Assembly: GCA_030648615.1 (NCBI GenBank)
Contig: JAUSHJ010000040.1
Span: forward strand, 1 to 64,000
Origin: Microcaldota archaeon
GTDB taxonomy: Archaea > Micrarchaeota > Micrarchaeia > Anstonellales > Bilamarchaeaceae
Reading direction: 5' to 3'
Length of the DNA stretch: 64,000 nucleotides
Shown: positions 1 through 64,000 of the stretch, piece by piece
Numbering within the stretch: position 1 is the stretch's first letter
Layout of the letters: every line of letters starts with the position of its first letter
Translations under genes and position numbers: made by a program
The notes under the pieces: generated by a model
What the model was told of the DNA's origin: nothing
Databases searched by the model: none
The model's input: the letters and a program-made list of their open reading frames with translations, nothing else

Positions 1-1194
1 ACTGCAATTTACGGTATCGTACGAGTACTTTTTGATTTCCTTGGAATTACGCGTGGAGGCTCGGAATTATGGTGGGCTCTTCTGATACTTGGATTAGGTA
101 TGTTTTCCGCAGTGCTGGGCGTGCTCTATTCTTTGCTTGAACATGATCTAAAACGTTTGCTTGCCATGCATAGCATAGAGAATATAGGAATAATATTTAT
201 CGGTCTTGGTGCGGCAGTATTCTTTTCCTGGGCACGGTTACCACAGTTATCTGCGCTTGCATTATTCGCTGCTCTATATCATACACTCAATCATGCACTG
301 TTCAAAAGCTTACTTTTCCTTGGTGCAGGGAGTATTGCATATGCTACACACGAAAGAAATATCGAACATTTAGGTGGGCTTGCGAAGTTCATGCCTGTCA
401 CTGCAATTCTATTCCTTCTTGGTTCAGCTTCCATTGCTGCAATTCCACCACTGAACGGTTTTGTCAGCGAGATACTTACTTTTAACGCACTGTTAGGTGG
501 TATCGGTTCATCAAAAACAGCTTCACTTGTGCTATCTTTAGCAGTATTATTTCTTGCTCTTACCAGTGCCCTTGCAGTTGGTGCTTTCGTAAAAGCTTTT
601 GGTATTCCTTTCCTGGGGTTACCTCGCAGCAAACATGCAACGCATGCAAAAGAAGTTCCGAAAACTATGCTATTGGGTATGGGGATTCTGGCATTGGCAT
701 GCATAGCCGCGGGCGTGTTTCCTGTTATTGCGGCACAATCTTCTATAGGTATTTTCGATTCCCTTGGATTCACAGATGTATCTCCTACAATCGTGACTGC
801 AGCAGAAGGTCTTAATACCTCTACAATCATGCTTCTGTTGATTCTAGGTTCAATTGTTGTTGGAGGAGTAATCTGGCTTATAAGTAGAAGAAAATATGAT
901 CAAATCGGTGAAACCTGGGGTTGTGGAAGTCCAGCAGGAACACCGCAAATGCAGTATTCTGCAGCAGGATTTGCAATGCCTGTAATTAGAGCACTTAATG
1001 CGTGGTTCGACCCATTATCTAAATCTGCAGCCTATGGTTCTGAGTTATTTAATTATTTTATATATGCTCCCTTATCAAATCTATTCAATTCCCTTGCTCC
1101 TCACTCAGCTATTTTCCACACTGGGAAACTTAGCGACTATCTGATGTATCTGTTGGTAACTCTTGCCATAGTATTAATCTATGCACTCTCGTGA
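1..1194 (+). CDS. Hydrogenase-4/complex I antiporter-like membrane subunit (HyfB/NuoL-like), truncated at the left window edge
   Basis: Open frame continues upstream of the ATG at 100 to base 1; motifs LEHDLKRLLAMHSIENIGII, YHTLNHALFKSLLFLGAGSI, GSASIAAIPPLNGFVSE typical of the family. Confidence 0.9.
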   Translation, partial: TAIYGIVRVLFDFLGITRGGSELWWALLILGLGMFSAVLGVLYSLLEHDLKRLLAMHSIENIGIIFIGLGAAVFFSWARLPQLSALALFAALYHTLNHALFKSLLFLGAGSIAYATHERNIEHLGGLAKFMPVTAILFLLGSASIAAIPPLNGFVSEILTFNALLGGIGSSKTASLVLSLAVLFLALTSALAVGAFVKAFGIPFLGLPRSKHATHAKEVPKTMLLGMGILALACIAAGVFPVIAAQSSIGIFDSLGFTDVSPTIVTAAEGLNTSTIMLLLILGSIVVGGVIWLISRRKYDQIGETWGCGSPAGTPQMQYSAAGFAMPVIRALNAWFDPLSKSAAYGSELFNYFIYAPLSNLFNSLAPHSAIFHTGKLSDYLMYLLVTLAIVLIYALS

Positions 1195-2849
1195 TCCCTA
1201 TGACTATTGACCTATCTTCGATTGCAATGGCAATTCTTCAAATATTATTCATATTCGGTTTCTCACCTTTACTCATAGGTATTATGCGTAAAGTCAAGGC
1301 ACGCCTCCAGGGAAGAATCGGCAGTCCAATCATTCAACCATACATTGACGTGCTAAAACTTCTTTCAAAAGGTACGGTTAAAAGTTCTATTTCGTCATTC
1401 ATTTTTACCATTGCTCCAGTACTTGGTTTTGTTTCCATTGCAATAGCTGCATTAGCACTTCCAATCATTTCATCATCACCTTTCCTTGTAGTCAGCATAA
1501 TAATATTTGCATATCTTTTCTCCATAGGAAGATTCATGACTGCATTATCTGGTCTTGATGCAGGAAGTGCATTTGGAGGTCTGGGTTCAAGCAGGGAAAT
1601 GCTTTACTCTGTACTTATCGAGCCTGCGCTTTTCGCAGTCATTTTATTTCTGGTTGCTTCAGGCAGTAGTAGTATTACACCAATAGCTGGAAATAGTTGG
1701 GATACATTTGCAATGTCACCTGTTCATTGGTTTGCGGCATTGGCACTTTTTATCATAATTCTAGCAGAAACAGGACGGCTTCCATTCGATAATCCTGCAA
1801 CTCATTTGGAGCTTACAATGGTTCACGAAGCAATGATACTTGAAAATTCTGGACCAAATCTTGCTTTAATTGAATGGGGACACGCATCAAAAATATTTCT
1901 TCTTTTTTCACTGTTAGCGATAATCTTCTTACCAGCATTCCCTCAAGATAGTTTGCTCAGGCCAGCATTTATTCTCGGAATTTCAATTATTCTTGCAATC
2001 GTTACTGCAGTAGTAGAAAGCATAAGCGTTAAAGTGCGTCTTTTCAAAGTCGGAGAATTGATGTTGCTTGCAATGCTCCTTGCAGGTCTTTCACTCCTAA
2101 CAAAAATTTTTGGAAGCGGTTTGCGCCAGGAAGATTTCGCAATAACCCTGCTTGTTTTCCTGATGCTTCTTAGTTCGCTCTATTTCATATTCAGTGCAAC
2201 TTTCAAACGTCGACTTGAGATTTACATTTTCCAAAGTATCTGTCTAGTGCTTATATTTATCCAGCCTGTTCTTTTAGGAGCTGGAGGTACAGAAGATTAT
2301 TTCCGGATTATAACTACGGTTATTTTCAAACTAATCGTGATCCCGTTAATATTCTATCATCTATTCCGTACATTGCCAGGTGAAGTAAAACTACTGCCAA
2401 TTCGTTTCTATAAAGTTTTCAAAGAATCAAAAGATGAACTCAAATTTAATCTGGATTTCGACCCTCTTTTCACCATTGCACCCATATCAACAACACGCGG
2501 ACTTATCTATGCAGGTGTTCTCGTACTTCTCGCATTTATACTTTCCTCATTTTTCGGTGTTACTACACTTGTACTTCCATTCGTTCTTTCTCTAATTCTG
2601 ATAGGTATGCTAATAATCGCCGTTAAAACTCATTTGCTATTGCAGTTGTTCGGTTTTCTTCTCATGGAAAATGGAGTTACATTGTTGCCCTACGCTCTTT
2701 CCATAAAAATACCTATCATAAGCGATATGGTTGCCCTGTTAGATGTTGTATTGTTGATAATACTTGCAGTGCTTCTTACGCTAAAGATACAGGTTAAACT
2801 CGGTACTTTAGATACAAAGGAGCTTGATGAACTTATAGAAAAAAGGTGA
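1191..2849 (+). CDS. Fusion of HyfC/NuoH-like (N-terminal ~310 aa) and HyfE-like (C-terminal) membrane subunits
   Basis: N-term RKVKARLQGRIGSPIIQPYIDVLKLLSKG and ETGRLPFDNPATHLELTMVHEAM (HyfC/NuoH); C-term LLQLFGFLLMENGVTLLPYAL (HyfE). Confidence 0.85.
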   Translation: MIPMTIDLSSIAMAILQILFIFGFSPLLIGIMRKVKARLQGRIGSPIIQPYIDVLKLLSKGTVKSSISSFIFTIAPVLGFVSIAIAALALPIISSSPFLVVSIIIFAYLFSIGRFMTALSGLDAGSAFGGLGSSREMLYSVLIEPALFAVILFLVASGSSSITPIAGNSWDTFAMSPVHWFAALALFIIILAETGRLPFDNPATHLELTMVHEAMILENSGPNLALIEWGHASKIFLLFSLLAIIFLPAFPQDSLLRPAFILGISIILAIVTAVVESISVKVRLFKVGELMLLAMLLAGLSLLTKIFGSGLRQEDFAITLLVFLMLLSSLYFIFSATFKRRLEIYIFQSICLVLIFIQPVLLGAGGTEDYFRIITTVIFKLIVIPLIFYHLFRTLPGEVKLLPIRFYKVFKESKDELKFNLDFDPLFTIAPISTTRGLIYAGVLVLLAFILSSFFGVTTLVLPFVLSLILIGMLIIAVKTHLLLQLFGFLLMENGVTLLPYALSIKIPIISDMVALLDVVLLIILAVLLTLKIQVKLGTLDTKELDELIEKR

Positions 2850-2855
2850 AAACAT

Positions 2856-4322
2856 ATGCTTGAACTAATAATCCTTCCTCCAATAATTTGCGGTTTACTT
2901 GCATTCCTATTCTCGAAACGCCCAAGAGTTTCAGAAATTGTAGCTATCGCAGGAGTACTACTTGCAGCGTTCTTTGCACTTTTTTCAGTCTGGAGTTTTT
3001 TACAGTCTCCGGTGGGATTTACTGATTTCTACGGTTTCCTTTACATGGATTCTATTTCGGCTTTATTCACAGCACTTACAACTGTCGTTGCAGTTTTTGT
3101 CTTCATCTATTCAATCGGTTATATCCGTCATGAAGTCGAAGAAAAATCTATTGAAGAACATAAAATAGGAGAGTATTATGGTCTTCTTTCCTTTTTTCTT
3201 GCAGTCATGCTTCTTGCTACGCTTGCAGCAAATATCGTTGTGATGTGGGCATTTATAGAAGCCACGACACTGGCATCAGTTTTCCTCATAAGTTTTTACA
3301 ATACTTCTAATTCGATAGAAGCAGCATGGAAGTTTTTCATAATTAATTCAGTTGGTATTCTTCTGGCACTTGTAGGGATAATGTTTCTTCTATATGCAGT
3401 ACTTCAGCCTGGGTTAGAATCTCACGGAGATTGGGTCAGCTTGCTTGCTCTTCACAGTGGAGCAAACATATTTTTCCTGAAGATCGCATTTGCATTTATC
3501 ATAGTTGGATTCGGTACGAAAGTTGGTTTTGCTCCGCTTCACGTATGGCTTCCTGATGCGCATAGCCAGGCTCCGACACCTGTAAGTGCACTTCTATCAG
3601 GTGTTCTACTGAACATAGCTTTCTACGGGATAGTAAGAGCGTATATGATAATTTCTCCGTATCCCGAGCTTGTTGCATTTGCTTCAAATTTGCTTATAGT
3701 TTTCGGTCTGCTTTCACTTGTCATCGGTGCACTTCGTTTGTACTTTCAGGATAACCTCAAACGCATGCTTGCATACTCCAGTGTCGAAAATATGGGTATA
3801 GTCGCGCTTGCACTTGGTCTGGGTGGCCCTATCGGAATATTTGCTGCTCTTTTCCATATGGTTTCTCATTCTTTGGCAAAGTCACTCGCATTTCTCACAA
3901 GTGGAATGGTGGCATTTGCTTTCGGTACCAAGGAAATACGGTTAATAAGAGGTGCTGCACAGAAAATTCCTCTGGTGGCAATTCCATTTGTTTTCATAGC
4001 CATAGGCATTGCAGGCAGTCCTCCGTTCGGTACATTCTTCTCTGAAATAGGTATTCTTGCAGTTTCTCTTTCCGCAGGACAGTTAGTGGTTGCTGCTATT
4101 TTCATAATTTTTACTACAATTACTTTTGCCAGTTTGCTTTACCGTACTTCTGGCATGTGTTTCGGGGAAAAATCAGAAAACGCAACAGATTTTACTCCAG
4201 ATATTACGATGATGTTTTCATTCATTGCTCTTCTGGTACTTGCAATATACTTTGGCATAGCGCCTCCGGGTGAATTTATCAAGCTTCTTCAGTTGGCAGT
4301 ACAGGCTATAAAAGGTGGTTAA
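2856..4322 (+). CDS. Hydrogenase-4/complex I antiporter-like subunit (HyfF-like)
   Basis: KVGFAPLHVWLPDAHSQAPTPVSALLSGVLLNIAFYGIVR; DNLKRMLAYSSVENMGIV. Confidence 0.92.
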   Translation: MLELIILPPIICGLLAFLFSKRPRVSEIVAIAGVLLAAFFALFSVWSFLQSPVGFTDFYGFLYMDSISALFTALTTVVAVFVFIYSIGYIRHEVEEKSIEEHKIGEYYGLLSFFLAVMLLATLAANIVVMWAFIEATTLASVFLISFYNTSNSIEAAWKFFIINSVGILLALVGIMFLLYAVLQPGLESHGDWVSLLALHSGANIFFLKIAFAFIIVGFGTKVGFAPLHVWLPDAHSQAPTPVSALLSGVLLNIAFYGIVRAYMIISPYPELVAFASNLLIVFGLLSLVIGALRLYFQDNLKRMLAYSSVENMGIVALALGLGGPIGIFAALFHMVSHSLAKSLAFLTSGMVAFAFGTKEIRLIRGAAQKIPLVAIPFVFIAIGIAGSPPFGTFFSEIGILAVSLSAGQLVVAAIFIIFTTITFASLLYRTSGMCFGEKSENATDFTPDITMMFSFIALLVLAIYFGIAPPGEFIKLLQLAVQAIKGG

Positions 4323-5901
4323 TATGGCAGATGAACTAAAACAATTCACAGAAACTTTCGAAAAATCTCTAAAGCCAGGTGCTTTGAAATCATCAGATGA
4401 ACGTGGTAACTGTATCTGGTTAACTGTTCGTCAGAGTGATCTTTTGCAAGCCTGCCAGGTGTGCATGGCCAATGATAGTGTTTTTGATTCTGCTTTCATA
4501 TCCTCTCGAGGCAATGAGCCTGCCAGTTCATTCATAGTCTATTACCTCTTTCGCTCAGCAGCTCTTGGTAAAATGGTCGTAGTGCAATCACAGGGCAAGG
4601 AATTCGACGCAATATCTGCCGACGTCAATGCAGCACGTTGGGACGAAAGAAAAATGCAGGATCTTACTGGCTTGAAATTTACGAATATTCCAGATTCCAG
4701 ACCTCTTATTTTTCATCCAGAAAGTGAAATGCCAGATAAGCACCCGATTGGCGGCAAACAATTAATCAAGCCAAAAAATCAGGATTATCCTATAGCTGGT
4801 ACTGGTATGGAAGGTGAGTTTCAGATTGCAGTTGGCCCGGTTCATGCAGGTATAATCGAGCCAGGACACTTTAGATTTCATGTTTTAGGTGAACAGATAA
4901 ATAAATTAGAGACAAGGATGTTCTATCTTCATCGTGGCATTGAGAAATCACTGGAAGGTAAGAATCTGGTAGAATCCTTACCTATGATTGAGCAGATTTC
5001 AGGGGATGAATCAGTAGCCAATAGCGTTGCCTTTTGCCATGCTGCCGAGCGTGCATTTTCTTTAACTGTTCCGAAACGCGCAGAATTCATACGTGCAATT
5101 CTTCTTGAATTAGAAAGAATATATAGTCATCTTGCCGATCTCGGTGGTATGCCTACTGATGTTGGTTTTTATTTTGCAGCTTCAAGATTTGCAGTGCTTC
5201 GTGAAGATATGATGCGGCTTAATCAGCAAGTTTCTGGCAACCGCTTCCTTCGTGGCATTTGCGCAGTAGGTGGAGTAACGAGTGATATTGATAAAAGTAA
5301 AACATTTATCATTACCAAAACGCTTGATGAGTTCCTAAAACGTTTCGAAGCAATAGAACACACAACATTAACATCATCTACTTACTTGGATAGAGTATTT
5401 TCAACCGGAAAAGTACCAAAGAGTGCTGCAGAAGACCTGGCATTGGTGGGTCCTGTTGCACGTGCATGCGGCATAAGCTGTGATTTGAGAAAGTCACTTC
5501 CGTATTCTGTTTATTCTGATCTATCAATCAATGAGTCAATGGAAGCAAATGGCGATGTTTTATCCAGGTTTTTAGTGAAAGCCAGTGAAGTTAAAGAATC
5601 GGTAAGGCTCGTAAAATGGCTCGTGCATAATTTGCCTTCAGGAACTTTAAGTTGCCCGGTGAAATTGCCATCAGATGAGGAAGCAGTACATTTTGGAGTA
5701 GGATGGGCAGAAGCACCAAGAGGCGGTTGTACGTTCTTTATAGAACTTTCCGACAGTGGAAAAATAGATCGGCTTGCCTGCAAAACTCCATCATTCAGAA
5801 ATTGGCGTGGCATAGAAACTTGTACCGATGGAAACATAGTCCCGGATTTCCCATTAATCAACAAAAGCTTTAACATGTCCTATGCTGGGACAGATCTATG
5901 A
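4315..5901 (+). CDS. Large subunit of a Hyf/Ehr-type complex (NuoC+NuoD-like) lacking NiFe-binding CxxC motifs
   Basis: HRGIEKSLEGKNLVESLPMIEQISGDESVANSVAFCHAAE and C-term DFPLINKSFNMSYAGTDL align to HyfG/HycE motifs but without cysteines. Confidence 0.9.
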   Translation: MVNMADELKQFTETFEKSLKPGALKSSDERGNCIWLTVRQSDLLQACQVCMANDSVFDSAFISSRGNEPASSFIVYYLFRSAALGKMVVVQSQGKEFDAISADVNAARWDERKMQDLTGLKFTNIPDSRPLIFHPESEMPDKHPIGGKQLIKPKNQDYPIAGTGMEGEFQIAVGPVHAGIIEPGHFRFHVLGEQINKLETRMFYLHRGIEKSLEGKNLVESLPMIEQISGDESVANSVAFCHAAERAFSLTVPKRAEFIRAILLELERIYSHLADLGGMPTDVGFYFAASRFAVLREDMMRLNQQVSGNRFLRGICAVGGVTSDIDKSKTFIITKTLDEFLKRFEAIEHTTLTSSTYLDRVFSTGKVPKSAAEDLALVGPVARACGISCDLRKSLPYSVYSDLSINESMEANGDVLSRFLVKASEVKESVRLVKWLVHNLPSGTLSCPVKLPSDEEAVHFGVGWAEAPRGGCTFFIELSDSGKIDRLACKTPSFRNWRGIETCTDGNIVPDFPLINKSFNMSYAGTDL

Positions 5902-5910
5902 GGTATTATT

Positions 5911-6465
5911 ATGATAATAGAAACACTGAAATCTATATTTGTTTGTTACACCGATCATGTTTCGGAAAATTCTCCGGATCCTGATATACGTGCAGTTGCA
6001 CTATTGCTTAAACAACGACCACTGTCCCGTTTCTCACGTTCTATTCACGTGCGTATGGTTGACTGCGGTTCTTCTAACGATGTTGAGCTTGAAGAAGGAC
6101 TGATGATGTCGCCACGCGTAGATGCTGAACGTTTTGGTATACATTTTGTTGCTTCTCCTCGTCATGCAGATGTGCTTCTTGCTACAGGCCCAGTAGCACA
6201 AAATATGCGTAATGCACTTGTAAGAACCTATGAAGCCATGGCTGAACCGCGTGCCGTGGTAGCTGCGGGTGATGGAGCTTGTACTGGCTGGCCTTTCAAA
6301 GGTAGCTATGCACTAGCTGACAATGGCAGTGGAAGAGTGGAAGATGTTGTGCCAGTGGCTGTAAAAATTCCAGGTAATCCTCCAAGTCCCTATCAGCTTC
6401 TTGCTGGTATTTTGAAAGTAGGTATGATTCTAGATCAGAAAAGACGTGAAATGAGAAAAATATAG
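5911..6465 (+). CDS. Small subunit of a Hyf/Ehr-type complex (HyfI/NuoB-like) lacking canonical [4Fe-4S] ligands
   Basis: VDCGSSNDVELEEG, SPRHADVLLATGPVAQNM, VAAGDGACTGWPFKGSY, KIPGNPPSPYQLLAGIL. Confidence 0.88.
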   Translation: MIIETLKSIFVCYTDHVSENSPDPDIRAVALLLKQRPLSRFSRSIHVRMVDCGSSNDVELEEGLMMSPRVDAERFGIHFVASPRHADVLLATGPVAQNMRNALVRTYEAMAEPRAVVAAGDGACTGWPFKGSYALADNGSGRVEDVVPVAVKIPGNPPSPYQLLAGILKVGMILDQKRREMRKI

Positions 6466-6649
6466 TAGTAATATTTTAGTAGTAAAATTTAGTAGCAACT
6501 CTCGATTTAACTATCTTTTTACATACTTTTTACTCACTTTCGATAGGTTAGTTTTTAAATACTTCTGTGTATAATAGCTATTAAGATAAAATTACCCGCC
6601 TAGCCGTAGTTAATTTTGTTTGGTGAGGTGGGGCTAGAAGGTAATCTAA

Positions 6650-7861
6650 ATGACCACCACACATAAATCTTCACTCACTAATGGTAGAAGAAAACCTCAT
6701 TCTAATCCAGTTAGAAATTTTCATTTAAGTAGTCCTCTAGTTGAAATACTTCCTCATAAGCAAAAAAGAAATAAACACGGACGTATCTCTATTCCAGAAT
6801 CTTATGAAATATTAAGATATGGTGCTGCTATGGGTCAAAGAAGAACAACTCCTTCGAAAACTGCAAGATGCTCATTTAGGAGAGTGATGGGAAATATCTT
6901 TGAACATGATAATATAATTGCAAGAAGAGAGCTGAAGCGAATGTTTGAAAGAATAGAAATATACGGAGCGTTTTTAGTGCTTGGTCATGGTGGCGGATTG
7001 CCATGCGGAGCAGTTTCGGCAAAACAGAGCCATGCCGAGCATTCTTTAGAAGAGCACTCTTCAATACTGCAAGTTCTTGAAAAAATTCCATCCGAAGTTC
7101 TTGGACGCGCATCACCTATAGCAGAAACATTAAATGCGCGACATCAGGCAAGTATGCTTTTGGATGATCATGAATTTGGTGCAATAATAAGAGAGAGAAA
7201 TATAACTGTAGTTACAGGTATATGCACAGATAGCGAAATACGTTTTGAAGCATTAAATCGTACGGGCTGGAATACAAGTCAACTAATTGAGCAACATCCT
7301 TTATTAGGTACATTGAGCAAACAAATGAAAAAAGCACTTAAAATCATGGTAATAGATGGAAAAGATATTAAGGAACAGTTTGCTCATGTTTTATTTGTAT
7401 GGGATCCTGAAGACTTAAAAAAAGTAAATGGTCAAGACAGAAATGAATTATCTGTTGGGGGGATTTGTTGTGTTGATGCAAGATTGCCTCCGAGAACACC
7501 TGGGCCAAGATTCATATTAGGGGTACGTCCTGGAGAAGCCGCAGGGGTAACCTGTGCTGTAAATGGAAGCGTAGATTTCACTGGTGGTGAAATTGCATCT
7601 ATAAAATACCTATTAGATCATGTTAAAGGAATTGCACCTCATTTAGGGGGAAATGGTCACATTGTAACATTCGCATCTAATTTGGAAACTGCAGAAATGA
7701 TCAGAAGAAGTATAATCGCCGATGGTACAGTCGATGAAGAAACGCAAGATGGGAAGACTATAAGCATTGCTTCGTTCAATGGAAGATCTTTGATAGTAAG
7801 GAACGAACATTTTGAACAAGAAATAGTCATGCCATATAATCCAGTTGCAAGAATATTCTGA
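6650..7861 (+). CDS. Uncharacterized protein, beta-carbonic-anhydrase-like metal-site pattern; paralog of 7968-9152
   Basis: TARCSFRRVMGNIFE ... LGHGGGLPCGAVSAK resembles the RNAGN / GHxxCGAV pattern; strongly similar to the next ORF. Confidence 0.6.
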   Translation: MTTTHKSSLTNGRRKPHSNPVRNFHLSSPLVEILPHKQKRNKHGRISIPESYEILRYGAAMGQRRTTPSKTARCSFRRVMGNIFEHDNIIARRELKRMFERIEIYGAFLVLGHGGGLPCGAVSAKQSHAEHSLEEHSSILQVLEKIPSEVLGRASPIAETLNARHQASMLLDDHEFGAIIRERNITVVTGICTDSEIRFEALNRTGWNTSQLIEQHPLLGTLSKQMKKALKIMVIDGKDIKEQFAHVLFVWDPEDLKKVNGQDRNELSVGGICCVDARLPPRTPGPRFILGVRPGEAAGVTCAVNGSVDFTGGEIASIKYLLDHVKGIAPHLGGNGHIVTFASNLETAEMIRRSIIADGTVDEETQDGKTISIASFNGRSLIVRNEHFEQEIVMPYNPVARIF

Positions 7862-7967
7862 TTTTTTATCTAAGCGGGTTGATTAAAAAGCTTTTCGTCA
7901 CTAATCATGACTATCATAAAACCTTCTAGTCAGTGCTAGGTAGGTATGATACCACATAAGTGAAAAA

Positions 7968-9152
7968 ATGCATTCGTTAAAACGCACAGAATCGAATAGA
8001 CTAGTTTTAGGTAGAGATATTACTGCGACTGTAGGGTCATTAAAACCGAGAGCATACGGTAAATTACTTACACAAGGTAAAATATCTGTACCAGAATCTT
8101 TTTATTTATTAGATCATGGTTTTACGGATTTTCAAACTAAGCCAGAACCTACTAAAACTAGATTATGTGAGCTTAGAAGAGTTGCTGGTAACATTTTTGA
8201 AGCAGAGGATCATGTGGCTAGAAGAGAAATAAGAAAGATGCTTACTAATGTGAAAGATGAAGGAATATTTTTGATACTCGGACATGGCGGGTCAATCCCA
8301 TGTGGTGCAGTATCAGCAAAGAAAAAATTACTTACTGATGGAATCGATGTGCATGAAAATATATCTCATATCTTAGATCACATACCGGTTGGGATACTTG
8401 GATTAAATTCACCAGAAGCAGAAGAACTAAATGCGAGGCATCAAGCAACTTTGCTTTTGGATGATTCTGAATTTAGTGCAATTATAAACGATAAACACAT
8501 AAGTGTAGTGACAGGTATATGTACCGATACCGGAATAAATTTCAACGTAATTAGAGAAAGTAAATCAGATGGTATACTAAATCCAGGTTCAGTATTGGTG
8601 GCATTAAGTGATCAATTAAAAAGAGGATTATCAACTGCCTTAGAAGAAGGAAAAAATTTACAAAAACATTTTGCACACGTTATGTTTATCTGGGATCCAC
8701 AAGAAATGGCACATGTGATGAATCCAAAAAGTGAACCTCTGGAATTGGTAGGGTTATGTTGTATCGATGGGAGATTACCTCCAAGAGTCCCAGGTCCAAG
8801 ATATATATTTAGAACCAGAGCAGGAGAAGCAGTTTCAGTTACTTGTTCTATCAATGGAAAAGTCGAATTTACAAAAGGTGAACTGGGGTCAGGTCTTTAT
8901 GGTCTAAACCAGGTTTACGGATTGGCACCAGGTAGAGATGGAAACTGGCATGTTCTTGCATTTGCTTCTAGTATGGAGCATGCTCGAATGATTAGAGAAG
9001 CTGTTTTAGAAATGCCAGAATTTGTTAGTTTGACAAAAGGTGGAGCCACAATCAGTGTTGGTTTTTTTGATGGCGAATTGTTGGTACTGAGAAATGGAGT
9101 TTCAGGTATAACTATAAGAAGACCGTATATTCCAGATACTCCAATCCTCTAG
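7968..9152 (+). CDS. Uncharacterized protein, beta-carbonic-anhydrase-like; paralog of 6650-7861
   Basis: TRLCELRRVAGNIFE ... LGHGGSIPCGAVSAKK ... NARHQATLLLDDSEFSAII ... VVTGICTD. Confidence 0.6.
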   Translation: MHSLKRTESNRLVLGRDITATVGSLKPRAYGKLLTQGKISVPESFYLLDHGFTDFQTKPEPTKTRLCELRRVAGNIFEAEDHVARREIRKMLTNVKDEGIFLILGHGGSIPCGAVSAKKKLLTDGIDVHENISHILDHIPVGILGLNSPEAEELNARHQATLLLDDSEFSAIINDKHISVVTGICTDTGINFNVIRESKSDGILNPGSVLVALSDQLKRGLSTALEEGKNLQKHFAHVMFIWDPQEMAHVMNPKSEPLELVGLCCIDGRLPPRVPGPRYIFRTRAGEAVSVTCSINGKVEFTKGELGSGLYGLNQVYGLAPGRDGNWHVLAFASSMEHARMIREAVLEMPEFVSLTKGGATISVGFFDGELLVLRNGVSGITIRRPYIPDTPIL

Positions 9153-11428
9153 TTTCTTCCTAAATTCTTTCCAACTATTTCTAAAATGTCTTTAGCTTCG
9201 TGTCCTACTTTTATTAGAGTCGTGTGACCACGCATTCCCTTGCTGCTCATTTTTGTTGTAATTAGTCCAAGCATTTCCAAATCATTTAAATATTCATGAT
9301 ACCAACGGACACTGCGAGCTCGTTTTTTTATTTTTTTACATACTAATTCATATTCTTCGTAGACTTCTCCTGAGAATAAAAAGCCTTCCATATTGTCAAG
9401 TCGTGCATATTTGCTGCCGTTCAACGAAAGATTTGCAATTGCATTTAGTAATATCTGATGGTTTTCTGGCAGTGTGCTAATTGTTTCAGCAGCAATATCG
9501 AAATCAACTTTTTTTCTTGCAGCTTCTACTTCATTATCAGTTATTTTTTTCTTTCCAGTCTGTTCAGCTATTTCTCCTGCCTTGAATAATAGCTTCAAAG
9601 CATAACGAGCATCCCCACTTTCCTGTGCAGTCATAGCTGCAGCAAGATTAACTGCACTGCTTTCCACTGTACCTTTGTTGAATCCCATCTCAGTTCTTCC
9701 ATCAAGAATTTTCCTTAACTGTTCACTCGAGTAAGGTGGGAAGACCATTTCAGTTTCGTAGAGACTGCTCTTACTTCTTGGATCTAAAGCATCTTTGAAT
9801 GATAATTTATTTGAAATTCCAACTATGCTAACTCCGCCTTTTTTTACCTCGTCATTTACTCTTGTTAGCGTGTAGATCAGTTCGTCCAAATCTTTTATCA
9901 TGTCTATTTCATCCAACACTATAACGAACTGATAATTATTTCCTATTATGTCAATAATTTTTTCATAGTAAAATGGCAATCCGAATCCTGCTTTTTCTAG
10001 TTCAGGTACAAATGGTTTAAGTAATTTCTGGAGAATTCTGTAGCGTGAATTATAAATTCTGCAATTAAGGTATACCATACTTGCGTTTTTTGCAGATTTA
10101 TTGAAATTATCCATAATGCTTTTTACTGAGCATGTTTTTCCCGTATTATGTGATATTATTCCATTTGCTATAAAATTATGGTTACCCGGAACAGTTAGAT
10201 CGTAAACAGTATCTTCGTAAGTTTCTTCTATTGCTATTATTTTGGAAGATAACAAATCTGATTTATAATTTCTTTTTAATCTATATCTATTTTCTAACAT
10301 CTCCTTTAGTTTTTCCTGCTTTTCTTTATGGTAAAAACCTATTTTATTGTAAAATTTAGTTAGATTATCTACTCGAGTTACATATAGTCTATAGCTATCG
10401 AAATACTTGCCATTGCATTTTGCTTTTTTATGTATTATTTTTGAGTTTATTCCAAATTGGTTTAGCAATAACATTATGTCCTGCAATAATCCTTTGGAAT
10501 TAGAATAATACTCTATCATAAACGTATTTTTTGATACCGTTCCATCTCCAGAAAAAAGCGCCTTTAGGAATTCTATTTGTGTTTGTTCATCACATTCAAA
10601 AATTATTTTTGGTACTCGAACAATATAACTTTTTTTACCCTTAGGGATACCTAAAAATGAAAGACAATCACATATCTTTTGGGATATTACTTCAACCTGC
10701 AAAGTTTTTCTACTTAACTGTTCTCTTCTGATAGTTGCTTTATAAGGGAATAAATCTGTTAAGTCTTTTTGAACCAATTGCAATAACTCCACAGTGTTAC
10801 TAGTATATCTTAGTCGTTGCCTATTAGAATTATACCAGTAACCTTTGCTATCCTTTGTCCGTTTTTTCTTCTGGTTTATGCTTCCATCGCTTATTACAAA
10901 ACCCAATAATCTTGCCAATCCAAAAGGAATCTGTTTTTTGCTCTCATTTGAAAAATTAAAACCAAGAAGGACATCATCATCTTTTTCTAGTTTGTCTGCT
11001 TTAGCCCATGTCAAATCTTTTAATAATAGCGGGTGATCTTTAGTTACTACCAATTCCAGACCGTTATCTAGGACTATTTTAAGTAATTTGTCATTATTTT
11101 TAAAAGTCAAGAATTTGAAGTTTTTCCATTCGTATTTTCTAGTTTTCAAATTGAAAGTTAGCACTTTTTCTGTTCCTACTATAGATTTTATTTCTTTATA
11201 TCCCTCGTTTGTCATCACCAGCGTTGAGCCTGAAACACAACCTGTTTTTCCATAGATGAAAAGATTTCTTGGTTTTCTGCCTCTTAGTGCAGAAGATACT
11301 ACCCCCATTATTTCTTCTATTTGTTGTTCGCGGAAAGGTAAAACATCTGGTACGTAGTGTGGTGAAAGTACGGAAACGTCTTTGAATATCGATTCTCTTG
11401 CAAGAATTTGCTCAAAACTAGGACTCAT
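9149..11428 (-). CDS. cdc6: Orc1/Cdc6 replication initiator with intein in the Walker A motif
   Basis: Exteins FIYGKTG / TGKTCSVKSIMDNF, VIVLDEIDMI, winged-helix C-term; intein with Cys1 and NGIISHN|T. Confidence 0.95.
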   Translation of the reverse strand: MSPSFEQILARESIFKDVSVLSPHYVPDVLPFREQQIEEIMGVVSSALRGRKPRNLFIYGKTGCVSGSTLVMTNEGYKEIKSIVGTEKVLTFNLKTRKYEWKNFKFLTFKNNDKLLKIVLDNGLELVVTKDHPLLLKDLTWAKADKLEKDDDVLLGFNFSNESKKQIPFGLARLLGFVISDGSINQKKKRTKDSKGYWYNSNRQRLRYTSNTVELLQLVQKDLTDLFPYKATIRREQLSRKTLQVEVISQKICDCLSFLGIPKGKKSYIVRVPKIIFECDEQTQIEFLKALFSGDGTVSKNTFMIEYYSNSKGLLQDIMLLLNQFGINSKIIHKKAKCNGKYFDSYRLYVTRVDNLTKFYNKIGFYHKEKQEKLKEMLENRYRLKRNYKSDLLSSKIIAIEETYEDTVYDLTVPGNHNFIANGIISHNTGKTCSVKSIMDNFNKSAKNASMVYLNCRIYNSRYRILQKLLKPFVPELEKAGFGLPFYYEKIIDIIGNNYQFVIVLDEIDMIKDLDELIYTLTRVNDEVKKGGVSIVGISNKLSFKDALDPRSKSSLYETEMVFPPYSSEQLRKILDGRTEMGFNKGTVESSAVNLAAAMTAQESGDARYALKLLFKAGEIAEQTGKKKITDNEVEAARKKVDFDIAAETISTLPENHQILLNAIANLSLNGSKYARLDNMEGFLFSGEVYEEYELVCKKIKKRARSVRWYHEYLNDLEMLGLITTKMSSKGMRGHTTLIKVGHEAKDILEIVGKNLGRN
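10145..11239 (-). mobile_element. LAGLIDADG-containing intein in Orc1/Cdc6 (365 aa)
   Basis: CVSGSTLVMTNEG ... LARLLGFVISDGSI ... FLKALFSGDGTV ... VYDLTVPGNHNFIANGIISHN; boundaries G|C and N|T. Confidence 0.93.
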
Positions 11429-11527
11429 ACTTCAAGTATTATGGACAAAACATTTATATGTATGCATCGGATACTGTAACCTTTTTAATAATTCCATAGT
11501 ATATCTTGTTAGAAGAAATATTATCAG

Positions 11528-11791
11528 GTGACCTCTATGACGACAAAATTATCTAGAATGTATGGAATGGATATATTTACCGACAGTGGTAAATTTTTGG
11601 GAAATGCACAAGATTTCATTGTAGATGTAGAATCCGGTGAAGTTTCGAGAGTATTGATTGAACAATTACCTATAGGTAAAGAAGATGCAAAGAAAGCACT
11701 TCGCGAGAAGAGCATACTCTATAAGAATGTAAAATCTGTTGAAGATGTAATCGTAGTTACCAAAGGTATCAGTGTAGCACCTTCTGCATAA
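11528..11791 (+). CDS. PRC-barrel domain protein
   Basis: MYGMDIFTDSGKFLGNAQDFIVDVESGEVSRVLIE. Confidence 0.8.
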   Translation: MTSMTTKLSRMYGMDIFTDSGKFLGNAQDFIVDVESGEVSRVLIEQLPIGKEDAKKALREKSILYKNVKSVEDVIVVTKGISVAPSA

Positions 11792-11802
11792 GGATGTAGT
11801 TT

Positions 11803-11988
11803 ATGGCAAAAGCATTCGTTCGTGTTTTAGTCGGGCTGTTATCAATAGCCCTTGGCTATTTTATTTTTAATTTCTGGGGTAGTACGCGACCGAACGATCC
11901 CCAGATGACTGCTATTGGTGCTGGCATCGTAGTAGTGATAGCTTCTTTTATTGCTCTGTCGTCTATGACTAAAGGCGGCGGAGATTAG
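11803..11988 (+). CDS. Small membrane protein
   Basis: Two hydrophobic segments, start follows PRC-barrel gene. Confidence 0.6.
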   Translation: MAKAFVRVLVGLLSIALGYFIFNFWGSTRPNDPQMTAIGAGIVVVIASFIALSSMTKGGGD

Positions 11989-12147
11989 CGACAAGTCGCT
12001 TCCCTGTCTGCGGGTAGTCGCGATAGTTATCGTGTTTCGAGTTTCAAGTTTCCAGTTTCGAGTTTAGTTTTTAGTATCTAAATATTCAAGGTTTTGAGTT
12101 TTGTTTCTGATCCCCGAGTCTCTTTTTATTGTTTTTGATATAATAAT

Positions 12148-12780
12148 ATGTTTATGTCAAATGTTATGCAATTGAGCGGAAAAGTTTATCATGCGACAGC
12201 AAGAGCAAATCTGCCTATGATTATGGTAGACGGACTGAAACCACTTGCCAAAAATCGCACAAGGGAAATTCAAGTCGTAGATCTTGCATTTGATATAGTA
12301 GCCGAAGCAAAAGGAGTAAGACAGCGTCGTACCGGTATATTTGCATGGCATGATAAAGAAAGTACGCATTCACTACATTTTGACAGTGCTATTCTAGAGG
12401 TTGCTGTTGATCCGTGCACTGCTCTGGTGCTTCATCAGGCATGGATGGATCTGGCATGGGGCATAGTAGAAGGTATTTTAGTGCGAGTTCCGTCGCAACA
12501 CAAAGATAAAATAAATGCACTAAGCGTAAACGAATTATTCGAGCAATTGATTCATGTTCAAATTTATGAAGGAACTGCCGGAGAGGTGCTCAGCGAGCTT
12601 GGGCTATTATATTGGGGAAGCGGAGTAAGACTTGCAGATTATAACGTTGAGAGTGCACATGCACTGACTGACAAAGTAATACAATCTCAGAGATTGTTTA
12701 GTGGACTGATGCCTGGAGTAAATCACGAGGTAGCTTTAGGTGTCGAGCCCATTCCAAAGGAAAGATTGGCGTTGTTGTAA
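12148..12780 (+). CDS. Hypothetical protein, possible ADP-ribosyltransferase-like N-terminus
   Basis: VYHATARANLPMIMVDGLKP resembles ART-like 'YHaT...GL' starts; tentative. Confidence 0.4.
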   Translation: MFMSNVMQLSGKVYHATARANLPMIMVDGLKPLAKNRTREIQVVDLAFDIVAEAKGVRQRRTGIFAWHDKESTHSLHFDSAILEVAVDPCTALVLHQAWMDLAWGIVEGILVRVPSQHKDKINALSVNELFEQLIHVQIYEGTAGEVLSELGLLYWGSGVRLADYNVESAHALTDKVIQSQRLFSGLMPGVNHEVALGVEPIPKERLALL

Positions 12781-12787
12781 AATTAGA

Positions 12788-13333
12788 TTATTTTTCATTT
12801 TTCTTAATAGTAATATTTTCCCTGGTTTTCTTATTTATAATCTTCTTATCAAACCCAAGCATCCAATTAACTTTCTTCTTTAGTGCAGCAGTCGGTTCAA
12901 CAATTACAATTCCTTCTTTCGGTTGTCCATAGATTATGCGTGTATCGTTATCGGCATATTTGACAAATGCTAAAGCAGTCAAATCTTCTTCACCATCTAT
13001 CTTCAGTGCTCCTCCTGTTTTTAGTAGCTTGGCTGCACTAGCAAGTACTTCTTCAGATACGGTGCCGGGAGGATTAGATAATTCAATTATATTTTTGAAA
13101 TGGAGCTTTATCACATTTTCTAGTTGTTTTGCTAGTTTTCTTCTCATGTACTTATAGTCGAAAACTGCGAGATGCGGCCTTATTCCTATGCCCAGAAGCG
13201 CTAAAGTTGTTACATCTCCTACGGCAATTATTTTATAATTTTGACTTAGTTTTTTTACTTCCTCAAGAGTTTTGTATAATTTGCCCATGGGTCGTTTAAG
13301 TTGTGCTCTTGCTGTTGGAGTTATTCTTACCAT
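12788..13333 (-). CDS. GTP-dependent dephospho-CoA kinase (DUF359 family)
   Basis: AVGDVTTLALLGIGIRPHLAVFDYKYMRR ... NPPGTVSEE ... IDGEEDLTALAFVKYAD ... IIYGQPKEGIVIVE. Confidence 0.88.
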   Translation of the reverse strand: MVRITPTARAQLKRPMGKLYKTLEEVKKLSQNYKIIAVGDVTTLALLGIGIRPHLAVFDYKYMRRKLAKQLENVIKLHFKNIIELSNPPGTVSEEVLASAAKLLKTGGALKIDGEEDLTALAFVKYADNDTRIIYGQPKEGIVIVEPTAALKKKVNWMLGFDKKIINKKTRENITIKKNEK

Positions 13334-13350
13334 AGTTAAAAGCTACAAAG

Positions 13351-14541
13351 TTGCAGATTAAAAATGTTAGTCTGATCATTACTATTATGGCTCTAAGCAA
13401 AAACACAAAATTATTCTCACTGGCTAGCTTTCTTACCGATGTAAGCAGCGAAATGCTCATTCCTATTTTGCCTTACGTTCTTACTACTGTTCTAGGTGCA
13501 CCTGTTATTGCTGTCAGTTTGTTTGAAGCAGTGAAAGAGACGATTGCAAAAGTGATTGGCATCGTATCCGGATTTTACAGCGATAAGATAGGCAGAAGAA
13601 AAAACACAGTAATCGCTGGCTACGGCATATCTGCATTTATGAAAGGGTTGCTAATGCTAGTGGCAGGTTGGCAGCAGATAGTCGGCATTCTTCTATTTGA
13701 AAGAGTAGGCAAAGGCGTAAGAGAATCACCCAGAGATTCATTGATCGTACTATCGGAGAAAAAAGAAAATTTAGGTAAGGCATTCGGTTTTAGAAAAATG
13801 CTTGATAATTTTGGCGCAATTCTTGGTCCGGTGTTAGCTAGTATAATTATAATTGCATTTGGAAATGCACCCATAGAACAGACATATAAAAATATTTTCA
13901 TTATTTCATTCATACCTGCAGTGATCGCGGTAGCAGTACTTTTTTTCATAGATGAAATCAAAACAAAAGGACAAGATGGGAAGAAGATACTAAAAGAGCT
14001 TAATCACGATGGAAATTTTAAGAAATTTATAATTGCTCAGGCAATTTTTGCTCTCGGTAATTTTGGAATTTCATTATTTTTATTAAGAGCTGGTAATTTC
14101 GTTGCATTTGCTATAGTACCTTTAGTATATCTTGGATACAATATATTTTATACGACATTTTCAATGCCTGCTGGGATTATTGCAGATAAAATTGGTCCTA
14201 AGAAAACTTTGGTAATCGGATATTTTATTTATTTAGTTGCTTTAGTTGGATTAATACAATATGCTGATTCATCTTCCATAATAGTTATGTTTGCATTGCT
14301 TGGTCTTTTCATGGCAATTAATGAAGTCGCACCTAATGTAATGGTCGGGAGATTGGTAGAAAAAGAGGTTTATGGTAGTGCGATCGGATTAAGTAAGGGC
14401 CTAACAGGGTGGATTGCATTGCCTGCGAATATTATTGCAGGTGCACTATGGACAGTTTATGGTCCTAATACTGCATTCTTGTTTGGGATTGTGACTACGA
14501 TAATTAGTATTGGTGCAATGATGTTTTTTGTCAGGGACTAA
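13351..14541 (+). CDS. MFS transporter
   Basis: SDKIGRRKNTVIAGYG, VGKGVRESPRDSLI, 12-TM hydrophobic pattern. Confidence 0.85.
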   Translation: MQIKNVSLIITIMALSKNTKLFSLASFLTDVSSEMLIPILPYVLTTVLGAPVIAVSLFEAVKETIAKVIGIVSGFYSDKIGRRKNTVIAGYGISAFMKGLLMLVAGWQQIVGILLFERVGKGVRESPRDSLIVLSEKKENLGKAFGFRKMLDNFGAILGPVLASIIIIAFGNAPIEQTYKNIFIISFIPAVIAVAVLFFIDEIKTKGQDGKKILKELNHDGNFKKFIIAQAIFALGNFGISLFLLRAGNFVAFAIVPLVYLGYNIFYTTFSMPAGIIADKIGPKKTLVIGYFIYLVALVGLIQYADSSSIIVMFALLGLFMAINEVAPNVMVGRLVEKEVYGSAIGLSKGLTGWIALPANIIAGALWTVYGPNTAFLFGIVTTIISIGAMMFFVRD

Positions 14542-14567
14542 CATAAATATAATCAGGAAACTCTAAG

Positions 14568-14948
14568 CTATCTATATTCTTTTTCTAATTTTATTCTATC
14601 AAGTCCGAGTTCATCAAAAATATGGTCAGAACTTATTATTTCGTCAAATTGTGCATAAGCTGCATGCAACGCATCAAACACATTGATTTTTTTCTGTTTT
14701 ATATAATGAGCTGCAAGAAGTGCTGTTTTTTCTTCTAAGTCTCTCACCTTTACTAATCTATAAGTATGAACAATTATTTTTTCAGGATCTAAATCAAGAC
14801 GTTTACAAATTAAAAGTAATTCTGAGATGACATGGGGACTTATCCATAATTCGTCCTTATATCTATCATAAGTTGTAGTTGCCCTTTCTTTTAGCCAATC
14901 GTCGTCCTTGATTAGTGCAAGAATAAAATCAGTATCAGCAAATGGAAT
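14568..14948 (-). CDS. PIN-domain protein (VapC-like toxin), non-ATG start, absent from the ORF track
   Basis: Manual translation: IPFADTDFILALIKDDDWLKERATTTYDRYKDELWISPHVISELLLICKRLDLDPEKIIVHTYRLVKVRDLEEKTALLAAHYIKQKKINVFDALHAAYAQFDEIISSDHIFDELGLDRIKLEKEYR*. Confidence 0.75.
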   Translation of the reverse strand: MPFADTDFILALIKDDDWLKERATTTYDRYKDELWISPHVISELLLICKRLDLDPEKIIVHTYRLVKVRDLEEKTALLAAHYIKQKKINVFDALHAAYAQFDEIISSDHIFDELGLDRIKLEKEYR

Positions 14949-14952
14949 AATC

Positions 14953-15255
14953 TCACCTTCTTCTAGTTAAACCTTCCATTGCTTCTTTTTCAGCTTCTTC
15001 GTGAATCATTCTTTTAAGATCCTTCACAGTCAAATTTTTAGGTATTTTTTTCCCTTCTTCCTGTAATGCTTTTAGAGGATTTTTTGAAACTGGAATAAGT
15101 ATTACTTCTCCTTTAGCAGGAACAATTACAAATTCTTCCCCGTACTGTTCCACTACTTCCCTTGTCAAACAGATTCTTGCTTTGTCGTCTACATGTGCGT
15201 ATGTCATATTCCCACATTTATTGTTATGGTGGGAAATATTTATAAATATTCCCAC
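14953..15255 (-). CDS. AbrB/MazE-type antitoxin
   Basis: MTYAHVDDKARICLTREVVEQYGEEFVIVPAKGEVILIPV; adjacent to PIN ORF. Start likely internal at MTYAHVDD. Confidence 0.7.
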   Translation of the reverse strand: MGIFINISHHNNKCGNMTYAHVDDKARICLTREVVEQYGEEFVIVPAKGEVILIPVSKNPLKALQEEGKKIPKNLTVKDLKRMIHEEAEKEAMEGLTRRR

Positions 15256-15923
15256 TAAAGTATTCTGCTCTCATCCTTCGTCCCGACAATTACCTTGTCA
15301 AATTTAGTGAATATTCCACTTTCCACTACTCCTGGAATATTCTTCAATTCGATTTCAGTTCTCTTCGGGTCTTTTACAAACATCTCAACATCAAGCAGGA
15401 AATTTCCATTATCTGTTATTATAGGCCCTATCTTTTCGTCTGCAACTCGGTAACCAACTTTCTTCGAGAATTTGTAAAGTTCCTTCATTACTGTGTTATA
15501 TGCGAATGGGACTACTTCAACAACTACTTTCCCTTCAAGTCTTTCTTTTACCTTGCTGGAATCCACTATGCAGATAAATTTCTTGGCAGCGTAGGCAACT
15601 ACCTTTTCCCTGGTTAGTGCGCCTCCACCACCCTTAAGCAAACCAGTTTTTGTTGCTACGTCCGCACCATCTATTGCAAGATCAATTTGATCCACTTCGT
15701 CAGCTTCAGCTATGCTTAAACCTAGTTTATGTGAAAGTATTCTAGTATCAAAAGACGATGGTACTCCGATTATGTTTAATTTTTCTTTTTTTACTCGTTC
15801 AGCTAAGAGTTTGATGAATTCGCGTGCAGTAGTTCCGCTACCTAAACCCAGAATCATTCCATCTTGTACGTATTCCAGGGCTGCTTTTGCTGCGTTTATT
15901 TTTTCTAGTTCTAATGATGACAT
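15255..15923 (-). CDS. rpiA: Ribose-5-phosphate isomerase A
   Basis: GLGSGTTAREFIKLL, DLAIDGADVATKTGLLKGGGGALTREKVVAYAAK; start MSSLELEK chosen over the upstream ATG. Confidence 0.95.
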   Translation of the reverse strand: MSSLELEKINAAKAALEYVQDGMILGLGSGTTAREFIKLLAERVKKEKLNIIGVPSSFDTRILSHKLGLSIAEADEVDQIDLAIDGADVATKTGLLKGGGGALTREKVVAYAAKKFICIVDSSKVKERLEGKVVVEVVPFAYNTVMKELYKFSKKVGYRVADEKIGPIITDNGNFLLDVEMFVKDPKRTEIELKNIPGVVESGIFTKFDKVIVGTKDESRIL

Positions 15924-15948
15924 AAATATAACTGAGAAATTAGTATTT

Positions 15949-16194
15949 TTATCCTTTTCTGAATTGACCTGCGAGTTCAGGATTCTGAGAGAATTGTAGT
16001 TTATTTTTTTTCTGACCAACATATTCAATTGATTTTCCACTTTCATCGGTGAGCGTCATGTCCATTATTTCTTTACCGACTCTCATTGTTAGCACCATTG
16101 GCTTTCCTTTGAATATTACTTTTACACTGTAAATCTGATTGTCGTTATCGTATGCATATTTTACATCACAATTTTTGAAATCTTTAAGTGTCAT
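15949..16194 (-). CDS. Hypothetical protein
   Basis: Intact ORF between rpiA and 16198 ORF. Confidence 0.45.
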   Translation of the reverse strand: MTLKDFKNCDVKYAYDNDNQIYSVKVIFKGKPMVLTMRVGKEIMDMTLTDESGKSIEYVGQKKNKLQFSQNPELAGQFRKG

Positions 16195-16197
16195 AGT

Positions 16198-16422
16198 TTA
16201 TACCTGTGCTATTTCAAATATCAAGGATTTTTTCATAAACTGTCTCCCTTCAGGAGTTTTTCCCAGCTGATCTGCAAATGCTTGTGCTAATCTGGCAGTA
16301 GTATTGAATGCAGCAGCTGTTGCAGTTCCTTGTATTTTTTCTCGTATTTCTACTGGTTTTATTATTACACCAGCAAGCTGACTTTCTTCGAATACGTTTC
16401 TATCTACTGTTTTCTGTGCCAT
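16198..16422 (-). CDS. Hypothetical protein
   Basis: Intact ORF, co-directional. Confidence 0.45.
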   Translation of the reverse strand: MAQKTVDRNVFEESQLAGVIIKPVEIREKIQGTATAAAFNTTARLAQAFADQLGKTPEGRQFMKKSLIFEIAQV

Positions 16423-16483
16423 AATTTAATTTCTCCATTATGCTATAAATACCTTTCGATTTAAATCAAAATCAGGTGGAAAA

Positions 16484-17197
16484 ATGACAAAAACTATTTA
16501 TCTCTATGACAGCTATGCAAAAGACTGTGACGCAATCGTACAGTTAATCGACGGCAAATTCATTATTCTCGATCAAACTGTTTTCTTTGCACGCGGAGGA
16601 GGTCAGCCTGGAGATACTGGGAAAATAGTTAGAGTAGGTGATAATGTTGAATTCACTGTTTTATCCGTAGGCAAGAAAGACGGAGTAATTGCTCATGAAG
16701 CAGACAAAGATGGTTTAGCTATTGGGGATAAAGTAAAATGTTCGATTAACTGGGATCGTCGCTATAGACTAATGAGAATTCATACTGCTACTCACATATT
16801 AGCTGCAATAATGCACAAGGAAGAAGGTGTTTTGATTAGTGGAAATGAACTAGGGGAAGATAAGGCAAGAGTTGATTTTAACCTAGTGGACGTAACCAAG
16901 GAAAAAATTGAAGCGTACATAGTCAAGACGAACGATGCTCTTAAGAGAAATCTAGATATCAAAACCTATTTCTTGCCAAGAGCAGAAGCACTGGCATTAC
17001 CTGGAGCAGTAAAGCTTTTGGCTGCATTGCCACCTAACATAACTGAACTAAGAATTGTAGAAATTGGAGATGTAGACAGGCAAATTGACGGCGGTACTCA
17101 CGTCAAAAATACATCAGAAGTTGGGGAAATTGAACTAATTAGGATAGATAATAAAGGGGCAAGTAATAGGCGGGTTTACTTTAAGTTGAAAGACTAG
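16484..17197 (+). CDS. alaX: Alanyl-tRNA editing protein (AlaX-like)
   Basis: FFARGGGQPGDTG, RIHTATHILAAIM, IDGGTHVKNTSEVGEIEL. Confidence 0.92.
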   Translation: MTKTIYLYDSYAKDCDAIVQLIDGKFIILDQTVFFARGGGQPGDTGKIVRVGDNVEFTVLSVGKKDGVIAHEADKDGLAIGDKVKCSINWDRRYRLMRIHTATHILAAIMHKEEGVLISGNELGEDKARVDFNLVDVTKEKIEAYIVKTNDALKRNLDIKTYFLPRAEALALPGAVKLLAALPPNITELRIVEIGDVDRQIDGGTHVKNTSEVGEIELIRIDNKGASNRRVYFKLKD

Positions 17198-17207
17198 TCA
17201 GTTATCC

Positions 17208-17312
17208 TGAGACAAGATATATCTAGTCTCAATCTATACAGAACCAGTGTCACGACAATTCGTGACACTATTTGTCAACAATGTTGACAAACCAAAGTTG
17301 GTTCTGTATATA
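17208..17312. repeat. Nested/tandem hairpin cluster A
   Basis: TATACAGAACCA...TGGTTCTGTATA enclosing GTGTCACGACAATTCGTGACAC and TTGTCAACAATGTTGACAA; preceded by GAGACAAGATATATCTAGTCTC. Confidence 0.85.
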
Positions 17313-17354
17313 AACATTTCCTTACATCATAATATCCTCTAGGCTCCAAGTAAT

Positions 17355-17571
17355 AGCGGGGTAACGCATTCTAAAACTTTTTAACATTTAGGGTGCGCCT
17401 CATGGGGAGCTTGGAGTTCCCGCTGGAAGTTGTATCTAGTATTTCTTATTGGATACATCTGGCAAAGCTCATAACCCAGTTGTGTCTTTTGATTAAAAGA
17501 TGCAGGGCAAAGATCGATGGTTCAAATATTTGAACCACTTTTGGTTTGAGTTGGAATTCCATCCCCCGCTA
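17355..17571 (+). tRNA. Initiator-like tRNA-Met(CAT) with about four inserts
   Basis: AGCGGGG...CCCCGCT-A acceptor; GGGGAGCTTGGAGTTCCC D-arm; G-CTCATAA-CCCAG anticodon arm; GATGG-TTCAAA...TTCCATC T-arm, with hairpin-forming inserts between. Confidence 0.85.
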
Positions 17572-17595
17572 TTTTTATTTTTTTTGAGTCTAGAG

Positions 17596-17822
17596 TTCCC
17601 AATTGTTCATCGTTATGAACAACACAATTTTCCGAAGTATCGGAAAATGTGCACATTGTTGCGTACAACAATTGTGTGGGCGCAATTATTTTCTGCGGAA
17701 AATAATGCATTGTCGGCAGTGTCAAAAATGCCGACAAGTATTGACGCGTATAGCGTCAATGCACATTGACAACACTTTGATTCATTGTCAATTGCGCATT
17801 GTTGCTCTGAGCAACAATTGCG
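17596..17822. repeat. Tandem hairpin array B, about eight consecutive hairpins
   Basis: TTGTTCATCGTTATGAACAA; ATTTTCCGAAGTATCGGAAAAT; TTGTTGCGTACAACAA; ATTATTTTCTGCGGAAAATAAT; TTGTCGGCA...TGCCGACAA; ATTGACGCGTATAGCGTCAAT; ATTGACAA...TTGTCAAT; TTGTTGCTCTGAGCAACAA. Confidence 0.9.
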
Positions 17823-17862
17823 TTTAGTCTCCGGTTTAGTGTTTCGAATTTTCTATCTAGTT

Positions 17863-18816
17863 CTAATTCACACTGCATCTAGAATTCGTACACGTGCTAT
17901 TTCCAGAAATAACTGCACATGATAAAGTAGCCGAGTTTACATCGTTTCCTTGGCAGTAGTACTCTAAAACTTTCGAGCTATCCACGCAAGTGTCCTGATA
18001 AAGAATTCCTGAGGCTACAACTGAACCTGCAATTTCTCTAGTTATTCCATCACTGTCAGTGCAACCAGTAGCATTCAAATTAGTAATACAAGCTCCATTT
18101 GTACAATGCGTGAGCGTAGGGCAGTTAACCAGATCATATGCTGAAGTATTTCCATTACAATAATATTCCGTTAATATGTTATTGGTGCATTTATCATCTG
18201 AGACGTCTAAGAATCCAGAATTATCATCTATTGTTACCTTACCAAATGTTGATATATTATATCCATCACTATCAGTACAAGTAGTTTCTTTTCTTATGCA
18301 TCTTCCATCATAACAATTAGTTTTTTCAGGGCATTCAGATATTGCACCATCTACCAGATTATCCTTGCAACTATACTCACGTATATTTTTGTTCCCGGTG
18401 CAAGAATCAGTTTTAGTATCTCCGTTCAATTCCACAGTTCCTTTCGTGAATAAGTCACTGTCATCACTATCGGTACACGTGTTATTTTTCTTTGGGGTGC
18501 ATTTACCGAAATAACACTGATACCCTTGTGGGCAATTTATTTTTTCTATTTGTACTAAAGATTCATTACAATAATTTTCTTCCAAAGTTGTTATGCTGGT
18601 ACAATGATCGGTAAACTTCTTATTTGCTAAAGTGACAAATCCTTCAGTGTATATATCTATTGCATTACTTCCATTACAATAGTCTGCAGGTGTAGGAATT
18701 GTTTCTATCGTAGAGTTATTATTAGTTTTATTATCTAAATTTACTTTGTTTTTACTATTAGAAGTACAACCAAACAATAAAACCAAAACTACCAGACACA
18801 GAAGAAATTTTTTCAT
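17863..18816 (-). CDS. Secreted cysteine-rich lipoprotein-like protein with internal repeats
   Basis: Signal MKKFLLCLVVLVLLFGC; repeated CTDSDG...C...YCNG...CP units. Confidence 0.75.
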   Translation of the reverse strand: MKKFLLCLVVLVLLFGCTSNSKNKVNLDNKTNNNSTIETIPTPADYCNGSNAIDIYTEGFVTLANKKFTDHCTSITTLEENYCNESLVQIEKINCPQGYQCYFGKCTPKKNNTCTDSDDSDLFTKGTVELNGDTKTDSCTGNKNIREYSCKDNLVDGAISECPEKTNCYDGRCIRKETTCTDSDGYNISTFGKVTIDDNSGFLDVSDDKCTNNILTEYYCNGNTSAYDLVNCPTLTHCTNGACITNLNATGCTDSDGITREIAGSVVASGILYQDTCVDSSKVLEYYCQGNDVNSATLSCAVISGNSTCTNSRCSVN

Positions 18817-18859
18817 ATAATATTTACTACACTAAAATTATAAAAACAGTATATTAATT

Positions 18860-19390
18860 CTAGATATACTGCAAAGATAGTTTTCCTAAGTATGCAAGAA
18901 TTGTGAAACTCAAAATTCTTCCGCAAGCTGTTGCAAGTAAATATCTCCATACTGGGATTTTTAATGCACCTGCTGCCAAACCAGCAATGTCAAATACTGG
19001 GTTCGGAATTAATGCTAAAACAAATATTGCAAGGACGTCATATTTTTCTACCCATTCTTTGTATTTTTTGAATTGTGAATTAGTATTTATTATATCAGAA
19101 GCTCCACGGCCAGCAACGTAACCAGTCAGTTCTCCTATTGCAGATCCAGTTCCTCCTATCAATCCAACAAGGATGGGATCCAGAGATCTGCCTAATGCCA
19201 ATACGATAAATCTTCCAGGTCCCGGTATTAGAACTGTGGCAGACGATGCTATTGCAATTATAAATAATCCCAAGTATCCAAGTTCTTTGAATTTTTCTAT
19301 TTCGTTGTTTAGTGAAAATACCAGTATGATCGTCAATACTGCAAATACTATTTGAACTATTCCTTGGGTTTTTGTGTCCATAATTATCAC
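18860..19390 (-). CDS. VTT/DedA-family membrane protein
   Basis: LIPGPGRFIVLALGRSLDPILVGLIGGTGSAIGELTGYVAGR, LIPNPVFDIAGLAAGALKIPVWRYLLATACGR. Confidence 0.85.
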   Translation of the reverse strand: MIIMDTKTQGIVQIVFAVLTIILVFSLNNEIEKFKELGYLGLFIIAIASSATVLIPGPGRFIVLALGRSLDPILVGLIGGTGSAIGELTGYVAGRGASDIINTNSQFKKYKEWVEKYDVLAIFVLALIPNPVFDIAGLAAGALKIPVWRYLLATACGRILSFTILAYLGKLSLQYI

Positions 19391-19569
19391 TAGTTGGCTC
19401 AGCTGATCCTCTTTCAGTCACTGTTGTCAGGTTACTTCGGGTACCCCGACCGACTAAATACCTCTACTCATCATCGCCAATTATAATGTGTTGGCGAGCT
19501 TTGAAAATACTTATCTTTTCAAATAAATATGTAATATCAGTGGTTATGGTTGCTAATTTAAAACCTATC

Positions 19570-19815
19570 GAGACAAAGTATTCCTGCTATTGGCTATTAG
19601 TCAGTGGCAGGTTAGCTAATTATAAATTAACTGCTGTCACGATCGAGGAAACATCGTTTCCGAGATATTTGCTCGATAGAGCAAACGGAAGTGACTGGAA
19701 TTCTGTCTTTAAGAAATACTGAAGACTAGGAAGGCCATATTGCATTAGTTTAGCATTAGTCAATGGGTGATTGAACTAACTAGTTCAATACTCATAAATT
19801 ACAGTAGTAATTTAT
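19570..19815. repeat. Hairpin-rich segment upstream of tRNA-Ala
   Basis: GGAAACATCGTTTCC, TTTGCTCGATAGAGCAAA, TTGAACTAACTAGTTCAA, TAAATTACAGTAGTAATTTA. Confidence 0.7.
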
Positions 19816-19816
19816 T

Positions 19817-19966
19817 GGGCTCGTAGCTCAGTACCGTTTGTATCAATTAATATACTCGGTTGAGTAACAGCAGAGCACCCGCCTTGCACGCGGGGGGCCG
19901 AGGGTGCGAGAGCTTTGTCCTGGCGGACAAAATTAGCCAGCAAAGCCGTCTATCCCTCCGAGTCCA
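19817..19966 (+). tRNA. tRNA-Ala(TGC) with D-loop and T-loop inserts
   Basis: GGGCTCG/CGAGTCC-A acceptor, GCTC...GAGC D stem, CCCGC-CTTGCAC-GCGGG anticodon arm, GAGGG...CCCTC T stem. Confidence 0.88.
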
Positions 19967-20245
19967 TTTCTTCTTTTTTGTCTTGTGTTGTGGGTCTTGA
20001 GTCTTGCCTACTGACGAATGAAAAACCTATTACTATTAGCGTCAGCTATGGACGAAGGAGGGAAGAGTCTTGTTATGATAGTGTCTGGATTCAAACGAAA
20101 CTGGTGCAACTGTCGAAAGAAAAAATATTATATTTGATGCCAGTGCCAAATAATAATCTGGTAAATCGCTATGCAATATTCTGGTACTATCAATCAGTTC
20201 CATTTATCTAACTTTCTCTCTTTAATATAGAAAAAAGGTAAGTAT

Positions 20246-21322
20246 ATGCAATTAAAGAAAACTCCGTTGAATGCAGCACATTATCGTTTAGGAGCAAAAA
20301 TGGTTGAGTTTGGCGGCTGGGATATGCCTGTTCAGTATACTGGCATAATCGAAGAACATAATGCTGTACGAAACACCGTAGGCATATTCGATGTTTCTCA
20401 TATGGGAGAAGTATACGTTACTGGCCTCAATGCCAAAACATTCATAAATAATCTAATTACTAACGACATAAACAAATTAGTGCCTGGCCAAATCTTATAC
20501 TCCCCAATGTGCTATGAGCATGGTGGCATTGTTGATGATCTTCTAGTCTATAAATTTAGTGATGAGAAATTTCTAATTGTTGTTAATGCCTCTAATATCG
20601 ATAAGGATTTTGCCTGGATGCAGAAAAATTCTCAGGGTGCAGAATTAGTTGATCATAGTTCTGATGTTGGAGAAGTTGCGTTACAGGGTCCAAAAGCGCA
20701 CTTAGTATTGCAGAAATTAACTAAGTTTGATTTGAATTCGCTCAAGACATTCTACTTTGCTGAATTCGAAGTTGCAGGGGTCAAGTGTTTAGTTTCAAGG
20801 ACTGGTTATACTGGGGAAGACGGGTTTGAGATATATATTCAGGCAATAGAAACCGAGAATATCTGGAATGCTATTCTAGAAGCAGGTCAAGAGTTTGGCA
20901 TCAAGCCTTGCGGCTTGGGTTGTAGAGATTCATTGAGGTTAGAGGCAGGACTAATGCTCTATGGCAATGATATGACTGAGAACGTTACGCCATTAGAAGC
21001 ACCATTGAAATGGACGGTAAAACTTGATAATCATGAATTTATTGGAAAAAAAGCACTTCTAGAAAAACCACTTACCAGAAAGCTAGTTGGTTTTGAATTA
21101 TTAGAGCGTGCAGTTTCTAGGCATGGCAATGAGGTTTATATCAACGGGCAGAAGTTTGATTTAGTTGCCAGTGGTATTTTTTCTCCTACACTGCAGAAAC
21201 CAATAGGATTTGCATTCGTTCCTATGGATTTACCAATGGGGGGAGAAATTGAAATAAAAATTAGAGAAGGAAAAATAGTTAAGGCAAAAATTTGTAGCCA
21301 TAGATTTTATAAGAGGAAATAA
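20246..21322 (+). CDS. gcvT: Glycine cleavage system T protein (aminomethyltransferase)
   Basis: MVEFGGWDMPVQYTGIIEEHNAVRNTVGIFDVSHMGEV, RTGYTGEDGFEIY. Confidence 0.96.
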   Translation: MQLKKTPLNAAHYRLGAKMVEFGGWDMPVQYTGIIEEHNAVRNTVGIFDVSHMGEVYVTGLNAKTFINNLITNDINKLVPGQILYSPMCYEHGGIVDDLLVYKFSDEKFLIVVNASNIDKDFAWMQKNSQGAELVDHSSDVGEVALQGPKAHLVLQKLTKFDLNSLKTFYFAEFEVAGVKCLVSRTGYTGEDGFEIYIQAIETENIWNAILEAGQEFGIKPCGLGCRDSLRLEAGLMLYGNDMTENVTPLEAPLKWTVKLDNHEFIGKKALLEKPLTRKLVGFELLERAVSRHGNEVYINGQKFDLVASGIFSPTLQKPIGFAFVPMDLPMGGEIEIKIREGKIVKAKICSHRFYKRK

Positions 21323-21643
21323 TTATCTTCTAGTAACTACCTTTGCAAGCATCGGTGTTGTCTGTTCTATCAATTCCATCTCAAGTTCCTTTATCTTTTT
21401 AACTAATGGATTCTTTTCATTCAATTTGTAAAGTACTGTTTTTCCAAACGTTCTGGTTGATTCTACTAATTTTAATTCTATTAATCTGCCCCAATATTTG
21501 TAAAAAGTAACTTTGCTCAATCCAGTTTCATCTATGATTTGCTTCTTTGAATAGTCAAATAATCTATTTTCCAGTAGGAAATCAATCATTCTAAGTAGTG
21601 GAGTATCTCCCAAATATTCGATCAAAACTGATTTTTCTTCCAT
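21323..21643 (-). CDS. Winged-helix transcriptional regulator
   Basis: YSKKQIIDETGLSKVTFYKYWGRLIELKLVESTRTFGKTVLYKLNEKNPLVKKI. Confidence 0.75.
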   Translation of the reverse strand: MEEKSVLIEYLGDTPLLRMIDFLLENRLFDYSKKQIIDETGLSKVTFYKYWGRLIELKLVESTRTFGKTVLYKLNEKNPLVKKIKELEMELIEQTTPMLAKVVTRR

Positions 21644-21697
21644 CTATTTCTTATGAAGATAATCATTTATAAATCTATACTTTGAAAGGTATACTAA

Positions 21698-21976
21698 GTG
21701 AACTATATGGTATCAGATGATGAACTTAAGGCAACCATACTCCATCGTTTAGCCAAGAAGAGAAAGTGGGGAGAAAGCCATACTGCTTTTGAGAATGTAG
21801 CTAAAGGAGTTCCACCTCATTTCAAGGGGAGGATGAAAGATTTGGCAGAGGAACTCATTAAAGAAAATTTTATTTTACAAAAACCAACTGGTTATGGTTT
21901 GCAAATATCCTTAAATGTTGGAAAGAGCGAAGAAATTAGATGGATCATTAAAAAATATCTACAAGTTGAACTATAA
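21698..21976 (+). CDS. Hypothetical small protein
   Basis: Intact ORF. Confidence 0.55.
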   Translation: MNYMVSDDELKATILHRLAKKRKWGESHTAFENVAKGVPPHFKGRMKDLAEELIKENFILQKPTGYGLQISLNVGKSEEIRWIIKKYLQVEL

Positions 21977-22026
21977 CTAAACTTTATAAACGAAAGCAAT
22001 AACTAATCAATATTGGGTAGTAGGTA

Positions 22027-22134
22027 GACAAGCTTGTTGCTTAGGGCAACAAGATGTCCACGCAATTGTCGAGCGCGACAATGCGCACATTGTTCGAAAC
22101 ATCGAACAATTGTGTTGTTGCAATGCAACAATTG
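22027..22134. repeat. Tandem hairpin array D upstream of gcvH
   Basis: TTGTTGCTTAGGGCAACAA; CGCAATTGTCGAGCGCGACAATGCG; ATTGTTCGAAACATCGAACAAT; TTGTTGCAATGCAACAA. Confidence 0.9.
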
Positions 22135-22167
22135 GATGCTAGAAGTTTGAGATTCGCTGGTGTTTTT

Positions 22168-22548
22168 ATGGCATTGAAATTTACAAAAGATCATGAATGG
22201 ATAAGAACTGATGGAGATTTTGTAGTCGTAGGTATTTCTGATTATGCTCAAAAAGCACTCGGAGATTTAGTAAGTTTGGAATTGCCAAAAGTTGGCAGAG
22301 TTCTAAAACAACACGATAGTTTCTCGATTGTAGACTCGATGAAAGCAAGTAGTGATGTCTATGCACCAATAAGTGGTGAAGTAGTAGAAATAAATTCCCC
22401 TCTTAATAATAATCCTCAATGGATAAACGAATCTCCCTATGAAAAAGGATGGATGATAAAAATTAAGCCATCAAATCCTGCCGAGTTAGATGTACTAATG
22501 TCAGAAGAAGATTACAAAAAATACCTTTCTGGTTTGGGTAGTCACTAA
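22168..22548 (+). CDS. gcvH: Glycine cleavage system H protein
   Basis: MALKFTKDHEWIRTDGD ... SFSIVDSMKASSDVYAPISGEVVEIN; start placed at 22168 after GGTG, not the track start inside the array. Confidence 0.94.
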   Translation: MALKFTKDHEWIRTDGDFVVVGISDYAQKALGDLVSLELPKVGRVLKQHDSFSIVDSMKASSDVYAPISGEVVEINSPLNNNPQWINESPYEKGWMIKIKPSNPAELDVLMSEEDYKKYLSGLGSH

Positions 22549-23879
22549 TGAATTATATACCTATCACTGATCAAGACGAGAAAGACATGCTCGCATTGCT
22601 CGGGTTAAAAAATATAGAGGAATTGTTTACACATGTTCCAGCTAAGCTTAATCGTGACCTTGCACTCGGAGAGCCTCTAAGTGAACTTGAATTAAAGAAA
22701 CATTTGCAGGAATTAAGTGAAAAGAATAACGTACTGAAATACTTTAGAGGTGCAGGAAGTTATTTGCATTACGTTCCCAGTGCAATTAATCATCTTATTT
22801 TACGTGGTGAGTTTTTTACTGCATATACTCCATATCAGCCAGAAGTAAGTCAAGGTACTTTACAGGCAATATACGAATTCCAAACGTTAATTTGTGCACT
22901 GACTGGTATGGATGTTGCAAATGCAAGTATGTATGATGTTGCTACAGCAGCAGCTGAATCTATGCTATTAGCAAGAAGTGAAAATGAACGGAACGAAGTA
23001 GTCATTGCCAATCCATTAAATCCACAATATTTAGAAGTGTTGAAGACTTATGCTGCAAGTTGTGGATTTGTTTTACATGAGGGTATAAGCAAATTAACCG
23101 ACAAGACTAGTTGTGTTATTGTTCAACAGCCAAGTTATCACGGATCTATAGAAGATTTAAAACAATTTTCAGACAAAATACATGAAAAAGGAGCAATGCT
23201 TGCAGTAATTATTACTGATCCTACTTCTCTTGCAATTATCGAACCTCCTGGGAGTTTTGGTGCAGATATTGTTGTTGGGGACTTACAATGCTTTGGTAAT
23301 GGGTTAAATTTTGGCGGACCGTCTGGGGGGTTTATGGCTGTAAAAAAACAGTTCATAAAGAAAATTCCAGGAAGACTTTGTGGAATGACAAATGACGATA
23401 AGGGAAATACAGGTTTCATACTTACTTTACAAGCAAGAGAGCAGCATATCAGACGTGAAAAAGCTACAAGTAACATTTGTACTAATCAGGCATTGAATGC
23501 ACTTGCTTCTACTATTTATCTTTCACTTCTTGGTAAAACTGGTTTGAGAAATGTTGCTATGAAAAGTTATCATAATGCGCACAAGTTACAAAAGTTGCTA
23601 GAGGTTAGCGGGTTTAAGCTAGTTGATGGTAGCAAACCATTGTCAGCGGGGCAAAAAAACGCTGACAACATTTGTCACGAAACTCGTGACAAATCATTTT
23701 ACAATGAATTTTTAGTTGAGACTCCAGTTCCAGTTAAAAATCTAAACGCAAAACTTCAAGACCACGGATTTTTAGGTGGAGTAGAAGTTGCAGAAAACAA
23801 ATGGTTGCTCTGTTGCACGGAAATGTTGGATGACAAGGATATTGAAAAATTTGTTGAGACCGTTAAGAGTGTGAAATAA
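22548..23879 (+). CDS. gcvPA: Glycine dehydrogenase (decarboxylating) subunit 1
   Basis: YIPITDQDEKDMLALLGLKNIEELF; FRGAGSYLHYVPSAINHLILRGEFFTAYTPYQPEVSQGTLQAIYEFQTLICALTGMDVANASMYD. Confidence 0.95.
   Translation: MNYIPITDQDEKDMLALLGLKNIEELFTHVPAKLNRDLALGEPLSELELKKHLQELSEKNNVLKYFRGAGSYLHYVPSAINHLILRGEFFTAYTPYQPEVSQGTLQAIYEFQTLICALTGMDVANASMYDVATAAAESMLLARSENERNEVVIANPLNPQYLEVLKTYAASCGFVLHEGISKLTDKTSCVIVQQPSYHGSIEDLKQFSDKIHEKGAMLAVIITDPTSLAIIEPPGSFGADIVVGDLQCFGNGLNFGGPSGGFMAVKKQFIKKIPGRLCGMTNDDKGNTGFILTLQAREQHIRREKATSNICTNQALNALASTIYLSLLGKTGLRNVAMKSYHNAHKLQKLLEVSGFKLVDGSKPLSAGQKNADNICHETRDKSFYNEFLVETPVPVKNLNAKLQDHGFLGGVEVAENKWLLCCTEMLDDKDIEKFVETVKSVK
23638..23698. repeat. Hairpin pair inserted in frame within gcvPA
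   Basis: TTGTCAGCG...CGCTGACAA and TTTGTCACGAAACTCGTGACAAA; flanked by CATT/CATT, 57-nt period (19 codons). Confidence 0.75.
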
Positions 23880-25307
23880 ATGACAATGCCAAAACTCATC
23901 TTTGAATACGATACGAAAAATACAAATCATGTTCCTACTGTGAACGAAAAGCTAGATTTACCAGAGCATCTAATTAGAAAAGATCTAACCATTCCTGATA
24001 TTAACGAAGTTGATGTTATAAGGCACTTCACAGAATTAAGCAAGAGAAATTATGGTGTAGATAATGGTTTCTATCCACTAGGTTCGTGCACAATGAAATA
24101 CAATCCAAGGATAAATGAAGACGTGGCAAGATTAAACGGATTCGGAAATCTTCACCCATTAGCAGGAGATGAAAATTCACAGGGTGTCCTAGAGCTTATG
24201 TACAATCTTGAGCACATCTTGTCAGAAGTAACTGGCATGGATGCTGTTTCATTGCAGCCAGCAGCAGGTGCTCATGGAGAAGTAACCTGTTGTATGATCG
24301 CCAGAAAGTACTTTGGAAAGAGTAGAAACAAAGTAATAATTCCAGATTCAGCACACGGAACTAATCCCGCAAGTGCAGCCATGTGCGGTTTTGAAATTGT
24401 AGAGGTAAAAACAAATGCAAAAGGCGGCGTTGACATTGACGAGCTAAGGAGTAAGGTAGATAGCAACACTGCAATGTTTATGCTTACAAATCCAAGTACG
24501 TTAGGATTATTTGAAGAGAATATCGTCGAGATAAATAAAATCTTGCACGATGCTGGTGCACTAACCTATTGTGACGGTGCAAACATGAACGCCATGATGG
24601 GCATCACAAGACCAGGTGATCAAGGTTTTGACATGATGCACCTTAATCTTCACAAAACTTTTAGTACTCCTCACGGTGGTGGAGGTCCAGGCGCAGGTCC
24701 AATTTGCGTAAAGAAACACCTAGCTAAGTATCTTCCAGTTCCAAGAGCCGTAAAACACGGTGACGGTTACAAATTCGAATATAATTATCCAGATTCCATT
24801 GGAAAAGTAAAAGGATTCTTTGGAAATGTTGGAATGCTTGTACGTGCCTATGCCTATGCCAAAGCCTATGGAAAGAATTTGACAAAAGTTTCACAGATCG
24901 CAGTTCTAAGTGCTAATTATATTATGCGTTCTTTGGATAAATACTATCATCTTCCTTACAATAAAACCTGTGCCCATGAATGTGTATTCAGCGGAGAGAA
25001 ACAGGCAGCTAAAGGTGTACACACTATGGATATTGCTAAGCGATTATTGGATTACGGATTCCATGCACCAACGATTTACTTCCCACTAATTGTAAAAGAA
25101 GCGATAATGATTGAACCAACTGAAAGTGAAAGCAAGGCAACGTTAGATTCGTTTATAGAAACGATGAAGAAGATTGCTCATGAAGTTGAAACGCAGCCAG
25201 AATTGCTTCATAACGCACCCACAACTACTCCTGTTGGCAGGCTAGATGGTGTAAAAGCAGCTAGGCAGCCTAACTTGAGATATGAACCTGTTTGTAGGAT
25301 TTGCTAA
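23880..25307 (+). CDS. gcvPB: Glycine dehydrogenase (decarboxylating) subunit 2
   Basis: [49 protein letters not shown]. Confidence 0.96.
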
Positions 25308-25877
25308 TTACTCCTGTCCTACTTCTCGTCTATCTTTGTCTTCTTCAGTCTGAGGTAAAAACCTAGATCTTTTTATGCCTATAAGACTAATTCCTGATGA
25401 GGTTACACAATGACAGTTTACGAGAAAATTAGTGCTGAAAGGTATTGTTATTTCATCACCGGTATTTTTTCTTAATTCCGAGTCTGTTAGTGGTAAAAGA
25501 ACTATTACTCCACTATCTGTAATATCATAGACAATTGGAATTTCTAAAGTTGCAATTGATCTAGACATCCCAGTTACAAATGAAGAACATGAATCTGGAA
25601 GAAGAGAAAAGTTAATCAAATGATCCCCGATCCGTATTTTTCTTTGATTTGAAGAGAGAACAAAACTAGTTACTGGTATTTCTGATATATCTGATGAAGG
25701 TTTTGCACCTATATTGTGGAGCCTTTTATATTCTGCTGGGGGAAGATAATCCGTTTGATCAGTGTATGCTTTTGATATTTTAGGAGTTAAAATAATTCCA
25801 GCAATAAGAAGCAGTCGGGCTGAGAATCTGAAAATCGCAGTTCTATGATTTATTGGCATATTCGATAGTTTATGCAT
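25308..25877 (-). CDS. Hypothetical exported protein
   Basis: Hydrophobic N-terminus; intact ORF. Confidence 0.5.
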   Translation of the reverse strand: MHKLSNMPINHRTAIFRFSARLLLIAGIILTPKISKAYTDQTDYLPPAEYKRLHNIGAKPSSDISEIPVTSFVLSSNQRKIRIGDHLINFSLLPDSCSSFVTGMSRSIATLEIPIVYDITDSGVIVLLPLTDSELRKNTGDEITIPFSTNFLVNCHCVTSSGISLIGIKRSRFLPQTEEDKDRREVGQE

Positions 25878-25966
25878 AATTTATTTAACTCGTTTCAAAT
25901 TATAAGTATTCCGAACTTTAATTTTCGATGCAAATGTTTAAATTTTTTTACAAACATAGGTAAATT

Positions 25967-26821
25967 ATGCTTCTTAGGAATACGAAACTCAACCCAGTGC
26001 CCGGAATACATTTTATTGAATTGTCAAGACAGCGACCTGTCCAACGACTTTTGTTGATAGAACAACTCAGAATAGCTGCAGATGAAAAACCAAAATCTTC
26101 CGAATGGCAAGACAGAGGCATTGTGCAGTTACATTCTGGATCTTTTAGGGTTTCCGAACTCCCAGGTCTGATTAGTTATCGTCAAGTTGGCACATTTGGC
26201 GTGTCTGCTTCTATTGGGGAATCCAGTCAGAGATTTTTAGTGCCTCTTCTAGGAGAAATACGGACAATGGCAGAACTTCAGTTACGCTTAAATTCCATTG
26301 AACACTTTCCACTTGAACATCTCCTAAGAGAAGTAGAATCAAAAGTAACAAAAGAAAGAAGTTGGCACGAATTAAAACTGAAATTAAATTCATTTTTAGG
26401 TCGTTACGAAAAACTGACTCCAGAAGAGGCAAGAGAATTCAGAGATTCTATTTATGCATTTCTTCATAGGATGGTAACTGAACTTAGGGTTTTGACAGAT
26501 GATCAAGAAATTTATATGACCTTGGCTGCTATGTTAAGAGCAGCAAAAGGATTTAGTGACCGTGCAGATCATAAAACTGAAGTATTAGATTCATTGGTAT
26601 GGAGATTAGAACATATACATAATTTTCTGAGGCATTCTGAACTTTTTACATGTCTAACTAACTCACGTAATCCAAATTTAGAAGTTGCTAAAAGACACTT
26701 TAATTTTTGGTTAAATTCATATGACGGTTACTATCTAGGTTCTTCCAACCATAATCCTGCAAGACAAGATTGGGAAGCATTCGAAGATATGTGTACAGAG
26801 CGTAAATCAGTGATGGAATAA
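25967..26821 (+). CDS. Hypothetical protein
   Basis: 284-aa intact ORF. Confidence 0.55.
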   Translation: MLLRNTKLNPVPGIHFIELSRQRPVQRLLLIEQLRIAADEKPKSSEWQDRGIVQLHSGSFRVSELPGLISYRQVGTFGVSASIGESSQRFLVPLLGEIRTMAELQLRLNSIEHFPLEHLLREVESKVTKERSWHELKLKLNSFLGRYEKLTPEEAREFRDSIYAFLHRMVTELRVLTDDQEIYMTLAAMLRAAKGFSDRADHKTEVLDSLVWRLEHIHNFLRHSELFTCLTNSRNPNLEVAKRHFNFWLNSYDGYYLGSSNHNPARQDWEAFEDMCTERKSVME

Positions 26822-26854
26822 GCTTTTCGGTACACGTCTTTACTATTTCTGATT

Positions 26855-26962
26855 CTACTGTAAATTCTATCGATGTTAAAGAATTCTTCTTTAATAGTTG
26901 TAACTTGCAAAGCAATTTACTCGAATTTACAACAAGACAAATTCCTTTTCAATTTGTCTTTT
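26855..26962. repeat. Palindromic element family F, expanded copy
   Basis: TACTGTAAATTCTAT...GAATTTACAACAAGACAAATT...AATTTGTCTT; extra hairpin TTAAAGAATTCTTCTTTAA nested in the first loop. Confidence 0.8.
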
Positions 26963-27010
26963 CTTTTCTTTCTATCTATTTTTTAATCATTTTTATTCAA
27001 ATGAAGAAAC

Positions 27011-27949
27011 ATGACTAATTGTAATCCTTTTGTTAACCCAGATACTGCACAGAAACCACCATGGCTAAAGATAAAACTGCCAGAAGGTGACGAGATAGGG
27101 AAATACGAGCACGTTAAACAACTCACAAAATCAAAAAAGCTTCATACTATTTGCGTAGAAGCAAGATGTCCAAATATTAATGAATGTTGGAGTGGCGGAA
27201 CAGCCACTTTCTTACTTATGGGGGATATTTGCACCCGTTACTGTAGATTTTGTCATACTAAAAGTGCAAGAGAAGGAGTTCCAATGCGGGATCTGAAAGA
27301 AGAACCAGAACACTTGGCAGATGCAGTAAAAGAAATGAAACTGGAATATATCGTGCTCACTTCCGTAGATCGTGATGATCTTTCAGATCAAGGGTCAGAA
27401 CATTTTGCAACTTGCGTAAGAAAAGTCAAGGAAACTACTCCACACGTTTTAGTTGAACTTCTAATTCCAGATTTCAGGGCAGATGAAAAATGCTTGAAGA
27501 CGGTAGTAGACTCAGGTGCAGAAGTAGTTGGACACAACATGGAAACTGTTGAACGATTGCAGGGAACCGTGAGGGACAATCGTGCAGGTTATCAACAATC
27601 TCTCAGTGTTCTTACTACAATAAAAAAAATCAATCCAAATACTTATACAAAAACAGCATTGATGCTTGGTCTAGGAGAAACAGATGAAGAAATTGAGAAA
27701 ACAATGGATGACCTGAGAGCAATCAATTGCGACATAATTACATTTGGTCAGTATCTCCAGCCAAGCAAAAAACACATCGCAGTTCAAAGTTACGTTACAC
27801 CAGAAAAATTTAAATTCTGGCAGAAAAAAGCTGAGGACAAAGGATTTTTATATTGTGCAGCAGGGCCATATGTAAGAAGCAGTTATAGAGCTGGGGAATT
27901 TTTCATGAAAGGTATTTTAGAGAAAAAGAAAAAAGGTGCTTTGGCATGA
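27011..27949 (+). CDS. lipA: Lipoyl synthase
   Basis: CVEARCPNINECW, GDICTRYCRFCHTKSAREG (radical SAM). Confidence 0.97.
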   Translation: MTNCNPFVNPDTAQKPPWLKIKLPEGDEIGKYEHVKQLTKSKKLHTICVEARCPNINECWSGGTATFLLMGDICTRYCRFCHTKSAREGVPMRDLKEEPEHLADAVKEMKLEYIVLTSVDRDDLSDQGSEHFATCVRKVKETTPHVLVELLIPDFRADEKCLKTVVDSGAEVVGHNMETVERLQGTVRDNRAGYQQSLSVLTTIKKINPNTYTKTALMLGLGETDEEIEKTMDDLRAINCDIITFGQYLQPSKKHIAVQSYVTPEKFKFWQKKAEDKGFLYCAAGPYVRSSYRAGEFFMKGILEKKKKGALA

Positions 27950-28221
27950 AATCTGGAAAAAATATTTACAAAGCAGGTAAACTCCTCAAAATATCTTTAG
28001 AATACGATAACGTAATTAGACAAATAAAAATCACAGGAGACTTTTTTCTTTATCCTGAAGAAGGAATTGAGCAATTACAGTTACAGCTTATAGGGGCAGA
28101 GTTAACTAAAGAAAAACTAACTGATCGAATAAATCAAATTCTAAAAATTGAAAAACTTGAACCGTTCGGTTTTAATTCAGAGCAATTAGCTGAAGCAATT
28201 TTAGGTGCGTGCAAAGAGTGA
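27946..28221 (+). CDS. Lipoate-protein ligase accessory/C-terminal domain protein (LplB-like)
   Basis: KAGKLLKISLEYDNVIRQIKITGDFFLYPEEGIEQLQLQLIG; overlaps lplA start. Confidence 0.75.
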   Translation: MKSGKNIYKAGKLLKISLEYDNVIRQIKITGDFFLYPEEGIEQLQLQLIGAELTKEKLTDRINQILKIEKLEPFGFNSEQLAEAILGACKE

Positions 28222-28957
28222 TCGTATGAATAATATTCGTTTGCTAAAAACCGGAGCACATTCAGCTGCATGGAATATGGCTTTAGACGAAGCAATGATG
28301 CAAATTGCAGCAGAAAGTAACGAATGGATCCCATCACTCAGATTCTACTCATGGACGCCATCTGCAGTCAGCATCGGCTATTTCCAAAGTCTGAACGAAG
28401 AAGTAGACTTAGATGCATGCAAGAAACACGGAGTGGACATAGTAAGACGTTTAACTGGAGGCGGCGCAGTTTTCCACGATTCGGAGTTAACTTATTCATT
28501 TATTACAAAAGAATATCCAAACGGAATTCATGATTCATATCATTTGATTTGTGGTGCAATTACTGATGGTTTGAAAACAATAGGAATTGATAGTCAGTTT
28601 ATTCCAATCAATGACCTTCTAGTTAATGGAAAGAAATTTTCAGGTAATGCGCAAACTCGCAAGAAAGGGGTACTACTTCAGCACGGTACGATCCTCTTGA
28701 AAGTTGATGTTGACAAAATGTTCGAACTGCTCAAAGTTCCAAATGAAAAACTAAAAGGCAAGTTAATTTCTGATGTCAAACAAAGAGTTACTGCATTGGA
28801 CAAATCATTCGAAGAAGTAGAATCTGCATTGGAAAAAGGGTTTGCACAGAGATTTAATGCAAACGTGGAGAGGAGTGAATTAAGTGATGAAGAGCTGAAG
28901 AAATGCAATGAACTAATTAGCAAGTATTCTTCAATGGAATGGGTCGGGAGAATATGA
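28205..28957 (+). CDS. lplA: Lipoate-protein ligase A
   Basis: AWNMALDEAMM, DIVRRLTGGGAVFHDSELTYSF, SGNAQTRKKGVLLQHGTILL. Confidence 0.92.
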   Translation: MRAKSDRMNNIRLLKTGAHSAAWNMALDEAMMQIAAESNEWIPSLRFYSWTPSAVSIGYFQSLNEEVDLDACKKHGVDIVRRLTGGGAVFHDSELTYSFITKEYPNGIHDSYHLICGAITDGLKTIGIDSQFIPINDLLVNGKKFSGNAQTRKKGVLLQHGTILLKVDVDKMFELLKVPNEKLKGKLISDVKQRVTALDKSFEEVESALEKGFAQRFNANVERSELSDEELKKCNELISKYSSMEWVGRI

Positions 28958-28958
28958 T

Positions 28959-29580
28959 CTATTTACCAAAATTCTTTCGTGCTTTCATTTCCTCTTTTAA
29001 ACCGCCTAATAATGGGTCGTTGGTTCGTAAATGCATGTCAACTATTTTTGTTCTTTCAGTATTTTTCAAGAATTCGGAATCTATAACTGCGTATTTATCG
29101 GTTCCTCTTCTATATGTCTGATACGTATGGTCCGTATAACCTTGATAATCGATAGATAATGGTTTATATCCCAAGGCCGTTAATCTTTTTTTTATGTCAT
29201 CAGCGGTAAAACCTTGCTTGTAAAATTCACTCTGCACCTTGAATGTAGGTAATCTATTATGCAGGATATCAAAAGCTTCCATTTTAGTGCGAATAAACTG
29301 ATCATTTGTCTTAATATTAATCCGAAACGTCTGGTCTGTAAGTTGTGTTACTGCGAAAGTAACATAAAAAGAACCCGTAGCATCGTTTTTTTTTAAATGT
29401 GGTTTCATAATAAACACTGCCATCTGGTTTGCGTTCCGCTACAGGTTTTTTGTTGCCGGTTTGATAAATATACCCAAAGCTAGGGAGTATAGAGAAAAAG
29501 TCCTGCGGATTAAAAGGATCCGTTTTAGTAGTCAGAGAATAATTTAATTCTTTGGACGTTTCTTTATTTTTCATTGTCAT
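28959..29580 (-). pseudogene. Hypothetical protein split across two frames at an A9 run (tracks 29317-29580 and 28959-29423)
   Basis: ...KPDGSVYYETTFKKK continues as NDATGSFYVTFAVTQLTDQTFRINIK in the other frame across the homopolymer at ~29386-29394. Confidence 0.55.
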
Positions 29581-29686
29581 ATCATCATTACTCGAACTAT
29601 GATAGTTGCATTATGCTTACAATAGCATTTTAATACTTTTGCTCCTATACCAATCAATTAATGTTTATTTTAAAACGGTGAAATAT

Positions 29687-29794
29687 ATGATAGTACCAAT
29701 GAAAATGGATGACGATGAAGACTGGGAAGACGAAGATTTCGATGATGAAGAATGGGACGAAGAAGGAGATGAAGAAGGAGAAGAAGAATTCTAA
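29687..29794 (+). CDS. 35-aa highly acidic microprotein
   Basis: GGTG upstream of ATG; MIVPMKMDDDEDWEDEDFDDEEWDEEGDEEGEEEF. Confidence 0.55.
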   Translation: MIVPMKMDDDEDWEDEDFDDEEWDEEGDEEGEEEF

Positions 29795-29885
29795 CCTTAT
29801 AATTCTATTTTTTAATTTTTTTTAACTTTTTTTTAATTTTAAAATATACTTACTATAAAAAATGAAAAAAAGAAAAAAAAACTAT

Positions 29886-30164
29886 TTACTTCTTTAACGT
29901 AATATTCAAAAATTGTGTTTCTCCTGCAACTGTGATTACGCTTGATTTATAATCCGGATAACCTTCTTTAGTTACACTAATAATATGTTTTCCTGGTACT
30001 AATCCAATACTAAGCGGAGTTTGACCACGCGTAACATCGTCGATTGATACATATCCGCCATCCGGCGTAGAATAAACTTTTAATACGCTTGCTGTTGCTT
30101 TCACGTTGTTGACTAATATTATTGAAAGAAACGCTAGCAATGCCACAACCATCACTCTTTTCAT
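29886..30164 (-). CDS. PEGA-domain exported protein
   Basis: VYSTPDGGYVSIDDVTRGQTPLSIGLVPGKHIISVTKEGYPDYKSSVIT. Confidence 0.85.
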   Translation of the reverse strand: MKRVMVVALLAFLSIILVNNVKATASVLKVYSTPDGGYVSIDDVTRGQTPLSIGLVPGKHIISVTKEGYPDYKSSVITVAGETQFLNITLKK

Positions 30165-30231
30165 TCAAATCACCAAATATGCTACAACGATAATATATAA
30201 AAGAGTTACATAGCTAATTAGAATAAGGAAA

Positions 30232-30599
30232 GGGCCCGTAGCGCAGCTAAAGTTTTGAGTCTCGATTTCTGTGTTTCGAATTTTATTCATTCGAAACCAA
30301 AAGTAGAAAACTGAAAACTTCTGCTATGGACAGCGCGGCAGCCTTCTAAGAAATTTCTTTCGGTAATCTAAAGAAATTTCATAAAGAAAGAGGAAAGCTG
30401 TAGGTCATGGGTTCAAAACAGTCTTCAGTCTTGAAGTTTTGAGTCTAGTAAAATTATAATTACGAGACGTGAAACAGGACAACCATAAATCGACAAGCTT
30501 GTTGCTTCGAGTGATAAGATGCTCAGTGTTCGAACAATCGAACACTCGGGAACATCGATTTATCGGGAACTGGAGACAGTGTATTTCCCATCGGGCCCG
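30232..30599 (+). tRNA. tRNA-Arg(TCT) with D-loop, anticodon-loop and T-loop inserts (368-nt gene)
   Basis: GGGCCCG/CGGGCCC-G acceptor; GCGC...GCGC D stem; GCAGC-CTTCTAA...GCTGT anticodon arm; ATGGG-TTCAAA...TCCCAT T-arm. Confidence 0.85.
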
Positions 30600-30637
30600 A
30601 TTTATTTTCATGTAAATGATAATCAAAAGGTGGTAGT

Positions 30638-30898
30638 ATGAAAGACAACATTGATCAGATTGCAGAAATGCTCAGTACGCTTACTGAAGATACAACTATT
30701 CCAAAAAACATAAGAAAAGCTCTTAGTGAAGCTAGGGATAGATTGAAGGGATCGGATGATGCAAATATCAAAGTAAGTGCCGCAGTATATCTGATTGAAT
30801 CTATAAGTGAAGATATCAATATGCCATCCCACGCGAGAACTCAAGTATGGGCAGTCATGAGTATGTTAGAATCTTTGAAAATAAATCCTATTCAGTAA
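30638..30898 (+). CDS. UPF0147 family protein
   Basis: LTEDTTIPKNIRKALSEARDRL...NIKVSAAVYLIESISEDINMPSHARTQVWAVMSMLE. Confidence 0.9.
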   Translation: MKDNIDQIAEMLSTLTEDTTIPKNIRKALSEARDRLKGSDDANIKVSAAVYLIESISEDINMPSHARTQVWAVMSMLESLKINPIQ

Positions 30899-30912
30899 TT
30901 AAAACAGGCGGT

Positions 30913-32358
30913 ATGGTGAATAGTTTATCGGTGCTTGTTCAAAATGGTATTCGCGTAAGTACAGATGCAGAAGAGATGCTTAAGAATATCGAAGATCAGG
31001 AAATTGTTGATAAGCTAATTAAATTAAATAAACCGATGATTACAAAAGAAGATCTGGAAACTTTGTTAAGAAAAGAAGAAACCATAGTAGAAAAGGTTGA
31101 TATATTACGGTCCAGTGATTTCAATCCTATTGCGAAAGAATATTCTCCAGATATAGAAGTTCTACATGCTAAAGATATCACTGGGAAATCCAGGACAAGG
31201 GGAGAAGTTGACGATTTTGTAAGTTATTTTAAGAATCGTTACGAACGCATATCAAGAATGCTTCGAGCCCCTGGGAGATATCCGCAGATGGATCTTGGGG
31301 AAGTTAAACGTCATGTTGGAGAACGTGTGCGTGTAATCGTAACTGTGATGGAAAAACGAGATACACAAAAAGGAAATTTGCTTCTTGAAGTAGAAGATTT
31401 GACAGGGAGATTTAAGATTATAATAACTTCTAATTCTAAAAATGAAAAACTAGAAGAGAAATCTAAAAATATTTTACTTGATGATATAATTGCAATTACC
31501 GGGAAGGTATTTGAACCTTTCATGATTGCTGAAGATATAGAATGGCCCGACATTCCAGTACTTCGGGAAAGGAAATTCTCTGAACTTGATGTTGCAACCG
31601 TTTATATTTCTGACTTACATTTTGGTTCCAAGTATTTTCTTGACCATTATTTGAATCTTTTTGTAGATTGGATTCATGGGAAAGGTGAGGCAAAAGAGCT
31701 CGCTGGAAAAGTAAAATATATGGTAGTCGCCGGTGATCTAGTAGACGGCATAGGCATCTATCCTAATCAAGAAAAAGAATTGGTAGTTAAGGACATCTAC
31801 AAACAATATGATATGTTTGAAGATTTTCTTGAGAAGATTCCTGATTACGTAGAAGTTATAATATCTCCTGGAAATCATGATGCTGTGAGACGTGGAGAAC
31901 CGATGCCAGCCATACCGACAGAATTTATTAAAAACGATGTAATCCGAGTTGGAAATCCATCCACTGTTATCATAGAAGGTCTTAGACATCTGATTTATCA
32001 CGGTACTTCCATGGATTCACTCATTGCAGCATTGCCCAATGCCAGTTATAGTCATCCAGAAAAAGTTATGACGGAGTATCTGAAACGAAGGCATCTTTCA
32101 CCAATATATGGTGGTAATCTTATAATTCCGGAAAAAGTCGACTATCTTGTAATAGATGACCCACCAGATATTCTTCACTGCGGTCACGTTCATAGAAACG
32201 GATACATGCTTTATCGTGGAACGTTGGTAATAAATTCAGGCACTTTTCAGGATAGGACTGATTACCAAATGAAGCAAGGTCACGTACCAACGCCAGCGAT
32301 GGTTCCAGTTTATGAAATGAAATATGGTAGGTTGAGAACCTTAGATTTCAAGGTATGA
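30913..32358 (+). CDS. polB: DNA polymerase D small subunit (DP1)
   Basis: YISDLHFGSKYF, VVAGDLVDGIGIYPNQEKEL, ISPGNHDAVRRGEPMPAI, LHCGHVHRNGY. Confidence 0.95.
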   Translation: MVNSLSVLVQNGIRVSTDAEEMLKNIEDQEIVDKLIKLNKPMITKEDLETLLRKEETIVEKVDILRSSDFNPIAKEYSPDIEVLHAKDITGKSRTRGEVDDFVSYFKNRYERISRMLRAPGRYPQMDLGEVKRHVGERVRVIVTVMEKRDTQKGNLLLEVEDLTGRFKIIITSNSKNEKLEEKSKNILLDDIIAITGKVFEPFMIAEDIEWPDIPVLRERKFSELDVATVYISDLHFGSKYFLDHYLNLFVDWIHGKGEAKELAGKVKYMVVAGDLVDGIGIYPNQEKELVVKDIYKQYDMFEDFLEKIPDYVEVIISPGNHDAVRRGEPMPAIPTEFIKNDVIRVGNPSTVIIEGLRHLIYHGTSMDSLIAALPNASYSHPEKVMTEYLKRRHLSPIYGGNLIIPEKVDYLVIDDPPDILHCGHVHRNGYMLYRGTLVINSGTFQDRTDYQMKQGHVPTPAMVPVYEMKYGRLRTLDFKV

Positions 32359-32379
32359 TTATTATTTGATGTGATATCA

Positions 32380-32469
32380 ATGAATTGTCCCACGGGACAA
32401 ATATCCGTGTGCTTTTCAAGCACATCTGTTGAACAAGGTTCAACATCTCGAAGTGATTTCTCGATGAAT
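32380..32469. repeat. Tandem hairpin array H at the 5' end of polC flanked by a 6-bp direct repeat
   Basis: ATGAAT at 32380-32385 and 32464-32469 bracket TTGTCCCACGGGACAA, TGTGCTTTTCAAGCACA, GTTGAACAAGGTTCAAC, TCGAAGTGATTTCTCGA; 84-nt offset (28 codons). Confidence 0.85.
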
Positions 32470-35400
32470 ACGCAAAATTATTTTATAATTCTCAAAGCCG
32501 AACTGCAGAAAGCATATGCAATTTCCAGCGAAGCTCGTTCGAAAGGTTTTGATCCTGAAAAAGAAGTAGAAGTTAAAATAGCTCCAGACGTTGCAGCAAG
32601 AGTAGAAGGTATTGTGGGTCCAAAGGGAATTGCAGAAATTATACGTAGTATGGAGAAGCAAGGAATTTCCAGAGAAGACGTCGCATTTGAAATAGCAAAA
32701 AAATTAGCTTCCGGAGAAATAATCAAAGGAACAAAAGAGCAACTTGTAGAACAAGCAGTTAGAACTGGATTGGGGATACTTACAGAAGGTGTTCTTGTAG
32801 CTCCAACCGAAGGCATAGCTAAAGTTAGGGTAAAAAATAATCCTGATGGTACTGATTACGTTGCAGTTTATTATTCTGGTCCAATTAGAAGTGCTGGGGG
32901 AACTGCTGTAGCCTTAAGCGTTTTATTGGCAGATGTGGCTCGTAGGGTAGTTGGCATAGGAGATTATAGGGCAACTGATACTCAAATTGAAAGATATAAT
33001 GAAGAGGTAAATATTTACGAATCACGTGTGGCGCATTTGCAATATAAGCCTCCTGAAGAAGATGTTAAATGGGTTGTACAGAATTGCCCAGTTTGTATAG
33101 ATGGTGATCCTACAGAAGAAATAGAAGTGAGTACTTTTCGCAGTGTTCCTGGTGTTGAAACCAATAGAATAAGAGGGGGAGTACCACTTGTTATTTGTGA
33201 AGGGATAGCTCAGAAATGCGCAAAAGTTTTCAAGTATACTAAAAAACTTAACCTTGGCTGGACCTGGCTTGAAAAAATTATTAAAGTTAGTAAAAAAGAA
33301 GACAAGGTTGATATTAAGGTCGATTTTACCTATCTGGAAGGCATGGTAGCAGGAAGACCAGTATTTGCCTACCCATCTAGGATGGGTGGTTTTAGGCTCA
33401 GATATGGAAAAAGTAGGACGAATAGTCTAATGGCAAAAAATATTCACCCTGCAACAATGATTCTTCTTAGTAATTTTCTTGCCTATGGTACGCACATGAA
33501 AATTGAAAGACCAGGTAAAGGTTGTGTTATAGCTGGTCACGAATTGCTTGAACCTCCAGTGGTAAGATTGAAAAATGGCACAGTGACAAAAGTCCATACT
33601 ATCGAACACGCAGAGAATTTGGAAAATCAAGTATCAGAAGTACTTTTTCTTGGGGATATGTTAATTACTTATGGTGATTTCCTAAAATCTAACTATCCGT
33701 TAATTCCAAGTGCTTGGTGTGATGAATGGTTCGTAAAGGAGTTAGAATCAAAAGGAGTTCAGCAGATTAACCTTAGCACAGCCAAAGACGCATTCGAATT
33801 TTCTAGGAAATACGAAGTCCCTCTTTTACCTCTATTTACTTATAACTGGGGAGATTTGAAAAAAGAGGAGCTTGGAAAACTTGCAGATTGGCTTTGTAAG
33901 GTGAATTTACAGTTAAATGAAAACGGAGAGTTGCAAGAAGCTACTATTGATAATGCCCCCGAGAAAAGTTATCTTGAAAACTTACTGGTGGAACATAAAC
34001 TCGCAGATGGAAAAGTAATTCTAGAATCGGATAATGCTTACGCAGTTCTTAACACATTGGGGTTACTGAATCAGACTATTATTAGCATGGATAAATTTAC
34101 TGCTGCATTTTCAAAATATAATTCGGTCTTTGAAATATTAAAAGAGTGTAGTGGAATAGAAATCAAAAATAAATGTCCAAGTTATATTGGCGCAAGAATG
34201 GGTCGTCCAGAAAAAGCCAAGGAAAGAAAAATGGATGGTTCCCCACACGTTCTTTTTCCAACCGGTTCACAGAAAAACAGAAGTATTGCTAAGGTTTACA
34301 AGACTATAAAAGGCAAGGATATAGAAAAAACCATTAATTTGGAGCTTGCAAGGATGCGCTGCATGAATTGTAATTCACTTACATTTTATGCCAGATGTGA
34401 AACCTGTGGTGGAGCAGCAAGACTAGAACGTGCCTGTGTGAAATGTAGCAAGGCAACCGATAGCGAAATTCACTGTGATGAAAAGACAATTATCTACGAT
34501 CGGAGACCAATAAATATAATTTCCATTCTTGAAAATACCAAAAAGAAACTTGGTTTTATGCCAGAAGATGTTAAAGGTATCAAAGGTCTTTCAAATCCTG
34601 AGAGATTTCCAGAACGTGTAGAAAAAGGGTTTTTCCGTTCAAAACACGATGTCTATGTATTTCGAGATGGTACTTCCAGGTTCGATGCTACGGATATACC
34701 TATCACACACTTTATTCCAAAAGAAATTGGGGTAACCATTGAGAAACTACGTACTCTTGGCTATGACAAGGATTATTTTGGGAATGAGCTTACCAAAGAT
34801 GATCAATTGGTTACCATGTATCATCAAGATATAATACTTGCAGATAATGGTGCTGACTATTTCATGAAAGTAGCAAATTTCATGGATGACATGCTGGTAA
34901 ATCTTTATGGGTTACAATCATTTTATAATGTGAAAAAGAAAGATGATTTGATTGGGCATTTATGTGCTGCGCTTTCTCCTCACACTAGTGCAGCAGTGCT
35001 ATGCAGAATAATTGGTTTTACCAGAGCTAATGTTGGATATGGGCATCCTTACTTTCATACTGTAAAGAGAAGAAATTGTTTCCATCCACAAACTCGTATT
35101 TTAATCGAAAGCAGTAAAAATAAAAAATACAAGATCCTCGAAGTTACACTAGAGGATATTACCGAGAATCTACTAGGTGCTAAAAATGCACGCATAAAAG
35201 TTCTGGATAATGATACTATACGAGTAGAATCAGAAGAAGAATTATTTGTTCACAGTATAGATAAGAGTTCAAAACAGATAGTAAAAAGAAAAATAAAATG
35301 TTTCATGAAAACAAAAGCTCCAGAATACTGGATAAGAATAATGACCAAAAATGGAAGAGAGATGTCAGTTACACCGGATCACAATATTCTTTGTATAGAA

Positions 35401-36360
35401 AACGGCATCATGAAATCTATAGAAGCTTCTAATGTAGTTCTTGGGCAGAAAATACCAATACGAGATAAATCAAAGAAATCATTTATACTTGAACCTATTG
35501 TAAAGATAGAAAAATTCATCGAGGTTAAAAATGCTTATTGCTTGGACATAGAAACAGAAAGCGATGAATTAGTAGAGAAAAATGTTCTATTGAACAATGG
35601 TATATTTTGTATTCGATGTGATGGTGATGAAGACTGTGTTATGATGCTTTTGGATGCACTAATAAATTTCTCAAGACATTACCTGGATGAAAGACGTGGA
35701 GGAACAATGGACACTCCATTGGTACTTAGTCCAACCATAGATCCAAAAGAAGTAGATGATGAAGCACACTGCATAGAAATGGTGACCAGTTACCCATTAG
35801 AATTTTATCATGCAACTGAAAGATTTGCATTGCCAAGCGAAGTAAAAATTAAAACTGTAAAAGATGTGCTTGGAAAAGATGAACAGTTTGACATTCCGCT
35901 TACTCATTTAGGTGGCTATATAGATAAGGGAAATATACGTACTGCCTACGTTTTGTTGGATTCAATTCCAGATAAAATAAAAGTGCAATTTGAATTGCAC
36001 GAGCGACTTAGAGGTGTTGACCAGAAGGATGCTGCAGAACGGCTTATTCTTAGTCATTTCATCCCTGATCTCTATGGCAATCTTCGTTCTTTTTCAAGAC
36101 AAACTTTCCGCTGTGGTAATTGCAATGAAAGTTTCCGGAGAGTGCCCCTTGCAGGTAAATGTTATCGTTGCGGTGGAAATCTTCTTTTAACAATTAATAA
36201 AGGCGGAATTCAGAAATATTTAGAGATATCAAGGGGAATAATAGATCGGTATCAGCTTCCAGATTATTTGAAACAGCGGATTGATCTTCTTGACAAAGAG
36301 ATAAAAAGTATATTTGAGGATGATAAGATAAAACAATTAGGTTTGGCAGATTTTATATAA
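32380..36360 (+). CDS. polC: DNA polymerase D large subunit (DP2) with intein
   Basis: YYSGPIRSAGGTAVALSVLLADVARR, IGARMGRPEKAKERKM, KRRN|C...R|CDGDEDC, RGGTMDTPLVL. Confidence 0.95.
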   Translation: MNCPTGQISVCFSSTSVEQGSTSRSDFSMNTQNYFIILKAELQKAYAISSEARSKGFDPEKEVEVKIAPDVAARVEGIVGPKGIAEIIRSMEKQGISREDVAFEIAKKLASGEIIKGTKEQLVEQAVRTGLGILTEGVLVAPTEGIAKVRVKNNPDGTDYVAVYYSGPIRSAGGTAVALSVLLADVARRVVGIGDYRATDTQIERYNEEVNIYESRVAHLQYKPPEEDVKWVVQNCPVCIDGDPTEEIEVSTFRSVPGVETNRIRGGVPLVICEGIAQKCAKVFKYTKKLNLGWTWLEKIIKVSKKEDKVDIKVDFTYLEGMVAGRPVFAYPSRMGGFRLRYGKSRTNSLMAKNIHPATMILLSNFLAYGTHMKIERPGKGCVIAGHELLEPPVVRLKNGTVTKVHTIEHAENLENQVSEVLFLGDMLITYGDFLKSNYPLIPSAWCDEWFVKELESKGVQQINLSTAKDAFEFSRKYEVPLLPLFTYNWGDLKKEELGKLADWLCKVNLQLNENGELQEATIDNAPEKSYLENLLVEHKLADGKVILESDNAYAVLNTLGLLNQTIISMDKFTAAFSKYNSVFEILKECSGIEIKNKCPSYIGARMGRPEKAKERKMDGSPHVLFPTGSQKNRSIAKVYKTIKGKDIEKTINLELARMRCMNCNSLTFYARCETCGGAARLERACVKCSKATDSEIHCDEKTIIYDRRPINIISILENTKKKLGFMPEDVKGIKGLSNPERFPERVEKGFFRSKHDVYVFRDGTSRFDATDIPITHFIPKEIGVTIEKLRTLGYDKDYFGNELTKDDQLVTMYHQDIILADNGADYFMKVANFMDDMLVNLYGLQSFYNVKKKDDLIGHLCAALSPHTSAAVLCRIIGFTRANVGYGHPYFHTVKRRNCFHPQTRILIESSKNKKYKILEVTLEDITENLLGAKNARIKVLDNDTIRVESEEELFVHSIDKSSKQIVKRKIKCFMKTKAPEYWIRIMTKNGREMSVTPDHNILCIENGIMKSIEASNVVLGQKIPIRDKSKKSFILEPIVKIEKFIEVKNAYCLDIETESDELVEKNVLLNNGIFCIRCDGDEDCVMMLLDALINFSRHYLDERRGGTMDTPLVLSPTIDPKEVDDEAHCIEMVTSYPLEFYHATERFALPSEVKIKTVKDVLGKDEQFDIPLTHLGGYIDKGNIRTAYVLLDSIPDKIKVQFELHERLRGVDQKDAAERLILSHFIPDLYGNLRSFSRQTFRCGNCNESFRRVPLAGKCYRCGGNLLLTINKGGIQKYLEISRGIIDRYQLPDYLKQRIDLLDKEIKSIFEDDKIKQLGLADFI
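35077..35616 (+). mobile_element. Mini-intein (180 aa) in DP2, degenerate C-terminal splice motif
   Basis: N|CFHPQTRIL ... SVTPDHNIL ... AYCLDIETESDELVEKNVLLNNGIFCIR|C; no LAGLIDADG seen. Confidence 0.88.
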
Positions 36361-36394
36361 TCTGCTAGATGATATAGGGTAGACGGTAGTTATC

Positions 36395-37876
36395 ATGGAA
36401 ATTTACAATTCACTAACGAAAAAAATCGAAGAGTTTAAGACAGGGGATTCTGGACCCAAGACCATCATCATGTACACCTGCGGACTTACTCCATATGATA
36501 GTGCACACATAGGTCATGCAAGAACCTACGTAGCATTCGATATTATCAAAAGATATCTAGTAAAAAAAGGTCATAAAATTTATCATATACAAAACATTAC
36601 TGATGTCGATGATAAGATAATTAAGAGATGCAAGGAAACTGGAAGTGATCCTAAAAAACTTACAGAAACGATTCATACTGAAGCACTTGAATTATTTGAT
36701 AAATTAAATATTATGCGTGCAGATGTTTATCCAAAGGTAACTGATAATATTCCAGAAATAATCGATGCTATAAAAAAACTCATTCAAAACGGATTTGCCT
36801 ACGAGACTGCAAGTGGTGTCTATTATTCAGTTTCAAAGTTCAAGAATTATGGCAAGCTTTCCGGTCAAAAATTAGATGAAGTAAAATCAGGTGCAAGGGT
36901 AGAAGTAGATGAAACTAAAAAAGCAGCAGAAGATTTTGCAGTCTGGAAAAAGACTAATAACGAAATTATCGAATTCGATTCTCCTTGGGGCAGAGGGAGG
37001 CCAGGTTGGCATATAGAATGCAGTGCCATGGCAGAAAAATACGCCAAAGGTACACTGGATATACATGGTGGCGGCAGGGATTTGATTTTTCCGCATCATG
37101 AAAATGAAATAGCACAAAGTGAAGCTGCATTTGATCATAAATTCGCTAAAATATGGGTGCATACTGGGCCGCTTACAGTTAACGGAGAAAAAATGAGTAA
37201 GAGTCTTGGTAATTTTGTAACTCTGAAAGAAGCAACAAATAAATTTGATGCAAATGCCATAAGGATGTTCTTTACTCAAACGCACTATCGTAGTTCCATG
37301 GATTATAATGAAGATACTTTAACTGCAGCACAGGAAAGTGTTGAAAGAATATTAAATTCTATCGGTCTTCTCGAAGAGTCACTTTCTAAAAAAGATAAAA
37401 AACACGATAAAACCGATGAGAAATTTGTTCAGGAAAGTAATAAACTAATCGAACAATTTTACAATTCAATGGATAGTGATTTTGATACTCCAAATGCCAT
37501 AGCTGCATCGTTTGGTTTGGTTAAGCTTGTCAATTCCCATGTTTCAAAAGATATGGTGGATATAAAACAACTTAAAAAAGTAAATGAAAAAATGAATTCT
37601 ATGGTTGAAATATTTGGATTTGTTGAGAAAAAATCAGATGTTTCATTCAAAATAGATGAGCTTAAGAAGCTCGCTAAAGATATAGAACTTAATTATGGGA
37701 TTTCCATAGATAATGAATCGAGTGCTGAAATTCTCATTAGTGAAATTACAAATGCTCGTGAGTCTCTGAGGAAAGCAAAGAATTATTCTGCATCTGATGA
37801 TATCAGAAATAAGTTAGCTTTCATGGGGATTTTATTAGAAGATAGTTCTGGTGGAATAAGGAAAAAAATAAAGTAA
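36395..37876 (+). CDS. cysS: Cysteinyl-tRNA synthetase
   Basis: MYTCGLTPYDSAHIGHARTYVAFD, NITDVDDKII, GWHIECSAMA, HHENEIAQSEA, KMSKSLGNFVTL. Confidence 0.97.
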   Translation: MEIYNSLTKKIEEFKTGDSGPKTIIMYTCGLTPYDSAHIGHARTYVAFDIIKRYLVKKGHKIYHIQNITDVDDKIIKRCKETGSDPKKLTETIHTEALELFDKLNIMRADVYPKVTDNIPEIIDAIKKLIQNGFAYETASGVYYSVSKFKNYGKLSGQKLDEVKSGARVEVDETKKAAEDFAVWKKTNNEIIEFDSPWGRGRPGWHIECSAMAEKYAKGTLDIHGGGRDLIFPHHENEIAQSEAAFDHKFAKIWVHTGPLTVNGEKMSKSLGNFVTLKEATNKFDANAIRMFFTQTHYRSSMDYNEDTLTAAQESVERILNSIGLLEESLSKKDKKHDKTDEKFVQESNKLIEQFYNSMDSDFDTPNAIAASFGLVKLVNSHVSKDMVDIKQLKKVNEKMNSMVEIFGFVEKKSDVSFKIDELKKLAKDIELNYGISIDNESSAEILISEITNARESLRKAKNYSASDDIRNKLAFMGILLEDSSGGIRKKIK

Positions 37877-37886
37877 AATAATACGG

Positions 37887-38600
37887 GTGATTTTCATAGT
37901 TCAGATATCTATAGTTATACCTACGTTGAATGAGGAAAAGTATGTTGAAAAAACTCTTCGATCTATAAAAAATCAAAATATTAAAAAAAGTTACGAAACT
38001 ATAATTGTGGACAGTTATAGTAAAGATAAGACTTTACTCATTGCAAAGAAGTATGGCTGCAAGGTAGTTCACTGTCCTCCTGGTATAATTGCATTGGCAA
38101 GGCAAAAAGGTTTCGATGTTGCTGAAGGCAACGTTTTTGTATGTGCAAATGCAGATACTATATACCCTAGGAATTGGCTCGAGAGACTCACAAAGCCAAT
38201 ATTCGATAAAAAAGCAGTTGCCAGCTGTGGTAACCTTACTCCATTAGATGGAAACACTATAGAACGTATATTTACCAAGCGTATTCTTCACCCAATTGCA
38301 AGTATATCATTCAAATTAGGTATGCACTATGCTCCAGGAGAGACCATTGCATTTACCAAGCAGGTATTTGACAAAGTCAAAGGTTTCAATGTGAAACTGA
38401 AAACTGCAGAAGATATGGATCTGATAAAGAGGATATCTAAACATGGTAAAGTTGCCTATGTGCCAGATGCTATGGTTTACATTTCTATGAGGAGAATAAG
38501 AAAATGGGGATATTTTTATTATATAACATTCCACACTACTAATTTTATCAGTATAAATCTGCTAAATCGTGGCCATGATAAGTATGAACCTATAAGATGA
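37887..38600 (+). CDS. Family 2 glycosyltransferase
   Basis: ISIVIPTLNEEKYVEKTLRSIKNQ...ETIIVDSYSKDKTLLIAK. Confidence 0.88.
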   Translation: MIFIVQISIVIPTLNEEKYVEKTLRSIKNQNIKKSYETIIVDSYSKDKTLLIAKKYGCKVVHCPPGIIALARQKGFDVAEGNVFVCANADTIYPRNWLERLTKPIFDKKAVASCGNLTPLDGNTIERIFTKRILHPIASISFKLGMHYAPGETIAFTKQVFDKVKGFNVKLKTAEDMDLIKRISKHGKVAYVPDAMVYISMRRIRKWGYFYYITFHTTNFISINLLNRGHDKYEPIR

Positions 38601-38638
38601 TCTTATAACAGGGTATCAAAAAGTTATTAATTAAAAAA

Positions 38639-39412
38639 TTATTTGAGTATTTTAACTACAATATAAATGACAATTACTCCAATAAATAATGCAATAGTTT
38701 GAAGCAGGTCTTTTTTCAATGTCGCATCTTTTTTTTCGTGATTATGGAATAATTCAGGTATTAAATCTGTGCAGGACATATATATGAAAGTTCCAGCTGT
38801 AAATGCTAGACCTAGTGCTTGAAGATCCTTTATTGTTTGGGCGAAGTAAAAGAATACTACTGCTCCGATAATTGATATTAGTGCACTGAGGAGATTGAAA
38901 AAAAGAGCCTTACTTCTACTAAAACCACTATATATCAAGAGTCCAAAATCCCCTATCTCCTGGGGGATTTCGTGAGCAACTATTGCTATAGTAGTTATTA
39001 CACCAAGGTGAAAATCGGTCATAAAGCTAGCTGCTATGGCTACACCATCAAAGAAATTGTGCATTCCATCTCCTATGAGATTAAGATAACCAACTGCCTT
39101 AATTTTGACCTCACCTTTCTTATGTTGGTCATGGATGTGATGATGGTTGTGGTGCCAGTAAACAAATTTTTCTAAAATGAAAAACATTAATATGCTCAGG
39201 AGTGTGGTTGTAAGTACTTGGTCAGCAGGTAAAGTATCCAGGGCCTCGGGAAGTACATCGAAAAATGCACCAGCAAGCATTGCTCCTGCTGCAAAACTTA
39301 TTATTAATACTAGCCAAAGGTCATCTTTTTTGTTTGTGGGAGCTAAAAATACTCCTACAAGAGAGATGACGCTTACGATAATTGTTGCGAGTAATATCTG
39401 TTCCAGAACCAT
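38639..39412 (-). CDS. ZIP-family metal transporter
   Basis: NLIGDGMHNFFDGVAIAASF, AHEIPQEIGDFGLLIYSG. Confidence 0.93.
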   Translation of the reverse strand: MVLEQILLATIIVSVISLVGVFLAPTNKKDDLWLVLIISFAAGAMLAGAFFDVLPEALDTLPADQVLTTTLLSILMFFILEKFVYWHHNHHHIHDQHKKGEVKIKAVGYLNLIGDGMHNFFDGVAIAASFMTDFHLGVITTIAIVAHEIPQEIGDFGLLIYSGFSRSKALFFNLLSALISIIGAVVFFYFAQTIKDLQALGLAFTAGTFIYMSCTDLIPELFHNHEKKDATLKKDLLQTIALFIGVIVIYIVVKILK

Positions 39413-39481
39413 AACCAGTTAATCAACCAAATTATTAATAAACTTAACTATAGAAGTTATTAACTATTGTAATGATTATAG

Positions 39482-39940
39482 GTGGAAGTTAATAATATCA
39501 GAGCTAAATCGAGAATTTGGAGATATATGCTCAAACCTGAAGGTTTCAATATGGCAAAAATACTAAGTTTTTCCCTGGATCGCGAAAGTCTGGAATTGCT
39601 AGATAAAATCGAGAATGTAACTTCATTTAAAAATCGTTCCGAGCTCATTCGTTCTGCTCTTCAATTATTGCTCAATGATTCCAAAGAACTGGATAAAATG
39701 TCTGGGTATGTAAATGCCATAGTTGTGGTGACACATCCAGAATACAACGAGGAAAACATCTCTAAGATAACTCATCAATATAGTGATTTAATCGCTACAC
39801 ACATACACAATAATGTGCATAGTGCTTGCATGGAGACTTTTATTGTACATGGGAATGCTGTTACGGTATCAGCATTAGTTAAATCATTGAAAGAGAGCAA
39901 GGCAGTGAGTTATGTAAAACTTATGGTTGTGGCGGATTAG
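39482..39940 (+). CDS. NikR-like ribbon-helix-helix regulator
   Basis: FSLDRESLELLDKIENVTSFKNRSELIRSALQLL; C-terminal ACT-like VVVTHPEYNE...THIHNNVHSACMETFIVHG. Confidence 0.85.
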   Translation: MEVNNIRAKSRIWRYMLKPEGFNMAKILSFSLDRESLELLDKIENVTSFKNRSELIRSALQLLLNDSKELDKMSGYVNAIVVVTHPEYNEENISKITHQYSDLIATHIHNNVHSACMETFIVHGNAVTVSALVKSLKESKAVSYVKLMVVAD

Positions 39941-40087
39941 CCGTCTCCAGTCTCCCGTTTCGAGTCTAGCGTTCTGTCTAAGTTTCGAGTTTTGTATCCA
40001 CAGTGTAACTAACTGGTTTTTTAAGATTAATCCTTTATAGACATAAATAGCAAAACTGAAAATAGGAAACGCAATTGAGGTGTATTC

Positions 40088-40849
40088 ATGGCTGTAACTG
40101 TACAGGTCAATGGATTAAGGTACAAAAGTACAACTGATCCTAAGAGGATGTTGACTCACGCAGCACTTAGTGAACTCATTCGTAGTGATTGGGAATGGGG
40201 AACTATTAAAAACCTCTTACCTGCCAGAACAGCAACTTTTCTTGAATGTGATGTGGGTGCAAGAAAGGCAATGGCCTGGAATGAAGGCGAGAAGAAAATA
40301 GAGATACCTCTACCTCTTGAAGATGGATACTATGTATCAGATGGCAATCCATTTGCTATTCCGAATGGACGAAGAAGTATCGCTGATGATCCAGATGCTC
40401 TTAATCTAGTGCGTCCTCAAGATAGAGGATTCAGCAGATCGGTTGTCCGGGTCGGTGGGCGTGATGTCGTTGTTGGCGTTGGCGGATCCATTGTCTTCGG
40501 AGTGGCGCTAGTCAGTAGTGAGTCTCCGGTTGCGAGTCTAGTGTCTCAGGTTTCCAGTCCTGATAATTGGACTAGTGGTGCAAGGCACGGAGTGTATGAT
40601 CCGAAAGTTGGTTATCACAATAGCGCGGGTTTTGATGGCGTTAATAGCGTAGTAATTATCCGTGGTGATATTCGCGTTGTTGGTTTTGCACATTGTGTTA
40701 CTTCAGTAGCAGTGGAGAGCGGCAGGCTTGAACAACTTGAACACTTGCTTGCTCCTGAAACGCCATTTCTAGATCTTCTGAGAAATGCTACTCCAGAACA
40801 GGTGCGGGTTGCGATTGATAATTTCCTGGCTGAGCTGGCAAAGAGGTGA
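40088..40849 (+). CDS. Hypothetical protein
   Basis: 253-aa ORF, GGTG-type ribosome-binding site. Confidence 0.6.
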   Translation: MAVTVQVNGLRYKSTTDPKRMLTHAALSELIRSDWEWGTIKNLLPARTATFLECDVGARKAMAWNEGEKKIEIPLPLEDGYYVSDGNPFAIPNGRRSIADDPDALNLVRPQDRGFSRSVVRVGGRDVVVGVGGSIVFGVALVSSESPVASLVSQVSSPDNWTSGARHGVYDPKVGYHNSAGFDGVNSVVIIRGDIRVVGFAHCVTSVAVESGRLEQLEHLLAPETPFLDLLRNATPEQVRVAIDNFLAELAKR

Positions 40850-41580
40850 TTTGGTTGAAACGTGTTCACGGTCCTATTTTAGTTGCTAATCAAAAGGTTG
40901 AAGTAGTTCACAATCAGTCTTGGTTGGAAGCCATCCATAGAAGTAATGTTGCTAGAAGGACAATGGCACCGAATTCATTTTTTAATAAGTTATTTCTTGA
41001 AAAAGATGATAATGGAAAACTCAAATCTCTTCCAAGTAAGATTTTAAAAGTTCGACCTTGGTATACTGGTACTGTAGGCGTGATCGGAGCAAAAGGCAGA
41101 GCATTTGGACCCAGTGTAGAATCCCAGTGTGAATATGCGGGGGGCATGAAAACGATTATCACAAAGTTTGATGCAGAGCAAGCTAGTTTTGTTGATGTTA
41201 TGTTGTTGCGCAATCATGGATTTGCCCCAGATGGTACTCCATACATATTGCTATCCAATGCAAAAACAGGAAGGTTAATACGCGATGAAGAAGAAATGCG
41301 GGAAACTAGTGAAGTGCTTTTAAGTCTAAACGGCCTAATTCGTACGTGCAATCTCAGAACTAGGCTTGGTGACTGGTTTGAATCATTTAACGACGAACTT
41401 ACTTCTAGTTGGATTTCTGATAGTCCAACTATTGGTCTTTTGGAGCGCGATCATTTAGAGCCATATATTAGGCGTAATATTGTTCTTGATGTTATGCGGT
41501 TTCATCGCCTTGGGATATTATGGGACGTTATAGATACGGATTCGAGCATTCCAAGTGAAAAATCGGCAGCACAAGATTAA
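40846..41580 (+). CDS. Hypothetical protein
   Basis: Overlaps the preceding stop; 244 aa. Confidence 0.6.
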   Translation: MIWLKRVHGPILVANQKVEVVHNQSWLEAIHRSNVARRTMAPNSFFNKLFLEKDDNGKLKSLPSKILKVRPWYTGTVGVIGAKGRAFGPSVESQCEYAGGMKTIITKFDAEQASFVDVMLLRNHGFAPDGTPYILLSNAKTGRLIRDEEEMRETSEVLLSLNGLIRTCNLRTRLGDWFESFNDELTSSWISDSPTIGLLERDHLEPYIRRNIVLDVMRFHRLGILWDVIDTDSSIPSEKSAAQD

Positions 41581-41603
41581 TAATTTATTTCATGTTCTTT
41601 CTT

Positions 41604-41662
41604 TCTACTGTAAATTTTATTTAATTTACAACAGGACAAATTAATTTTGTAATTTGTCTTTT
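41604..41662. repeat. Palindromic element family F copy
   Basis: TACTGTAAATTTTATTTAATTTACAACAGGACAAATTAATTTTGTAATTTGTC. Confidence 0.8.
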
Positions 41663-42279
41663 CAATAAATCACAAATGTCGCTTTTTTGTCTTTAATAAC
41701 ATATTTTCCCTTAGAAAAAGAATTTACTACCTTTCTATAAGCTTCATGCTCGCGTTTCAATATCTTTTCAGAAACTTCTCCTATTGATTTACAATTACTA
41801 ATATCTACTTTTTCCTGATATATTATTGGTCCAGCATCAAGTTCTTCGTTTACAAAGTGAATTGTCAAACCGCTGATTTTCTCTCCAGCTTCAAATGCCT
41901 GTTTCTGTGCATCAACACCTGGGTATTTCGGCAATAAGGATGGGTGGATATTGATTATCCTGTTTCGGTAGACATCGAACAGTTCTTTTGCTTTTAGAAG
42001 ACGCATATATCCTGCAAGCACTACCAGTTCTACGTTGTTACTATCGAGAATTTGTTTTATTTTCAAATCCATTTCCTCGCGTGTTTTGAATTTTGAACGT
42101 TCTACTACTTCATATTTTATTCCAGACTTCTTCGCACGTTCTATTGCCTTGGCATCTGGGTTGTCAGTTATGAGTATTTTTATTTCGCAATTCACTTCTC
42201 CATTTTTTATTCCATCTATAATTGCTTGAAAGTTACTTCCTCTTCCAGATGCAAGTACTGCTATTGAGATTTTTGCCAT
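41662..42279 (-). CDS. purN: Phosphoribosylglycinamide formyltransferase
   Basis: MAKISIAVLASGRGSNFQAIIDGI, VLAGYMRLL, INIHPSLLPKYPGVDAQKQAFEAGEKISGLTIHFVNEELDAGPII. Confidence 0.95.
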   Translation of the reverse strand: MAKISIAVLASGRGSNFQAIIDGIKNGEVNCEIKILITDNPDAKAIERAKKSGIKYEVVERSKFKTREEMDLKIKQILDSNNVELVVLAGYMRLLKAKELFDVYRNRIINIHPSLLPKYPGVDAQKQAFEAGEKISGLTIHFVNEELDAGPIIYQEKVDISNCKSIGEVSEKILKREHEAYRKVVNSFSKGKYVIKDKKATFVIY

Positions 42280-42315
42280 AATAATACTTGCTGGAATAGG
42301 TTTAAAGATTTTCAT

Positions 42316-42376
42316 TGTACTATAAATTCTATTGAATTTACAACAGAACAAATCTCTTGTCGATTTGTTCTTGTTT
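42316..42376. repeat. Palindromic element family F copy
   Basis: TACTATAAATTCTATTGAATTTACAACAGAACAAATCTCTTGTCGATTTGTTCT. Confidence 0.75.
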
Positions 42377-42396
42377 CTAATACTTTAGGTGATATC

Positions 42397-43290
42397 ATGA
42401 AATTAATATCTATCATTTTTACATTACTTCTTTTTGGTACATTGTGTTTCGCAGTTGAAACTGTTCCAAGTAATAGTCTAAAAGCAAATATCTTCGAAAT
42501 GCAGTATGAAAAAGTTGCTTGCAGAGCCGATTTCTATACTGCAACATTAGATTCCGTTCAGAACTCTGGATTGAATGTAAGCGTAGATCAGCTAAAATCA
42601 TTAATTGATATGCACAAGGAAGCATTGAAAGTTGCGGCAGATAATGAAGATAGCAGAGCATTCAACGATGCACTAAAATTATTACAAGATGATTCAAAGC
42701 AACTCATTATTACGTATGCTAATCTCAAAAATGTTATTCCACGGGGTGTTGCTGGTAAGGAAATAAAGACAAAATTAAAACAAGATTTTAATAGTAACAT
42801 GGATACTAGAAATAGTTGTATTAAGGATACTAGTATTGTTCTAGGTAAAGTCCAGTTGGAATATGTAAAAAACTGGAAAGAAAGTGCTGAAACTACAGTT
42901 GAAAACTTAAAGGCTAAGGGGGTAGACACTTCGAAAATGGAAGAAATTATTTCAGATCTTCAACTAAAAATAGATACTATGGATGATGTGTTGGCAACTG
43001 ATGATGTCAATCAAATAGAAATTGCAAGAAAAAACATTCGTGAAGAACATTTGCACATATGGGCAAGATTCCAAATAGCTAGAGTAGATGCTTTACTTGG
43101 TGCAATCGAATCAAAAGCAACTGAAAAAGGTTTGACGGTACAAGTTCAAGAGATAAGAACATTGCTTTCAGATGCTGATAGTAAAGTTACCGTTGGAAAA
43201 GCCTATGATGAAGGCGAATTTCAGCAGGTACAGGAAACTCTAAAGCAAGCAGTGACGAAGCTACGATCATTATTTAAGAGCGTTAATTAA
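42397..43290 (+). CDS. Exported coiled-coil-like hypothetical protein
   Basis: Signal peptide MKLISIIFTLLLFGTLCFA; helical sequence. Confidence 0.65.
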   Translation: MKLISIIFTLLLFGTLCFAVETVPSNSLKANIFEMQYEKVACRADFYTATLDSVQNSGLNVSVDQLKSLIDMHKEALKVAADNEDSRAFNDALKLLQDDSKQLIITYANLKNVIPRGVAGKEIKTKLKQDFNSNMDTRNSCIKDTSIVLGKVQLEYVKNWKESAETTVENLKAKGVDTSKMEEIISDLQLKIDTMDDVLATDDVNQIEIARKNIREEHLHIWARFQIARVDALLGAIESKATEKGLTVQVQEIRTLLSDADSKVTVGKAYDEGEFQQVQETLKQAVTKLRSLFKSVN

Positions 43291-43377
43291 GCGTCTAAAA
43301 ACGTTCATTTTTAAAGTCCTCCATGCAATATATTTATAGCTTATTTTAGAGAAATTTACTGACGACAAATGATTTAA

Positions 43378-45303
<1,926 letters not shown>

Positions 45304-45324
45304 AAATAATCCTCAGGTGAATTA

Positions 45325-45948
45325 ATGCAAATTTTAATTGTTCATGGTTTGGATAGCGATAGCAAAGATAATTGGTTTCCTTGGTTGAAAGCACAGCTAG
45401 AGGGTAGAGGTTCTTTGCAAGTCTGTTCGTCTACAGGACAAATCGCTCGATCAGAGATCTCGGTCGCTTCGCGACAGCCGTTCACTGTAGAATGTCCGGA
45501 CATGCCTAATTCTAAGAATCCAAAACAGGAAGAATGGTTAGCTAAATTATCCGAGGTTACCATGAATTGCAAAGATTCTTTTATATTAGTTGGACATAGT
45601 CTGGGTACAATCGCAGTATTGCGTTTCTTGGAAAAGACGAATTTAAAACTAATGGGTGTAATTCTAGTTGCTGGGTTTACTCAAGGTTTTGGAGTTAAGG
45701 CAATTTCAGATTTTTTTAAAACTCCTTTTGATTTTGAAAAAATAAGGACAAAAAGTAAAAAATTTATCGTAATATCGAGCGACAATGATCCATATCTGCC
45801 AATCACTGAAGGTAAAAAGCTTGCAGACAAATTAAATGCAGAATTCATTGTGGAAAAAAATGCCGGACATATTGATAGTGAAAGCGGATTTTCAAAATAT
45901 GAGCGCATACTAGATATAATAATAAAGTTGAAAATGGAGCTGAAATAA
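45325..45948 (+). CDS. RBBP9/YdeN-type serine hydrolase with in-frame insertion
   Basis: VHGLDSDSKDNWFPWLKAQLEGRG ... CPDMPNSKNPKQEEWLAKL ... LVGHSLGTIAVLRFLE. Confidence 0.85.
   Translation: MQILIVHGLDSDSKDNWFPWLKAQLEGRGSLQVCSSTGQIARSEISVASRQPFTVECPDMPNSKNPKQEEWLAKLSEVTMNCKDSFILVGHSLGTIAVLRFLEKTNLKLMGVILVAGFTQGFGVKAISDFFKTPFDFEKIRTKSKKFIVISSDNDPYLPITEGKKLADKLNAEFIVEKNAGHIDSESGFSKYERILDIIIKLKMELK
45405..45500. repeat. In-frame hairpin insertion within the hydrolase gene
   Basis: TCTACAG...CTGTAGA enclosing GATCAGAGATC and GTCGCTTCGCGAC; encodes CSSTGQIARSEISVASRQPFTVE. Confidence 0.65.
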
Positions 45949-46833
45949 ATGGCACAACGACAAGCATTGGTATGGCCCCCCGTTTATGGTGCTGCAAATC
46001 GGAGAATAAAAGGTTTCTATCCATCGGTTGTTCTGAGGGACGGGATAGTACCTTTATTAGATAATATAGAACTTCAAAAAGCAAACTCTCAAGCTACACG
46101 TATTTCTATAAGAGCGATAGTTCCAAAATCAGTTCTAGGAGAAATAAGAGAATTCGTGGCTGTTGCAGGTGTAAATATAGAAGCAATATTTCCAATAAAT
46201 CATGTTCTATCGGATTGTTTTGTTGTTTATTTTAGTTTTAATAAACCAGAACGGGTTGCACACATGTATCAATCAACCGATAGCACAACAACAATTACTC
46301 AAATTCCTACGGAAGAATTAGAAAGAAGAACAAGTGACTATCGCATAGTACGTTTAACTGATATGACTATTAAAATTTCAGAACAAATTGCAGAATTATT
46401 TTTATCTATGTTTAGTAGTTATCCAGTTGATATTAGTGCATCTGCAATCAGACGAATGCCGGAAGATCATATTGTAATGGCAGCCTATGGTGGCAAAGAA
46501 TTAGTTTCAGTATTTATGGCAGACATAGCACAATGTTTTTTAGATAGAAGCGTTTCATTAAATTTTTTTGATTTTGTAAATGTAGTAAGCGTAACAGATG
46601 GTCTTTTGTTAGTGCCATTAATGGCTCGCAGAGTTATCGATATCACTAAAACTTACGTTAATCCAATAATTTATGCAGAAGCAAGAGCAGATATTCCTGG
46701 TTTGCAAGTTTGTTGTGCCAGAGCTGGAATGATTAAATCAGGTACATTGGTTGCTAGTTCATTATTCAGAGATCATGGGGAAAAAGAAGCGGAATTTAGG
46801 GACACCGTTGTTTGGTATGTTCCACATACATGA
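45949..46833 (+). CDS. Hypothetical protein, possible GNAT acetyltransferase-like C-terminus
   Basis: ISEQIAELFLSMFSSYPVDISASAIRRMPEDHIVMAAYGGKELVS...IYAEARADIPGLQVCCARAGMIKSGTL. Confidence 0.45.
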   Translation: MAQRQALVWPPVYGAANRRIKGFYPSVVLRDGIVPLLDNIELQKANSQATRISIRAIVPKSVLGEIREFVAVAGVNIEAIFPINHVLSDCFVVYFSFNKPERVAHMYQSTDSTTTITQIPTEELERRTSDYRIVRLTDMTIKISEQIAELFLSMFSSYPVDISASAIRRMPEDHIVMAAYGGKELVSVFMADIAQCFLDRSVSLNFFDFVNVVSVTDGLLLVPLMARRVIDITKTYVNPIIYAEARADIPGLQVCCARAGMIKSGTLVASSLFRDHGEKEAEFRDTVVWYVPHT

Positions 46834-46884
46834 TTCACAATTAATCTATACTTATTTTTAAATTGTTGCCATATAAATATAATT

Positions 46885-47562
46885 ATGTCGAGAATGTGCA
46901 ATGGTGCAAAAATGTTTGTAGATGGCATAATTCAAAATGCTACTTCTAGTATTATCAGCCATCCATTTCTAAAAAAATTTGCAAATGGAGAAATAAGAGA
47001 TTCAGAAGTCATAAGAAGATGGGCACTTGCAAGATATTTGAGTTCATCTAAATTTCCAGAATTAGTAAAAAGTGCAATAGCGGTCTGTGGTGAGCAGGAT
47101 AGTAAATTAACTAGAGTGCTTGAAAAGAATCTTAGAGACGAATTAAAACCCATGCCACACCCGGAAATGTTTAGGAATTTTTTATTGTCTTTGGGAATTC
47201 AAAGAGAAGAATTCGAAGCATATCTTAGAATTAATAAGACCATTATATATCCGGCAAATATTATTACAATTATGGGGACTAAACCTGAAACAATCGCAGC
47301 AGTCATGCTTGTAATCGAAGTTATGATAGGCATAGAGTGTACTGAAGTGGCAAGAGGCTTGCGTACTGTTTATGGCGAATCTTTGGACTTACTATTTTTT
47401 GATTTTCATGGTGTTCAGGATTTAAGTACTCATCTTAAGCCATTCCAAAGAATCGTTGTTGATTATGCAGTTGATGAAGTAAAAAGAAGAGAAATTGATT
47501 TAGTTGTGTCACCTACAATTGATTCAAAATTGTCATTCTATGATCAGTTCAGAGTCATATAA
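46885..47562 (+). CDS. TENA/PqqC-like heme-oxygenase-fold protein
   Basis: HPFLKKFANGEIRDSEVIRRWALARYLSSSKFPELV ... LRDELKPMPHPEMFRNFLLSLGI; helical pattern. Confidence 0.55.
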   Translation: MSRMCNGAKMFVDGIIQNATSSIISHPFLKKFANGEIRDSEVIRRWALARYLSSSKFPELVKSAIAVCGEQDSKLTRVLEKNLRDELKPMPHPEMFRNFLLSLGIQREEFEAYLRINKTIIYPANIITIMGTKPETIAAVMLVIEVMIGIECTEVARGLRTVYGESLDLLFFDFHGVQDLSTHLKPFQRIVVDYAVDEVKRREIDLVVSPTIDSKLSFYDQFRVI

Positions 47563-47649
47563 AAACAATAGTATTTAAAGCATATTTTGACATTATAATT
47601 ATACAAATTTTAAGAATATAATTTGACCATTTATTGATTATCTTACTGT

Positions 47650-50600
47650 GTGAAAATTATGTCGGAAATAATCATAGAAAGACCAATTGAAAAAGACCTT
47701 CAAGAAAGCTATCTAGCTTACGCAATGAGTGTTATTATTGGCAGGGCAATTCCTGATGTAAGGGATGGCCTAAAACCAGTACACAGGAGAATTTTATTTT
47801 CGATGCATGATCTAGGGAATCACCATAATAAACCCTATAAAAAGAGTGCAAGAATAGTGGGTGACACTTTAGGAAAATATCACCCGCACGGTGATCAAGC
47901 TATATATGATTCACTTGTAAGAATGGCACAATCGTTTTCGTTACGATATATGCTAGTTGACGGTCAGGGAAATTTCGGATGTTTTACAAAAGATACTAAA
48001 GTTGCGTTGACAGATGGAAGAAGTTTGTCATTTGAAGAGTTAATTAAAGAATACAAAGAAGGAAAAAAGAATTATACATTTACAGTAGATCGAGATAATA
48101 AAATAAAAATAGCAGAGATAAAAAATCCAAGATTGACAAAAGAAAAAGCAGAATTAGTTAAAGTTATTCTTGATAATGGTGAAGAGATAAAATGTACTCC
48201 TAATCATAGATTTATGCTAAAAGACGGTACATATAAAGAAGCTAAGGATCTGGAATCTGGAAATTCTTTGATGCCATTATATTCTAGGTTATCAACAAAA
48301 GATGACGATCCAAATATCGTAGGATATAAAATGATTTATAACTCTTCTGAGGAAAAATGGGTATACGTCCATCATTTATCCGATGAATTTAATCTAGAAA
48401 ATGGCGTCTATGCAAGAAGCGCTGGCAGAATCAGGCATCATATAAATTTTAATAAACTTAACAACAATCCAGAAAATATCAAAAGAATGGACTGGAAAGA
48501 GCATTGGGTATTACATTACAACTTGACTTCTCAAAAACATATAAATGATCCAGAGTACAGGAGAAAACTGGCAGAAGGAAGAAAACAATTTTGGAGTGTT
48601 GAAGAAAATAAGAAACTCCTATCAAAGAGAACTTCAAAGAGAAATAAGGAGAACTGGGAAAAACCATTATATAGAGCTAAAATGTCTCAAAAACTTAGTG
48701 AAATAAATAAATTATATATTGAAAATCATCCAGAAAAAAGACAAGAATTTAGTGCTAGATTAACTAACACACTAAAAAGATTATGGCAGACAGAATCCTA
48801 TAAATTAATAATGAAGGCAAATATTACGAAGGGAAATAAGAATCATACAACTAATAAAACTGGAAAAGTAAAATTTCTTAGAATATGTAAAGAAATTAGT
48901 ACTAATAGGGAAATTATTTGTGAAAAAACTTACGAAAATATAAGAAATATTCTCTATCCTTACGGATCAGCTACAACCTGGACTACTGCTTTGAAAAAAT
49001 ATTTTAATAATGATCCTAATCTAGTGCTGCAGGAATTAAATAAAAATCATAAGGTTACCAAAGTAGAGAAATTAGGTTATTTGGAAGATGTTTATGATTT
49101 AACTATAGATATTACGCATAATTTTGCTTTAGCCTCAGGAATTTTCGTTCACAATTCAATAGACGGGGATAATCCAGCTCACATGCGTTATACAGAGGTG
49201 AGAATGGCTCGTACAGCAGAAGAAATGCTTGAAGATATAGATAAAGAAACAATCGATTTCCTTCCTAATTTTGATGGTACGTTGAAAGAGCCTACAGTAC
49301 TCCCAAGTAAATTACCAAATTTACTTATAAACGGTACTTCTGGTATTGCTGTAGGTATGGCAACTAATATGCCGCCTCACAATCTCAATGAAATCGTTGA
49401 TGCTACTGTTGCAGTGATTGATGGTGCAGATGAATTGGTAGTCTTGAATATTGTTAAAGCACCTGATTTTCCAACAGGCGGAGAAATTGTTGGTAAGGGC
49501 GGAGTGTACAATGCTTACAAAACCGGAAGAGGGACTATAAGATTGCGTGGAAAAGCAGAGATAGATGAGAAAAAACACATTATTCGTATTACAGAAATTC
49601 CATACCAGATTACGAAGACTTCAATAATAGAATCAATTGCAGAATCAGCCAAGGAAAAACGCATAGAAGGAATCCGTGGCATACATGATAGAAGCGATAA
49701 GGATGGGATCGAAGTTATCGTAGAACTTTCCAGAGATGCAAATCCAGAAGTCGTACTTAATCAATTATACGTTCACAGTCCGCTTGAAACTACTTTCGGT
49801 ATTATTAATCTTGCAATTGTAGGAAAGGAGCCTAAAGTATTGTCTTTATTTAGCCTCATAAATGAATTTATAGGATTTAGAAAAGAGGTTATAACAAAGA
49901 GAACTAAATTTGAATTGAGAATTGCAGCAGAAAGGGCACACATATTGGAAGGATTGAGAATTGCTCTTGACAATATTGATGCAGTCGTAGCTTTTTTACG
50001 TGCTTCTAAGGATGTAGAATCTGCCAGAACTGGCATGATGGCTAACTATTCATTGAGCGAGAAGCAGGCTAATGCAATTCTAGATATGAAATTGCAGAAG
50101 TTAATTTCTTTAGAAAGAAAGAAGATTGATGATGAGTATGCAGAACTGAAGAAGACCATAGACTGGCTAAAGGAAATATTAGCAGATGTTGGCAAAGTAA
50201 TGAAAATCATCAAAGATGAACTGCTTGAAATAAAACAAAAATACGGAGATGAAAGAAGAACTAAAATTCTTGATATCGATGGCGACATAGTCACAGAAGA
50301 TCTTATACCTAATGATGATGTAGTTGTCGTAATCACCCAGCGTGGGTACATTAAACGAATGCTGCTTAACGAATACAAATCTCAGCACAGAGGGGGCAAA
50401 GGAGTAATCGGTGCAGAAACAAAGGAAGAAGACTTTGTGCGAGATCTCATAGTTACAAAGAACAAGAATTACATGCTATTCTTTACAGACAAAGGAAGAG
50501 TTTTCTGGCTTAAAGCATACCAGATACCAGAATCAGGAAGATATGCAACCGGAAAAACAATTGTTAGCATGCTGGATCTCAAGGAGGAAAAAGTAAATTC

Positions 50601-51360
50601 CTGGATAACTGTTGATCAGTTCAACGAAAATGAGTTTTTAGTGATGGCTACCAAGAACGGAATATTAAAGCGAACTTCTCTTATGAATTTTAGTAATCCT
50701 AGAAAGAACGGTGTCATTGCAATTACTCTGAAGGAGAACGATCAGCTTGTCGATGTGATAAAAAGTAATGGTAAGCAGGAAATGATACTTGCTACTCGTT
50801 TCGGTCAGGCTGTAAGATTTGATGAGAATGATGCAAGAGAACTTGGCAGAACAGGACAGGGTGTCATAGGTATTAGGTTGAAAGATGAAAATGACGCGGT
50901 CGTAGGAATTGCAGTATGCAATAAGCCCTCATTATTCACTATCACTGAAAATGGTTATGGGAAGAGGACTCCTATAGAAGAATATCGTTTACAAGCAAGA
51001 GGCGGTTCTGGAGTAATAAATATGAAGACCGAGGGAAGAAACGGCAGCGTCATAGGTATAGCTGGGGTAGAAGAGAGTGATGAAATAATTGTCATTACCA
51101 CTGGTGGTCAAGTTATAAGGACTTTCATAAAAGATATTTCAGTTATTGGTAGGAACACTCAGGGTGTCAGGATTATTCGTTTGGACGAAACCGCGAAAGA
51201 GAGGGTTGCGAATTTTGCAGTTGTGCATGCAGGAGCGGTAGTAGCTGTAGCGGATGGAATTAATGATGTAGAAGCTGGGGTCAATAAGATAGAGGATATA
51301 AAAAGCGAAACAGAAAATGAAAATAAAGAAGAAAATTTACCTAAAGAAGAAGGAAAATAA
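47650..51360 (+). CDS. gyrA: DNA gyrase subunit A with intein
   Basis: YAMSVIIGRAIPDVRDGLKPVHRRILFSM, VDGQGNFG|C...HN|SIDGDNPAHMRYTEVRM, C-terminal beta-pinwheel GRTGQGVIGIRL. Confidence 0.97.
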   Translation: MKIMSEIIIERPIEKDLQESYLAYAMSVIIGRAIPDVRDGLKPVHRRILFSMHDLGNHHNKPYKKSARIVGDTLGKYHPHGDQAIYDSLVRMAQSFSLRYMLVDGQGNFGCFTKDTKVALTDGRSLSFEELIKEYKEGKKNYTFTVDRDNKIKIAEIKNPRLTKEKAELVKVILDNGEEIKCTPNHRFMLKDGTYKEAKDLESGNSLMPLYSRLSTKDDDPNIVGYKMIYNSSEEKWVYVHHLSDEFNLENGVYARSAGRIRHHINFNKLNNNPENIKRMDWKEHWVLHYNLTSQKHINDPEYRRKLAEGRKQFWSVEENKKLLSKRTSKRNKENWEKPLYRAKMSQKLSEINKLYIENHPEKRQEFSARLTNTLKRLWQTESYKLIMKANITKGNKNHTTNKTGKVKFLRICKEISTNREIICEKTYENIRNILYPYGSATTWTTALKKYFNNDPNLVLQELNKNHKVTKVEKLGYLEDVYDLTIDITHNFALASGIFVHNSIDGDNPAHMRYTEVRMARTAEEMLEDIDKETIDFLPNFDGTLKEPTVLPSKLPNLLINGTSGIAVGMATNMPPHNLNEIVDATVAVIDGADELVVLNIVKAPDFPTGGEIVGKGGVYNAYKTGRGTIRLRGKAEIDEKKHIIRITEIPYQITKTSIIESIAESAKEKRIEGIRGIHDRSDKDGIEVIVELSRDANPEVVLNQLYVHSPLETTFGIINLAIVGKEPKVLSLFSLINEFIGFRKEVITKRTKFELRIAAERAHILEGLRIALDNIDAVVAFLRASKDVESARTGMMANYSLSEKQANAILDMKLQKLISLERKKIDDEYAELKKTIDWLKEILADVGKVMKIIKDELLEIKQKYGDERRTKILDIDGDIVTEDLIPNDDVVVVITQRGYIKRMLLNEYKSQHRGGKGVIGAETKEEDFVRDLIVTKNKNYMLFFTDKGRVFWLKAYQIPESGRYATGKTIVSMLDLKEEKVNSWITVDQFNENEFLVMATKNGILKRTSLMNFSNPRKNGVIAITLKENDQLVDVIKSNGKQEMILATRFGQAVRFDENDARELGRTGQGVIGIRLKDENDAVVGIAVCNKPSLFTITENGYGKRTPIEEYRLQARGGSGVINMKTEGRNGSVIGIAGVEESDEIIVITTGGQVIRTFIKDISVIGRNTQGVRIIRLDETAKERVANFAVVHAGAVVAVADGINDVEAGVNKIEDIKSETENENKEENLPKEEGK
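47980..49155 (+). mobile_element. HNH-containing intein in GyrA (392 aa)
   Basis: CFTKDTKVALTDG ... RHHINFNKLNNNPENIKRMDWKEHWVLHY ... VYDLTIDITHNFALASGIFVHN|S. Confidence 0.9.
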
Positions 51361-51365
51361 AGAGA

Positions 51366-51752
51366 TTATTTGCAGTAAGGAATAATTTTTTCATCAAATA
51401 ATGACAAATCTCCTACAACTTTAAAAGTAATTTTTACGTTTTTCTTTAATGGATCTTCCTTTAAACCATCTAAAGCTATTTTTTGTCCATTTATTGCAAA
51501 ATCAGAATTAGTAGCCATTGTCACTTTTTTACCATCTTTTTCAGTGATTATAATCCTATTGCTATGATTATCTTTGCAAATATCTTCTGATAACAATTCT
51601 TGCAATGCGGCTTTCCTTGCTGGTCTTAATTGCTCGGCTTCTATCTTTGCATTTGTGAATTCTCTATTCAATTTTATGGATCCCCAGACAATTCCAATGG
51701 TACATAGGGCGCTTATTCCGATTACAATTTTTTGTTTTGTAGTTATTGCCAT
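51366..51752 (-). CDS. Hypothetical membrane-anchored protein
   Basis: N-terminal TM segment; intact ORF. Confidence 0.55.
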   Translation of the reverse strand: MAITTKQKIVIGISALCTIGIVWGSIKLNREFTNAKIEAEQLRPARKAALQELLSEDICKDNHSNRIIITEKDGKKVTMATNSDFAINGQKIALDGLKEDPLKKNVKITFKVVGDLSLFDEKIIPYCK

Positions 51753-51828
51753 AAATTCACCTTAATAATATTAATATTTAAATCTATATATTTCACCAGT
51801 TTATGTCTGGTGGTTTTTGACATATTTT

Positions 51829-52090
51829 CATGTGTCAATTCGGCACGGAAACTCATGGTTTGACGCGTAACGCCGCGTCAAATATTGACACGATACGTCG
51901 TGTCAATGGATTGTCAATACTTTGTTGACAAATAGTGTCACGAATTGTCGTGACACTGGTTTTAACCTTGGGAGGAAGTGCCGAATTTACACAACTTTGC
52001 CCTCCCAATTGTTCGACGCTTCGAACAATGGGCATATTGTTGCTTATAGCAACAATCTTGTAGGCTGTGGTGGCCGAATGGGCAAATCAT
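51829..52090 (+). repeat. Two-stem structured element, copy 1, expanded by hairpin insertions
   Basis: CATGTGTCAATTCGGCACGGAAACTCATGGTTT...TTTTAACCTTGGGAGGAAGTGCCGAATTTACACAACTTTGCCC...GGCTGTGGTGGCCGAATGGGCAAATCAT. Confidence 0.85.
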
Positions 52091-52095
52091 CTAGA

Positions 52096-52539
52096 TTATT
52101 GCGTTTCCAAAAGTCGGACAAAATTTATTCCATCTGGGATGTAACACGATCTGAAAACACCACCTTTATAAGAATAAACAAGAGCTGAACCTCTTGCCCA
52201 GTCATACATCAATTTCTCGTACATTTCTGCCTGTTGAGGGTCTACCCTTACAAATACATTTGTTCCAGAACCATTCCATGTAAGTGGAACTATATTTCCA
52301 TCAGCAATAGCTCCATATATTTTCAATGGAAGTGGCCCTCTTTGCACAGAAAAACTTACACAATCTGCCAAGGGTGCGGGTAATTTCGGATGATCATTTA
52401 TTATTGCCCGTATGCCTTTTTTAACCTCTAGAACTATCGGGCCTTCCAGCATTGTAGGAGTTGCACGCATTTCTTTTGGCACATGCCTTTCTGCTGCTCT
52501 CATTGCTACTATTGTTGGTTTGTGATCATGAAGCTTCAT
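52096..52539 (-). CDS. Hypothetical protein
   Basis: 147-aa intact ORF. Confidence 0.5.
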   Translation of the reverse strand: MKLHDHKPTIVAMRAAERHVPKEMRATPTMLEGPIVLEVKKGIRAIINDHPKLPAPLADCVSFSVQRGPLPLKIYGAIADGNIVPLTWNGSGTNVFVRVDPQQAEMYEKLMYDWARGSALVYSYKGGVFRSCYIPDGINFVRLLETQ

Positions 52540-52620
52540 AAGTAAGTTAATTATTAGTAGATTTTTTAAAGTTAACTTAAATCAGAACTTTCAACCACAT
52601 TATAACTAGATTGTTGAAAA

Positions 52621-53148
52621 TTATTCCCTACACTTGAACTTCTTGGTAGGTGTATACACCGGACCCTTGGGTTTCACATCGCTTCTGTAAAGATAAAAGC
52701 TATCACATTGGAACTTTCCAATTCCATCGTGCTTGTGCTTATCAAGAAACGGGAGAATTTCTATTTTCTCCCTGACTTTTGCAAGTGTTACATGCGAGGC
52801 AAATTCCTCTCGTTCAAACATGCCAGCTAATGCATCTTCTACTTGCTTATTCAATATGGCTAATTTTTCGCCTTCACAACCAATCCAAATTACGCGTACA
52901 TACTTTTCATTTGGAAATACGCCTATGGATTTAACCGAAATTTCAAATCTATCAAACTGAATTGATTTTAGCCTTGATTTAATTTCCTCTATCTTATCAT
53001 CATTTATATTACCTAAAAATTTCAAAGTTATGTGGAGTGCATTCCCTTCCACTAACTTCATGCCTTCTTCAGGCAGCGCTTTTTGTAATATAGAAATCTT
53101 TGCCTTAAGTTCTTCCGGAATATCTATTGCTATGAATAATCTTTGCAT
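52621..53148 (-). CDS. thpR: RNA 2',3'-cyclic phosphodiesterase
   Basis: RLFIAIDIPEELK, LHITLKFLGNI, FASHVTLAKVRE (two HxT motifs). Confidence 0.93.
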   Translation of the reverse strand: MQRLFIAIDIPEELKAKISILQKALPEEGMKLVEGNALHITLKFLGNINDDKIEEIKSRLKSIQFDRFEISVKSIGVFPNEKYVRVIWIGCEGEKLAILNKQVEDALAGMFEREEFASHVTLAKVREKIEILPFLDKHKHDGIGKFQCDSFYLYRSDVKPKGPVYTPTKKFKCRE

Positions 53149-53152
53149 ATAA

Positions 53153-53959
53153 TCACACTCTTGAATTAATCAGGTAAATAATATAAGCAAGTACCCATGT
53201 TGGTAATAGTGAAATTATCGTTCCAAGGTAGAGGCCAAATATCGGATAAGAGAAATAAACTGCCAACGCATAAAAGACAAAAACCACATAAGGTGGAATA
53301 AGACTACGTGCAAATGCCACAGCTTTTTCAATTCCATGGTCTTTCTGGAGTATGAAAAAGGATGAAGAAAATGCTGCCGGAAACATGGTAAATACTCCGC
53401 CCCAGACTGGGCCAAATAGTTTTCCTAGTAAAACTGCCATGGAAATTACAAATCCAGCTAGAATTGCTCTATATATAAAAAGTTTCATGGATTGTTTTAC
53501 TTTGTCCAATTCAATCTTGGCATTTTTCTTTTTAAAAAGAACATTTATTATTAAATAAACTAAAAAGAAAATTAGAATTGGTATTTGCAAATCATTATCT
53601 CTATATTGAATTATAAAAAATGCAAGAAATGCCCATACTAAAAGAGAAAACCATAGCGTGTTTTTCTTTAGTTTTTCTGAGAATTGAATAAATATCCCAA
53701 CAAAAATTAATGTTGCAGATAGGCTTAGCAAGGCAGGTGGTATAGTCTGCAATACAAATTCCACGGAGTTTGTAATTCCCATGAATAAAAATGATACCAA
53801 GGATGTAGTGGGTGTTGAAAGTAATGCTGTGCCAAATTTAACTCCGAAACGTTCAGCTAAATATAATGAAAGTGCAACCACTAGGCCACCGAATATGAAA
53901 GATAGGACTAACTGGAATAGAAATAATTCACTCAACATCAGATCACAATTTGTTTTCAA
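53153..53959 (-). CDS. Polytopic membrane protein
   Basis: Multiple TM segments; LLGKLFGPVWGGVFTMFPAAFSSSFFIL. Confidence 0.7.
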   Translation of the reverse strand: MKTNCDLMLSELFLFQLVLSFIFGGLVVALSLYLAERFGVKFGTALLSTPTTSLVSFLFMGITNSVEFVLQTIPPALLSLSATLIFVGIFIQFSEKLKKNTLWFSLLVWAFLAFFIIQYRDNDLQIPILIFFLVYLIINVLFKKKNAKIELDKVKQSMKLFIYRAILAGFVISMAVLLGKLFGPVWGGVFTMFPAAFSSSFFILQKDHGIEKAVAFARSLIPPYVVFVFYALAVYFSYPIFGLYLGTIISLLPTWVLAYIIYLINSRV

Positions 53960-55073
53960 ATTCCTTTGCCATTTCTAAAAGTTTCTTCCTTCCATCTAAT
54001 GTGATGGCAAATCTAGCCATTCTTTGTGTTTTCTTTTGCATTTCAGAGTTAGTTGCATGATCTACTATGAGTTCTTTTAACATTATTTCAGGAGTTCGGT
54101 AGTCTATCTTAGTTCCTAAACCTAGTTCCTGTATCATGGCCGCATTAGATTCCTGTTCAAAATGGAAATTATACGGAACGGATACTATTGGTTTTCCCAT
54201 GGAAACCGCTTCCATTAAAGTGGAATGTCCCCCTCCACATATTATTACTGAAGCATTTGCCATTAGTGGAAACGGATCAGACATTTTATCATAAACACGG
54301 AGATTGGGTAGCTTTTCAATTTCATCCTGTCCCTCACCAATTACAAGATCGAATTCATAGTCTCTTAGTTCTTTTGCAACATTTACTAATTTTTTAATTG
54401 CCTGGTTATCATGCCCAAAACCACGAACAAAACCAAAGACACGTTTTTTATTGTTTTTCTTTACAATTACCTCTGAAATATTTTTTTGTATTAATGGTCC
54501 AATATACTCTGTCTTTTCAGTTAACTGAGGAGAAAGAAGAATATTTTTTTCACAGATCGTAAACGGAGCTGGAAAATCAGGAATCAATATCTTATCTACA
54601 TACCCAAGAATGGTATAATTTATCTGTTTAACCGCATTGCCTATCCATCGTAATGCTTCATTCCGATCGGAAAAAAATCTATCTATATTTGTTTGGTTTA
54701 ATATCATCCAGAATGGTATTCCTTGCATTTTTGCAATTATTGCCGGAGAGAAGAAACTATCAGAAATAATTAGGTCTGGTTTTTCTTTTTTTATTAATTT
54801 CTGGTGTGACAGTGCACTCGATACGTCCATCTTTTTTATGGTCGTTACAATAGATTCTTGTATGTCTAACGCTCCCTTTTTTCCTATTAGCTTTATTTCA
54901 GATGGGACTTCAATGACGTCGAGTCCTTTTGAGATTGCAAATTCTCTTGCATATCCATAGGATGCAAATATGACTTCGTGTTCCTTTAGAAGTATTTTCC
55001 CTGCTGCTATAGTTCGGCTAGTATGGCCCAAACCTTCGCCACAAAAATAATACAATATTTTCATAATTATCAT
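53943..55073 (-). CDS. GT-B fold glycosyltransferase (MurG/UGT-like)
   Basis: YYFCGEGLGHTSRTIAAGKIL ... ASVIICGGGHSTLMEAVSMGKPIVSVPYNFHFEQESNAAMI. Confidence 0.85.
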   Translation of the reverse strand: MIIMKILYYFCGEGLGHTSRTIAAGKILLKEHEVIFASYGYAREFAISKGLDVIEVPSEIKLIGKKGALDIQESIVTTIKKMDVSSALSHQKLIKKEKPDLIISDSFFSPAIIAKMQGIPFWMILNQTNIDRFFSDRNEALRWIGNAVKQINYTILGYVDKILIPDFPAPFTICEKNILLSPQLTEKTEYIGPLIQKNISEVIVKKNNKKRVFGFVRGFGHDNQAIKKLVNVAKELRDYEFDLVIGEGQDEIEKLPNLRVYDKMSDPFPLMANASVIICGGGHSTLMEAVSMGKPIVSVPYNFHFEQESNAAMIQELGLGTKIDYRTPEIMLKELIVDHATNSEMQKKTQRMARFAITLDGRKKLLEMAKEFENKL

Positions 55074-55130
55074 GTGTCAATTTGACACCAGAATTTACAT
55101 AACTCTCAATTGTTGCATTGCAACACTAGG
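55071..55130. repeat. Short remnant/variant of the 51.8 kb and 58.5 kb element
   Basis: CATGTGTCAATTTGACACCAGAATTTACATAACTCTC followed by TTGTTGCATTGCAACA. Confidence 0.55.
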
Positions 55131-55246
55131 CATAGAGATTTAAATCATAAAACTAAATAAAAATCTATATGTGATCCAATAATGTCGGATCAATCTATGC
55201 ACAGCCAAAGTTTTAAGATAGTGGTTGTGCAATTGGAATAACTTAG

Positions 55247-56497
55247 GTGGTTGTGCATATGGTAACTTCTGATTATGAGATATTTAGTTCATCAAGTAAA
55301 GAACTCTCTTGTATGTTTGCTGAAAACACGATAAAAGTCAAGGAGTTCTCAGAGAATTCTGGCTATGGCATACGTGCTCTAAAGGACAAGAAAGTTGGGT
55401 TTTCTTACTGTAGTTCAGAAAAAGACATTAAGGATACTATAGAAAAAGCAGCAACGCTTTCAAAATTCTCTCCTATTTCCACATTTTCATTCCAGGAAAA
55501 ACAACATTTTGAAAAGTTAAATTCTTATGATCCAAAAATAGCAGAACTCAGTGAGGAAGAAATGAAGTCTGCTGTAGCTCAGATTGCAGACATAGTGAAA
55601 TCGGTGAAAGCAAGACCAAGAATATACTTTTCAACAGGAACTGAAAATATTTCTCTAGAGAATATTACTGGTTTTACCGGTAGTTACCAGAAAACTGGAG
55701 TTAGTGTTTATGCTGAAGCTACATTAGGTAAAGGTTACGGTTTTGGTTATTTATCTTCAATAAGTTTACCAAAAGATTTTTCCATAGTTGGGCAGCAGGC
55801 TGCAGAAATGGTTAAGGCAATGCAGAAACCTAAGAAACCCGAGACTGGTAGCTATACTGTTGTATTTACTCAGGAAGCTCTTCATAGTCTTTTAGAAGTT
55901 TTCCTGCCTTCCTTCTCAGGTGACTGGAAAAGAAAAAAGATATCTACACTTACAAATTCCATTGGCAAAAAAATACTCAGTGAAAAGCTTAGCATATATG
56001 ACAATGCTACTTTGCCTGCTTCAGGGATTCAACCATTTGATGACGAAGGAGTAAGATCTTGCAAGAGAGCAATTATAGAGAACGGAGTGTTCAAACAATT
56101 TATATACAATCGAGAAATAGCTGCACTGGATAATGTTCAAGAGAGTGGTTTCTGCACCAGAGAAGGTTTTTCATCTCCCCCTTCATTAGGTTCTTCTAAT
56201 TTAGAAATTTCTCCAGGAGATTATACTAGCTTTGAAGAAGAATTAGATGATTTTCTTCTTGTAAAATCTCTTCATGGGACGCATACGTCAAACATGACTA
56301 CTGGTGATTTTGGAGTAGAAGTTAACGTTGCATTTCACATGAAAAACGGCAAGCAGACTTCAATGCGCGGTTTCATGATAAGTGAAAACATATTTAATCT
56401 TTTCACACGCATAAAAGCAATTGAGAAAAAACAAAAAATTCATGATAATTTAATATGTTCTAGAATAGCATTTGAAAATGTAAAGGTGGTTTCATAG
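55247..56497 (+). CDS. pmbA: TldD/PmbA family protein
   Basis: [24 protein letters not shown] ... [30 protein letters not shown]. Confidence 0.88.
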
Positions 56498-58485
56498 TAA
56501 AAAACTTTAAGACAACAGAAGAAATAGACGTACCAAAAAAGCTCATAGATCAGATAATAGGTCAGGAAAAAGCAGCAGACATAGTGAAGAAAGCTTCACA
56601 ACAAAAGCGTAATGTTTTGTTGATCGGTCCTCCTGGTACTGGTAAGAGTATGCTTGCCCAGGCCATGGCAGAATTGATGCCAATAGAAGAGTTGGAAGAT
56701 GTTTTAGCTTATCCGAATCCACATAATGAAAATCAGCCAATGGTACGTATAGTAAAAACATATCCTAGTTATAATGAAATAATAAAAAATCAGGAATTTT
56801 TAAGGTATTATAGTCCACAGGAAATAGCACTGATAAAAAAATTAGGTGATGAGAAGCGGACAGGTGAATTTCCAAAAGTTCTCAAAACTGGTTTAGGGAG
56901 GAGAATTGCCAATTATAAAAAACTCGAGGATAACGTTGCGTCAATTTCTCCACTTGCAATAATCTCCATACTCGGTCTTATTTTACTTGGTGTAATTTTC
57001 TTTGCTCCTATCTCAGAAAATATAAAATGGTTTATTCTTGCAGCAGTGCTTGGATTAGGTTTTCTCTATGTTATTTCAAATGCAACTGCGGGGCTTAGCA
57101 GGAGACTCACTCCATTTGAGCAACCGAATCCTAAATTAATTGTTGATAATACTGAGAAGTCAACTGCACCATTTGTTGATGCCACCGGAAGTAAGGCAGG
57201 TGCTCTTCTCGGAGATTGTAAACACGATCCACTCCAGAGCGGAGGATTAGGTACTCCAGCTCATCTTCGTGTAGAATCAGGTGCAGTTCACCGTGCCAAT
57301 AAAGGTGTATTATTCATAGATGAAATAGCTTCCTTGAAAATGAACTGGCAACAGGAGCTATTGACAGCAATGCAGGAGAAAAAATATCCAATTACTGGCC
57401 AGAGTGAAATGAGTTCAGGTGCATTGGTTAAAACTCAGGCAGTTCCTTCAGATTTTGTTTTAGTTGCTGCTGGGAATTTGCCAGATATGCAGCAGATACA
57501 TCCCGCTCTTCGTTCTAGAATACGTGGTGGTGGCTACGAAATTTATGTTGAAGATAATATGGAAGATAGTCCTGAAAACGAAGAAAAGATTGTGCAGTTC
57601 GTAGCTCAGGAAGTTAAAAAAGATGGTAAGATTCCTCACTTTACTAGAGATGCAGTAGAAATGATGATTGAAGAAGCTAGAAGAATGGCTGGTAGAAAGA
57701 ATAAATTCACACTTAATCTAAGAGAACTCGGTGGTCTTGTAAGAGCTGCAGGAGATATTGCAAAGGAGAAGAAAGCGAAATACGTAGAACGTGAGCATGT
57801 TACTGCAGCTAAAAAGATATTCAATTCCATTGAAGCACAACTGGGAAGAAAAATGATTGAAGTTAAGCGAGAGTATCAAACTATCATGACTTCCGGTAGT
57901 GCTGTAGGCAGAGTAAATGGTCTTGCTGTTTTAGGGGAGAGTATGGCTGGTCTCGTATTACCTATAGTGGCAGAAGTAACTCCTGCTGCAAGCAAGAATG
58001 AAGGAAAAGTAATTGCTACAGGGAAACTTGGAACTATTGCGAAAGAGGCAGTAGATAACGTTTCTGCAATAATCAAGAAATATATCGGCACAGATATTTC
58101 ACAGAAGGATATCCATATTCAATTTTTACAGACATACGAAGGAGTTGAAGGAGATTCTGCAAGTATTTCCATTGCTGTTGCAGTCATTTCAGCAATGGCA
58201 GGAGCTCCGATAAAACAGGATTTAGGTATGACTGGTTCACTTGATGTTCGTGGCGGGGTTTTGCCTATAGGCGGTGCAACTTCAAAGATTGAAGCTGCCA
58301 TGGATAGCGGATTGAAACGAGTATTAATTCCTTTCAGTAATGCAGAAGATGTTTATATGAGCAAAGATCGGAAAGGTAAGATCGAGATTATAAAAGTCAA
58401 GAATATTGTCGAAGTTTTGCAGAATGCGCTTGAGGATTGCAAGGAGAAAAAGGAATTAATTGCAAAGATGAAAAGACAGGCTTAA
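56494..58485 (+). CDS. lonB: Archaeal membrane Lon protease (LonB), apparent ATA start
   Basis: [48 protein letters not shown]; two [18 protein letters not shown] Ser and [10 protein letters not shown] Lys catalytic dyad. Confidence 0.95.
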
Positions 58486-58513
58486 CTAAGGTAATAAAAT
58501 GTTGTTTAAAACT

Positions 58514-58642
58514 CATGTGTCAATTCGGCATGGAAACTCATGGTTTTAACTTTGGGAGGAAGTGCCGAATTTACACAACTTTGCCCTTCGGCCCTAATGA
58601 AACCACAGCCTTTAGGCTGTGGTGGCCGAATGGGCAAATCAT
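58514..58642 (+). repeat. Two-stem structured element, copy 2, compact
   Basis: TTCGGCATGGAAACTCATGGTTTTAACTTTGGGAGGAAGTGCCGAA then TTTGCCCTTCGGCC...ACCACAGCCTTTAGGCTGTGGTGGCCGAATGGGCAAA. Confidence 0.85.
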
Positions 58643-58684
58643 ATTATTTTTTTGTTATTTGATTCTAAAAAGGTTTTGGTCAGA

Positions 58685-59470
58685 TTACTCTAACGTCCAT
58701 GGCGCTTCGCAATGTGTCCCATGTGAGTAGAGATAGAGTGTAGGTAAATTAGGCAACATCTCTTTGTACTCTCGATCATTATAAGTAAACAATATTGCCT
58801 TACCACTAGTAATCCGATCCATTTCCTTTGCATCAAGTTTTCTCATCGTGTAATAAAGTAAAGCACCTTCTTCTTTGCTACCGCGTTTATACCATTTACC
58901 AGCTTGTCTGACTAATCTTTCTCTTAGCTGTGACTGTTCAAATTCTTCTCTAAATAAATATGCACTATCTCTTACTAGTTTTACTTTTTCTTTTGCATTA
59001 TCTAAAGTTGGGTTATCTAAATATAGCATATATGTGCCTGAGCCAAAGAAATAATATCGGTGTAGTAACGTGTGATCGTATCTATTTATGTCTGCCCAAT
59101 CCATTCCGTTTAAAACCGCATGGCTACTGGTTAAAATTACAGTAATCAAAAGTCCATCTTTATGAAATTCTTTGACTCTCAAATTTATTTCTTCAAGCCT
59201 AAGCATCACATTCTTCTCTCTTTTATCAGGTTCTCTTGGTAAATGTGGATATCCCCAGTAGAGATAAACTGGTATACGTGATGATGCTCCTGTACCATGA
59301 TTAGTTATCCTAGTCTTAACTATCTCTTCTATTCCATTACGATCTTCTTGCAGCACTGGTTCTCTGTTAAATTTTCTTGAGCATAAAACATCTGTAACTT
59401 TTACCACTTTTCTTTTTACAAAATGTTCATTTATTTTTTTTAATATATTTCCCATACTACCACCAATCAT
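58685..59470 (-). CDS. Hypothetical protein
   Basis: 261-aa intact ORF. Confidence 0.55.
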   Translation of the reverse strand: MIGGSMGNILKKINEHFVKRKVVKVTDVLCSRKFNREPVLQEDRNGIEEIVKTRITNHGTGASSRIPVYLYWGYPHLPREPDKREKNVMLRLEEINLRVKEFHKDGLLITVILTSSHAVLNGMDWADINRYDHTLLHRYYFFGSGTYMLYLDNPTLDNAKEKVKLVRDSAYLFREEFEQSQLRERLVRQAGKWYKRGSKEEGALLYYTMRKLDAKEMDRITSGKAILFTYNDREYKEMLPNLPTLYLYSHGTHCEAPWTLE

Positions 59471-59538
59471 AACTGCTCAAAAACTATATTTAAAACTTTT
59501 TATCTTTCTTTTTTAAAAAATTAGTAAAATTATTAAAA

Positions 59539-60561
59539 ATGGCAATCTTTTTAAAGATTTACTGGCAACAATGCTATGTGACCTTAGACCTATTAGATAA
59601 AAAGATTCTCCATCAGCTTGACAGGAATTCAAGAGTTTCCTACTCAAAAATAGCCAAGAAATTGAAAACAAGCCCCCAAGTTGTGAAATATAGGGTTGAG
59701 CAACTCTATAAAAATGGCATACTACTTTATTGCTGGCCCATGGTTGAATATAGGGGTATAGGCTACTTTTTTGGTTTGCATTTTATCAAGCTCAAGAACT
59801 TAACTCCAGAAAAAGAAAAAGAATTTTATGGTTATTTAAATTCTCATAAATTCATTCCAATTATTATGCGTGGGCAAGGCTATGCTGATATTATAATTGG
59901 TATCGATGGCCAGGGAATTCATCACCTAAACGAAATCATGCAAGATCTTAATACTCGTTTTAGCGATATTTTTCTTGACTGGGATACGGTAATTCCAATT
60001 GGTTTTTCTAGGTTTAATCGGAACTATTTGGTTGGTACTAGTGAATCTACAGAAAAAGTAGCATTTACTGGAGCTTCAGTAAAAAAAGAGAGTGATGAAA
60101 AAGATAGGATGGTTCTTTCGATGCTAAATAACAATGCAAGAACTCCTATTTTGGAAATTGTAAAAAAAGTCGGGATTTCTTACGAGAATGTTGTTAAGAG
60201 GATAAAAAAACTTGAAAATAGCGGAGTCATTCAGTGCTACACTGTTTTATTAGACCATGTTAAGGCTGGCTACCCACGTTATCGTACTCTCATAAAATTT
60301 GCAGGCTTGACAAAACAAGAAGAAAAAAGATTTTTTACTTATTGTGATTTTCACCCGAATATCGTGCACCATTTAAAAGTATTAGGGAACTGGGATCTGG
60401 TTGTTGATATAGAAGTGGAGAATATGGAAAAGTTAAGGCAAATAATAGAGGAAATAAAATTCAAGTTTTCTAAGAGTATCAGAAGAATTGAACCTACATA
60501 TATTTACAAGATTGACCGTTTCAGGGATATACCGGTAGAATATCCAGAATTTAACGATTAG
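59539..60561 (+). CDS. Lrp/AsnC-like tandem winged-helix transcriptional regulator
   Basis: LDLLDKKILHQLDRNSRVSYSKIAKKLKTSPQVVKYRVEQLYKNG; second HTH MLNNNARTPILEIVKKVGISYENVVKRIKKLENSGVI. Confidence 0.85.
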   Translation: MAIFLKIYWQQCYVTLDLLDKKILHQLDRNSRVSYSKIAKKLKTSPQVVKYRVEQLYKNGILLYCWPMVEYRGIGYFFGLHFIKLKNLTPEKEKEFYGYLNSHKFIPIIMRGQGYADIIIGIDGQGIHHLNEIMQDLNTRFSDIFLDWDTVIPIGFSRFNRNYLVGTSESTEKVAFTGASVKKESDEKDRMVLSMLNNNARTPILEIVKKVGISYENVVKRIKKLENSGVIQCYTVLLDHVKAGYPRYRTLIKFAGLTKQEEKRFFTYCDFHPNIVHHLKVLGNWDLVVDIEVENMEKLRQIIEEIKFKFSKSIRRIEPTYIYKIDRFRDIPVEYPEFND

Positions 60562-60643
60562 GTTTTTACCTAACAATCAGTTAGCTATTTAAATTACCTA
60601 TTCGTGCTAGTTCTAACAATACTAGGTCAAACGGTGATAACCT

Positions 60644-61504
60644 ATGAAAGACGAACAACAATGTTCTCCGCCAGAAGGGCACGGAAAAAAAATGTTTCTT
60701 AGCATGCTACTATTAGTTATAATTGCTCTAGGCGGTTTTTATGTTTTAGGTAATCAGTTTACAAATCAGAAGGGCGACACAATTTATGTAAGTTCTCAAC
60801 CTACTGAACACGGAATAAGTGTAAGTGGTGAAGCAAAAACCAAAATCGCACCAAATCAGGGTCAGATTTCATTCGAGGTAATAACTAATGATAGTAGGTC
60901 TGCAAAAACAGCTCAAGATGATAATGCAGAAAGTTCTGCTCAGGTTGTTGCAGCATTGAAAAGTGCAGGTTTAACTGATGACGATATACAATCAACTTCA
61001 TTCAGTGTCCAGCCTATCTATAGTAGCAGGTATGTTTGTCCCGATGAGGCAAAAACATGCGATTCCTATGATAGAATATACAAGAGTGAAATTATTGGTT
61101 ACCGGGCAGTTCACAGTTATTTAGTATCATTTGATGATACAAAAAAAGCAGGTATATATGTAGACAAGATCTCATCAACTGAAAATAATGCTGTAACTAT
61201 AGATTCGATATCTTTTGTATTAAAAGCCGTAACGAGAGCAGAAGTGGAAAAGCAGCTTCTGACAGATGCAGCCAAGGATGCCAAGGATAAGGCCCAAAAA
61301 ATCGCAGCAGGTTTTGGTTCATCAGTAGGAAAAGTTCTTTCTGCAAGCGAAAGTGTCGTTTATCCATCTTACTATGGTAGGAATTATCTCACAGAATCCA
61401 TGGTAGGTGCAGCAATGGATAAGTCAGCACCAGAAACTGTGATTTATCCAACAAGCGATATTGAAGTAAGTGCTTCAGTAAACGCAATGTTTGAGGTAAA
61501 TTAA
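60644..61504 (+). CDS. SIMPL (DUF541) domain protein
   Basis: ISVSGEAKTKIAPNQGQISFEVITNDS ... YRAVHSYLVSFDD ... AAKDAKDKAQKIAAGFGSSVGKVLSASES. Confidence 0.9.
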   Translation: MKDEQQCSPPEGHGKKMFLSMLLLVIIALGGFYVLGNQFTNQKGDTIYVSSQPTEHGISVSGEAKTKIAPNQGQISFEVITNDSRSAKTAQDDNAESSAQVVAALKSAGLTDDDIQSTSFSVQPIYSSRYVCPDEAKTCDSYDRIYKSEIIGYRAVHSYLVSFDDTKKAGIYVDKISSTENNAVTIDSISFVLKAVTRAEVEKQLLTDAAKDAKDKAQKIAAGFGSSVGKVLSASESVVYPSYYGRNYLTESMVGAAMDKSAPETVIYPTSDIEVSASVNAMFEVN

Positions 61505-61550
61505 ATAATTCTTTTTTCTTTTATTTATTTTATTTTTTAATTTTTTAAAA

Positions 61551-62186
61551 GTGATTTCCATGGATGATGAAAGCATAACTGTAAATCGAGATGTGCTAAA
61601 AGCCATCGGTGCAGATACGCGTATCGATATTCTTAAGTCACTAGGACAGAGACAGAAAACTCAAAGTGAATTAGCTGCAGAATTAAAATTTTCAGTTCCA
61701 ACTGTGCTTGAACATTTGCAACATCTGGAAAAAGCAGGTTTAGTACAGAAGTTAGATGAAGGAAGGAAATGGAAATATTATCATCTTACTTCGCTAGGTA
61801 AAAAGATGATTGGTAAGAGCAAATTGAACGTTATTATCGTTTTAGCCTTAAGTCTCATGGTCGCATTTGGCTCACTGCTATTGATTTATCAGGGATTACC
61901 AACTACAGTGAATTCTACAGCAGTTACCTCTAACTGGGTATCTCCAACATCTGAAAGTTCAGTAAGTACGGAAACTCTAATGGCGAAAAATGCTGTAGAC
62001 TCACAATACTCAGGGGCAACTTCCATGGTAGCAGCACCAGTCAGAGAAGCTAATATTACTGGCGAATCACTAACTCAGGAAACAAAAGAAATTCAACAAT
62101 CAAAAAGTTTTCTGCCTGAGTTGACTGTTCTAGCAGTTTCTTTAGTGGTGGCAATTTTCTCAGGTTGGTATATGGTGAAGGATTGA
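61551..62186 (+). CDS. ArsR-type winged-helix protein with TM segments
   Basis: IGADTRIDILKSLGQRQKTQSELAAELKFSVPTVLEHLQHLEKAGLVQK; two hydrophobic spans. Confidence 0.85.
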   Translation: MISMDDESITVNRDVLKAIGADTRIDILKSLGQRQKTQSELAAELKFSVPTVLEHLQHLEKAGLVQKLDEGRKWKYYHLTSLGKKMIGKSKLNVIIVLALSLMVAFGSLLLIYQGLPTTVNSTAVTSNWVSPTSESSVSTETLMAKNAVDSQYSGATSMVAAPVREANITGESLTQETKEIQQSKSFLPELTVLAVSLVVAIFSGWYMVKD

Positions 62187-62193
62187 TAAAAAA

Positions 62194-62838
62194 CTAGAGT
62201 GTTCTTCCTTCAGGTTGTCTCTGAGCTTCCGGTTCGCAATCTTCTGGAATTTCACCAGGATTTCCAGGAACCAGTATTCCGAACGGATGAACATGAACTT
62301 CTATCCTCGGTGTTACTCTTAAATCATTTTCAGGAGCTACGCATTGTTCTACTTTGTCATTATCTGTTTTTCTAGGCTTTACTGTCTCAACAAATTCAAT
62401 TATTTTCAGATCTCCAGAAACTTGTGCAAGTCCGCCTGCATATAAATACATTAATTCATCTAATGGTATTTGACTACTATTACTACAAAACGGAGTTGGT
62501 ACTATGATGTCTGGAATTCCATCTTTACATTCTTTAGTACTGATATTCAAAACTATCGTTTCATCTTCTTGACAATTATTTACAAATCCTTGTTCTAATT
62601 TAGAATATACTAATCCAGCAACAGCCATGTTCCTAGCTCCCAGGGCTACCCTACTTTTCATCATTTTCAAATCATCTTCAAGCAATCCTGCACGATCTTT
62701 GAATTTGTTTCGTTCTCTTCTTAAATCATTTTTCTCGGACATGTTTGCAACTGTTAAAAGTCCTGCGACTACTAAACCGGTGATTATCTGTGCTCTTGAT
62801 GGCAAATAGTTCCTAATTTTCAGGTCCTTGAGTTTCAT
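62194..62838 (-). CDS. Hypothetical membrane-anchored protein
   Basis: N-terminal hydrophobic segment; intact ORF. Confidence 0.55.
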   Translation of the reverse strand: MKLKDLKIRNYLPSRAQIITGLVVAGLLTVANMSEKNDLRRERNKFKDRAGLLEDDLKMMKSRVALGARNMAVAGLVYSKLEQGFVNNCQEDETIVLNISTKECKDGIPDIIVPTPFCSNSSQIPLDELMYLYAGGLAQVSGDLKIIEFVETVKPRKTDNDKVEQCVAPENDLRVTPRIEVHVHPFGILVPGNPGEIPEDCEPEAQRQPEGRTL

Positions 62839-62960
62839 AGTATAATCTCTAAGTGAATTTAATTTACGTTATTTTTAATGTATAAAAAGGTTTTTAAGCT
62901 GACTGCTAAGGAGGAAGAAGAAAATTTAAAAAAAAAGATAAAAATAAAAAAAAAGAAAAT

Positions 62961-63845
62961 TTAATTGTTTGCAATATCAAGAATACTCTTGAACGTTGCG
63001 TAGGGGAATGCACCGCTTACTAGTACACCATAATTCCCTGCATCATCCTCAAATCCAACCACTGAAGTTTGGTATTGTGGTGGTAATGCATTTCTAACTA
63101 CTGCAAATTTTGCCTGGAAATCAGGAGCTTTGGTCTTTGGCATTACTATAAACACTGCAGGAGTTCCCTGAACACCATATTGTTGGCCAATTGCAGCATC
63201 TGCAGTTATAGCATCTTTGTATTTAGATGTTGAAATGCACGATGCAAATTTATCTGCATTTAAATTAAGTGATGTAGCATATGCTTTGAATTTATCACTT
63301 ACCGCAGTGCCTGCTAAGTTACTCCACTCATTCTGGCTGACAAATAATTTGTCATGATATTCCCAGAACTTGCCCTGTTCATTTGCACATCTTGCAGCTC
63401 CTGCTGCTGGTTCTGCATTCGGATGGAATGGCAAAGGATAGTCTCTGAAGTACAGTTTTGCTTTTCCAGTATCGACATAATTTGTTTTCATCTGTGCTCC
63501 TGCTTCATTGTAAAACTTGCCACAGTAAGGGCACTGGAAATCACTGAATTCTATGATTGATACGACACTATCATTGTTACCTCGTGCTACGAAGTCTCCT
63601 CCTGGCAGTGCTGGTATTCTAATAAGTTCTACAGGGCTGCTACCAGTTGTAGTGGTTGTCGTATCTGTAGTTCCTACTGTTGTGCCATTAGTATCTGTAG
63701 TTCCTACAGGAGGTGTCGTCTGTTTAACAATTCCAAATCCACCTGTAAATACAGATGCTATTAATAGTATAGCTAAAACAGCTATTACTACTCCATAAAT
63801 TGTTCCTTTGCTAAGCGTTACGCTATCATTATTTTCGTCTCCCAT
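62961..63845 (-). CDS. DsbA-like thioredoxin-fold protein
   Basis: SIIEFSDFQCPYCGKFYNEAGAQMKTNYVDTGKAKLYFRDYPLPFHPNAEPAA (CPYC); N-terminal TM anchor. Confidence 0.93.
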   Translation of the reverse strand: MGDENNDSVTLSKGTIYGVVIAVLAILLIASVFTGGFGIVKQTTPPVGTTDTNGTTVGTTDTTTTTTGSSPVELIRIPALPGGDFVARGNNDSVVSIIEFSDFQCPYCGKFYNEAGAQMKTNYVDTGKAKLYFRDYPLPFHPNAEPAAGAARCANEQGKFWEYHDKLFVSQNEWSNLAGTAVSDKFKAYATSLNLNADKFASCISTSKYKDAITADAAIGQQYGVQGTPAVFIVMPKTKAPDFQAKFAVVRNALPPQYQTSVVGFEDDAGNYGVLVSGAFPYATFKSILDIANN

Positions 63846-63867
63846 AAAAATCCCCCATTTTTATTCT

Positions 63868-63946
63868 CCAATTTTTCGTTAGCGAAAAATGGACCACAAA
63901 TCGAATCGATTTGTAGGTCTCGAAATTCTTTGAATTTCTCGATCCC
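63868..63946. repeat. Tandem hairpin array O upstream of the DsbA-like gene
   Basis: TTTTTCGTTAGCGAAAAA; ACAAATCGAATCGATTTGT; CGAAATTCTTTGAATTTCTCG. Confidence 0.85.
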
Positions 63947-64000
63947 AAAAAACACCTTTATTTAATTTCTTTAAATATTACAATGTTTAAAACTAATATA

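Follow-up and report, generated by a model that had tools for sequence, protein, structure and literature searches.

Hairpin dimers in the window and their copies

The window analysed here is a stretch of 64,000 nucleotides (positions 1 to 64,000 of contig JAUSHJ010000040.1) from a host genome (G000) of 1.65 Mb that is assembled in 76 contigs and is ~90% complete. It encodes an archaeal DNA polymerase II large subunit (32371-36360), whose closest matches are in Candidatus Micrarchaeota genomes at ~57-65% identity, and GyrA (47650-51360), both of which match intein splicing-region models. The host belongs to the Micrarchaeota, a DPANN lineage. At 17.2 kb lies a pair of adjacent hairpins, referred to here as a type-A dimer (17247-17290, + strand), with the direct repeat ACCA on both sides (17243-17246 and 17291-17294). 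The dimer sits within a larger host hairpin (17235-17310) in which TATACAGAACC (17235-17245) pairs with GGTTCTGTATA (17300-17310), and removal of the dimer together with one ACCA gives TATACAGAACCAAAGTTGGTTCTGTATA, in which a 13-bp stem is restored. Further along is an array of ~8 hairpins (17603-17822) that includes another type-A dimer (17710-17759) with TGCA on both sides.

The first-pass annotation of this DNA had described the enclosing stem, which is indeed present, and an inverted match between the hairpin pairs at 17.2 kb and 51.9 kb, which proved to be real and extends over 43 nt at 98% identity (17242-17284 against 51919-51961). The 24-nt hairpin AGTGTCACGACAATTCGTGACACT has three exact matches in the whole genome, at 17246-17269 (+) and 51934-51957 (-) in the window and at 19902-19925 (+) of contig C70, with none in the reversed control even at 3 mismatches. 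This third copy, together with the many family members described below, argues against a simple duplication history limited to two copies. The 51.9-kb and C70 copies do have a shared history, both being components of one composite repeat, and the 17.2-kb copy is the only independent insertion among the three.

At 51.9 kb the near-identical dimer (51911-51956, - strand), in inverse orientation and flanked by TGGA (51907-51910) and TGGT (51957-51960), is the second of two that lie one after the other. The first (51860-51906, +) has a left repeat TGGT (51856-51859), and a related dimer in another stretch of the genome (L124:6010-6056; L-numbers label such stretches) stands alone with TGGT on both sides. 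The order TGGT, TGGA, TGGT at 51.9 kb looks as though the edge of the first dimer had been the insertion site of the second.

Hairpin pairs are in excess and lie mostly outside long ORFs

In order to count hairpins we used a sample of 781 kb of the host genome including the window, about 47% of the total. Perfect stems of >=8 bp numbered 177 as against 41 in Markov sequence, and 122 adjacent hairpin pairs were found in the 781 kb; the first 276 kb contained 49 such pairs compared with 1 in Markov-shuffled DNA, which is not attributable to chance. A large majority (98 of 122) lie outside long ORFs although such ORFs fill 88% of the sample. In-frame hairpin pairs were seen in other long ORFs, namely L091 6357-7757, L104 891-2747 and L107 15977-17206, and may be further in-gene insertions. 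Dimers were present in 26 of 153 tandem and 7 of 43 convergent spacers and in only 2 of 74 divergent spacers (p=0.009 for depletion of the latter), as expected of elements under purifying selection.

One explanation of these arrays is that they are functional RNA or regulatory structures, such as terminators, mRNA-stabilising elements or structured non-coding RNA, which selection maintains and duplication has multiplied. The depletion in divergent spacers, the strong predicted folds and the compensating stem changes described below would fit with this, however within tandem spacers the hairpins are evenly positioned with no clustering near gene ends, and Rfam gives no match in the window. Given also that sites differ between relatives and that dimers occur within gcvPA and tRNA introns, we regard this explanation as quite improbable. 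A terminator role in particular was not supported by the position of the hairpins in spacers.

Type-A dimers are flanked by a site-specific 4-bp direct repeat

Type-A dimers have the form TTG..CAA-W-TTG..CAA and span ~45-60 bp, with the first or last arm sometimes GTG/CAC. Their terminal inverted repeats are thus the TTG..CAA ends, of which just 3 nt are fixed, and the element is too short to code. Candidates were gathered blind to their flanks and the 4 bases on each side were then compared. An exact 4-nt direct repeat flanked 16 of 37 candidates, as against 1.43 on average and at most 7 across 5000 shuffles, in a list that was left unfiltered, in which several non-matching rows are pairings bridging two neighbouring elements or other hairpin types, and in which copies are partly non-independent (window 17710 and L099:13994 are near-identical). 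Several type-A candidates are without a flanking repeat. The matched repeats (TGCA, AGCA, ACCA, AGCT, ACCT, TGGT, AGGT, TGCT and AGCG) vary by site and are nearly all of the form WSSW, and a target duplication of this kind suggests insertion at the DNA level with a stagger of ~4 nt at WSSW. In 14 of the 16 cases an A, the element's final base, precedes the repeat, so that the duplication may instead be a 5-bp AWSSW. A stem of >=7 was found in 2 of 16 empty sites compared with 1.4% of random WSS sites, which is suggestive only of a possible preference for palindromic targets.

An alternative dispenses with a transposase and has replication errors (template switching at quasi-palindromes, microhomology recombination and gene conversion) both create the hairpins and multiply them, the perfect stems reflecting template-switch correction. 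The near-perfect stems and their compensating variation speak for it, as does a variant of the core repeat in L047 that resembles a microhomology deletion, however it predicts neither site-specific WSSW flanking repeats nor the same dimer in unrelated contexts. Replication errors are therefore an unlikely origin of the family, and they may still be a cause of stem change.

Core repeats occur with and without dimers

The composite repeat at 51.9 kb is built on a 130-nt core with TCAT at its boundaries and two subterminal hairpins. Eight complete copies share 97-98% identity, and at least 18 copies are present when truncated ones are included. A minimal, empty copy in the window (58513-58642, +) is 130 nt long with TCAT at each end, while loaded copies of 181, 263, 337 and 441 nt differ mostly by whole hairpin modules, with dimers present or absent at the same place. 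The 263-nt copy in the window (51828-52090, +) holds the two type-A dimers described above and one dimer of a second kind, type B (52003-52060, +), of the form CCCAATTG..CAATGGG CATATTGTTGC..GCAACAATCTTG. The full core was not detected in the 30 relatives searched and the core pattern had no match in genome_contigs.

When type-B dimers were collected by their outer motifs alone, 52 of 56 inner pairs of the first hairpin were Watson-Crick (shuffle mean 31, maximum 41). The identical loop GGGCAAAAAAA was found to top three different stems of 9-10 bp. Stem sequence is thus not conserved, the bases varying with compensation. Such compensating changes may result either from selection on the fold of the DNA or RNA or from template-switch correction. 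The type-B and loop patterns had no match in viral_contigs.

Occupied and empty sites at the gcv locus

An in-frame type-A dimer (23640-23692, +) lies within gcvPA (22548-23879), flanked by ACCA and ATCA, which differ by one mismatch. The insert of 57 nt including one repeat corresponds to 19 codons, and ~19 residues are missing at this point from two relatives (G001 and G027). A hairpin array 5' of gcvH (22031-22131) is likewise absent in G001, in which the gcvT-gcvH gap is 27 nt with no array between the genes. The converse was also seen, with an array at the gcvH 3' end in G001 and none there in the host genome. From comparison with these relatives, the occupied and empty sites support dimer mobility. 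The earlier suggestion that hairpins move or copy as modules is thus upheld on several counts, with the same dimer in unrelated contexts, site-specific flanking repeats, near-identical core copies with and without dimers, and a gcvPA dimer that two relatives lack.

Hairpin dimers within interrupted tRNA genes

Two interrupted tRNA genes lie in the window, a tRNA-Met gene (CAT; 17355-17570, +) with an initiator-like acceptor (AGCGGGG/CCCCGCT) and several inserts, and a tRNA-Arg(TCT) gene (30232-30598, +) with inserts in the D loop, anticodon loop and T loop, the last of which contains hairpin modules. ARAGORN reported no tRNA in the window. A scan of the sample for interrupted tRNAs gave 18 matches compared with 2 in the reversed control, and 16 were accepted; tRNA-like matches in L096 and L126 were dropped as likely false. 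Type-A dimers with exact 4-bp repeats were found inside the anticodon intron of a tRNA-Pro gene (L106) and inside the T-loop insert of a tRNA-Glu gene (L131), and in several T-loop inserts a possible BHB-like central helix of TTCA/TGAA type was picked out by eye. The exons and three insert positions of the tRNA-Arg orthologue in G001 are the same as in the host, while the insert contents are different. Genes for the splicing endonuclease are present in the genome.

Multiple and non-canonical tRNA introns are already known in archaea (PMC12397907), and, as in the genes described here, archaeal introns with bulge-helix-bulge (BHB) motifs can occur several per gene at D, anticodon and T positions (PMC12397907). 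The difference is that some introns here hold mobile hairpin dimers and that contents wholly differ between relatives at the same positions; the new part is the apparent use of tRNA introns by mobile hairpins. With the Rfam tRNA model (E<=0.001) we counted 10 tRNAs in the host genome, 4 in G001, 5 in G007, 27 in G005, 45 in G006 and 44 in G008. The evidence for linking dimers to interrupted tRNAs is no more than suggestive because genomes without detected dimers can be tRNA-low too, as in G009, in which no dimers were detected and yet only 2 tRNAs matched the Rfam model.

Distribution among relatives

Of 295 genomes of the phylum, 7 contained the pattern ATTGTTCGA-N4-TCGAACAAT (<=1 mismatch), every one of them in the host's family, and the reversed control gave none. 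Carriers include G000, G001, G005, G007 and G013, whereas G006, G008, G020 and G022 count as non-carriers. The density of hairpin pairs per 100 kb was 8.8 in G001, 8.8 in G005, 3.5 in G006 and 2.1 in G008, part of the counts in the last three being ordinary-looking hairpins, and 0 in G020 and G022. Elements of the same types, with flanking repeats, are also present in G001 and G005, and as the sampled stretch of the carrier G005 is 58% GC the pattern is not accounted for by base composition. An assembly artefact is unlikely, since these element types recur in independent relatives. Our search of the literature, which took in few subscription papers, returned no description of elements of this kind in Micrarchaeota.

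A putative family of non-autonomous mobile elements

Our preferred reading, to which we give a probability of roughly three in four, is that the 17.2/51.9-kb pair belongs to a non-autonomous, MITE-like family of mobile two-hairpin elements that would insert at the DNA level. Under such a mechanism an enzyme acting in trans would recognise folded hairpins more than fixed sequence; a staggered cut of ~4 nt would be made at WSSW, the dimer inserted and the WSSW duplicated by gap repair. Inserts would persist where harm is small, that is in tandem and convergent spacers, in hairpin loops and in introns that the splicing endonuclease presumably cuts out. Further mobile families, without a WSSW repeat, would be represented by type-B dimers and the 130-bp core. 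Type-A dimers are nested in other hairpins, in the 130-bp core and in tRNA introns, and lie in frame in a protein gene. A broader and more tentative possibility, which we consider less likely than not, is a mobile class recognised by shape, in which any two short hairpins with suitable geometry would be a substrate for the machinery, stems drift while pairing is kept, nested arrays form via insertion into one another and spliced tRNA introns serve as safe havens.

With regard to the enzyme, a single Y1 transposase gene was found in the host genome (L133:14377-14727, near a contig end) and neither rve nor DDE_Tnp_1 transposases were detected there. No gene-bearing parent element with matching ends was present in the sampled ~47% of the genome. 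The mobilising enzyme may be missing from the assembly, given that the latter is incomplete and that these repeats often coincide with contig ends. Another possibility is that a Y1 (HUH) transposase moves the elements as REPIN or IS200/605-type units, in keeping with the paired palindromes, the Y1 gene and the TCAT-bounded core with its two subterminal hairpins. The Y1 mechanism makes no target duplication, however, whereas type-A dimers show one. Furthermore G001 and G005 carry dimers with no match to Y1, and the surroundings of the Y1 gene, including a downstream hairpin CCCAGCACTTTAGTGCTGGG unlike the dimers, resemble neither dimers nor core. A Y1 origin of type A was rejected on these grounds and this explanation appears highly improbable for the elements as a whole.

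Comparison with known elements

Among the closest known systems are the mitochondrial double-hairpin elements of Allomyces and sponges (PMC2800124), which are also short paired hairpins in many copies within spacers and tolerated gene parts. Two adjacent short hairpins form the mobile unit in both, however the present elements are archaeal and not mitochondrial, they show a 4-bp duplication that is cited as absent in Allomyces, and their stems vary while the loop can be identical, whereas sponge elements keep stems and vary loops (PMC2800124).

Prokaryotic MITEs (PMC10969869) are likewise non-coding and multicopy with inverted ends and target duplication. A target site duplication and terminal inverted repeats without an ORF are found here too; a conserved family sequence is not, and the dimers differ in being 45-60 bp units of two hairpins with unconserved stems and no parent element in the ~47% sampled. 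Rickettsia palindromic elements are also palindromic and in frame within protein genes, but are ~150 bp with a conserved peptide (PMC10969869), whereas the gcvPA insert is ~57 nt with no conserved sequence. The palindrome doublets of REPIN/REP-RAYT systems (PMC3116915) similarly spread within a genome; in the present case no matching RAYT is found in carriers, with one Y1 gene in the host and none in G001 or G005, a flanking repeat is present where REPINs lack target duplication, and arrays are nested.

If the preferred reading is right, the dimers would be mobile units of very small size (~45-60 bp) that move at the DNA level, leave a measurable target duplication and are kept by structure over sequence, in an archaeal lineage usually thought streamlined. 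It would also mean that tRNA introns can swap their entire content while positions stay fixed, and would pose the question as to which enzyme recognises the hairpins.

Other repeats

A second composite repeat, with a shared flank TTCTAGGTTGTTAATCGTGC plus hairpins, occurs at or near four contig ends (L098:15863-15947, L119:53-156, L121:1665-1719 and L132:6-85). A separate AT-rich two-hairpin unit, GTAAATT..AATTTACAAC AGGACAAATT..AATTTGTCC, occurs in the window at 26914-26962, 41598-41660 and 42310-42372 and also at L123:2436, L130:960 and L100:11934. It is often followed by T runs and is possibly terminator-like or another mobile unit.

What the first reader, a model, noticed from the sequence alone, without database searches (positions are those of the whole stretch)
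17596..17822. Array of about eight back-to-back hairpins between tRNA-Met and a secreted-protein gene
Almost every base belongs to an 8-10 bp inverted repeat with short loop, separated by GTGC/CGCA-type spacers. Arms differ from hairpin to hairpin, so it is not a CRISPR or simple tandem repeat: structure is conserved, not sequence.
Basis: seen in the sequence. Interest (0 to 1): 0.75.

Follow-up and report, generated by a model that had tools for sequence, protein, structure and literature searches.

The report
Nested mobile hairpin pairs in Micrarchaeota
The eight back-to-back hairpins are real and appear to be stacked copies of a tiny (about 54-base), gene-less mobile element made of two mirror-image hairpins, which in this group of archaea inserts into loops and feet of other hairpins; no enzyme that moves it has been found.

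Summary
In detail: 17598-17822 holds eight hairpins (134 of 227 nt in perfect arms of 7 bp or more; at most 58 nt in 2000 shuffles). It is not a one-off. The genome (Ca. Micrarchaeota MAG, 1.65 Mb) has many such arrays. Their unit is a mirrored double hairpin of 51-57 nt: 3 bp, a 5' bulge, a 7-10 bp stem, then immediately 3 bp, a stem and a 3' bulge. Sequences vary; the architecture holds. A covariance model finds it in 25 of 295 Micrarchaeota genomes across six families. Paralogues differ by exactly one unit, with no target duplication. Identical units sit in different host hairpins, and an orthologous locus is occupied in one species and empty in another. Non-nested copies prefer GA^A/T^TC, often in the triloop of another hairpin; nested copies sit at CAA^TGG in a unit's foot. 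The window array is one unit (H1+H8) with a second (H2+H3) in its foot and a four-hairpin block (H4-H7) at its junction. Best reading: a non-autonomous, structure-defined mobile element, probably moved as single-stranded DNA (inferred). Y1 transposases do not track its distribution, so REPIN/RAYT membership is not supported. Function is unknown; there are no RNA data.

The parts
17598..17822 (.). whole hairpin array (nested double-hairpin elements)
   Evidence: fold
17598..17622 (.). outer unit, first part: CCCAA plus hairpin 1 (arms 17603-17622); its foot TGGG resumes at 17677-17680
   Evidence: with 17623-17676 and 17681-17794 removed, the sequence is a 57-nt canonical double hairpin
17623..17676 (.). 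inner 54-nt double-hairpin unit (hairpins 2 and 3) inserted at CAA^TGGG in the foot of hairpin 1
   Evidence: model R1 hit 62.9 bits (+) and 59.6 bits (-); paralogues with and without it (L028, L031 against window 52028 and L062)
17681..17794 (.). four-hairpin block (hairpins 4-7: 17685-17706, 17710-17737, 17740-17760, 17765-17792) inserted at the junction of the outer unit
   Evidence: absent from paralogue L031 8524; block itself 93% identical at G000:C32:13959-14084
17795..17822 (.). outer unit, second part: CGC-ATTGTTGCT..AGCAACAAT-T-GCG (hairpin 8)
17584..17597 (.). left arm of the presumed target hairpin (GAG.CTAGA..)
   Evidence: pairs with 17823-17838 when joined; weak, one mismatch
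17823..17838 (.). right arm of the presumed target hairpin (TTTAGTCTC)
22028..22135 (-). second array in the window, double-hairpin unit at 22061-22114, upstream of gcvH
   Evidence: its unit is absent at similar host sites in L039 and L058
51832..52090 (+). E1 element (TCAT|GTGTC...GGGCAAATCAT|) carrying four hairpins in its tip and a double-hairpin unit (52004-52060)
58517..58642 (+). E1 element without the nested hairpins (empty form)
30494..30550 (.). weaker double-hairpin unit, GA^A flanks
   Evidence: R1 26.2 bits
17236..17310 (.). two hairpins (AGTGTCACGA.., TTGTCAACA..) enclosed by an ATACAGAACC/GGTTCTGTAT stem
   Evidence: closely similar modules lie in the E1 tip at 51832-52090

Best explanation
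The array is a nest of non-autonomous mobile elements. Each basic element is a mirrored double hairpin of 51-57 nt: NNN-b-stem-N'N'N' directly followed by MMM-stem-b'-M'M'M', where b is a single bulged base. The elements insert without target duplication into other hairpins, either at the T^TC (GA^A) of a small loop or at the CAA^TGG foot of another unit, so insertions pile up into branched, still foldable arrays. In the window a unit H1+H8 landed at a T^T in a small imperfect hairpin, a second unit (H2+H3) landed in the foot of H1, and a four-hairpin block (H4-H7) landed at the H1/H8 junction. Shown by sequence comparison: architecture, dispersal, nesting, absence of duplication, target preference, mostly intergenic location, presence/absence between species. 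Inferred: that the differences are insertions rather than losses, that the moving form is single-stranded DNA folded as a hairpin pair, and that it is recognised by shape rather than sequence by an enzyme supplied in trans and not identified here. The element looks the same on both strands, which favours DNA over RNA as the recognised form.
For: Units and arrays are dispersed: 30 BLASTN matches of the array in the own genome. In 226 kb picked without regard to hits there are 5.3 clusters of two or more hairpins per 100 kb, against 0 in Markov-1 shuffles. Adjacent bulged-hairpin pairs: 5'-bulge then 3'-bulge 22 times, every other order of 5' and 3' bulges together 1, shuffles 0. Model R1: 93 matches counting both strands in the own genome, 58 and 32 in two species of another genus; 25 of 295 Micrarchaeota genomes in six families. 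Paralogues differ by exactly 51, 53 or 54 nt with zero gap on the empty side at several host sites. An identical 54-nt unit sits in two different hosts (L026 9806 and L028 8290). Orthologous locus between two species of one genus: G001 carries a 109-nt hairpin plus unit insert missing from G013, and G013 carries a hairpin-pair insert missing from G001. Target: 15 of 26 non-nested own copies at GA^A/T^TC (background 0.039, p 3e-15), and 12 nested at CAA^TG or CA^TTG. Flanks of 31 relatives' copies form a stem of 5 bp or more in 8 (0.6 expected) and of 7 bp or more in 6. 10 of 51 copies lie in ORFs of 130 aa or more against 83% of random points. Collapsing the window array gives the canonical 57-nt unit, folding as predicted.
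Against: No mobilising enzyme is linked: Y1 transposase genes occur in 8 of 25 unit-bearing genomes and in 109 of 295 overall; reverse transcriptases and tyrosine recombinases show no consistent pattern. Filled/empty pairs do not give direction, so some could be precise losses. In relatives the target preference is weaker (6 of 31 non-nested at GA^A/T^TC). Covariation counts come from structure-selected hits (18 by strict pairing, 106 by model). The genomes are incomplete MAGs, so an enzyme could lie in gaps. No direct observation of movement.
Confidence: 0.72

Rival explanations
1. REPIN-like elements moved by a Y1 (HUH) REP-associated transposase: two inverted bulged hairpins excised as single-stranded DNA by a RAYT acting in trans. 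(This is a narrower form of the best explanation, naming the enzyme.)
For: The two-inverted-hairpin layout, bulged stems and intergenic location match REPIN/REP descriptions (PMC3116915, PMC6006769). One Y1 gene is present in the own genome.
Against: That Y1 gene is an IS200-type tnpA with hairpins of other sequence. Y1 presence is not associated with unit presence (8 of 25 against 109 of 295). No GTAG or CGTC foot is seen.
Confidence: 0.2
2. A functional structured RNA or transcript-processing element (for example a terminator or RNA-stability array) kept by selection on structure.
For: Stable fold, compensatory changes, placement between genes and here next to the 3' end of the downstream gene.
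Against: Module content and order change from locus to locus, the architecture is the same on both strands, Rfam has no match, and most genomes of the phylum have none.
Confidence: 0.1
3. Hairpins arise and spread without any transposase, by template switching at palindromes during replication and by gene conversion between arrays.
For: Perfect stems with compensatory changes are also what palindrome correction produces; no enzyme was identified.
Against: Precise 51-54 nt units at a preferred target, including loci with unrelated flanks, and the fixed mirrored bulge order, are not predicted.
Confidence: 0.12

Closest known systems
REPINs (REP doublets) of bacteria with RAYT transposases
   Same: Short, gene-less, intergenic; two hairpins in inverted orientation; bulged stems; dispersed in many copies.
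   Different: No GTAG/CGTC foot; arms vary widely inside one genome; insertion into hairpin loops and feet with nesting; archaeal; presence does not follow Y1 transposases.
Double-hairpin elements of Allomyces and other fungal mitochondria
   Same: Paired hairpins proposed to be mobile (cited in PMC5910586 and PMC7218506; the original 2000 paper was not available to read).
   Different: Archaeal chromosome; mirrored one-base bulges with paired 3-bp feet; GA^A/T^TC and CAA^TGG targets.
GC clusters of yeast mitochondrial DNA
   Same: Mobile palindromes that merge into compound hairpin clusters (PMC4478555).
   Different: AG target reported for GC42; different architecture and sequence.
IS200/IS605-derived PATEs
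   Same: E1, the host element of several nested units, has TCAT at both ends, no inverted terminal repeats and internal hairpins, like an ends-only IS200/IS605 derivative.
   Different: This concerns E1, not the double-hairpin unit; no IS with E1 ends and a gene was found.

Membership tests
REPIN / REP-RAYT system | two REP hairpins in inverted orientation as the unit | tested here: met
   22 mirrored pairs, no reversed order
REPIN / REP-RAYT system | conserved GTAG or CGTC (or class 3 CnGA) tetranucleotide at the foot | tested here: not met
   feet are CAC, CGC, CAT, CCC (alignment); left flanks vary
REPIN / REP-RAYT system | association with a RAYT/Y1 gene | tested here: not met
   8 of 25 unit-bearing genomes have PF01797 against 109 of 295 overall; own Y1 gene is flanked by different hairpins; MAG gaps remain a caveat
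Mitochondrial double-hairpin elements | two adjacent stem-loops, dispersed, presence/absence between relatives | tested here: met
Mitochondrial double-hairpin elements | common descent or shared sequence with the fungal elements | not tested
   original sequences not fetched; unrelated genomes, descent not claimed
IS200/IS605 PATE (for E1 only) | fixed tetranucleotide at the left flank and right end, no inverted terminal repeats, subterminal hairpins | tested here: met
   TCAT on the left in nearly all distinct insertions and TCAT at the right end of the E1 copies, flanks otherwise unrelated
IS200/IS605 PATE (for E1 only) | an IS in the same genome with the same ends | tested here: not met
   no TnpB; the single tnpA copy has other hairpins; assembly gaps remain a caveat
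CRISPR array | identical direct repeats with unique spacers | tested here: not met
   only two 12-13 nt two-copy direct repeats

The most novel reading that the evidence does not exclude
A mobile element family of archaea recognised by DNA shape rather than sequence, moved by an enzyme of a kind not yet known to act on such hairpin pairs, whose preferred landing sites are the loops and feet of other hairpins, so that it builds branched hairpin arrays from itself.
Probability: 0.3. Interest if true: 0.82.

Novelty: new variant of a known kind. Interest (0 to 1): 0.66.

Why it matters
Palindromic repeats are widespread in bacteria and organelles, but how they spread and what is recognised is mostly open. 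Here the architecture is fixed while stems change, units nest inside other hairpins at short preferred targets, and filled and empty sites are available in one genome and between sister species. That makes shape-directed insertion testable with short synthetic DNAs. It would be a small mobile element type for DPANN archaea that I did not find described in the paper library searched.

Tried and rejected
CRISPR and tandem repeat. Known RNA families. Chance or AT-rich composition. Y1/RAYT linkage. TnpB/IS605 partner of E1 in the own genome (none). Reverse transcriptase: the own-genome copy lies next to ORFs that look like diversity-generating-retroelement targets and the G013 copy looks like a group II intron protein (read by eye, no family search run), so neither is a convincing mobiliser. 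Tyrosine recombinases, no pattern. Plasmid, phage and viral collections, no match; viral scans used exact patterns, so absence there is weak evidence. Attempt to splice a multi-intron tRNA-Met upstream was inconclusive. Genes between neighbouring units in G001 gave no candidate mobiliser.

Full report
Observation. The region 17598-17822 contains eight hairpins with perfect 7-9 bp arms. They cover 134 of 227 nt with arms; 2000 dinucleotide shuffles reach at most 58 nt and 4 hairpins. Folding z-scores are -8.5 and -7.7 on the two strands.

Not a single locus. BLASTN of the array finds 30 places in the own genome and matches in three of 58 relatives, two of them in one other genus. Two relatives' records are titled Candidatus Micrarchaeota. 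A hairpin scan of stretches chosen without regard to hits gives 5.3 clusters of two or more hairpins per 100 kb, against none in Markov shuffles. Arrays of 3-9 hairpins reuse modules in recurring orders.

The unit. Searching for stems with a one-base bulge followed at once by another such stem, the order 5'-bulge then 3'-bulge occurs 22 times. All other orders of 5' and 3' bulges together occur once, and shuffles give none. The unit is its own mirror image on the other strand. A covariance model from 18 examples finds 93 matches counting both strands in the own genome, 58 in G013, 32 in G001, and some in 18 of 59 genomes searched. Over the phylum sample it finds 25 of 295 genomes in families f1, f5, f17, f22, f23 and f26. 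In GC-rich distant genomes the stems differ (for example ATTTTTCGG/ATTTGTCC) but the feet, bulges and length hold. Covariation is strong, with the caveat that the hits were found by structure.

Mobility. Aligning paralogues inside the genome shows several that differ by exactly one unit of 51-54 nt with no gap or duplication at the empty site. Examples are L024 7731-7781 absent at window 58587 (flanks 97-98% identical) and L031 8466-8519 absent at L062 1949 (flanks 90-91%). The same 54-nt unit sits in two different host hairpins (L026 9806, L028 8290). Between two species of one genus, an aligned locus (about 78% identity) has a 109-nt insert with a unit in G001 only, and a hairpin pair in G013 only. 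These comparisons show presence/absence; the direction of each event is inferred.

Targets. Among own copies, 12 of 38 sit at the foot CAA^TG of another unit (or its complement). Of the other 26, 15 sit at GA^A/T^TC, background 3.9%. Several of these are triloops closed by C-G, such as GTCGC-GAA-GCGAC (L029 11640) and TCAC-GAA-GTGA (L064 3761). In relatives the GA^A/T^TC preference is weaker (6 of 31, background 3.3%, p 4e-4), but the flanks of the unit pair with each other far more often than chance. Units avoid long ORFs (10 of 51 against 83%).

History of the window array. Removing 17623-17676 and 17681-17794 leaves a 57-nt sequence that folds as the canonical unit, lying at a T^T in a small imperfect hairpin. 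The inner removed piece is itself a unit (62.9 bits). The outer removed piece is a four-hairpin block missing from a paralogue and 93% identical to a copy elsewhere.

Host element E1. A separate repeat, TCAT|GTGTCAATTCGG...GGGCAAATCAT|, has four identical 128-bp copies at unrelated places. It has TCAT at its left flank in nearly all insertions and at the right end of the copies, like an ends-only IS200/IS605 element (PMC7290912). Hairpin units are found inserted in its loops and junctions.

Mechanism. I commit to non-autonomous mobile double hairpins that nest (0.72). That they move as single-stranded DNA and are recognised by shape is inference from strand symmetry, bulge order and loop targets. 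The enzyme is unknown. Y1 transposases do not track the element (8 of 25 against 109 of 295), so I do not file it as REPIN/RAYT although it resembles REPINs in layout. No paper in the searched library describes it in Micrarchaeota, and that library is limited to open-licence papers.

Noticed in passing
window 58517-58642, 51832-52090; G000:C64, C63, C40, C12: E1, a PATE-like repeat with TCAT at both ends; four copies identical over 128 bp, and several contigs end inside it, so it also breaks the assembly.
   Followed up: yes
window 41595-41663 and 42309-42372; L028 10459-10524; L017 about 4750-4850: E3, another hairpin pair (AGGACAAATT..AATTTGTCCT GTT GTAAATTC..GAATTTAC); a similar pair is present or absent between orthologous loci of two species.
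   Followed up: partly
L185 4439-4616; L039 2308-2373; window 63844-63930: A further hairpin-pair type (CTCCA[..]TGGACC[..]GGTC), in L185 carrying other hairpins between its two halves.
   Followed up: no
L148 1288-3360 (G000:C71): Reverse-transcriptase ORF next to proteins with GPVGRDD-type repeats, resembling a diversity-generating retroelement; an array lies at the start of the same contig.
   Followed up: partly
window 17355-17571: Possible tRNA interrupted several times (acceptor-like ends AGCGGGG..CCCCGCT, CTCATAA anticodon-like loop, T-arm-like GATGGTTC..CCATC); not detected by ARAGORN or Rfam.
   Followed up: partly
L052 4147-5935; L029 1589-2209: Long repeated stretches of 600-1000 bp, repeated several times in the sampled sequence, of unknown nature.
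   Followed up: no

Follow-up and report, generated by a model that had tools for sequence, protein, structure and literature searches.

The window analysed here, a stretch of 64,000 nucleotides from a Micrarchaeota genome, contains at positions 30232-30599 of its forward strand a tRNA-Arg(UCU) gene of 368 nt composed of four exons and three introns, in which the exons (17, 22, 22, and 14 nt) account for only 75 of the 368 nt (20%). A conserved downstream gene, which we take to be of the UPF0147 type, serves as a synteny anchor. In window positions, the locus reads:

30232-30248 (+): exon 1, with the acceptor 5' strand, the D-stem 5' strand, and D-loop nucleotides 1-4
30249-30326 (+): D-loop intron 17/17a, 78 nt, with central helix GCAG/CUGC and bulges CU^A and UA^U
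30327-30348 (+): exon 2, with the remainder of the D arm, the anticodon-stem 5' strand, and the anticodon UCU up to position 37
30349-30395 (+): canonical anticodon-loop intron 37/38, 47 nt, with central helix CUUC/GAGG and a relaxed inner helix
30396-30417 (+): exon 3, with position 38, the anticodon-stem 3' strand, the variable loop, the T-stem 5' strand, and UUCAAA
30418-30585 (+): T-loop intron 59/60, 168 nt, with central helix UUCA/UGUA (one U.U mismatch) and bulges AA^A and UU^U
30586-30599 (+): exon 4, with T60, the T-stem 3' strand, the acceptor 3' strand, and the discriminator G
30638-30895 (+): UPF0147-type gene

Once the inserts are removed in silico, the joined exons, GGGCCCG-TA-GCGC-AGCUUGGACA-GCGC-G-GCAGC-CUUCUAA-GCUGU-AGGUC-AUGGG-UUCAAAU-CCCAU-CGGGCCC-G (75 nt, anticodon UCU), yield a cloverleaf with acceptor, D, anticodon, and T stems. 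A preliminary description of this DNA had located the gene and its anticodon correctly, had proposed three inserts of ~75-80, ~46, and ~165 nt, close to the sizes parsed here, and had estimated the mature tRNA at ~20% of the gene; these claims are borne out, and every sequence that it quoted is present in the window. ARAGORN and an Rfam search (4227 families, gathering score) were both blank in the window, with no family matched; with inserts this large, it was to be expected that they would miss the gene. Users of standard tRNA finders should be aware that, in this phylum, tRNA genes with inserts may go undetected. The complete 368-nt gene folds far better than shuffled sequences (z = -6.4, 0/100), and the introns folded alone have z = -4.1 (D), -2.4 (anticodon), and -4.8 (T) relative to shuffles. 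The minimum-energy structure of the free spliced 75-mer is not a cloverleaf, with the acceptor and T arms forming and the middle not, so that its cloverleaf rests on comparative evidence and not on energy.

For this comparison, we collected orthologues in related genomes by a descriptor search near the UPF0147-type gene and obtained 39 tRNA-Arg(UCU/CCU) genes, counted with that of the window. In-silico splicing brings 39/39 of them to 75 nt, with a mean identity of 89% to the window tRNA and 76-100% identity of the exons across genera. Six of the 39 are intronless and exactly 75 nt long; the others carry one to three inserts of 19-196 nt, located exclusively in the D, anticodon, or T loop, the longest gene reaching 432 nt (locus L052). 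Such constant exons, as opposed to variable inserts, are the strongest comparative evidence for insert removal, and we infer that the three introns of tRNA-Arg(UCU) are probably spliced out. Since each intron may be present, absent, or differently sized at the same site, its gain, loss, and enlargement become testable.

The splice junctions were tested against a BHB layout in which exon and intron form a 4-bp central helix and the 3-nt bulges are cut after their second base. BHB-type junctions, on which the preliminary description had made its proposal depend, occur at all three sites: in the window gene, the central helix has 4/4 pairs at the D-loop site, 4/4 at the anticodon site, and 3/4 at the T-loop site, and the intron-side helix (h') beyond the 5' bulge has 6/6, 2/6, and 5/6 pairs, respectively, the anticodon site being relaxed. 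The D-loop site is devoid of a good exon-side helix. As these junctions are only moderately better than those of shuffled introns (p = 0.010, 0.075, and 0.040), their support comes from the comparative set, where a central helix with at least three of four pairs is found in 12/12 D, 25/26 anticodon, and 16/16 T introns (53/54 for the orthologue set). An independent check comes from contig C36, where the 3' end of an Arg(UCG) paralogue, free of any insert, agrees with the predicted spliced product at 25/25 nt spanning the T-loop junction.

The host genome (1.65 Mb in 76 contigs, completeness 89.75%) encodes enzymes that may process such a transcript. An ORF of 405 aa (L142:1207-2424, reverse strand) can be aligned over its full length to 4fz2, the three-unit endonuclease of ARMAN-2 (E = 6e-136, residues 18-405), and keeps Y160, K161, Y236, H251, R275, K282, and W384 (residues named in PMC12397907 and mapped by eye from the alignment), which represent the catalytic Tyr/His/Lys together with the Tyr-Lys loop, Arg, and Trp of ARMAN-2. 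Judged by this alignment, it is an epsilon2 three-unit endonuclease of the ARMAN-2 type. The ligase RtcB is also encoded, its match (G000:C63:23869-25214, reverse strand) being split over two ORFs with the N-terminal 24 positions separate, possibly by a frameshift. Besides the three-unit enzyme, there is a second ORF with a tRNA_int_endo domain (163 aa, L143:1465-1956, reverse strand, in G000:C50), in which the catalytic His seems by eye to be absent and which is perhaps a structural or decayed paralogue.

The T-loop intron contains a hairpin element that recurs throughout the genome. Aligned copies read GACAAG - hairpin 1 - ATG - CCC-hairpin 2-GGG - A; the element is branched, ~60-80 nt long, and made of two hairpins, to which longer arrays add further ones. 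The preliminary description had already seen an intergenic-type module in this insert, and the 16-nt match that it reported (GACAAGCTTGTTGCTT) is exact at 22027 and 30492; a genome-wide search with GACAAGCTTGTTGC and at most 2 mismatches found 54 matches, whereas the reversed control had 11. From 14 copies, that of the T-loop intron among them, we built a covariance model, which yielded 137 genome matches with E ≤ 1, a number that includes partial and opposite-strand duplicates and was condensed to ~70 places. Copies in the window include:

30485-30563 (+): hairpin element in the T-loop intron, with a 9-bp outer stem, hairpin 1, and hairpin 2 (model match 30492-30557, 70.6 bits)
22027-22121 (+): intergenic copy, in the array upstream of gcvH
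51997-52062 (-): element copy, 78.4 bits
17616-17678 (-): element copy, 43.2 bits

The gcvH ORF as listed (window 22054-22166) begins within the hairpin array, its true start being probably near 22168 (ATGGCATTGAAATTTACA). Elements lie mostly in intergenic DNA, in both orientations relative to the adjoining genes and in no single gene context, and ~66 of the ~70 copies are outside tRNA genes and devoid of tRNA-intron ends. The host genome is one of 14, out of 37 in the taxonomic family, that carry the element family. In an alignment of 57 distinct copies, pairing is found in 98.7% of stem cells, two-sided changes occur at 17 of the 18 stem pairs (177 cells, versus 8 one-sided cells), and the covariation score is 0.488, compared with 0.135 for shuffles and at most 0.083 for slid controls, figures that lean towards structure because the alignment was fitted to the model structure and holds some overlapping opposite-strand matches. 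Flank complementarity of the copies overall beats shuffled pairing (0/1000). Insertion always into the apex of an existing hairpin was rejected as a general rule, a helix of at least 5 bp being found in only 12 of 40 copies (~5 expected).

Four elements reside in three tRNA genes of the host genome. Apart from tRNA-Arg(UCU), these are a tRNA-Leu(GAG) gene of 210 nt (L128, forward from ~1414, in G000:C54), with the element antisense in its D-arm intron, and a probable tRNA-Ser(CGA) gene of 454 nt (L003, G000:C32:15085-15538, reverse strand), with elements in both its D- and T-loop inserts and an anticodon-arm region that gives no clean parse. In another genus (genome G013), the T-loop intron of a tRNA-Glu gene (~150 nt) also holds the element. 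We do not claim preferential targeting of tRNA introns, since 4 of ~70 copies, set against the extent of the non-coding DNA, amount to a modest enrichment at best. The D and T introns of tRNA-Arg(UCU) also have in common AAGTTTTGAGTCT, part of a second intergenic motif (23 matches versus 4 in the control), so that, with this motif and the element both shared with intergenic DNA, intron sequence is partly the same material. A degenerate intergenic motif, GTYTTGAGTCT / AGACTCAARAC, is found genome-wide (for instance at C8:6515, C46:11175, and C65:19994), about sixfold over its reversed control, and occurs in tRNA introns too. Our tRNA finder was home-made, and its census of 23 genes and 30 introns comes from selected stretches only and is biased. 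A probable tRNA-Ala(UGC) gene, read by eye at window 19817-19966 (+) with D- and T-loop inserts and the acceptor GGGCTCG/CGAGTCC-A, was not picked up by the descriptor search.

What kind of sequence the element is can be approached from its stems. G.U intermediates are few outside the T-loop intron copy, which points to upkeep of the palindrome at the DNA level, and these clean Watson-Crick palindromes, occurring in both orientations, resemble interspersed repeats of the DNA and not a conserved RNA gene. The very strong covariation could instead reflect a functional RNA module under selection in the transcripts, the pre-tRNA among them, such as a processing signal, a protein-binding RNA, or a folding aid, and the T-loop intron copy, which is free of mismatches and accounts for 4 of the 10 G.U pairs seen in all copies, weakly suggests that pairing is kept in the transcript. 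We nonetheless regard such a module as unlikely, considering the scarcity of G.U pairs elsewhere, the two orientations, the antisense copy in the tRNA-Leu(GAG) intron, the diversity of gene contexts, and the patchy distribution among genomes. A conserved cis-acting RNA, for example a gcvH regulator, was rejected as the main reading on account of the two orientations and the unrelated neighbour genes. It is also very improbable that the tRNA intron was the source and the intergenic copies derive from excised introns: shared sequence, which fits either direction, is all that speaks for it, whereas hairpin 1 is more degraded in the intronic copy than in any other, the intergenic ones hold the intact form, and nearly all copies are free of tRNA genes and of their intron ends.

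No second Arg(UCU) gene, the intact copy that the preliminary description had named as a counter-argument, was found in the assembly, although one could be missed because the assembly is only ~90% complete. This incompleteness, and the fact that the gene is mostly insert, would allow it to be a decaying pseudogene whose function is ensured by another Arg(UCU) gene outside the assembled contigs, a scenario that we consider barely credible given four intact stems, exons conserved across genera, junction pairing conserved at the same sites, three-insert orthologues in other genomes as well, and AGA making up 50% of Arg codons (window ORFs of at least 200 aa) with no second gene detected to read them.

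We therefore favour, with a probability of roughly 0.9, a functional and probably sole tRNA-Arg(UCU) gene with three BHB-type introns, of which that of the T loop has been enlarged by insertion of a repeat. At each site of the presumed transcript, the central helix, flanked by a 3-nt bulge on either side, would arise from pairing of the final bases of the exon with the 3' terminus of the intron; the ARMAN-2-type three-unit endonuclease would cleave within the bulges of the pre-tRNA, and RtcB would join the four exons into the 75-nt tRNA. The larger T-loop intron would result from the insertion of one copy of the interspersed, self-folding two-hairpin repeat, the intron being most likely the recipient of this repeat and not its source. 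Being a palindrome with a closing stem of its own, the element would fold on itself and leave the splice sites close to each other, so that introns can tolerate it. More tentatively, small hairpin repeats spreading at the DNA level might continually seed and enlarge tRNA introns in this Micrarchaeota family, where a broad-specificity endonuclease, for which a minimal junction suffices, would make the self-folding repeat ends tolerable. If so, tRNA intron gain and growth in these archaea would be driven by an identifiable mobile repeat.

The origin and growth of archaeal tRNA introns are an open question for which mobile elements have been proposed as agents, and here a modelled repeat family is found in intergenic DNA and in tRNA introns alike. 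Archaeal tRNAs with up to three introns are known mostly from Thermoproteales (PMC8450103, PMC4390854), including the tRNA-Glu(UUC) of Pyrobaculum calidifontis with three (PMC4390854, PMC8450103), and related intron sequences in different tRNAs have been ascribed to intron transposition (Fujishima 2010, as cited in PMC4033280). Thermoproteales resemble our case in that one tRNA may hold as many as three BHB introns, placed at canonical as well as non-canonical positions, and in that many of their tRNA genes contain introns; they belong to another phylum with another endonuclease type, whereas the Micrarchaeota gene has a 168-nt intron with a repeat copy that also occupies intergenic regions. 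Closer are ARMAN-1 and ARMAN-2, with multi-intron tRNAs and an epsilon2 three-unit endonuclease (Fujishima 2011 and Hirata 2012, as cited in PMC4033280; PMC12397907), which share the phylum, a full-length enzyme orthologue with the same key residues, non-canonical sites, and relaxed motifs. To these, our data add the repeat within introns and a series of orthologues in which each intron may be present or missing and varies in size. In Caldiarchaeum, a mobile-element model of tRNA disruption was put forward for tRNA-Thr, where mobile DNA was likewise proposed as the agent of intron gain (PMC3293823). That case involves a 1.8-kb recombinase-coding insertion between the tRNA gene and its fragment, in contrast with the non-coding ~60-80 nt hairpin repeat found here inside a predicted spliceable intron.

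Like the bacterial REP/REPIN sequences (PMC3733652, PMC3116915), the element is a short, high-copy, mostly extragenic palindrome found in both orientations with well-paired stems, but it is branched, with two to multiple hairpins and sequence-diverse stems. We rejected a RAYT/REP explanation, since no REP-associated tyrosine transposase is linked to it and the only Y1 transposase is of the IS200 type (16.5 bits against REP_Tyr_transpos, cut-off 80), with flanking hairpins unlike the element. We found no published report of an interspersed hairpin-repeat family common to intergenic regions and tRNA introns in the part of the literature covered; the presence of such a family inside tRNA introns is apparently the new part, multi-intron tRNAs and a broad-specificity endonuclease being already known.

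Other insertions and repeats were noticed in the window. Two composite intergenic repeats, at 51828-52090 and 58513-58642, are 97-100% identical, and contigs C41, C3, C32, and C33 hold sequence resembling them (AGGCTGTGGTTTCATT..GGCC). Three intein-like insertions were recognized by eye, in an Orc1/Cdc6-like ORF (9149-11428, reverse strand, CVSGSTLV..HN), a DNA polymerase D large-subunit-like ORF (32371-36360, forward strand, CFHPQTRIL..LNN), and a DNA gyrase A-like ORF (47650-51360, forward strand, CFTKDTKVAL..HN).

Follow-up and report, generated by a model that had tools for sequence, protein, structure and literature searches.

At the start codon of polC, the gene for DP2, the large subunit of archaeal DNA polymerase D, we identified an 84-bp insert bounded by 2 copies of ATGAAT (window 32380-32463, the window being the whole 64,000-nt stretch of DNA analyzed). 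We put the probability that this insert is a mobile palindromic element at about 0.9, and the repeats to which it belongs are very probably a family of small, non-autonomous mobile palindromic elements found in a few genera of 1 Micrarchaeota family. They represent a genuine, little-known type of selfish DNA in Micrarchaeota: the family is multicopy, has empty sites as well as in-frame insertions, associates a Shine-Dalgarno (SD) motif with start codons, and keeps its base pairing despite sequence change.

The 2 ATGAAT hexamers (32380-32385 and 32464-32469; these and all features of the insert described below lie on the forward strand) are spaced 84 nt apart, and the reading frame is open from 32380 across the insert into polC. 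A sequence-only reading of this DNA had pointed to a ribosome-binding-like sequence before the first hexamer, to recurrence of the hexamer where the DP2 N-terminus begins, and to an offset that keeps the frame, each of which we could confirm. The SD-like sequence GTGATATCA (32371-32379), ancestral for polC, now lies 5' of the element. In the left repeat, ATG represents the duplicated target, and AAT overlaps the 5' end of the element, AATTGTCC; most ATGA-type copies have ATG or ATA immediately before AATTG. The ATG of the right repeat is the ancestral polC start, as judged from the starts of relatives and from the position of the PolC_DP2_N domain, whose onset is residue 36 of the extended ORF. 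From this ATG, polC encodes a DP2 of 1298 aa (32464-36360, forward strand; PF03833, PF24844, and PF24846), with the closest named relatives belonging to Micrarchaeota (58-64% identity). An intein-like insertion was also seen at residues ~924-1030 of the DP2 ORF (window 32371-36360), with a PF14890 match below the curated cut-off.

The insert had been described as 4 tandem mini-hairpins, of which 3 proved to be perfect and the fourth imperfect. Rather than being built of such hairpins only, it is 84 nt long because it combines a 42-bp, two-hairpin core with a 42-nt, two-hairpin unit placed between the ATATC linker and the P2 hairpin of that core. The P1 hairpin (TTGTCC-CACG-GGACAA, 6 bp with a 4-nt loop, 32385-32400) is followed by the conserved linker ATATC (32401-32405) and by the extra unit (32406-32447), which comprises the hairpins TGTGCTT-TTC-AAGCACA (7 bp with a 3-nt loop, 32408-32424) and TGTTGAAC-AAG-GTTCAACA (8 bp with a 3-nt loop, 32427-32445), each followed by TC. 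The terminal imperfect hairpin P2, TCGAAGTGATTTCTCGA (TCGA-A-loop-T-TC-TCGA, 32448-32464), has a 2-nt TC bulge and contains the SD-like motif AGTGAT (32452-32457), 6 nt 5' of the ancestral ATG at 32464. The 3' module of the family and the association of SD motifs with start-codon copies, both described below, indicate that this motif is supplied by the element.

The polC insert is a dispersed repeat. A 92-bp copy with 91% identity (G000:C69:9671-9762, E 6e-32, G000 being this genome) also sits immediately 5' of an ATG, at the start of another gene, and has the 42-nt extra unit in common with the polC copy; none of the 8 differences between the 2 copies affects the 42 bases in stems (Fisher P = 0.007). 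Other copies have in common only P1-ATATC and a 3' module, GGTGATnTCTCGATGAA, which was found at gene starts across the genome, and simple copies (e.g., G000:C70:45249, net insert 42) lack the extra unit. Alignment of the copies defined the 42-bp core as P1 (TTGTCC-nnnn-GGACAA), ATATC, and P2 (TCGA-X-loop-X'-TC-TCGA). X varies among copies yet pairs with X', the form of P2 is alike in nearly all copies, and P1 pairs are kept at 96.9%, with double changes at 3 pairs, in a small set of 16 family members that are related and hence not independent. With a covariance model (E <= 0.1 per genome, E-values being rough), we identified 38 copies in this genome, 30 in G013 and 15 in G001 (2 genomes of a sister genus), 6 in G007, 4 in G041, and 2 in G009, with almost none in about 50 further relatives. 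The window itself holds a further core copy with GATC-type ends (19640-19688, reverse strand; cmsearch 44.4 bits, E 6.9e-9) and a weak one (45423-45466, forward strand; 19.7 bits, E 0.007). An exact pattern of 24 specified bases had no match in the GTDB genome contigs, a set from which the window's own genome was possibly excluded. Core copies read as MNCPxGQIS.., DELSxGTNIS.., or, antisense, ..SRDLSKGQTD, in several frames and on both strands, and the element copies do not share a conserved encoded peptide. Conservation of the hairpin sequence as protein across species, raised earlier as an argument against mobility, did not occur.

A comparison of the polC 5' end in relatives had been proposed, and we identified starts without the insert in 9 of them (G001, G009, G013, G018, G032, and L125-L128), with polC in relatives beginning within a few residues of the ancestral-start point at 32464. 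The G009 start reads TAGCTAAATGGTGAAATATTCATGGATTATTTC, with GGTGAAATATTC immediately before its ATG. As the genus has 1 genome and no very close strain, the boundaries of the polC insert were drawn from other loci. In lysyl-tRNA synthetase (LysRS), RVTKH is followed in G000 by 16 additional residues where G001 has none, and the enzyme of G001 has 17 extra residues after LSTDK where G000 has none, the alignment being otherwise gap-free apart from a truncated N-terminus. Since the inserts lie at different places in the 2 genera, each gene is the empty site of the other. At the DNA level, GATG is repeated at both ends of the G000 insert and ATG at those of the G001 insert (AAGATGAATCG...CTCGATGCAC). 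Further, a 14-codon insert in an M50 protease splits IEKD|EA, giving IEKD[ELSRGTNISTISLD]EAKH against the uninterrupted IEKDEAVQ of G007, and the insert in GatB lies in a gap of the alignment to solved structures; the nitrilase insert is less clean, with homologues carrying their own loop at that place. Hosts confirmed with Pfam included GatB, LysRS, CN_hydrolase, GrpE, SdhA, M50, and another class I tRNA synthetase. All internal copies examined had lengths that are multiples of 3 and were stop-free in the host frame, and their recognition via long ORFs means that frame-breaking insertions are under-counted. Element copies were also present in intergenic DNA and inside terminator-like double hairpins. 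The earlier likening to Rickettsia palindromic elements (RPEs) is borne out by these results, the copies being numerous, in frame in conserved genes, and at different loci in sister genera.

At gene starts the element behaves in another way. Among ATGA-type copies, 17 of 33 end at an ATG opening at least 60 codons; across the part of the genome sampled, this holds for 22% of ATGA sites overall (binomial P = 1.7e-4). Of the 17 start-type copies (2 of which, the internal LysRS copy and L177, may not be true starts), 15 have an SD motif in the region of P2, vs 2 of the 16 other ATGA-type copies (P = 1.6e-5); subtypes were assigned by a simple rule that leaves a few copies misplaced, and the 2 SD-bearing copies among the other 16 are probably gene starts too. 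In this genome, the start-type hosts included PolB, a nucleotidyltransferase, a KH protein, and a HerA-like ATPase; in relatives, inspection of the sequence alone pointed to TIM, PiT, a cold-shock protein, and ribosomal S14, among others. In PolB, a TAG stop inside the element closes the frame that opens at the upstream ATG, so that initiation must lie further downstream. Several other start-site copies are out of frame or contain stops (C38 and C51, net 50) and leave the downstream start usable, which places the beginning of translation after the element in these genes.

These copies bear on the literal form of the sequence-only reading, in which a mobile element made a 6-bp target-site duplication and lengthened DP2 by 28 translated residues. 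ATGAAT at both ends, the open frame, and GTGATATCA upstream speak for it, as do the read-through in-frame insertions that are well supported elsewhere in the genome. The mobile, multicopy nature of the element and its direct repeats stand; the length of the duplication is not supported, as filled and empty sites at other loci have a 3- to 4-bp repeat, ATG or GATG, and part of ATGAAT is the end of the element. The target duplication is therefore probably 3-4 bp, not 6. Left and right repeats are not always identical (e.g., ATAAA and ATGAAC at C70), and the ends could thus belong to the element itself instead of being a copy of the target. A simple addition of 28 residues is likewise at odds with the SD motif of the element 6 nt before 32464 and with the stops, or lengths not divisible by 3, of start-site copies elsewhere. 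Because the element supplies its own ribosome-binding site, the 28 extra residues need not be translated. Taken literally, this reading is doubtful, whereas retention of the polC start at 32464 is likely.

On the simplest reading, the ribosome-binding site displaced by insertion of the element is replaced by one that the element carries. A core of 42 bp net, flanked by a 3- to 4-bp direct repeat, ATG(A) or GAT(G/C), would have inserted, together with an extra two-hairpin unit, at the start-codon ATG of polC and moved the old ribosome-binding site to 84 nt upstream. Initiation would have been restored because P2 brings an SD motif and ends in TCTCG beside the duplicated ATG. Translation of polC would then most likely begin at 32464 through the SD motif of the element, and a form longer by 28 residues might also arise from 32380. 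Movement would be in trans by an enzyme, possibly via a single-stranded hairpin intermediate. There is about an even chance that the ATGA-type copies go further and constitute a portable translation-initiation module that targets start codons, carries its own SD in a hairpin loop or stem, and rewrites the ribosome-binding sites of hosts including both replicative polymerases, PolB and DP2, with a sister subfamily with ATC or GATC ends going in frame into coding sequence.

A conserved regulatory RNA of the 5' leader, similar to a thermosensor or riboswitch with the SD held in a hairpin, would explain the likeness among copies by shared regulation instead of mobility. Many copies do lie at gene starts, where P2 contains or adjoins the SD and the start codon, stems covary, and P2 in some copies pairs the SD with an anti-SD-like sequence (ATCACC in G013 L182, shuffle z -2.5), so that translation might, as far as the predicted pairing goes, be dampened in those copies. 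A leader RNA is nevertheless improbable, given copies in frame inside enzymes, in terminator-like hairpins, and in intergenic DNA, orthologous genes of relatives without copies, functionally unrelated host genes, and no Rfam match at E <= 1 in window 32000-32800. Less probable still is a translational bypassing element or an intron-like insert removed before or during translation, which hairpins between short direct repeats within genes recall; the internal copies examined, stop-free and multiples of 3 in length, make removal unneeded. That the hairpins formed by chance in a normal N-terminal extension of DP2 is refuted, for although an open 84-nt frame is unremarkable (40% of insert shuffles are also open), only 1 of 20,000 dinucleotide shuffles of the 90 nt gave at least 3 such perfect hairpins, and the insert has a 91% copy elsewhere and a family of dozens.

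We also searched for an enzyme that could move the mobile palindromic element. The single PF01797 (Y1 transposase) match in the genome (G000:C47:14377-14727, L137) is IS200-like, and this TnpA was rejected as the mobilizer, its ends bearing unrelated CCCAGCAC hairpins. A search of the Y1 transposase family in the assembly, which is about 90% complete, found no RAYT-type or autonomous partner for the element. That the terminal hairpin arms are copied from the host, as hinted by a P2 in PolB that can be extended into coding DNA, was rejected as well: in PolB the usual 3' end, TTCTCC-ATGA, is found further upstream, and the arms of other copies are element-encoded.

Nested hairpin arrays are a wider feature of this genome, with 19 arrays of at least 3 hairpins in 384 kb vs none in a control of 1 shuffle per stretch; about 47% of the genome was read as stretches, and the counts are thus a sample. 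In paralogous filled and empty pairs, two-hairpin units of 51-55 bp occupy hairpin feet or loops with a 0- to 1-nt repeat, and longer arrays have a 3- to 6-nt overlap. The extra unit in polC resembles a two-hairpin unit inserted into a core. Units of 51-54 bp with mirrored single-base bulges were observed in G000 at C32 (L070:11731-11781), C54 (L138:9690-9742), and C56 (L084:6289-6342), having no target duplication and often abutting an existing hairpin at its 3' foot; within otherwise identical flanks, one and the same site is occupied by different units. For a 95-nt, four-hairpin array at window 51862-51956, paralogous repeats at window 58546, C69, and C32 provide clean empty sites, with the 6-nt overlap TGGTTT. 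Another four-hairpin array (window 22033-22131) lies immediately 5' of gcvH, with the gcvH reading frame open across it. The double hairpin TGTAAATTC-GATA-GAATTTACA plus GGACAAATT..AATTTGTCC, terminator-like in appearance, recurs outside coding sequence (window 26852-26958, 41609-41658, 42323-42371, and others), and some of its copies hold inserted core elements. A tRNA-Ala(TGC)-like gene at window 19816-19960 carries additional bases in its D- and T-arm regions, among them the hairpin TTTGTCCTGGCGGACAAA; ARAGORN reported no tRNA in the window.

In-frame selfish palindromes are already known from Rickettsia, Wolbachia, and 1 report on a methanogen. New here, within a limited search of openly licensed papers, are a family in small-genome archaea with reciprocal filled and empty sites in essential enzymes and a subfamily that sits on start codons and brings a ribosome-binding site along. 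The element is a natural case in which to test how small mobile DNA can enter essential genes without killing them and how ribosome-binding sites can be replaced in one step, and it is a warning for annotation, as N-termini predicted from such ORFs may be incorrect.

RPEs and the Wolbachia repeats are short, multicopy, and hairpin-forming, have no mobility gene of their own, and occur both in intergenic DNA and in frame in conserved genes; target-site duplication is unsettled for them as well (PMC2229807, PMC10969869). Similar to RPEs and the Wolbachia protein-coding repeats, our element is multicopy, palindromic, in frame in conserved genes, and absent from orthologues. RPEs are described as about 105-150 bp long, with 1 long stem-loop, terminal inverted repeats of about 12 bp, and a conserved peptide, none of which applies here. 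In contrast, the element has a 42-bp core of 2 separate small hairpins with terminal direct repeats, occurs at start codons, to which it brings an SD of its own, and can grow through nesting of further two-hairpin units. It resembles RPEs in how it works without being one of them, as its length, the single long stem, and the conserved peptide do not fit, and we claim no sequence kinship. In M. jannaschii, an archaeon of a different phylum, palindromic elements that have coding potential and lie within genes have been reported (PMC2996958); by their description they work in a similar way, and the kind is not new to archaea. The larger arrays recall REP doublets (PMC3116915) in being inverted pairs of bulged hairpins with no clear target duplication. 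REPINs, however, are described as extragenic and highly conserved in sequence, neither of which is true of an element with in-frame intragenic copies, and the REPIN/RAYT system has a Y1 RAYT transposase, of which we found none in this assembly. Miniature elements of the MITE type (ERIC, RUP, and Correia/NEMIS) are likewise small, non-autonomous, and sometimes fused in frame (PMC2229807), but they have terminal inverted repeats, whereas the core of our element has terminal direct repeats only.

Follow-up and report, generated by a model that had tools for sequence, protein, structure and literature searches.

DP2 gene and its insert

The window, a stretch of 64,000 nucleotides from a Microcaldota archaeon, carries the gene for DP1, the polymerase D small subunit, directly upstream of DP2. 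A single DP2 ORF (32371-36360, forward strand) contains in frame an insert bordered by KRRN↓CFHPQTRIL on the N-side and NNGIFCIR↓CDGDED on the C-side (arrows mark the junctions). The features are listed below; "Arg clade" denotes the Arg-ending inteins of the same site that are described in the following sections.

30847..32358, forward strand: DP1, polymerase D small subunit
32371..35076, forward strand: DP2 N-extein, ending in KRRN (ORF start 32371; the true start may lie further in, e.g. 32476)
35077..35616, forward strand: DP2 mini-intein of 180 residues, without endonuclease domain, with an Ile-Arg ending (ORF, profiles, structure model)
35077..35079, forward strand: Cys1 in block A, predicted step 1 nucleophile (C in 32/32 aligned rows)
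35371..35382, forward strand: block B Thr99-Pro-Asp-His102 (TPDH; alignment)
35383..35385, forward strand: Asn103 (B:11), kept by every Arg-clade member; the other rows have other residues
35539..35547, forward strand: block F Cys155-Leu156-Asp157; all Arg-clade members have Asp157, against Thr in 26/27 other rows
35578..35580, forward strand: Lys168, invariant in the Arg clade, adjoining the block F His site (position -13)
35611..35616, forward strand: Ile179-Arg180 (ATT CGA), an atypical C-terminus, with Arg where Gln/Asn usually stands
35617..35619, forward strand: Cys+1 (TGT), predicted step 2 nucleophile
35617..36360, forward strand: DP2 C-extein, starting with CDGDED (Cys+1, followed by the acidic catalytic motif)

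The ORF, the intein profiles and the structure model agree on a mini-intein in DP2, as an earlier note on this DNA had proposed. Its description of the insert also held when the ORF and codons were read directly: the insertion splits the N↓CDGDED catalytic motif, blocks A and B are intact, and block G reads NGIFCIR↓C, with CGA (Arg, 35614-35616) as the last codon of the intein, ATT (Ile) before it and TGT (Cys) at +1. The window intein matched TIGR01445 (intein_Nterm) at E=2e-10, over the cut-off of that model, and Pfam PF14890 at E=4.9e-7, under its gathering score. Its AlphaFold2 model (mean pLDDT 91.2) has the Hint fold and aligned to the same-site Pho Pol-II intein 7OEC with a Z of 23.6 and an rmsd of 1.7 Å over 165 residues. 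Near the C-terminal junction, the other two frames contain stops and no His-Asn ending, and no alternative Asn, Gln or Asp followed by Cys, Ser or Thr was found within the last 80 residues of the intein. Four further inteins in the same genome end in His-Asn.

Intein class and relatives at the DP2 site

Of 392 genomes in the Methanomicrobiales phylum, 129 had a match, with terminal Gln in 120, Asn in 7, Asp in 2 and Arg in none. Hence, the usual ending at the DP2 site is Gln, and not the His-Asn that the earlier note had taken as the expectation. Within the host's phylum, the Micrarchaeota, five of the 301 genomes carry same-site inteins ending in [C/S]IR↓C, and these genomes belong to three families. 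They form one clade on the intein tree (support 100/99, n=5 sequences), whose sister group the tree leaves unplaced.

All five members have Cys1, the block B Thr and His (Thr99 and His102) and Cys at +1, as expected for class 1 inteins, and the Hint fold of the predicted model and the insertion at RRN↓CDGDED fit a class 1 intein of the DP2 (Pol-II) site. The class 1 rule describes a terminal Asn, Gln or Asp (PMC7664689), and the terminal Arg of all five falls outside it. Also absent from the Arg clade are the penultimate His and the block F His, which are usual though not universal in class 1: the penultimate residue is Ile and the block F site reads Lys-Asn or Lys-Thr.

Other classes were considered and rejected. 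Class 3 inteins lack a residue-1 nucleophile and carry Trp in block B, Cys at F:4 and Thr in block G. The window intein does have Cys at F:4, but it has Cys1, Ile at residue 104 and Cys at residue 178, in place of the Trp-Cys-Thr triplet described for this class (PMC5050341). Likewise, Cys1 and Ile179 argue against class 2 (KlbA type), described as starting with Ala and carrying Ser at G:6 (PMC4031507). Type B bacterial intein-like domains (BILs) resemble the window intein in having no standard block G ending; however, BILs are described as lacking a +1 nucleophile (PMC4031507), whereas the window intein interrupts a replication enzyme and Cys+1 is present in 5/5 members, which rules out this assignment.

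The Pol-II inteins of Pyrococcus abyssi and P. horikoshii (2LCJ, 7OEC, 5BKH) interrupt the same host gene before the same CDGDED flank, and share with the window intein the Hint fold, Cys1, the block B Thr and His, and Cys+1. They are described as having a terminal Gln, a block F His and a penultimate His (PMC8175363, PMC8229266), whereas the window intein has Arg, Asn/Lys and Ile at those places, and a longer block F loop. The Pol II intein of Methanoculleus marisnigri and the Gln-ending Methanomicrobiales DP2 mini-inteins share the site, the mini-intein form and Cys at F:4. Their block G (e.g. NGIFCGQ↓C) is close to that of the window, at an identity of about 30% to the window intein. Slow splicing has been described for the M. 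marisnigri intein with its terminal Gln (PMC4031507). Finally, the Gln- and Asn-ending inteins of Micrarchaeota (nine and two read, respectively) share the phylum, site and Hint domain of the Arg clade; they form a separate clade, in which most members carry an endonuclease insert and most have the block F His.

Conservation, spread and hosts of the Arg clade

Blocks F-G are the most conserved part of the Arg clade, with a mean identity of 71% over the last 28 residues against 38% elsewhere; the corresponding values for the nine Gln-ending Micrarchaeota inteins are 59% and 47%. Thr99 and His102 are invariant, while Asn103, Asp157, Lys168, Ile179 and Arg180 are both invariant and clade-specific. 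The five terminal Arg are encoded by CGA, CGT, AGG, CGT and CGG, i.e. by four different codons. Synonymous sites are saturated among these inteins (NG86 dS undefined or >2.6), as are the branch lengths in IQ-TREE codon models. Under a neutral model, the chance of all five keeping Arg is about 1e-4 to 3e-4 at a root-to-tip distance of 1.35, and 1e-2 to 2e-2 at 0.5. Such strong conservation of the Arg ending points to an unrecognised way of self-excision.

On the DP2 tree, the hosts of these inteins stand at five separate places, and this scatter makes the element appear mobile. Together with the single intein clade and the LAGLIDADG domains found in two members, it suggests that the element spread after the Arg ending had arisen. 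Judged by sequence, the window intein is one of a recurrent clade and not one decayed copy. Our profile survey covered the host's own phylum and the phylum around G301; an exact 8-residue pattern scan of genome contigs gave one Arg-type locus, L033 (a record of G029), and scans of viral contigs gave no relatives. No Arg-ending intein was found among the openly accessible papers listed by the literature searches.

Each of the five hosts has one DP2, interrupted by the intein. None of the five genomes, including that of the window (89.75% complete), showed the second DP2 gene (polC) raised as a possibility in the earlier note. The DP2 exteins are constrained in the window lineage: compared with its intein-free sister G001, the window DP2 shows 64 versus 60 changes (p=0.72), and it breaks 0/63 invariant columns. 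The DP2 of G279, which sits on a long extein branch of the DP2 tree, breaks 4/63 (controls 0 to 5), including a change of DGDED to DGDEL. Measured against the DP2 of G035, those of G026 and G029 evolved faster when one outgroup was used (p=0.011 and 0.0016), while the other two of the three outgroups gave p values of 0.07 to 0.23. Retention of Cys+1 was discarded as an argument: all intein hosts keep it, but it is non-discriminating, since among 20 intein-free DP2 loci the motif was located in 18, and 16 of these have Cys here as well.

Possible routes of excision

Considering all the above results, we favor the reading that the Arg clade consists of functional, class-1-like DP2 inteins in which Arg replaces Gln/Asn and step 3 has been rewired, which we regard as probable. 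We thus infer that these inteins do splice. In such a pathway, an N-to-S acyl shift at Cys1, assisted by Thr99 and His102, would be followed by passage of the N-extein to Cys+1. A rewired C-terminal site centred on Arg180, with Asp157, Lys168 and Asn103 as clade-specific helpers, would then free the intein from Cys+1, and the usual S-to-N shift would restore RRN-CDGDED. Against a functional reading stand the terminal Arg outside the class 1 rule and the loss of both step 3 assistants, the penultimate His and the His of block F, together with the DP2 changes of G279 and the faster rates of G026 and G029.

How Arg180 might act is a more tentative matter. One possibility, to which we give limited credence, is that its Nε attacks its own carbonyl, so that the intein of this apparently mobile clade leaves with a six-membered C-terminal lactam. 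The Nε of Arg and the Nε2 of Gln are equidistant from the backbone, and either could form this ring; apart from Gln, Arg would be the standard residue with a linear side-chain nitrogen at that distance, and its codon may derive from that of Gln by a single A-to-G change. Against this chemistry, a guanidinium is a poor nucleophile. Arg delta-lactam formation occurs in peptide synthesis. On Arg lactam cleavage, the literature searched gave, within its accessible text, only work on ornithine, which is described to cyclise and promote chain scission (PMC10017022).

Alternatively, and with a comparably modest likelihood, splicing may proceed with hydrolysis at step 3. Here Asp157 or Lys168 would activate water or attack, Arg180 would serve only to polarise the scissile carbonyl, and the released intein would end in a free Arg acid. 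Asp157 and Lys168, which every clade member has and most other rows lack, would offer new catalytic groups for such a reaction; however, hydrolysis gives no reason for Arg over another cation at the exact place of Gln.

We consider it improbable that the intein undergoes N-terminal cleavage only, leaving DP2 as two assembling chains with the intein on the C-terminal piece. The intact step 1 residues and the loss of all classical step 3 residues would suit such an outcome, but the most conserved part, blocks F-G with the two terminal residues, would then be idle, and the cut would split the catalytic motif (RRN↓CDGDED) and leave 180-513 residues attached.

The earlier note had called the intein "splicing-dead or non-canonical". 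The second term stands; the first is not supported. A dead element, in a host that can do without DP2 or whose DP2 copes with the insert while PolB replicates, is in our view very unlikely. A PolB gene is present in four of the five hosts, and DP2 need therefore not be essential, but none was found in G104 (81% complete). Moreover, the Arg pattern recurs in three families, the intein residues are constrained at saturated synonymous distance, two members hold LAGLIDADG domains, and the host DP2 of the window lineage shows no relaxed constraint.

A C-terminus displaced six residues upstream, to the Asn pair of LLNN↓GIFCIR (positions -8 and -7 in the window), was rejected as hardly credible: across the five inteins -7 reads N, N, N, N, D and -8 reads N, E, E, N, N, the Asn at -7 is the block G Asn of many Gln-ending inteins, the next residue (Gly/Gln) is no nucleophile, and six surplus residues would precede CDGDED. 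Although the window belongs to a draft genome of 76 contigs, a normal ending hidden by sequencing or assembly error or by codon reassignment has a negligible chance, given the agreement of five genomes with different Arg codons and the His-Asn endings of the other inteins in the same genome.

Altogether, either the Arg clade breaks the terminal-residue rule, or a polymerase functions although the insert in its catalytic motif is unspliced or half-cleaved. If these inteins splice, they would illustrate how concerted changes across blocks B, F and G can replace step 3, and protein engineers would gain a new C-terminal cleavage chemistry. The lactam reading, if true, would place Arg alongside Asn, Gln, Asp (and Glu) among the residues that cyclise in protein splicing.

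Anatomy of the DP2 intein

In the genome of the window (G000; 1.65 Mb, 76 contigs, completeness 89.75%), we found at least five inteins, three of them in the window. The one in DP2, the large subunit of DNA polymerase D, is the sole non-canonical one, while the other four have ordinary His-Asn endings (a slash marks the splice junction).

Inteins of the genome and genes of the polymerase D locus
30847-32358, +, DP1 (small subunit), directly upstream of DP2
32371-36360, +, DP2 ORF, immediately 3' of DP1 and upstream of the cysteinyl-tRNA synthetase gene
35077-35616, +, DP2 intein, in-frame insert of 180 codons
47980-49155, +, DNA gyrase subunit A intein, canonical end FVHN/S
10145-11239, -, Cdc6/Orc1 intein at the GKTG loop, with a LAGLIDADG domain, end ISHN/T
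Contig C36 (L092), helicase intein, end ILHN/T
Contig C29 (L093), SRP54-like GTPase intein, end IVHN/T

The DP2 insert starts at N/CFHPQTRIL and ends at NNGIFCIR/CDGDED. The terminal Arg and penultimate Ile reported in the earlier note are borne out by the codons, CGA and ATT, with TGT as the first of the C-extein. TIGR01445 matches the insert above its cut-off (E=2e-10), PF14890 below its gathering score (E=4.9e-7), and solved inteins are matched in sequence, including the Pab polC intein (E=3.6e-6). Its AlphaFold2 model (201 residues, 32-row alignment, mean pLDDT 91.2, pTM 0.86) was best matched by inteins in VIA-align. One of these is 7OEC, the Pho Pol-II intein of the same site, with Z 23.6 and rmsd 1.7 A over 165 aligned residues; the alignment ends at model residue 191, the Arg, and 7OEC chain residue 166. 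In origin and anatomy, the element belongs with the inteins, and its site is one already known for them.

Arg-ending inteins and their hosts

Profile A3, covering the C-terminal part of Arg-type inteins, was run on 301 genomes of the window's phylum and matched five at E 1.8e-35 to 1.9e-32, the next among the matches listed being 7.8e-13. All five, spread over three families (f1, f19, f24), end in [CS]IR/C.

Arg codons of the five inteins
G000 (window), CGA
G026, CGT
G104, AGG
G029, CGT
G279, CGG

Their proteins share 32-53% pairwise identity over 171 aligned codons, with NG86 dN of 0.40-0.74 and a synonymous distance undefined through saturation in 9 of 10 pairs (2.76 in the remaining one). 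Five genomes, differing Arg codons and saturated synonymous distances speak strongly against a sequence error as the source of the ending, and the case is not one of a lone decayed copy. Under neutral codon evolution, modelled on a star or a two-cherry tree as simplifications, Arg would be retained in all five with a probability of 1.3e-4 to 2.7e-4 at a root-to-tip distance of 1.35, and of 1.2e-2 to 2.3e-2 at 0.5.

A tree built from the splicing domains, with the terminal column left out, groups the Arg inteins in a single clade (support 100/99) containing the pairs G029+G279 (100/99) and G026+G104 (92/84); the stem of the clade is long, and its candidate sister is one long-branch Asn-ending intein (77/88). 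The DP2 extein tree requires five separate changes for the five hosts, four of them forced by starred branches: the sister of the window is the intein-free G001, and that of G104 is G105, which carries an Asn-ending same-site intein. Many losses would be an alternative account of these scattered hosts; the simplest reading of the trees is that the Arg inteins moved horizontally, after the change to Arg. LAGLIDADG_3 domains are found in the inteins of G029 (E=1e-12) and G279 (E=4.7e-17).

Another DP2, one of the options in the earlier note, was not seen in any of the five genomes (that of the window 89.75% complete): the DP2 catalytic domain occurs once in each, split in two by the intein. The window DP2 has 64 unique changes vs 60 in G001 (outgroup G035, p=0.72; four further outgroups, p 0.07 to 0.79) and breaks none of 63 columns invariant in 33 other DP2s. 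Less favourable are the DP2 of G279, with 4 of 63 columns broken (leave-one-out controls 0 to 5), and those of G026 and G029, faster than G035 under one of three outgroups. PolB is present in four hosts and was not found in G104 (genome 81% complete). The DNA polymerase B match of G279 (C77:16430-17611, +) reads across one in-frame TAG: a pseudogene, an error or recoding.

The usual ending at the site

His-Asn, which the earlier note expected here, is not the rule at this site. In the phylum around a Methanomicrobiales genome, profile A3 matched 129 of 392 genomes (E<=1e-10), and their junctions (30 loci from the profile search, 99 fetched separately) end in Gln (120), Asn (7) or Asp (2), never in Arg. 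Among the same-site Micrarchaeota inteins read outside the Arg clade, nine end in Gln (G074, G059, G083, G012, G036, G030, G025, G022, G020) and two in Asn (G105, G101). Gln is usual, and one Methanomicrobiales-side block G, ANGIFCGQ/C, closely resembles NNGIFCIR/C of the window, so the contrast to explain is Gln vs Arg, a single A-to-G transition. By eye, Arg180 falls without gaps on the Gln of haloarchaeal inteins, e.g. ETNTLVANDLYVGQ/C. Position -12 is likewise Asn instead of His in 23 of the 129 Halobacteriota-side inteins.

Two contigs of G036 each hold the intein/C-extein junction (C15, 101-334, -; C28, 13-207, +); either the genome has it twice or the assembly has duplicated it where the contigs end. 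Seven intein-free Micrarchaeota DP2s (L029, L031, L055, L056, L059, L061, L063) read RRNADGDED or RRNTDGDED; the Cys that serves inteins as +1 nucleophile is thus replaced, which might shield the site against inteins.

A putative third step

The residues for steps 1, 2 and 4 are in place (Cys1, Thr99/His102, Cys+1). PMC4031507 names Asn, Gln, Asp or Glu as cyclising residues of step 3 and describes slow splicing of the Gln-ending Pol II inteins of P. abyssi and M. marisnigri; the Gln route, according to PMC8175363, passes through a six-membered ring, aminoglutarimide. Ornithine, with the same chain as Arg and a free amine, is reported to cyclise and to promote chain scission (PMC10017022). Gln closes its ring via Nepsilon2, and the Nepsilon of Arg180 lies equally far along the chain, so that, by chemical analogy, its attack on its own carbonyl would likewise give a six-membered ring. 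An Arg delta-lactam forms during peptide synthesis. The main competitor of ring closure is Arg-assisted hydrolysis; the calculated masses of the excised intein are 20,805.2 (ring) vs 20,823.2 (hydrolysis), 18 Da apart.

Within the Arg clade, mean pairwise identity is 71% in the last 28 residues and 38% in the rest (59% vs 47% in the nine Gln-ending Micrarchaeota inteins). Residues invariant in all five and rare or absent in 27 other rows include Asn103 (B:11), Asp157 (Thr in 26 of the 27), Lys168, Ile179 and Arg180; Trp85 and others are also clade-specific, but outside the classical site. B:11, an Arg in Ssp DnaE, assists Asn cyclisation according to PMC4031507. Asp157 or Lys168 could manage protons at step 3. 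That every classical step 3 residue has gone while a different conserved set has come in is the pattern to expect from functional replacement, not from decay. Of the earlier "splicing-dead or non-canonical", we retain the second term; the first is not supported.

Altogether, the Arg ending of the DP2 intein is genuine and conserved, and it departs from the residue rule stated for class 1 inteins. For that reason we treat the element as a variant instead of counting it in class 1, although its putative splicing probably runs as in class 1 up to step 2.

Follow-up and report, generated by a model that had tools for sequence, protein, structure and literature searches.

Nested palindromic elements in frame within an RBBP9-like hydrolase gene and other protein genes of a Micrarchaeota genome

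The hydrolase gene and its insertion

The analyzed stretch of 64,000 nucleotides (hereafter the window; contig JAUSHJ010000040.1) belongs to a 1.65-Mb genome of 76 contigs (G000) from a Microcaldota archaeon, which was compared with a sister-genus genome (G001) and further genomes, all of them metagenome assemblies; the copy numbers given below come from genome searches plus chosen stretches. Immediately downstream of gyrB, the window encodes a serine hydrolase that carries an insertion:

45325..45948, plus strand: RBBP9/YdeN-like serine hydrolase open reading frame, 207 aa, the insertion host (open reading frame, Pfam, sister-genus ortholog, PDB homologs)
45412..45480, plus strand: 69-nt insertion, 23 codons SLQVCSSTGQIARSEISVASRQP (not present in L033, the sister-genus ortholog, or in other relatives)

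The hydrolase matches the Pfam family Ser_hydrolase (2e-29) and keeps the catalytic motifs, namely the GHSLG nucleophile and the C-terminal Asp/His. Its insertion is in frame, free of stops and real. In the ortholog at the sister-genus locus, which shares the gene order gyrB-hydrolase-DUF with the window, the counterparts of query residues 1-29 and 53-201 are encoded by contiguous DNA with zero intervening bases, and the nucleotide gap is exactly 69. The segment is likewise missing in nine aligned relatives and in the PDB homologs YdeN and RBBP9; within G000 itself, a paralog (C44) has an identical gap at this site. An earlier note, made from the sequence of the window, had proposed an in-frame hairpin insertion of about 23 residues here and had named conservation of the insert among homologs as evidence against it; the homolog alignment that it called for bears the proposal out, as the relatives align without the 23-residue segment.

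Two details of that proposal had to be revised. Its boundaries, CSSTG...FTVE, were shifted by approximately four residues, because FTVE belongs to the host (ITVY in the ortholog). The outer stem TCTACAG/CTGTAGA was a chance pairing of the insert with host codons, CTGTAGA being entirely host sequence; this stem was ruled out, since TCTACAG occurs seven times in the window vs 6.6 expected and the local fold is unexceptional (z = -1.43).

Within the protein fold, the insert lies between helix 1 and strand 2. The peptides spanning it are LEGRGSLQVCSSTGQ and SEISVASRQPFTVE, with the host flanks LEGRG and FTVECPD. A single-sequence AlphaFold prediction, a weak model with a mean pLDDT of 66, places residues 36-63 below 50, which fits a flexible segment. 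From the conserved flanks and motifs alone we infer that the hydrolase, like the other host proteins described below, probably retains its function despite the insert.

Nested anatomy of the insert

The insert is a composite of two nested elements, a short hairpin element of 24 nt and a core with two hairpins:

45415..45423, plus strand: 5' part of the 24-nt short hairpin element, TTGCAAGTC (consensus comparison)
45424..45462, plus strand: two-hairpin core, 39 nt, nested in the short element (covariance-model match at 45425-45467)
45424..45440, plus strand: core hairpin 1, TGTTC(GTCTACA)GGACA (sequence)
45449..45459, plus strand: core hairpin 2, GATC(AGA)GATC (sequence, fold)
45463..45465, plus strand: GTC repeat flanking the core, with its partner at 45421-45423 (interpreted as a 3-bp target duplication)
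45466..45480, plus strand: 3' part of the short element, GCTTCGCGACAGCCG (45463-45475 can pair as GTCGC(TTC)GCGAC)

The short element (TTGCAAGTC followed by GCTTCGCGACAGCCG) is broken after GTC by the 39-nt core and restarts with GTC. When the core and one GTC were deleted in silico, the remaining sequence was identical to the consensus of solo short elements at all 24 positions. Applied to other cores, the same excision gave 20-21 of 24 matching positions for L009, the HPrK-like gene, GlmM and GatB, and at most 14 of 24 for every remaining copy. The trace left by nesting would look no different if a core had instead been excised precisely from a composite, and movement would be precise in either case.

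The two-hairpin core family

The core follows the pattern NG-hairpin1-TCTCTC-hairpin2-TCG. We built a covariance model from an alignment of seven core copies that held out the hydrolase copy; this alignment was N-padded to the structure and superseded two previous versions that were not structure-consistent. The model recovered the held-out hydrolase core at 45425-45467 with 18.9 bits and an E-value of 0.012 in 454 kb. It counted roughly 35 cores in G000, 17 in G001, 27 in G013 and 8 in G051, a genome from another family, and at most a few in the remaining genomes. Structure-based matches to the core at E <= 1, a good many of them weak, came from 23 of 59 genomes, with a patchy distribution across Micrarchaeota. 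No Rfam family matched within the window at the gathering threshold. Strong hairpin clusters numbered 25 in G000 vs 0.7 under a Markov expectation (454 kb, with stretches partly picked for containing matches) and 7 vs 0.3 in G001 (199 kb).

In the seven-copy alignment, both partners changed in 10 of the 14 stem pairs and one-sided changes were absent, a count that is inflated by the padding of the alignment to the structure. Across 69 parsed entries, the stems contained 866 Watson-Crick, 5 G-U and 6 A-C pairs, as called by a hairpin finder that treats G-U and A-C in the same way. This parity points to palindromes kept at the DNA level.

Core copies are flanked according to the pattern NTC-NG...TCG-NTC. 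The flanking triplets were identical in 14 of 43 copies vs 8.4 after shuffling (p = 0.0026), and GTC on the 5' side is associated with GTC on the 3' side (Fisher p = 2e-4); both p values are indicative, because copies may share descent. By eye, an antisense reading of the DRE...SRDLSxGQTD type recurs among the cores. Four paralogous genes in G013 (L306-L309) have a core at the same place in each, and there the core seems to have multiplied along with the gene. One copy of the window lies between genes:

19639..19685, minus strand: core copy upstream of gcvT (covariance model)

The short hairpin element

With up to two mismatches allowed, the hairpin GTCGCTTCGCGACAGCCG has 15 matches in G000, and it is practically confined to this genome, as a single two-mismatch match was found in each of 6 out of 98 genomes outside it. 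Solo copies (TTGCAAGTCGCTTCGCGACAGCCG) are 24 nt long and vary in their stems, for example GTTGC/GCAAC and GACGC/GCGTC. None of the six frames of the consensus contains a stop codon, and the reading frame and orientation of the element differ from gene to gene, with several frames and both orientations represented; one conserved peptide is therefore not needed. Target duplication of the short element was found in 2 of 18 copies and was not significant (p = 0.27).

Short copies lie in the genes for IPP isomerase, GatA and the E2 linker (with a looser alignment there), as well as in a tRNA intron. The latter belongs to a gene that by eye resembles tRNA-Tyr(GUA) (L077:2065-2230, minus strand, contig C67 of G000), whose anticodon-loop intron contains the short hairpin and whose T-loop carries another insertion; no tRNA was called by ARAGORN in this stretch or in the window. 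In four further stretches (L012, L013, L022 and L107), antisense short elements give a Cys motif of the GCREATC type in DAG-rich, secreted-like proteins.

Other invaded genes

The DNA of the hydrolase insert is repeated elsewhere in G000, which supports the earlier note's view of protein genes invaded in frame by hairpin elements. Relatives lack the insert in the HPrK-like protein (24 aa), GlmM (22), GatB (22), LysRS (16), PurL (16) and the L272 protein (16), and the sequences of GatA and the E2 linker are consistent with in-frame inserts. Two more insertions are found in the window:

23640..23693, plus strand: two-hairpin insertion in gcvPA, of another hairpin family, in frame, 20 aa (missing in three orthologs)
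32384..32466, plus strand: related core that contains additional nested hairpins, at the N-terminus or leader of polC (covariance model, sequence)

The hydrolase had been counted as the third invaded gene after these two. The insert in gcvPA is a clean one of 20 residues; the coding status of the polC element is uncertain, as it lies at the extreme N-terminus and a downstream ATG may be the true start. Two ATC triplets enclose the extra hairpins of polC, within a core that ends like the L284 copy.

The LysRS gene, which is highly identical to its G001 counterpart, contains a clean 48-nt insertion with GATG repeats on both sides. In IPP isomerase, one codon gap holds a short element in G000 and a core in G001, with AGTCT(T/C)GA-type repeats on either side in both genomes; no such insert occurs in the remaining aligned sequences covering the site. 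This pattern reflects either an insertion that is ancestral and has since turned over or repeated use of one site. Intragenic core copies have a length that is a multiple of three in 18 out of 20 cases (two rows of another hairpin family excluded), compared with 9 out of 26 among non-intragenic copies, a difference that comes in part from the way intragenic copies are defined and recognized. Genes split by a frame-shifting copy were not found among the examined copies.

Other features of the window

Other families of hairpin arrays, which recur in the genome and its relatives, occupy positions 22033-22131, 17246-17291 and 51859-52056, with the sequences CTTGTCGC..GCGACAAG-ATGCCC-ATTGTTGC.. and AGTGTCACGACAATTCGTGACACT; one array is located directly upstream of gcvH. 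A larger repeat is present in two copies (51828-52090 and 58513-58642), with near-identical blocks (97-100%) around hairpins. By eye, apparent inteins were recognized in Cdc6/Orc1 (9149-11428, minus strand), PolC (32371-36360, plus strand) and GyrA (47650-51360, plus strand). Finally, the interval from the hydrolase region to gyrA encodes a TENA/haem-oxygenase-like protein (Pfam Haem_oxygenas_2; 46885-47562, plus strand).

Origin of the insert and alternative explanations

In our reading, which we hold with a probability of about 0.8, the insert consists of nested non-autonomous mobile palindromic elements that are translated through and persist where the frame is kept and the protein is tolerant. 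The 24-nt hairpin element would first have landed in the stretch that links helix 1 to strand 2 of the hydrolase, and the two-hairpin core would then have inserted into the short element, duplicating GTC (approximately 3 bp). Movement of such short hairpin DNA may depend on a trans-acting enzyme and proceed by transposition via DNA hairpins. The host ribosome would read straight through, lengthening the hydrolase by 23 residues, and copies would persist if the frame is kept and the extra residues are tolerated. We judge these elements to be selfish.

One competing explanation, in which the segment is a common indel or an additional loop native to the hydrolase and the hairpin arose by chance, is compatible with the loop variation that RBBP9-like proteins may tolerate and with the lack of significance of the local fold noted above. 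Nevertheless, dispersed copies of the same DNA were found: solo copies in the genome agree with the 24-nt part, and the covariance model detected the hydrolase core although that copy had been left out of its construction. We consider this the least credible of the alternatives and hardly worth entertaining. A structured RNA regulator or mRNA stabilizer overlapping genes by chance would account for the double-sided covariation of the stems and for those copies that lie at gene starts or ends. However, G-U is as rare as A-C (5 vs 6 of 880 pairs), unlike what is expected under RNA selection, the copies lie within unrelated genes in both orientations, and orthologs without copies exist; we regard such a role as very improbable.

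Removal at the RNA level, through splicing of the element from the mRNA at an archaeal bulge-helix-bulge or through bypassing by the ribosome, would yield a protein without the extra residues. The sequence does form hairpins, one short copy resides inside the apparent tRNA-Tyr anticodon-loop intron, and translational bypassing of palindromic elements is known in Magnusiomyces mitochondria (PMC6649704). On the other hand, such removal would not need an open frame, so the open, stop-free frames of the intragenic copies and the failure to find genes split by frame shifts count against it, as do stems without G-U excess, and we regard it as likewise very improbable.

Regarding the source of mobility of the nested elements, a single Y1 transposase was found in G000. 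It is part of an IS200-like element, and the hairpins at the ends of that element look unrelated by eye. This IS200-type transposase was set aside as a parent because of the difference in the end hairpins, and the rve and DDE_Tnp_1 profiles had no match in G000. A broader proposal, which we advance tentatively and think somewhat more likely wrong than right, is that archaea harbor hairpin transposable elements of an undescribed class. These would move as folded single-stranded DNA by means of a novel transposase, nest in one another, maintain their stems by templating and generate in-frame segments across Micrarchaeota.

Significance and comparison with known systems

These insertions provide a natural record of sites that probably tolerate 8-24 extra residues in essential enzymes, such as GatB, GlmM, LysRS and IPP isomerase, and they point to a novel way of moving hairpin DNA of very small size. 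In the annotation and structure prediction of these genomes, such segments may be mistaken for native loops. The scale of in-frame palindromes seen here is known from Rickettsia, the bacterial REP cases being scattered; occurrence in small-genome DPANN archaea suggests an independent origin or a common cause. In the searchable literature, which leaves most subscription papers outside reach, we found no report of archaeal in-frame coding palindromes.

Among known systems, the mitochondrial coding palindromes of nematomorphs are perfect inverted repeats of up to 284 bp (PMC6649704); they likewise lie in coding sequence, whereas those described here form short, dispersed families. Archaeal MITEs are known in Sulfolobus and haloarchaea (PMC10969869), and MITEs in general measure 70-300 bp and have terminal inverted repeats (PMC3733652). 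Our elements resemble them in being non-autonomous, multicopy and palindromic, with a possible target duplication around the core, but terminal inverted repeats were not noticed. The REP elements of bacteria are small GTAG- or CGTC-tagged hairpins, mostly extragenic with some in open reading frames, in which G-T stem pairs are frequent and which are sometimes tied to Y1 transposases known as RAYT (PMC3733652). The elements described here are also small hairpins found in part within open reading frames; however, no REP-flanked RAYT was found, the core combines two hairpins with a TCTCTC linker, and no GTAG or CGTC tag was seen by eye at the hairpin foot in the flanks, the ends being TTGCAA...AGCCG and NTC-NG...TCG.

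The closest likeness is to the palindromic elements of Rickettsia (Ogata 2000, 2002), which are bacterial, ~150 bp long and inserted in frame into numerous unrelated protein genes (PMC10969869). Both systems place short palindromes in frame in unrelated genes, have several families per small genome and add segments to proteins, as predicted for the present elements, which differ in being archaeal and 24-72 nt long, with two nesting types, variable stems joined by fixed linkers and an apparent 3-bp duplication. Dispersed palindromes lying in frame within unrelated protein genes, the mark of the Rickettsia kind, are present here, and by this likeness of description, as opposed to sequence, we judge the elements to be a probable archaeal counterpart of the Rickettsia palindromic elements.
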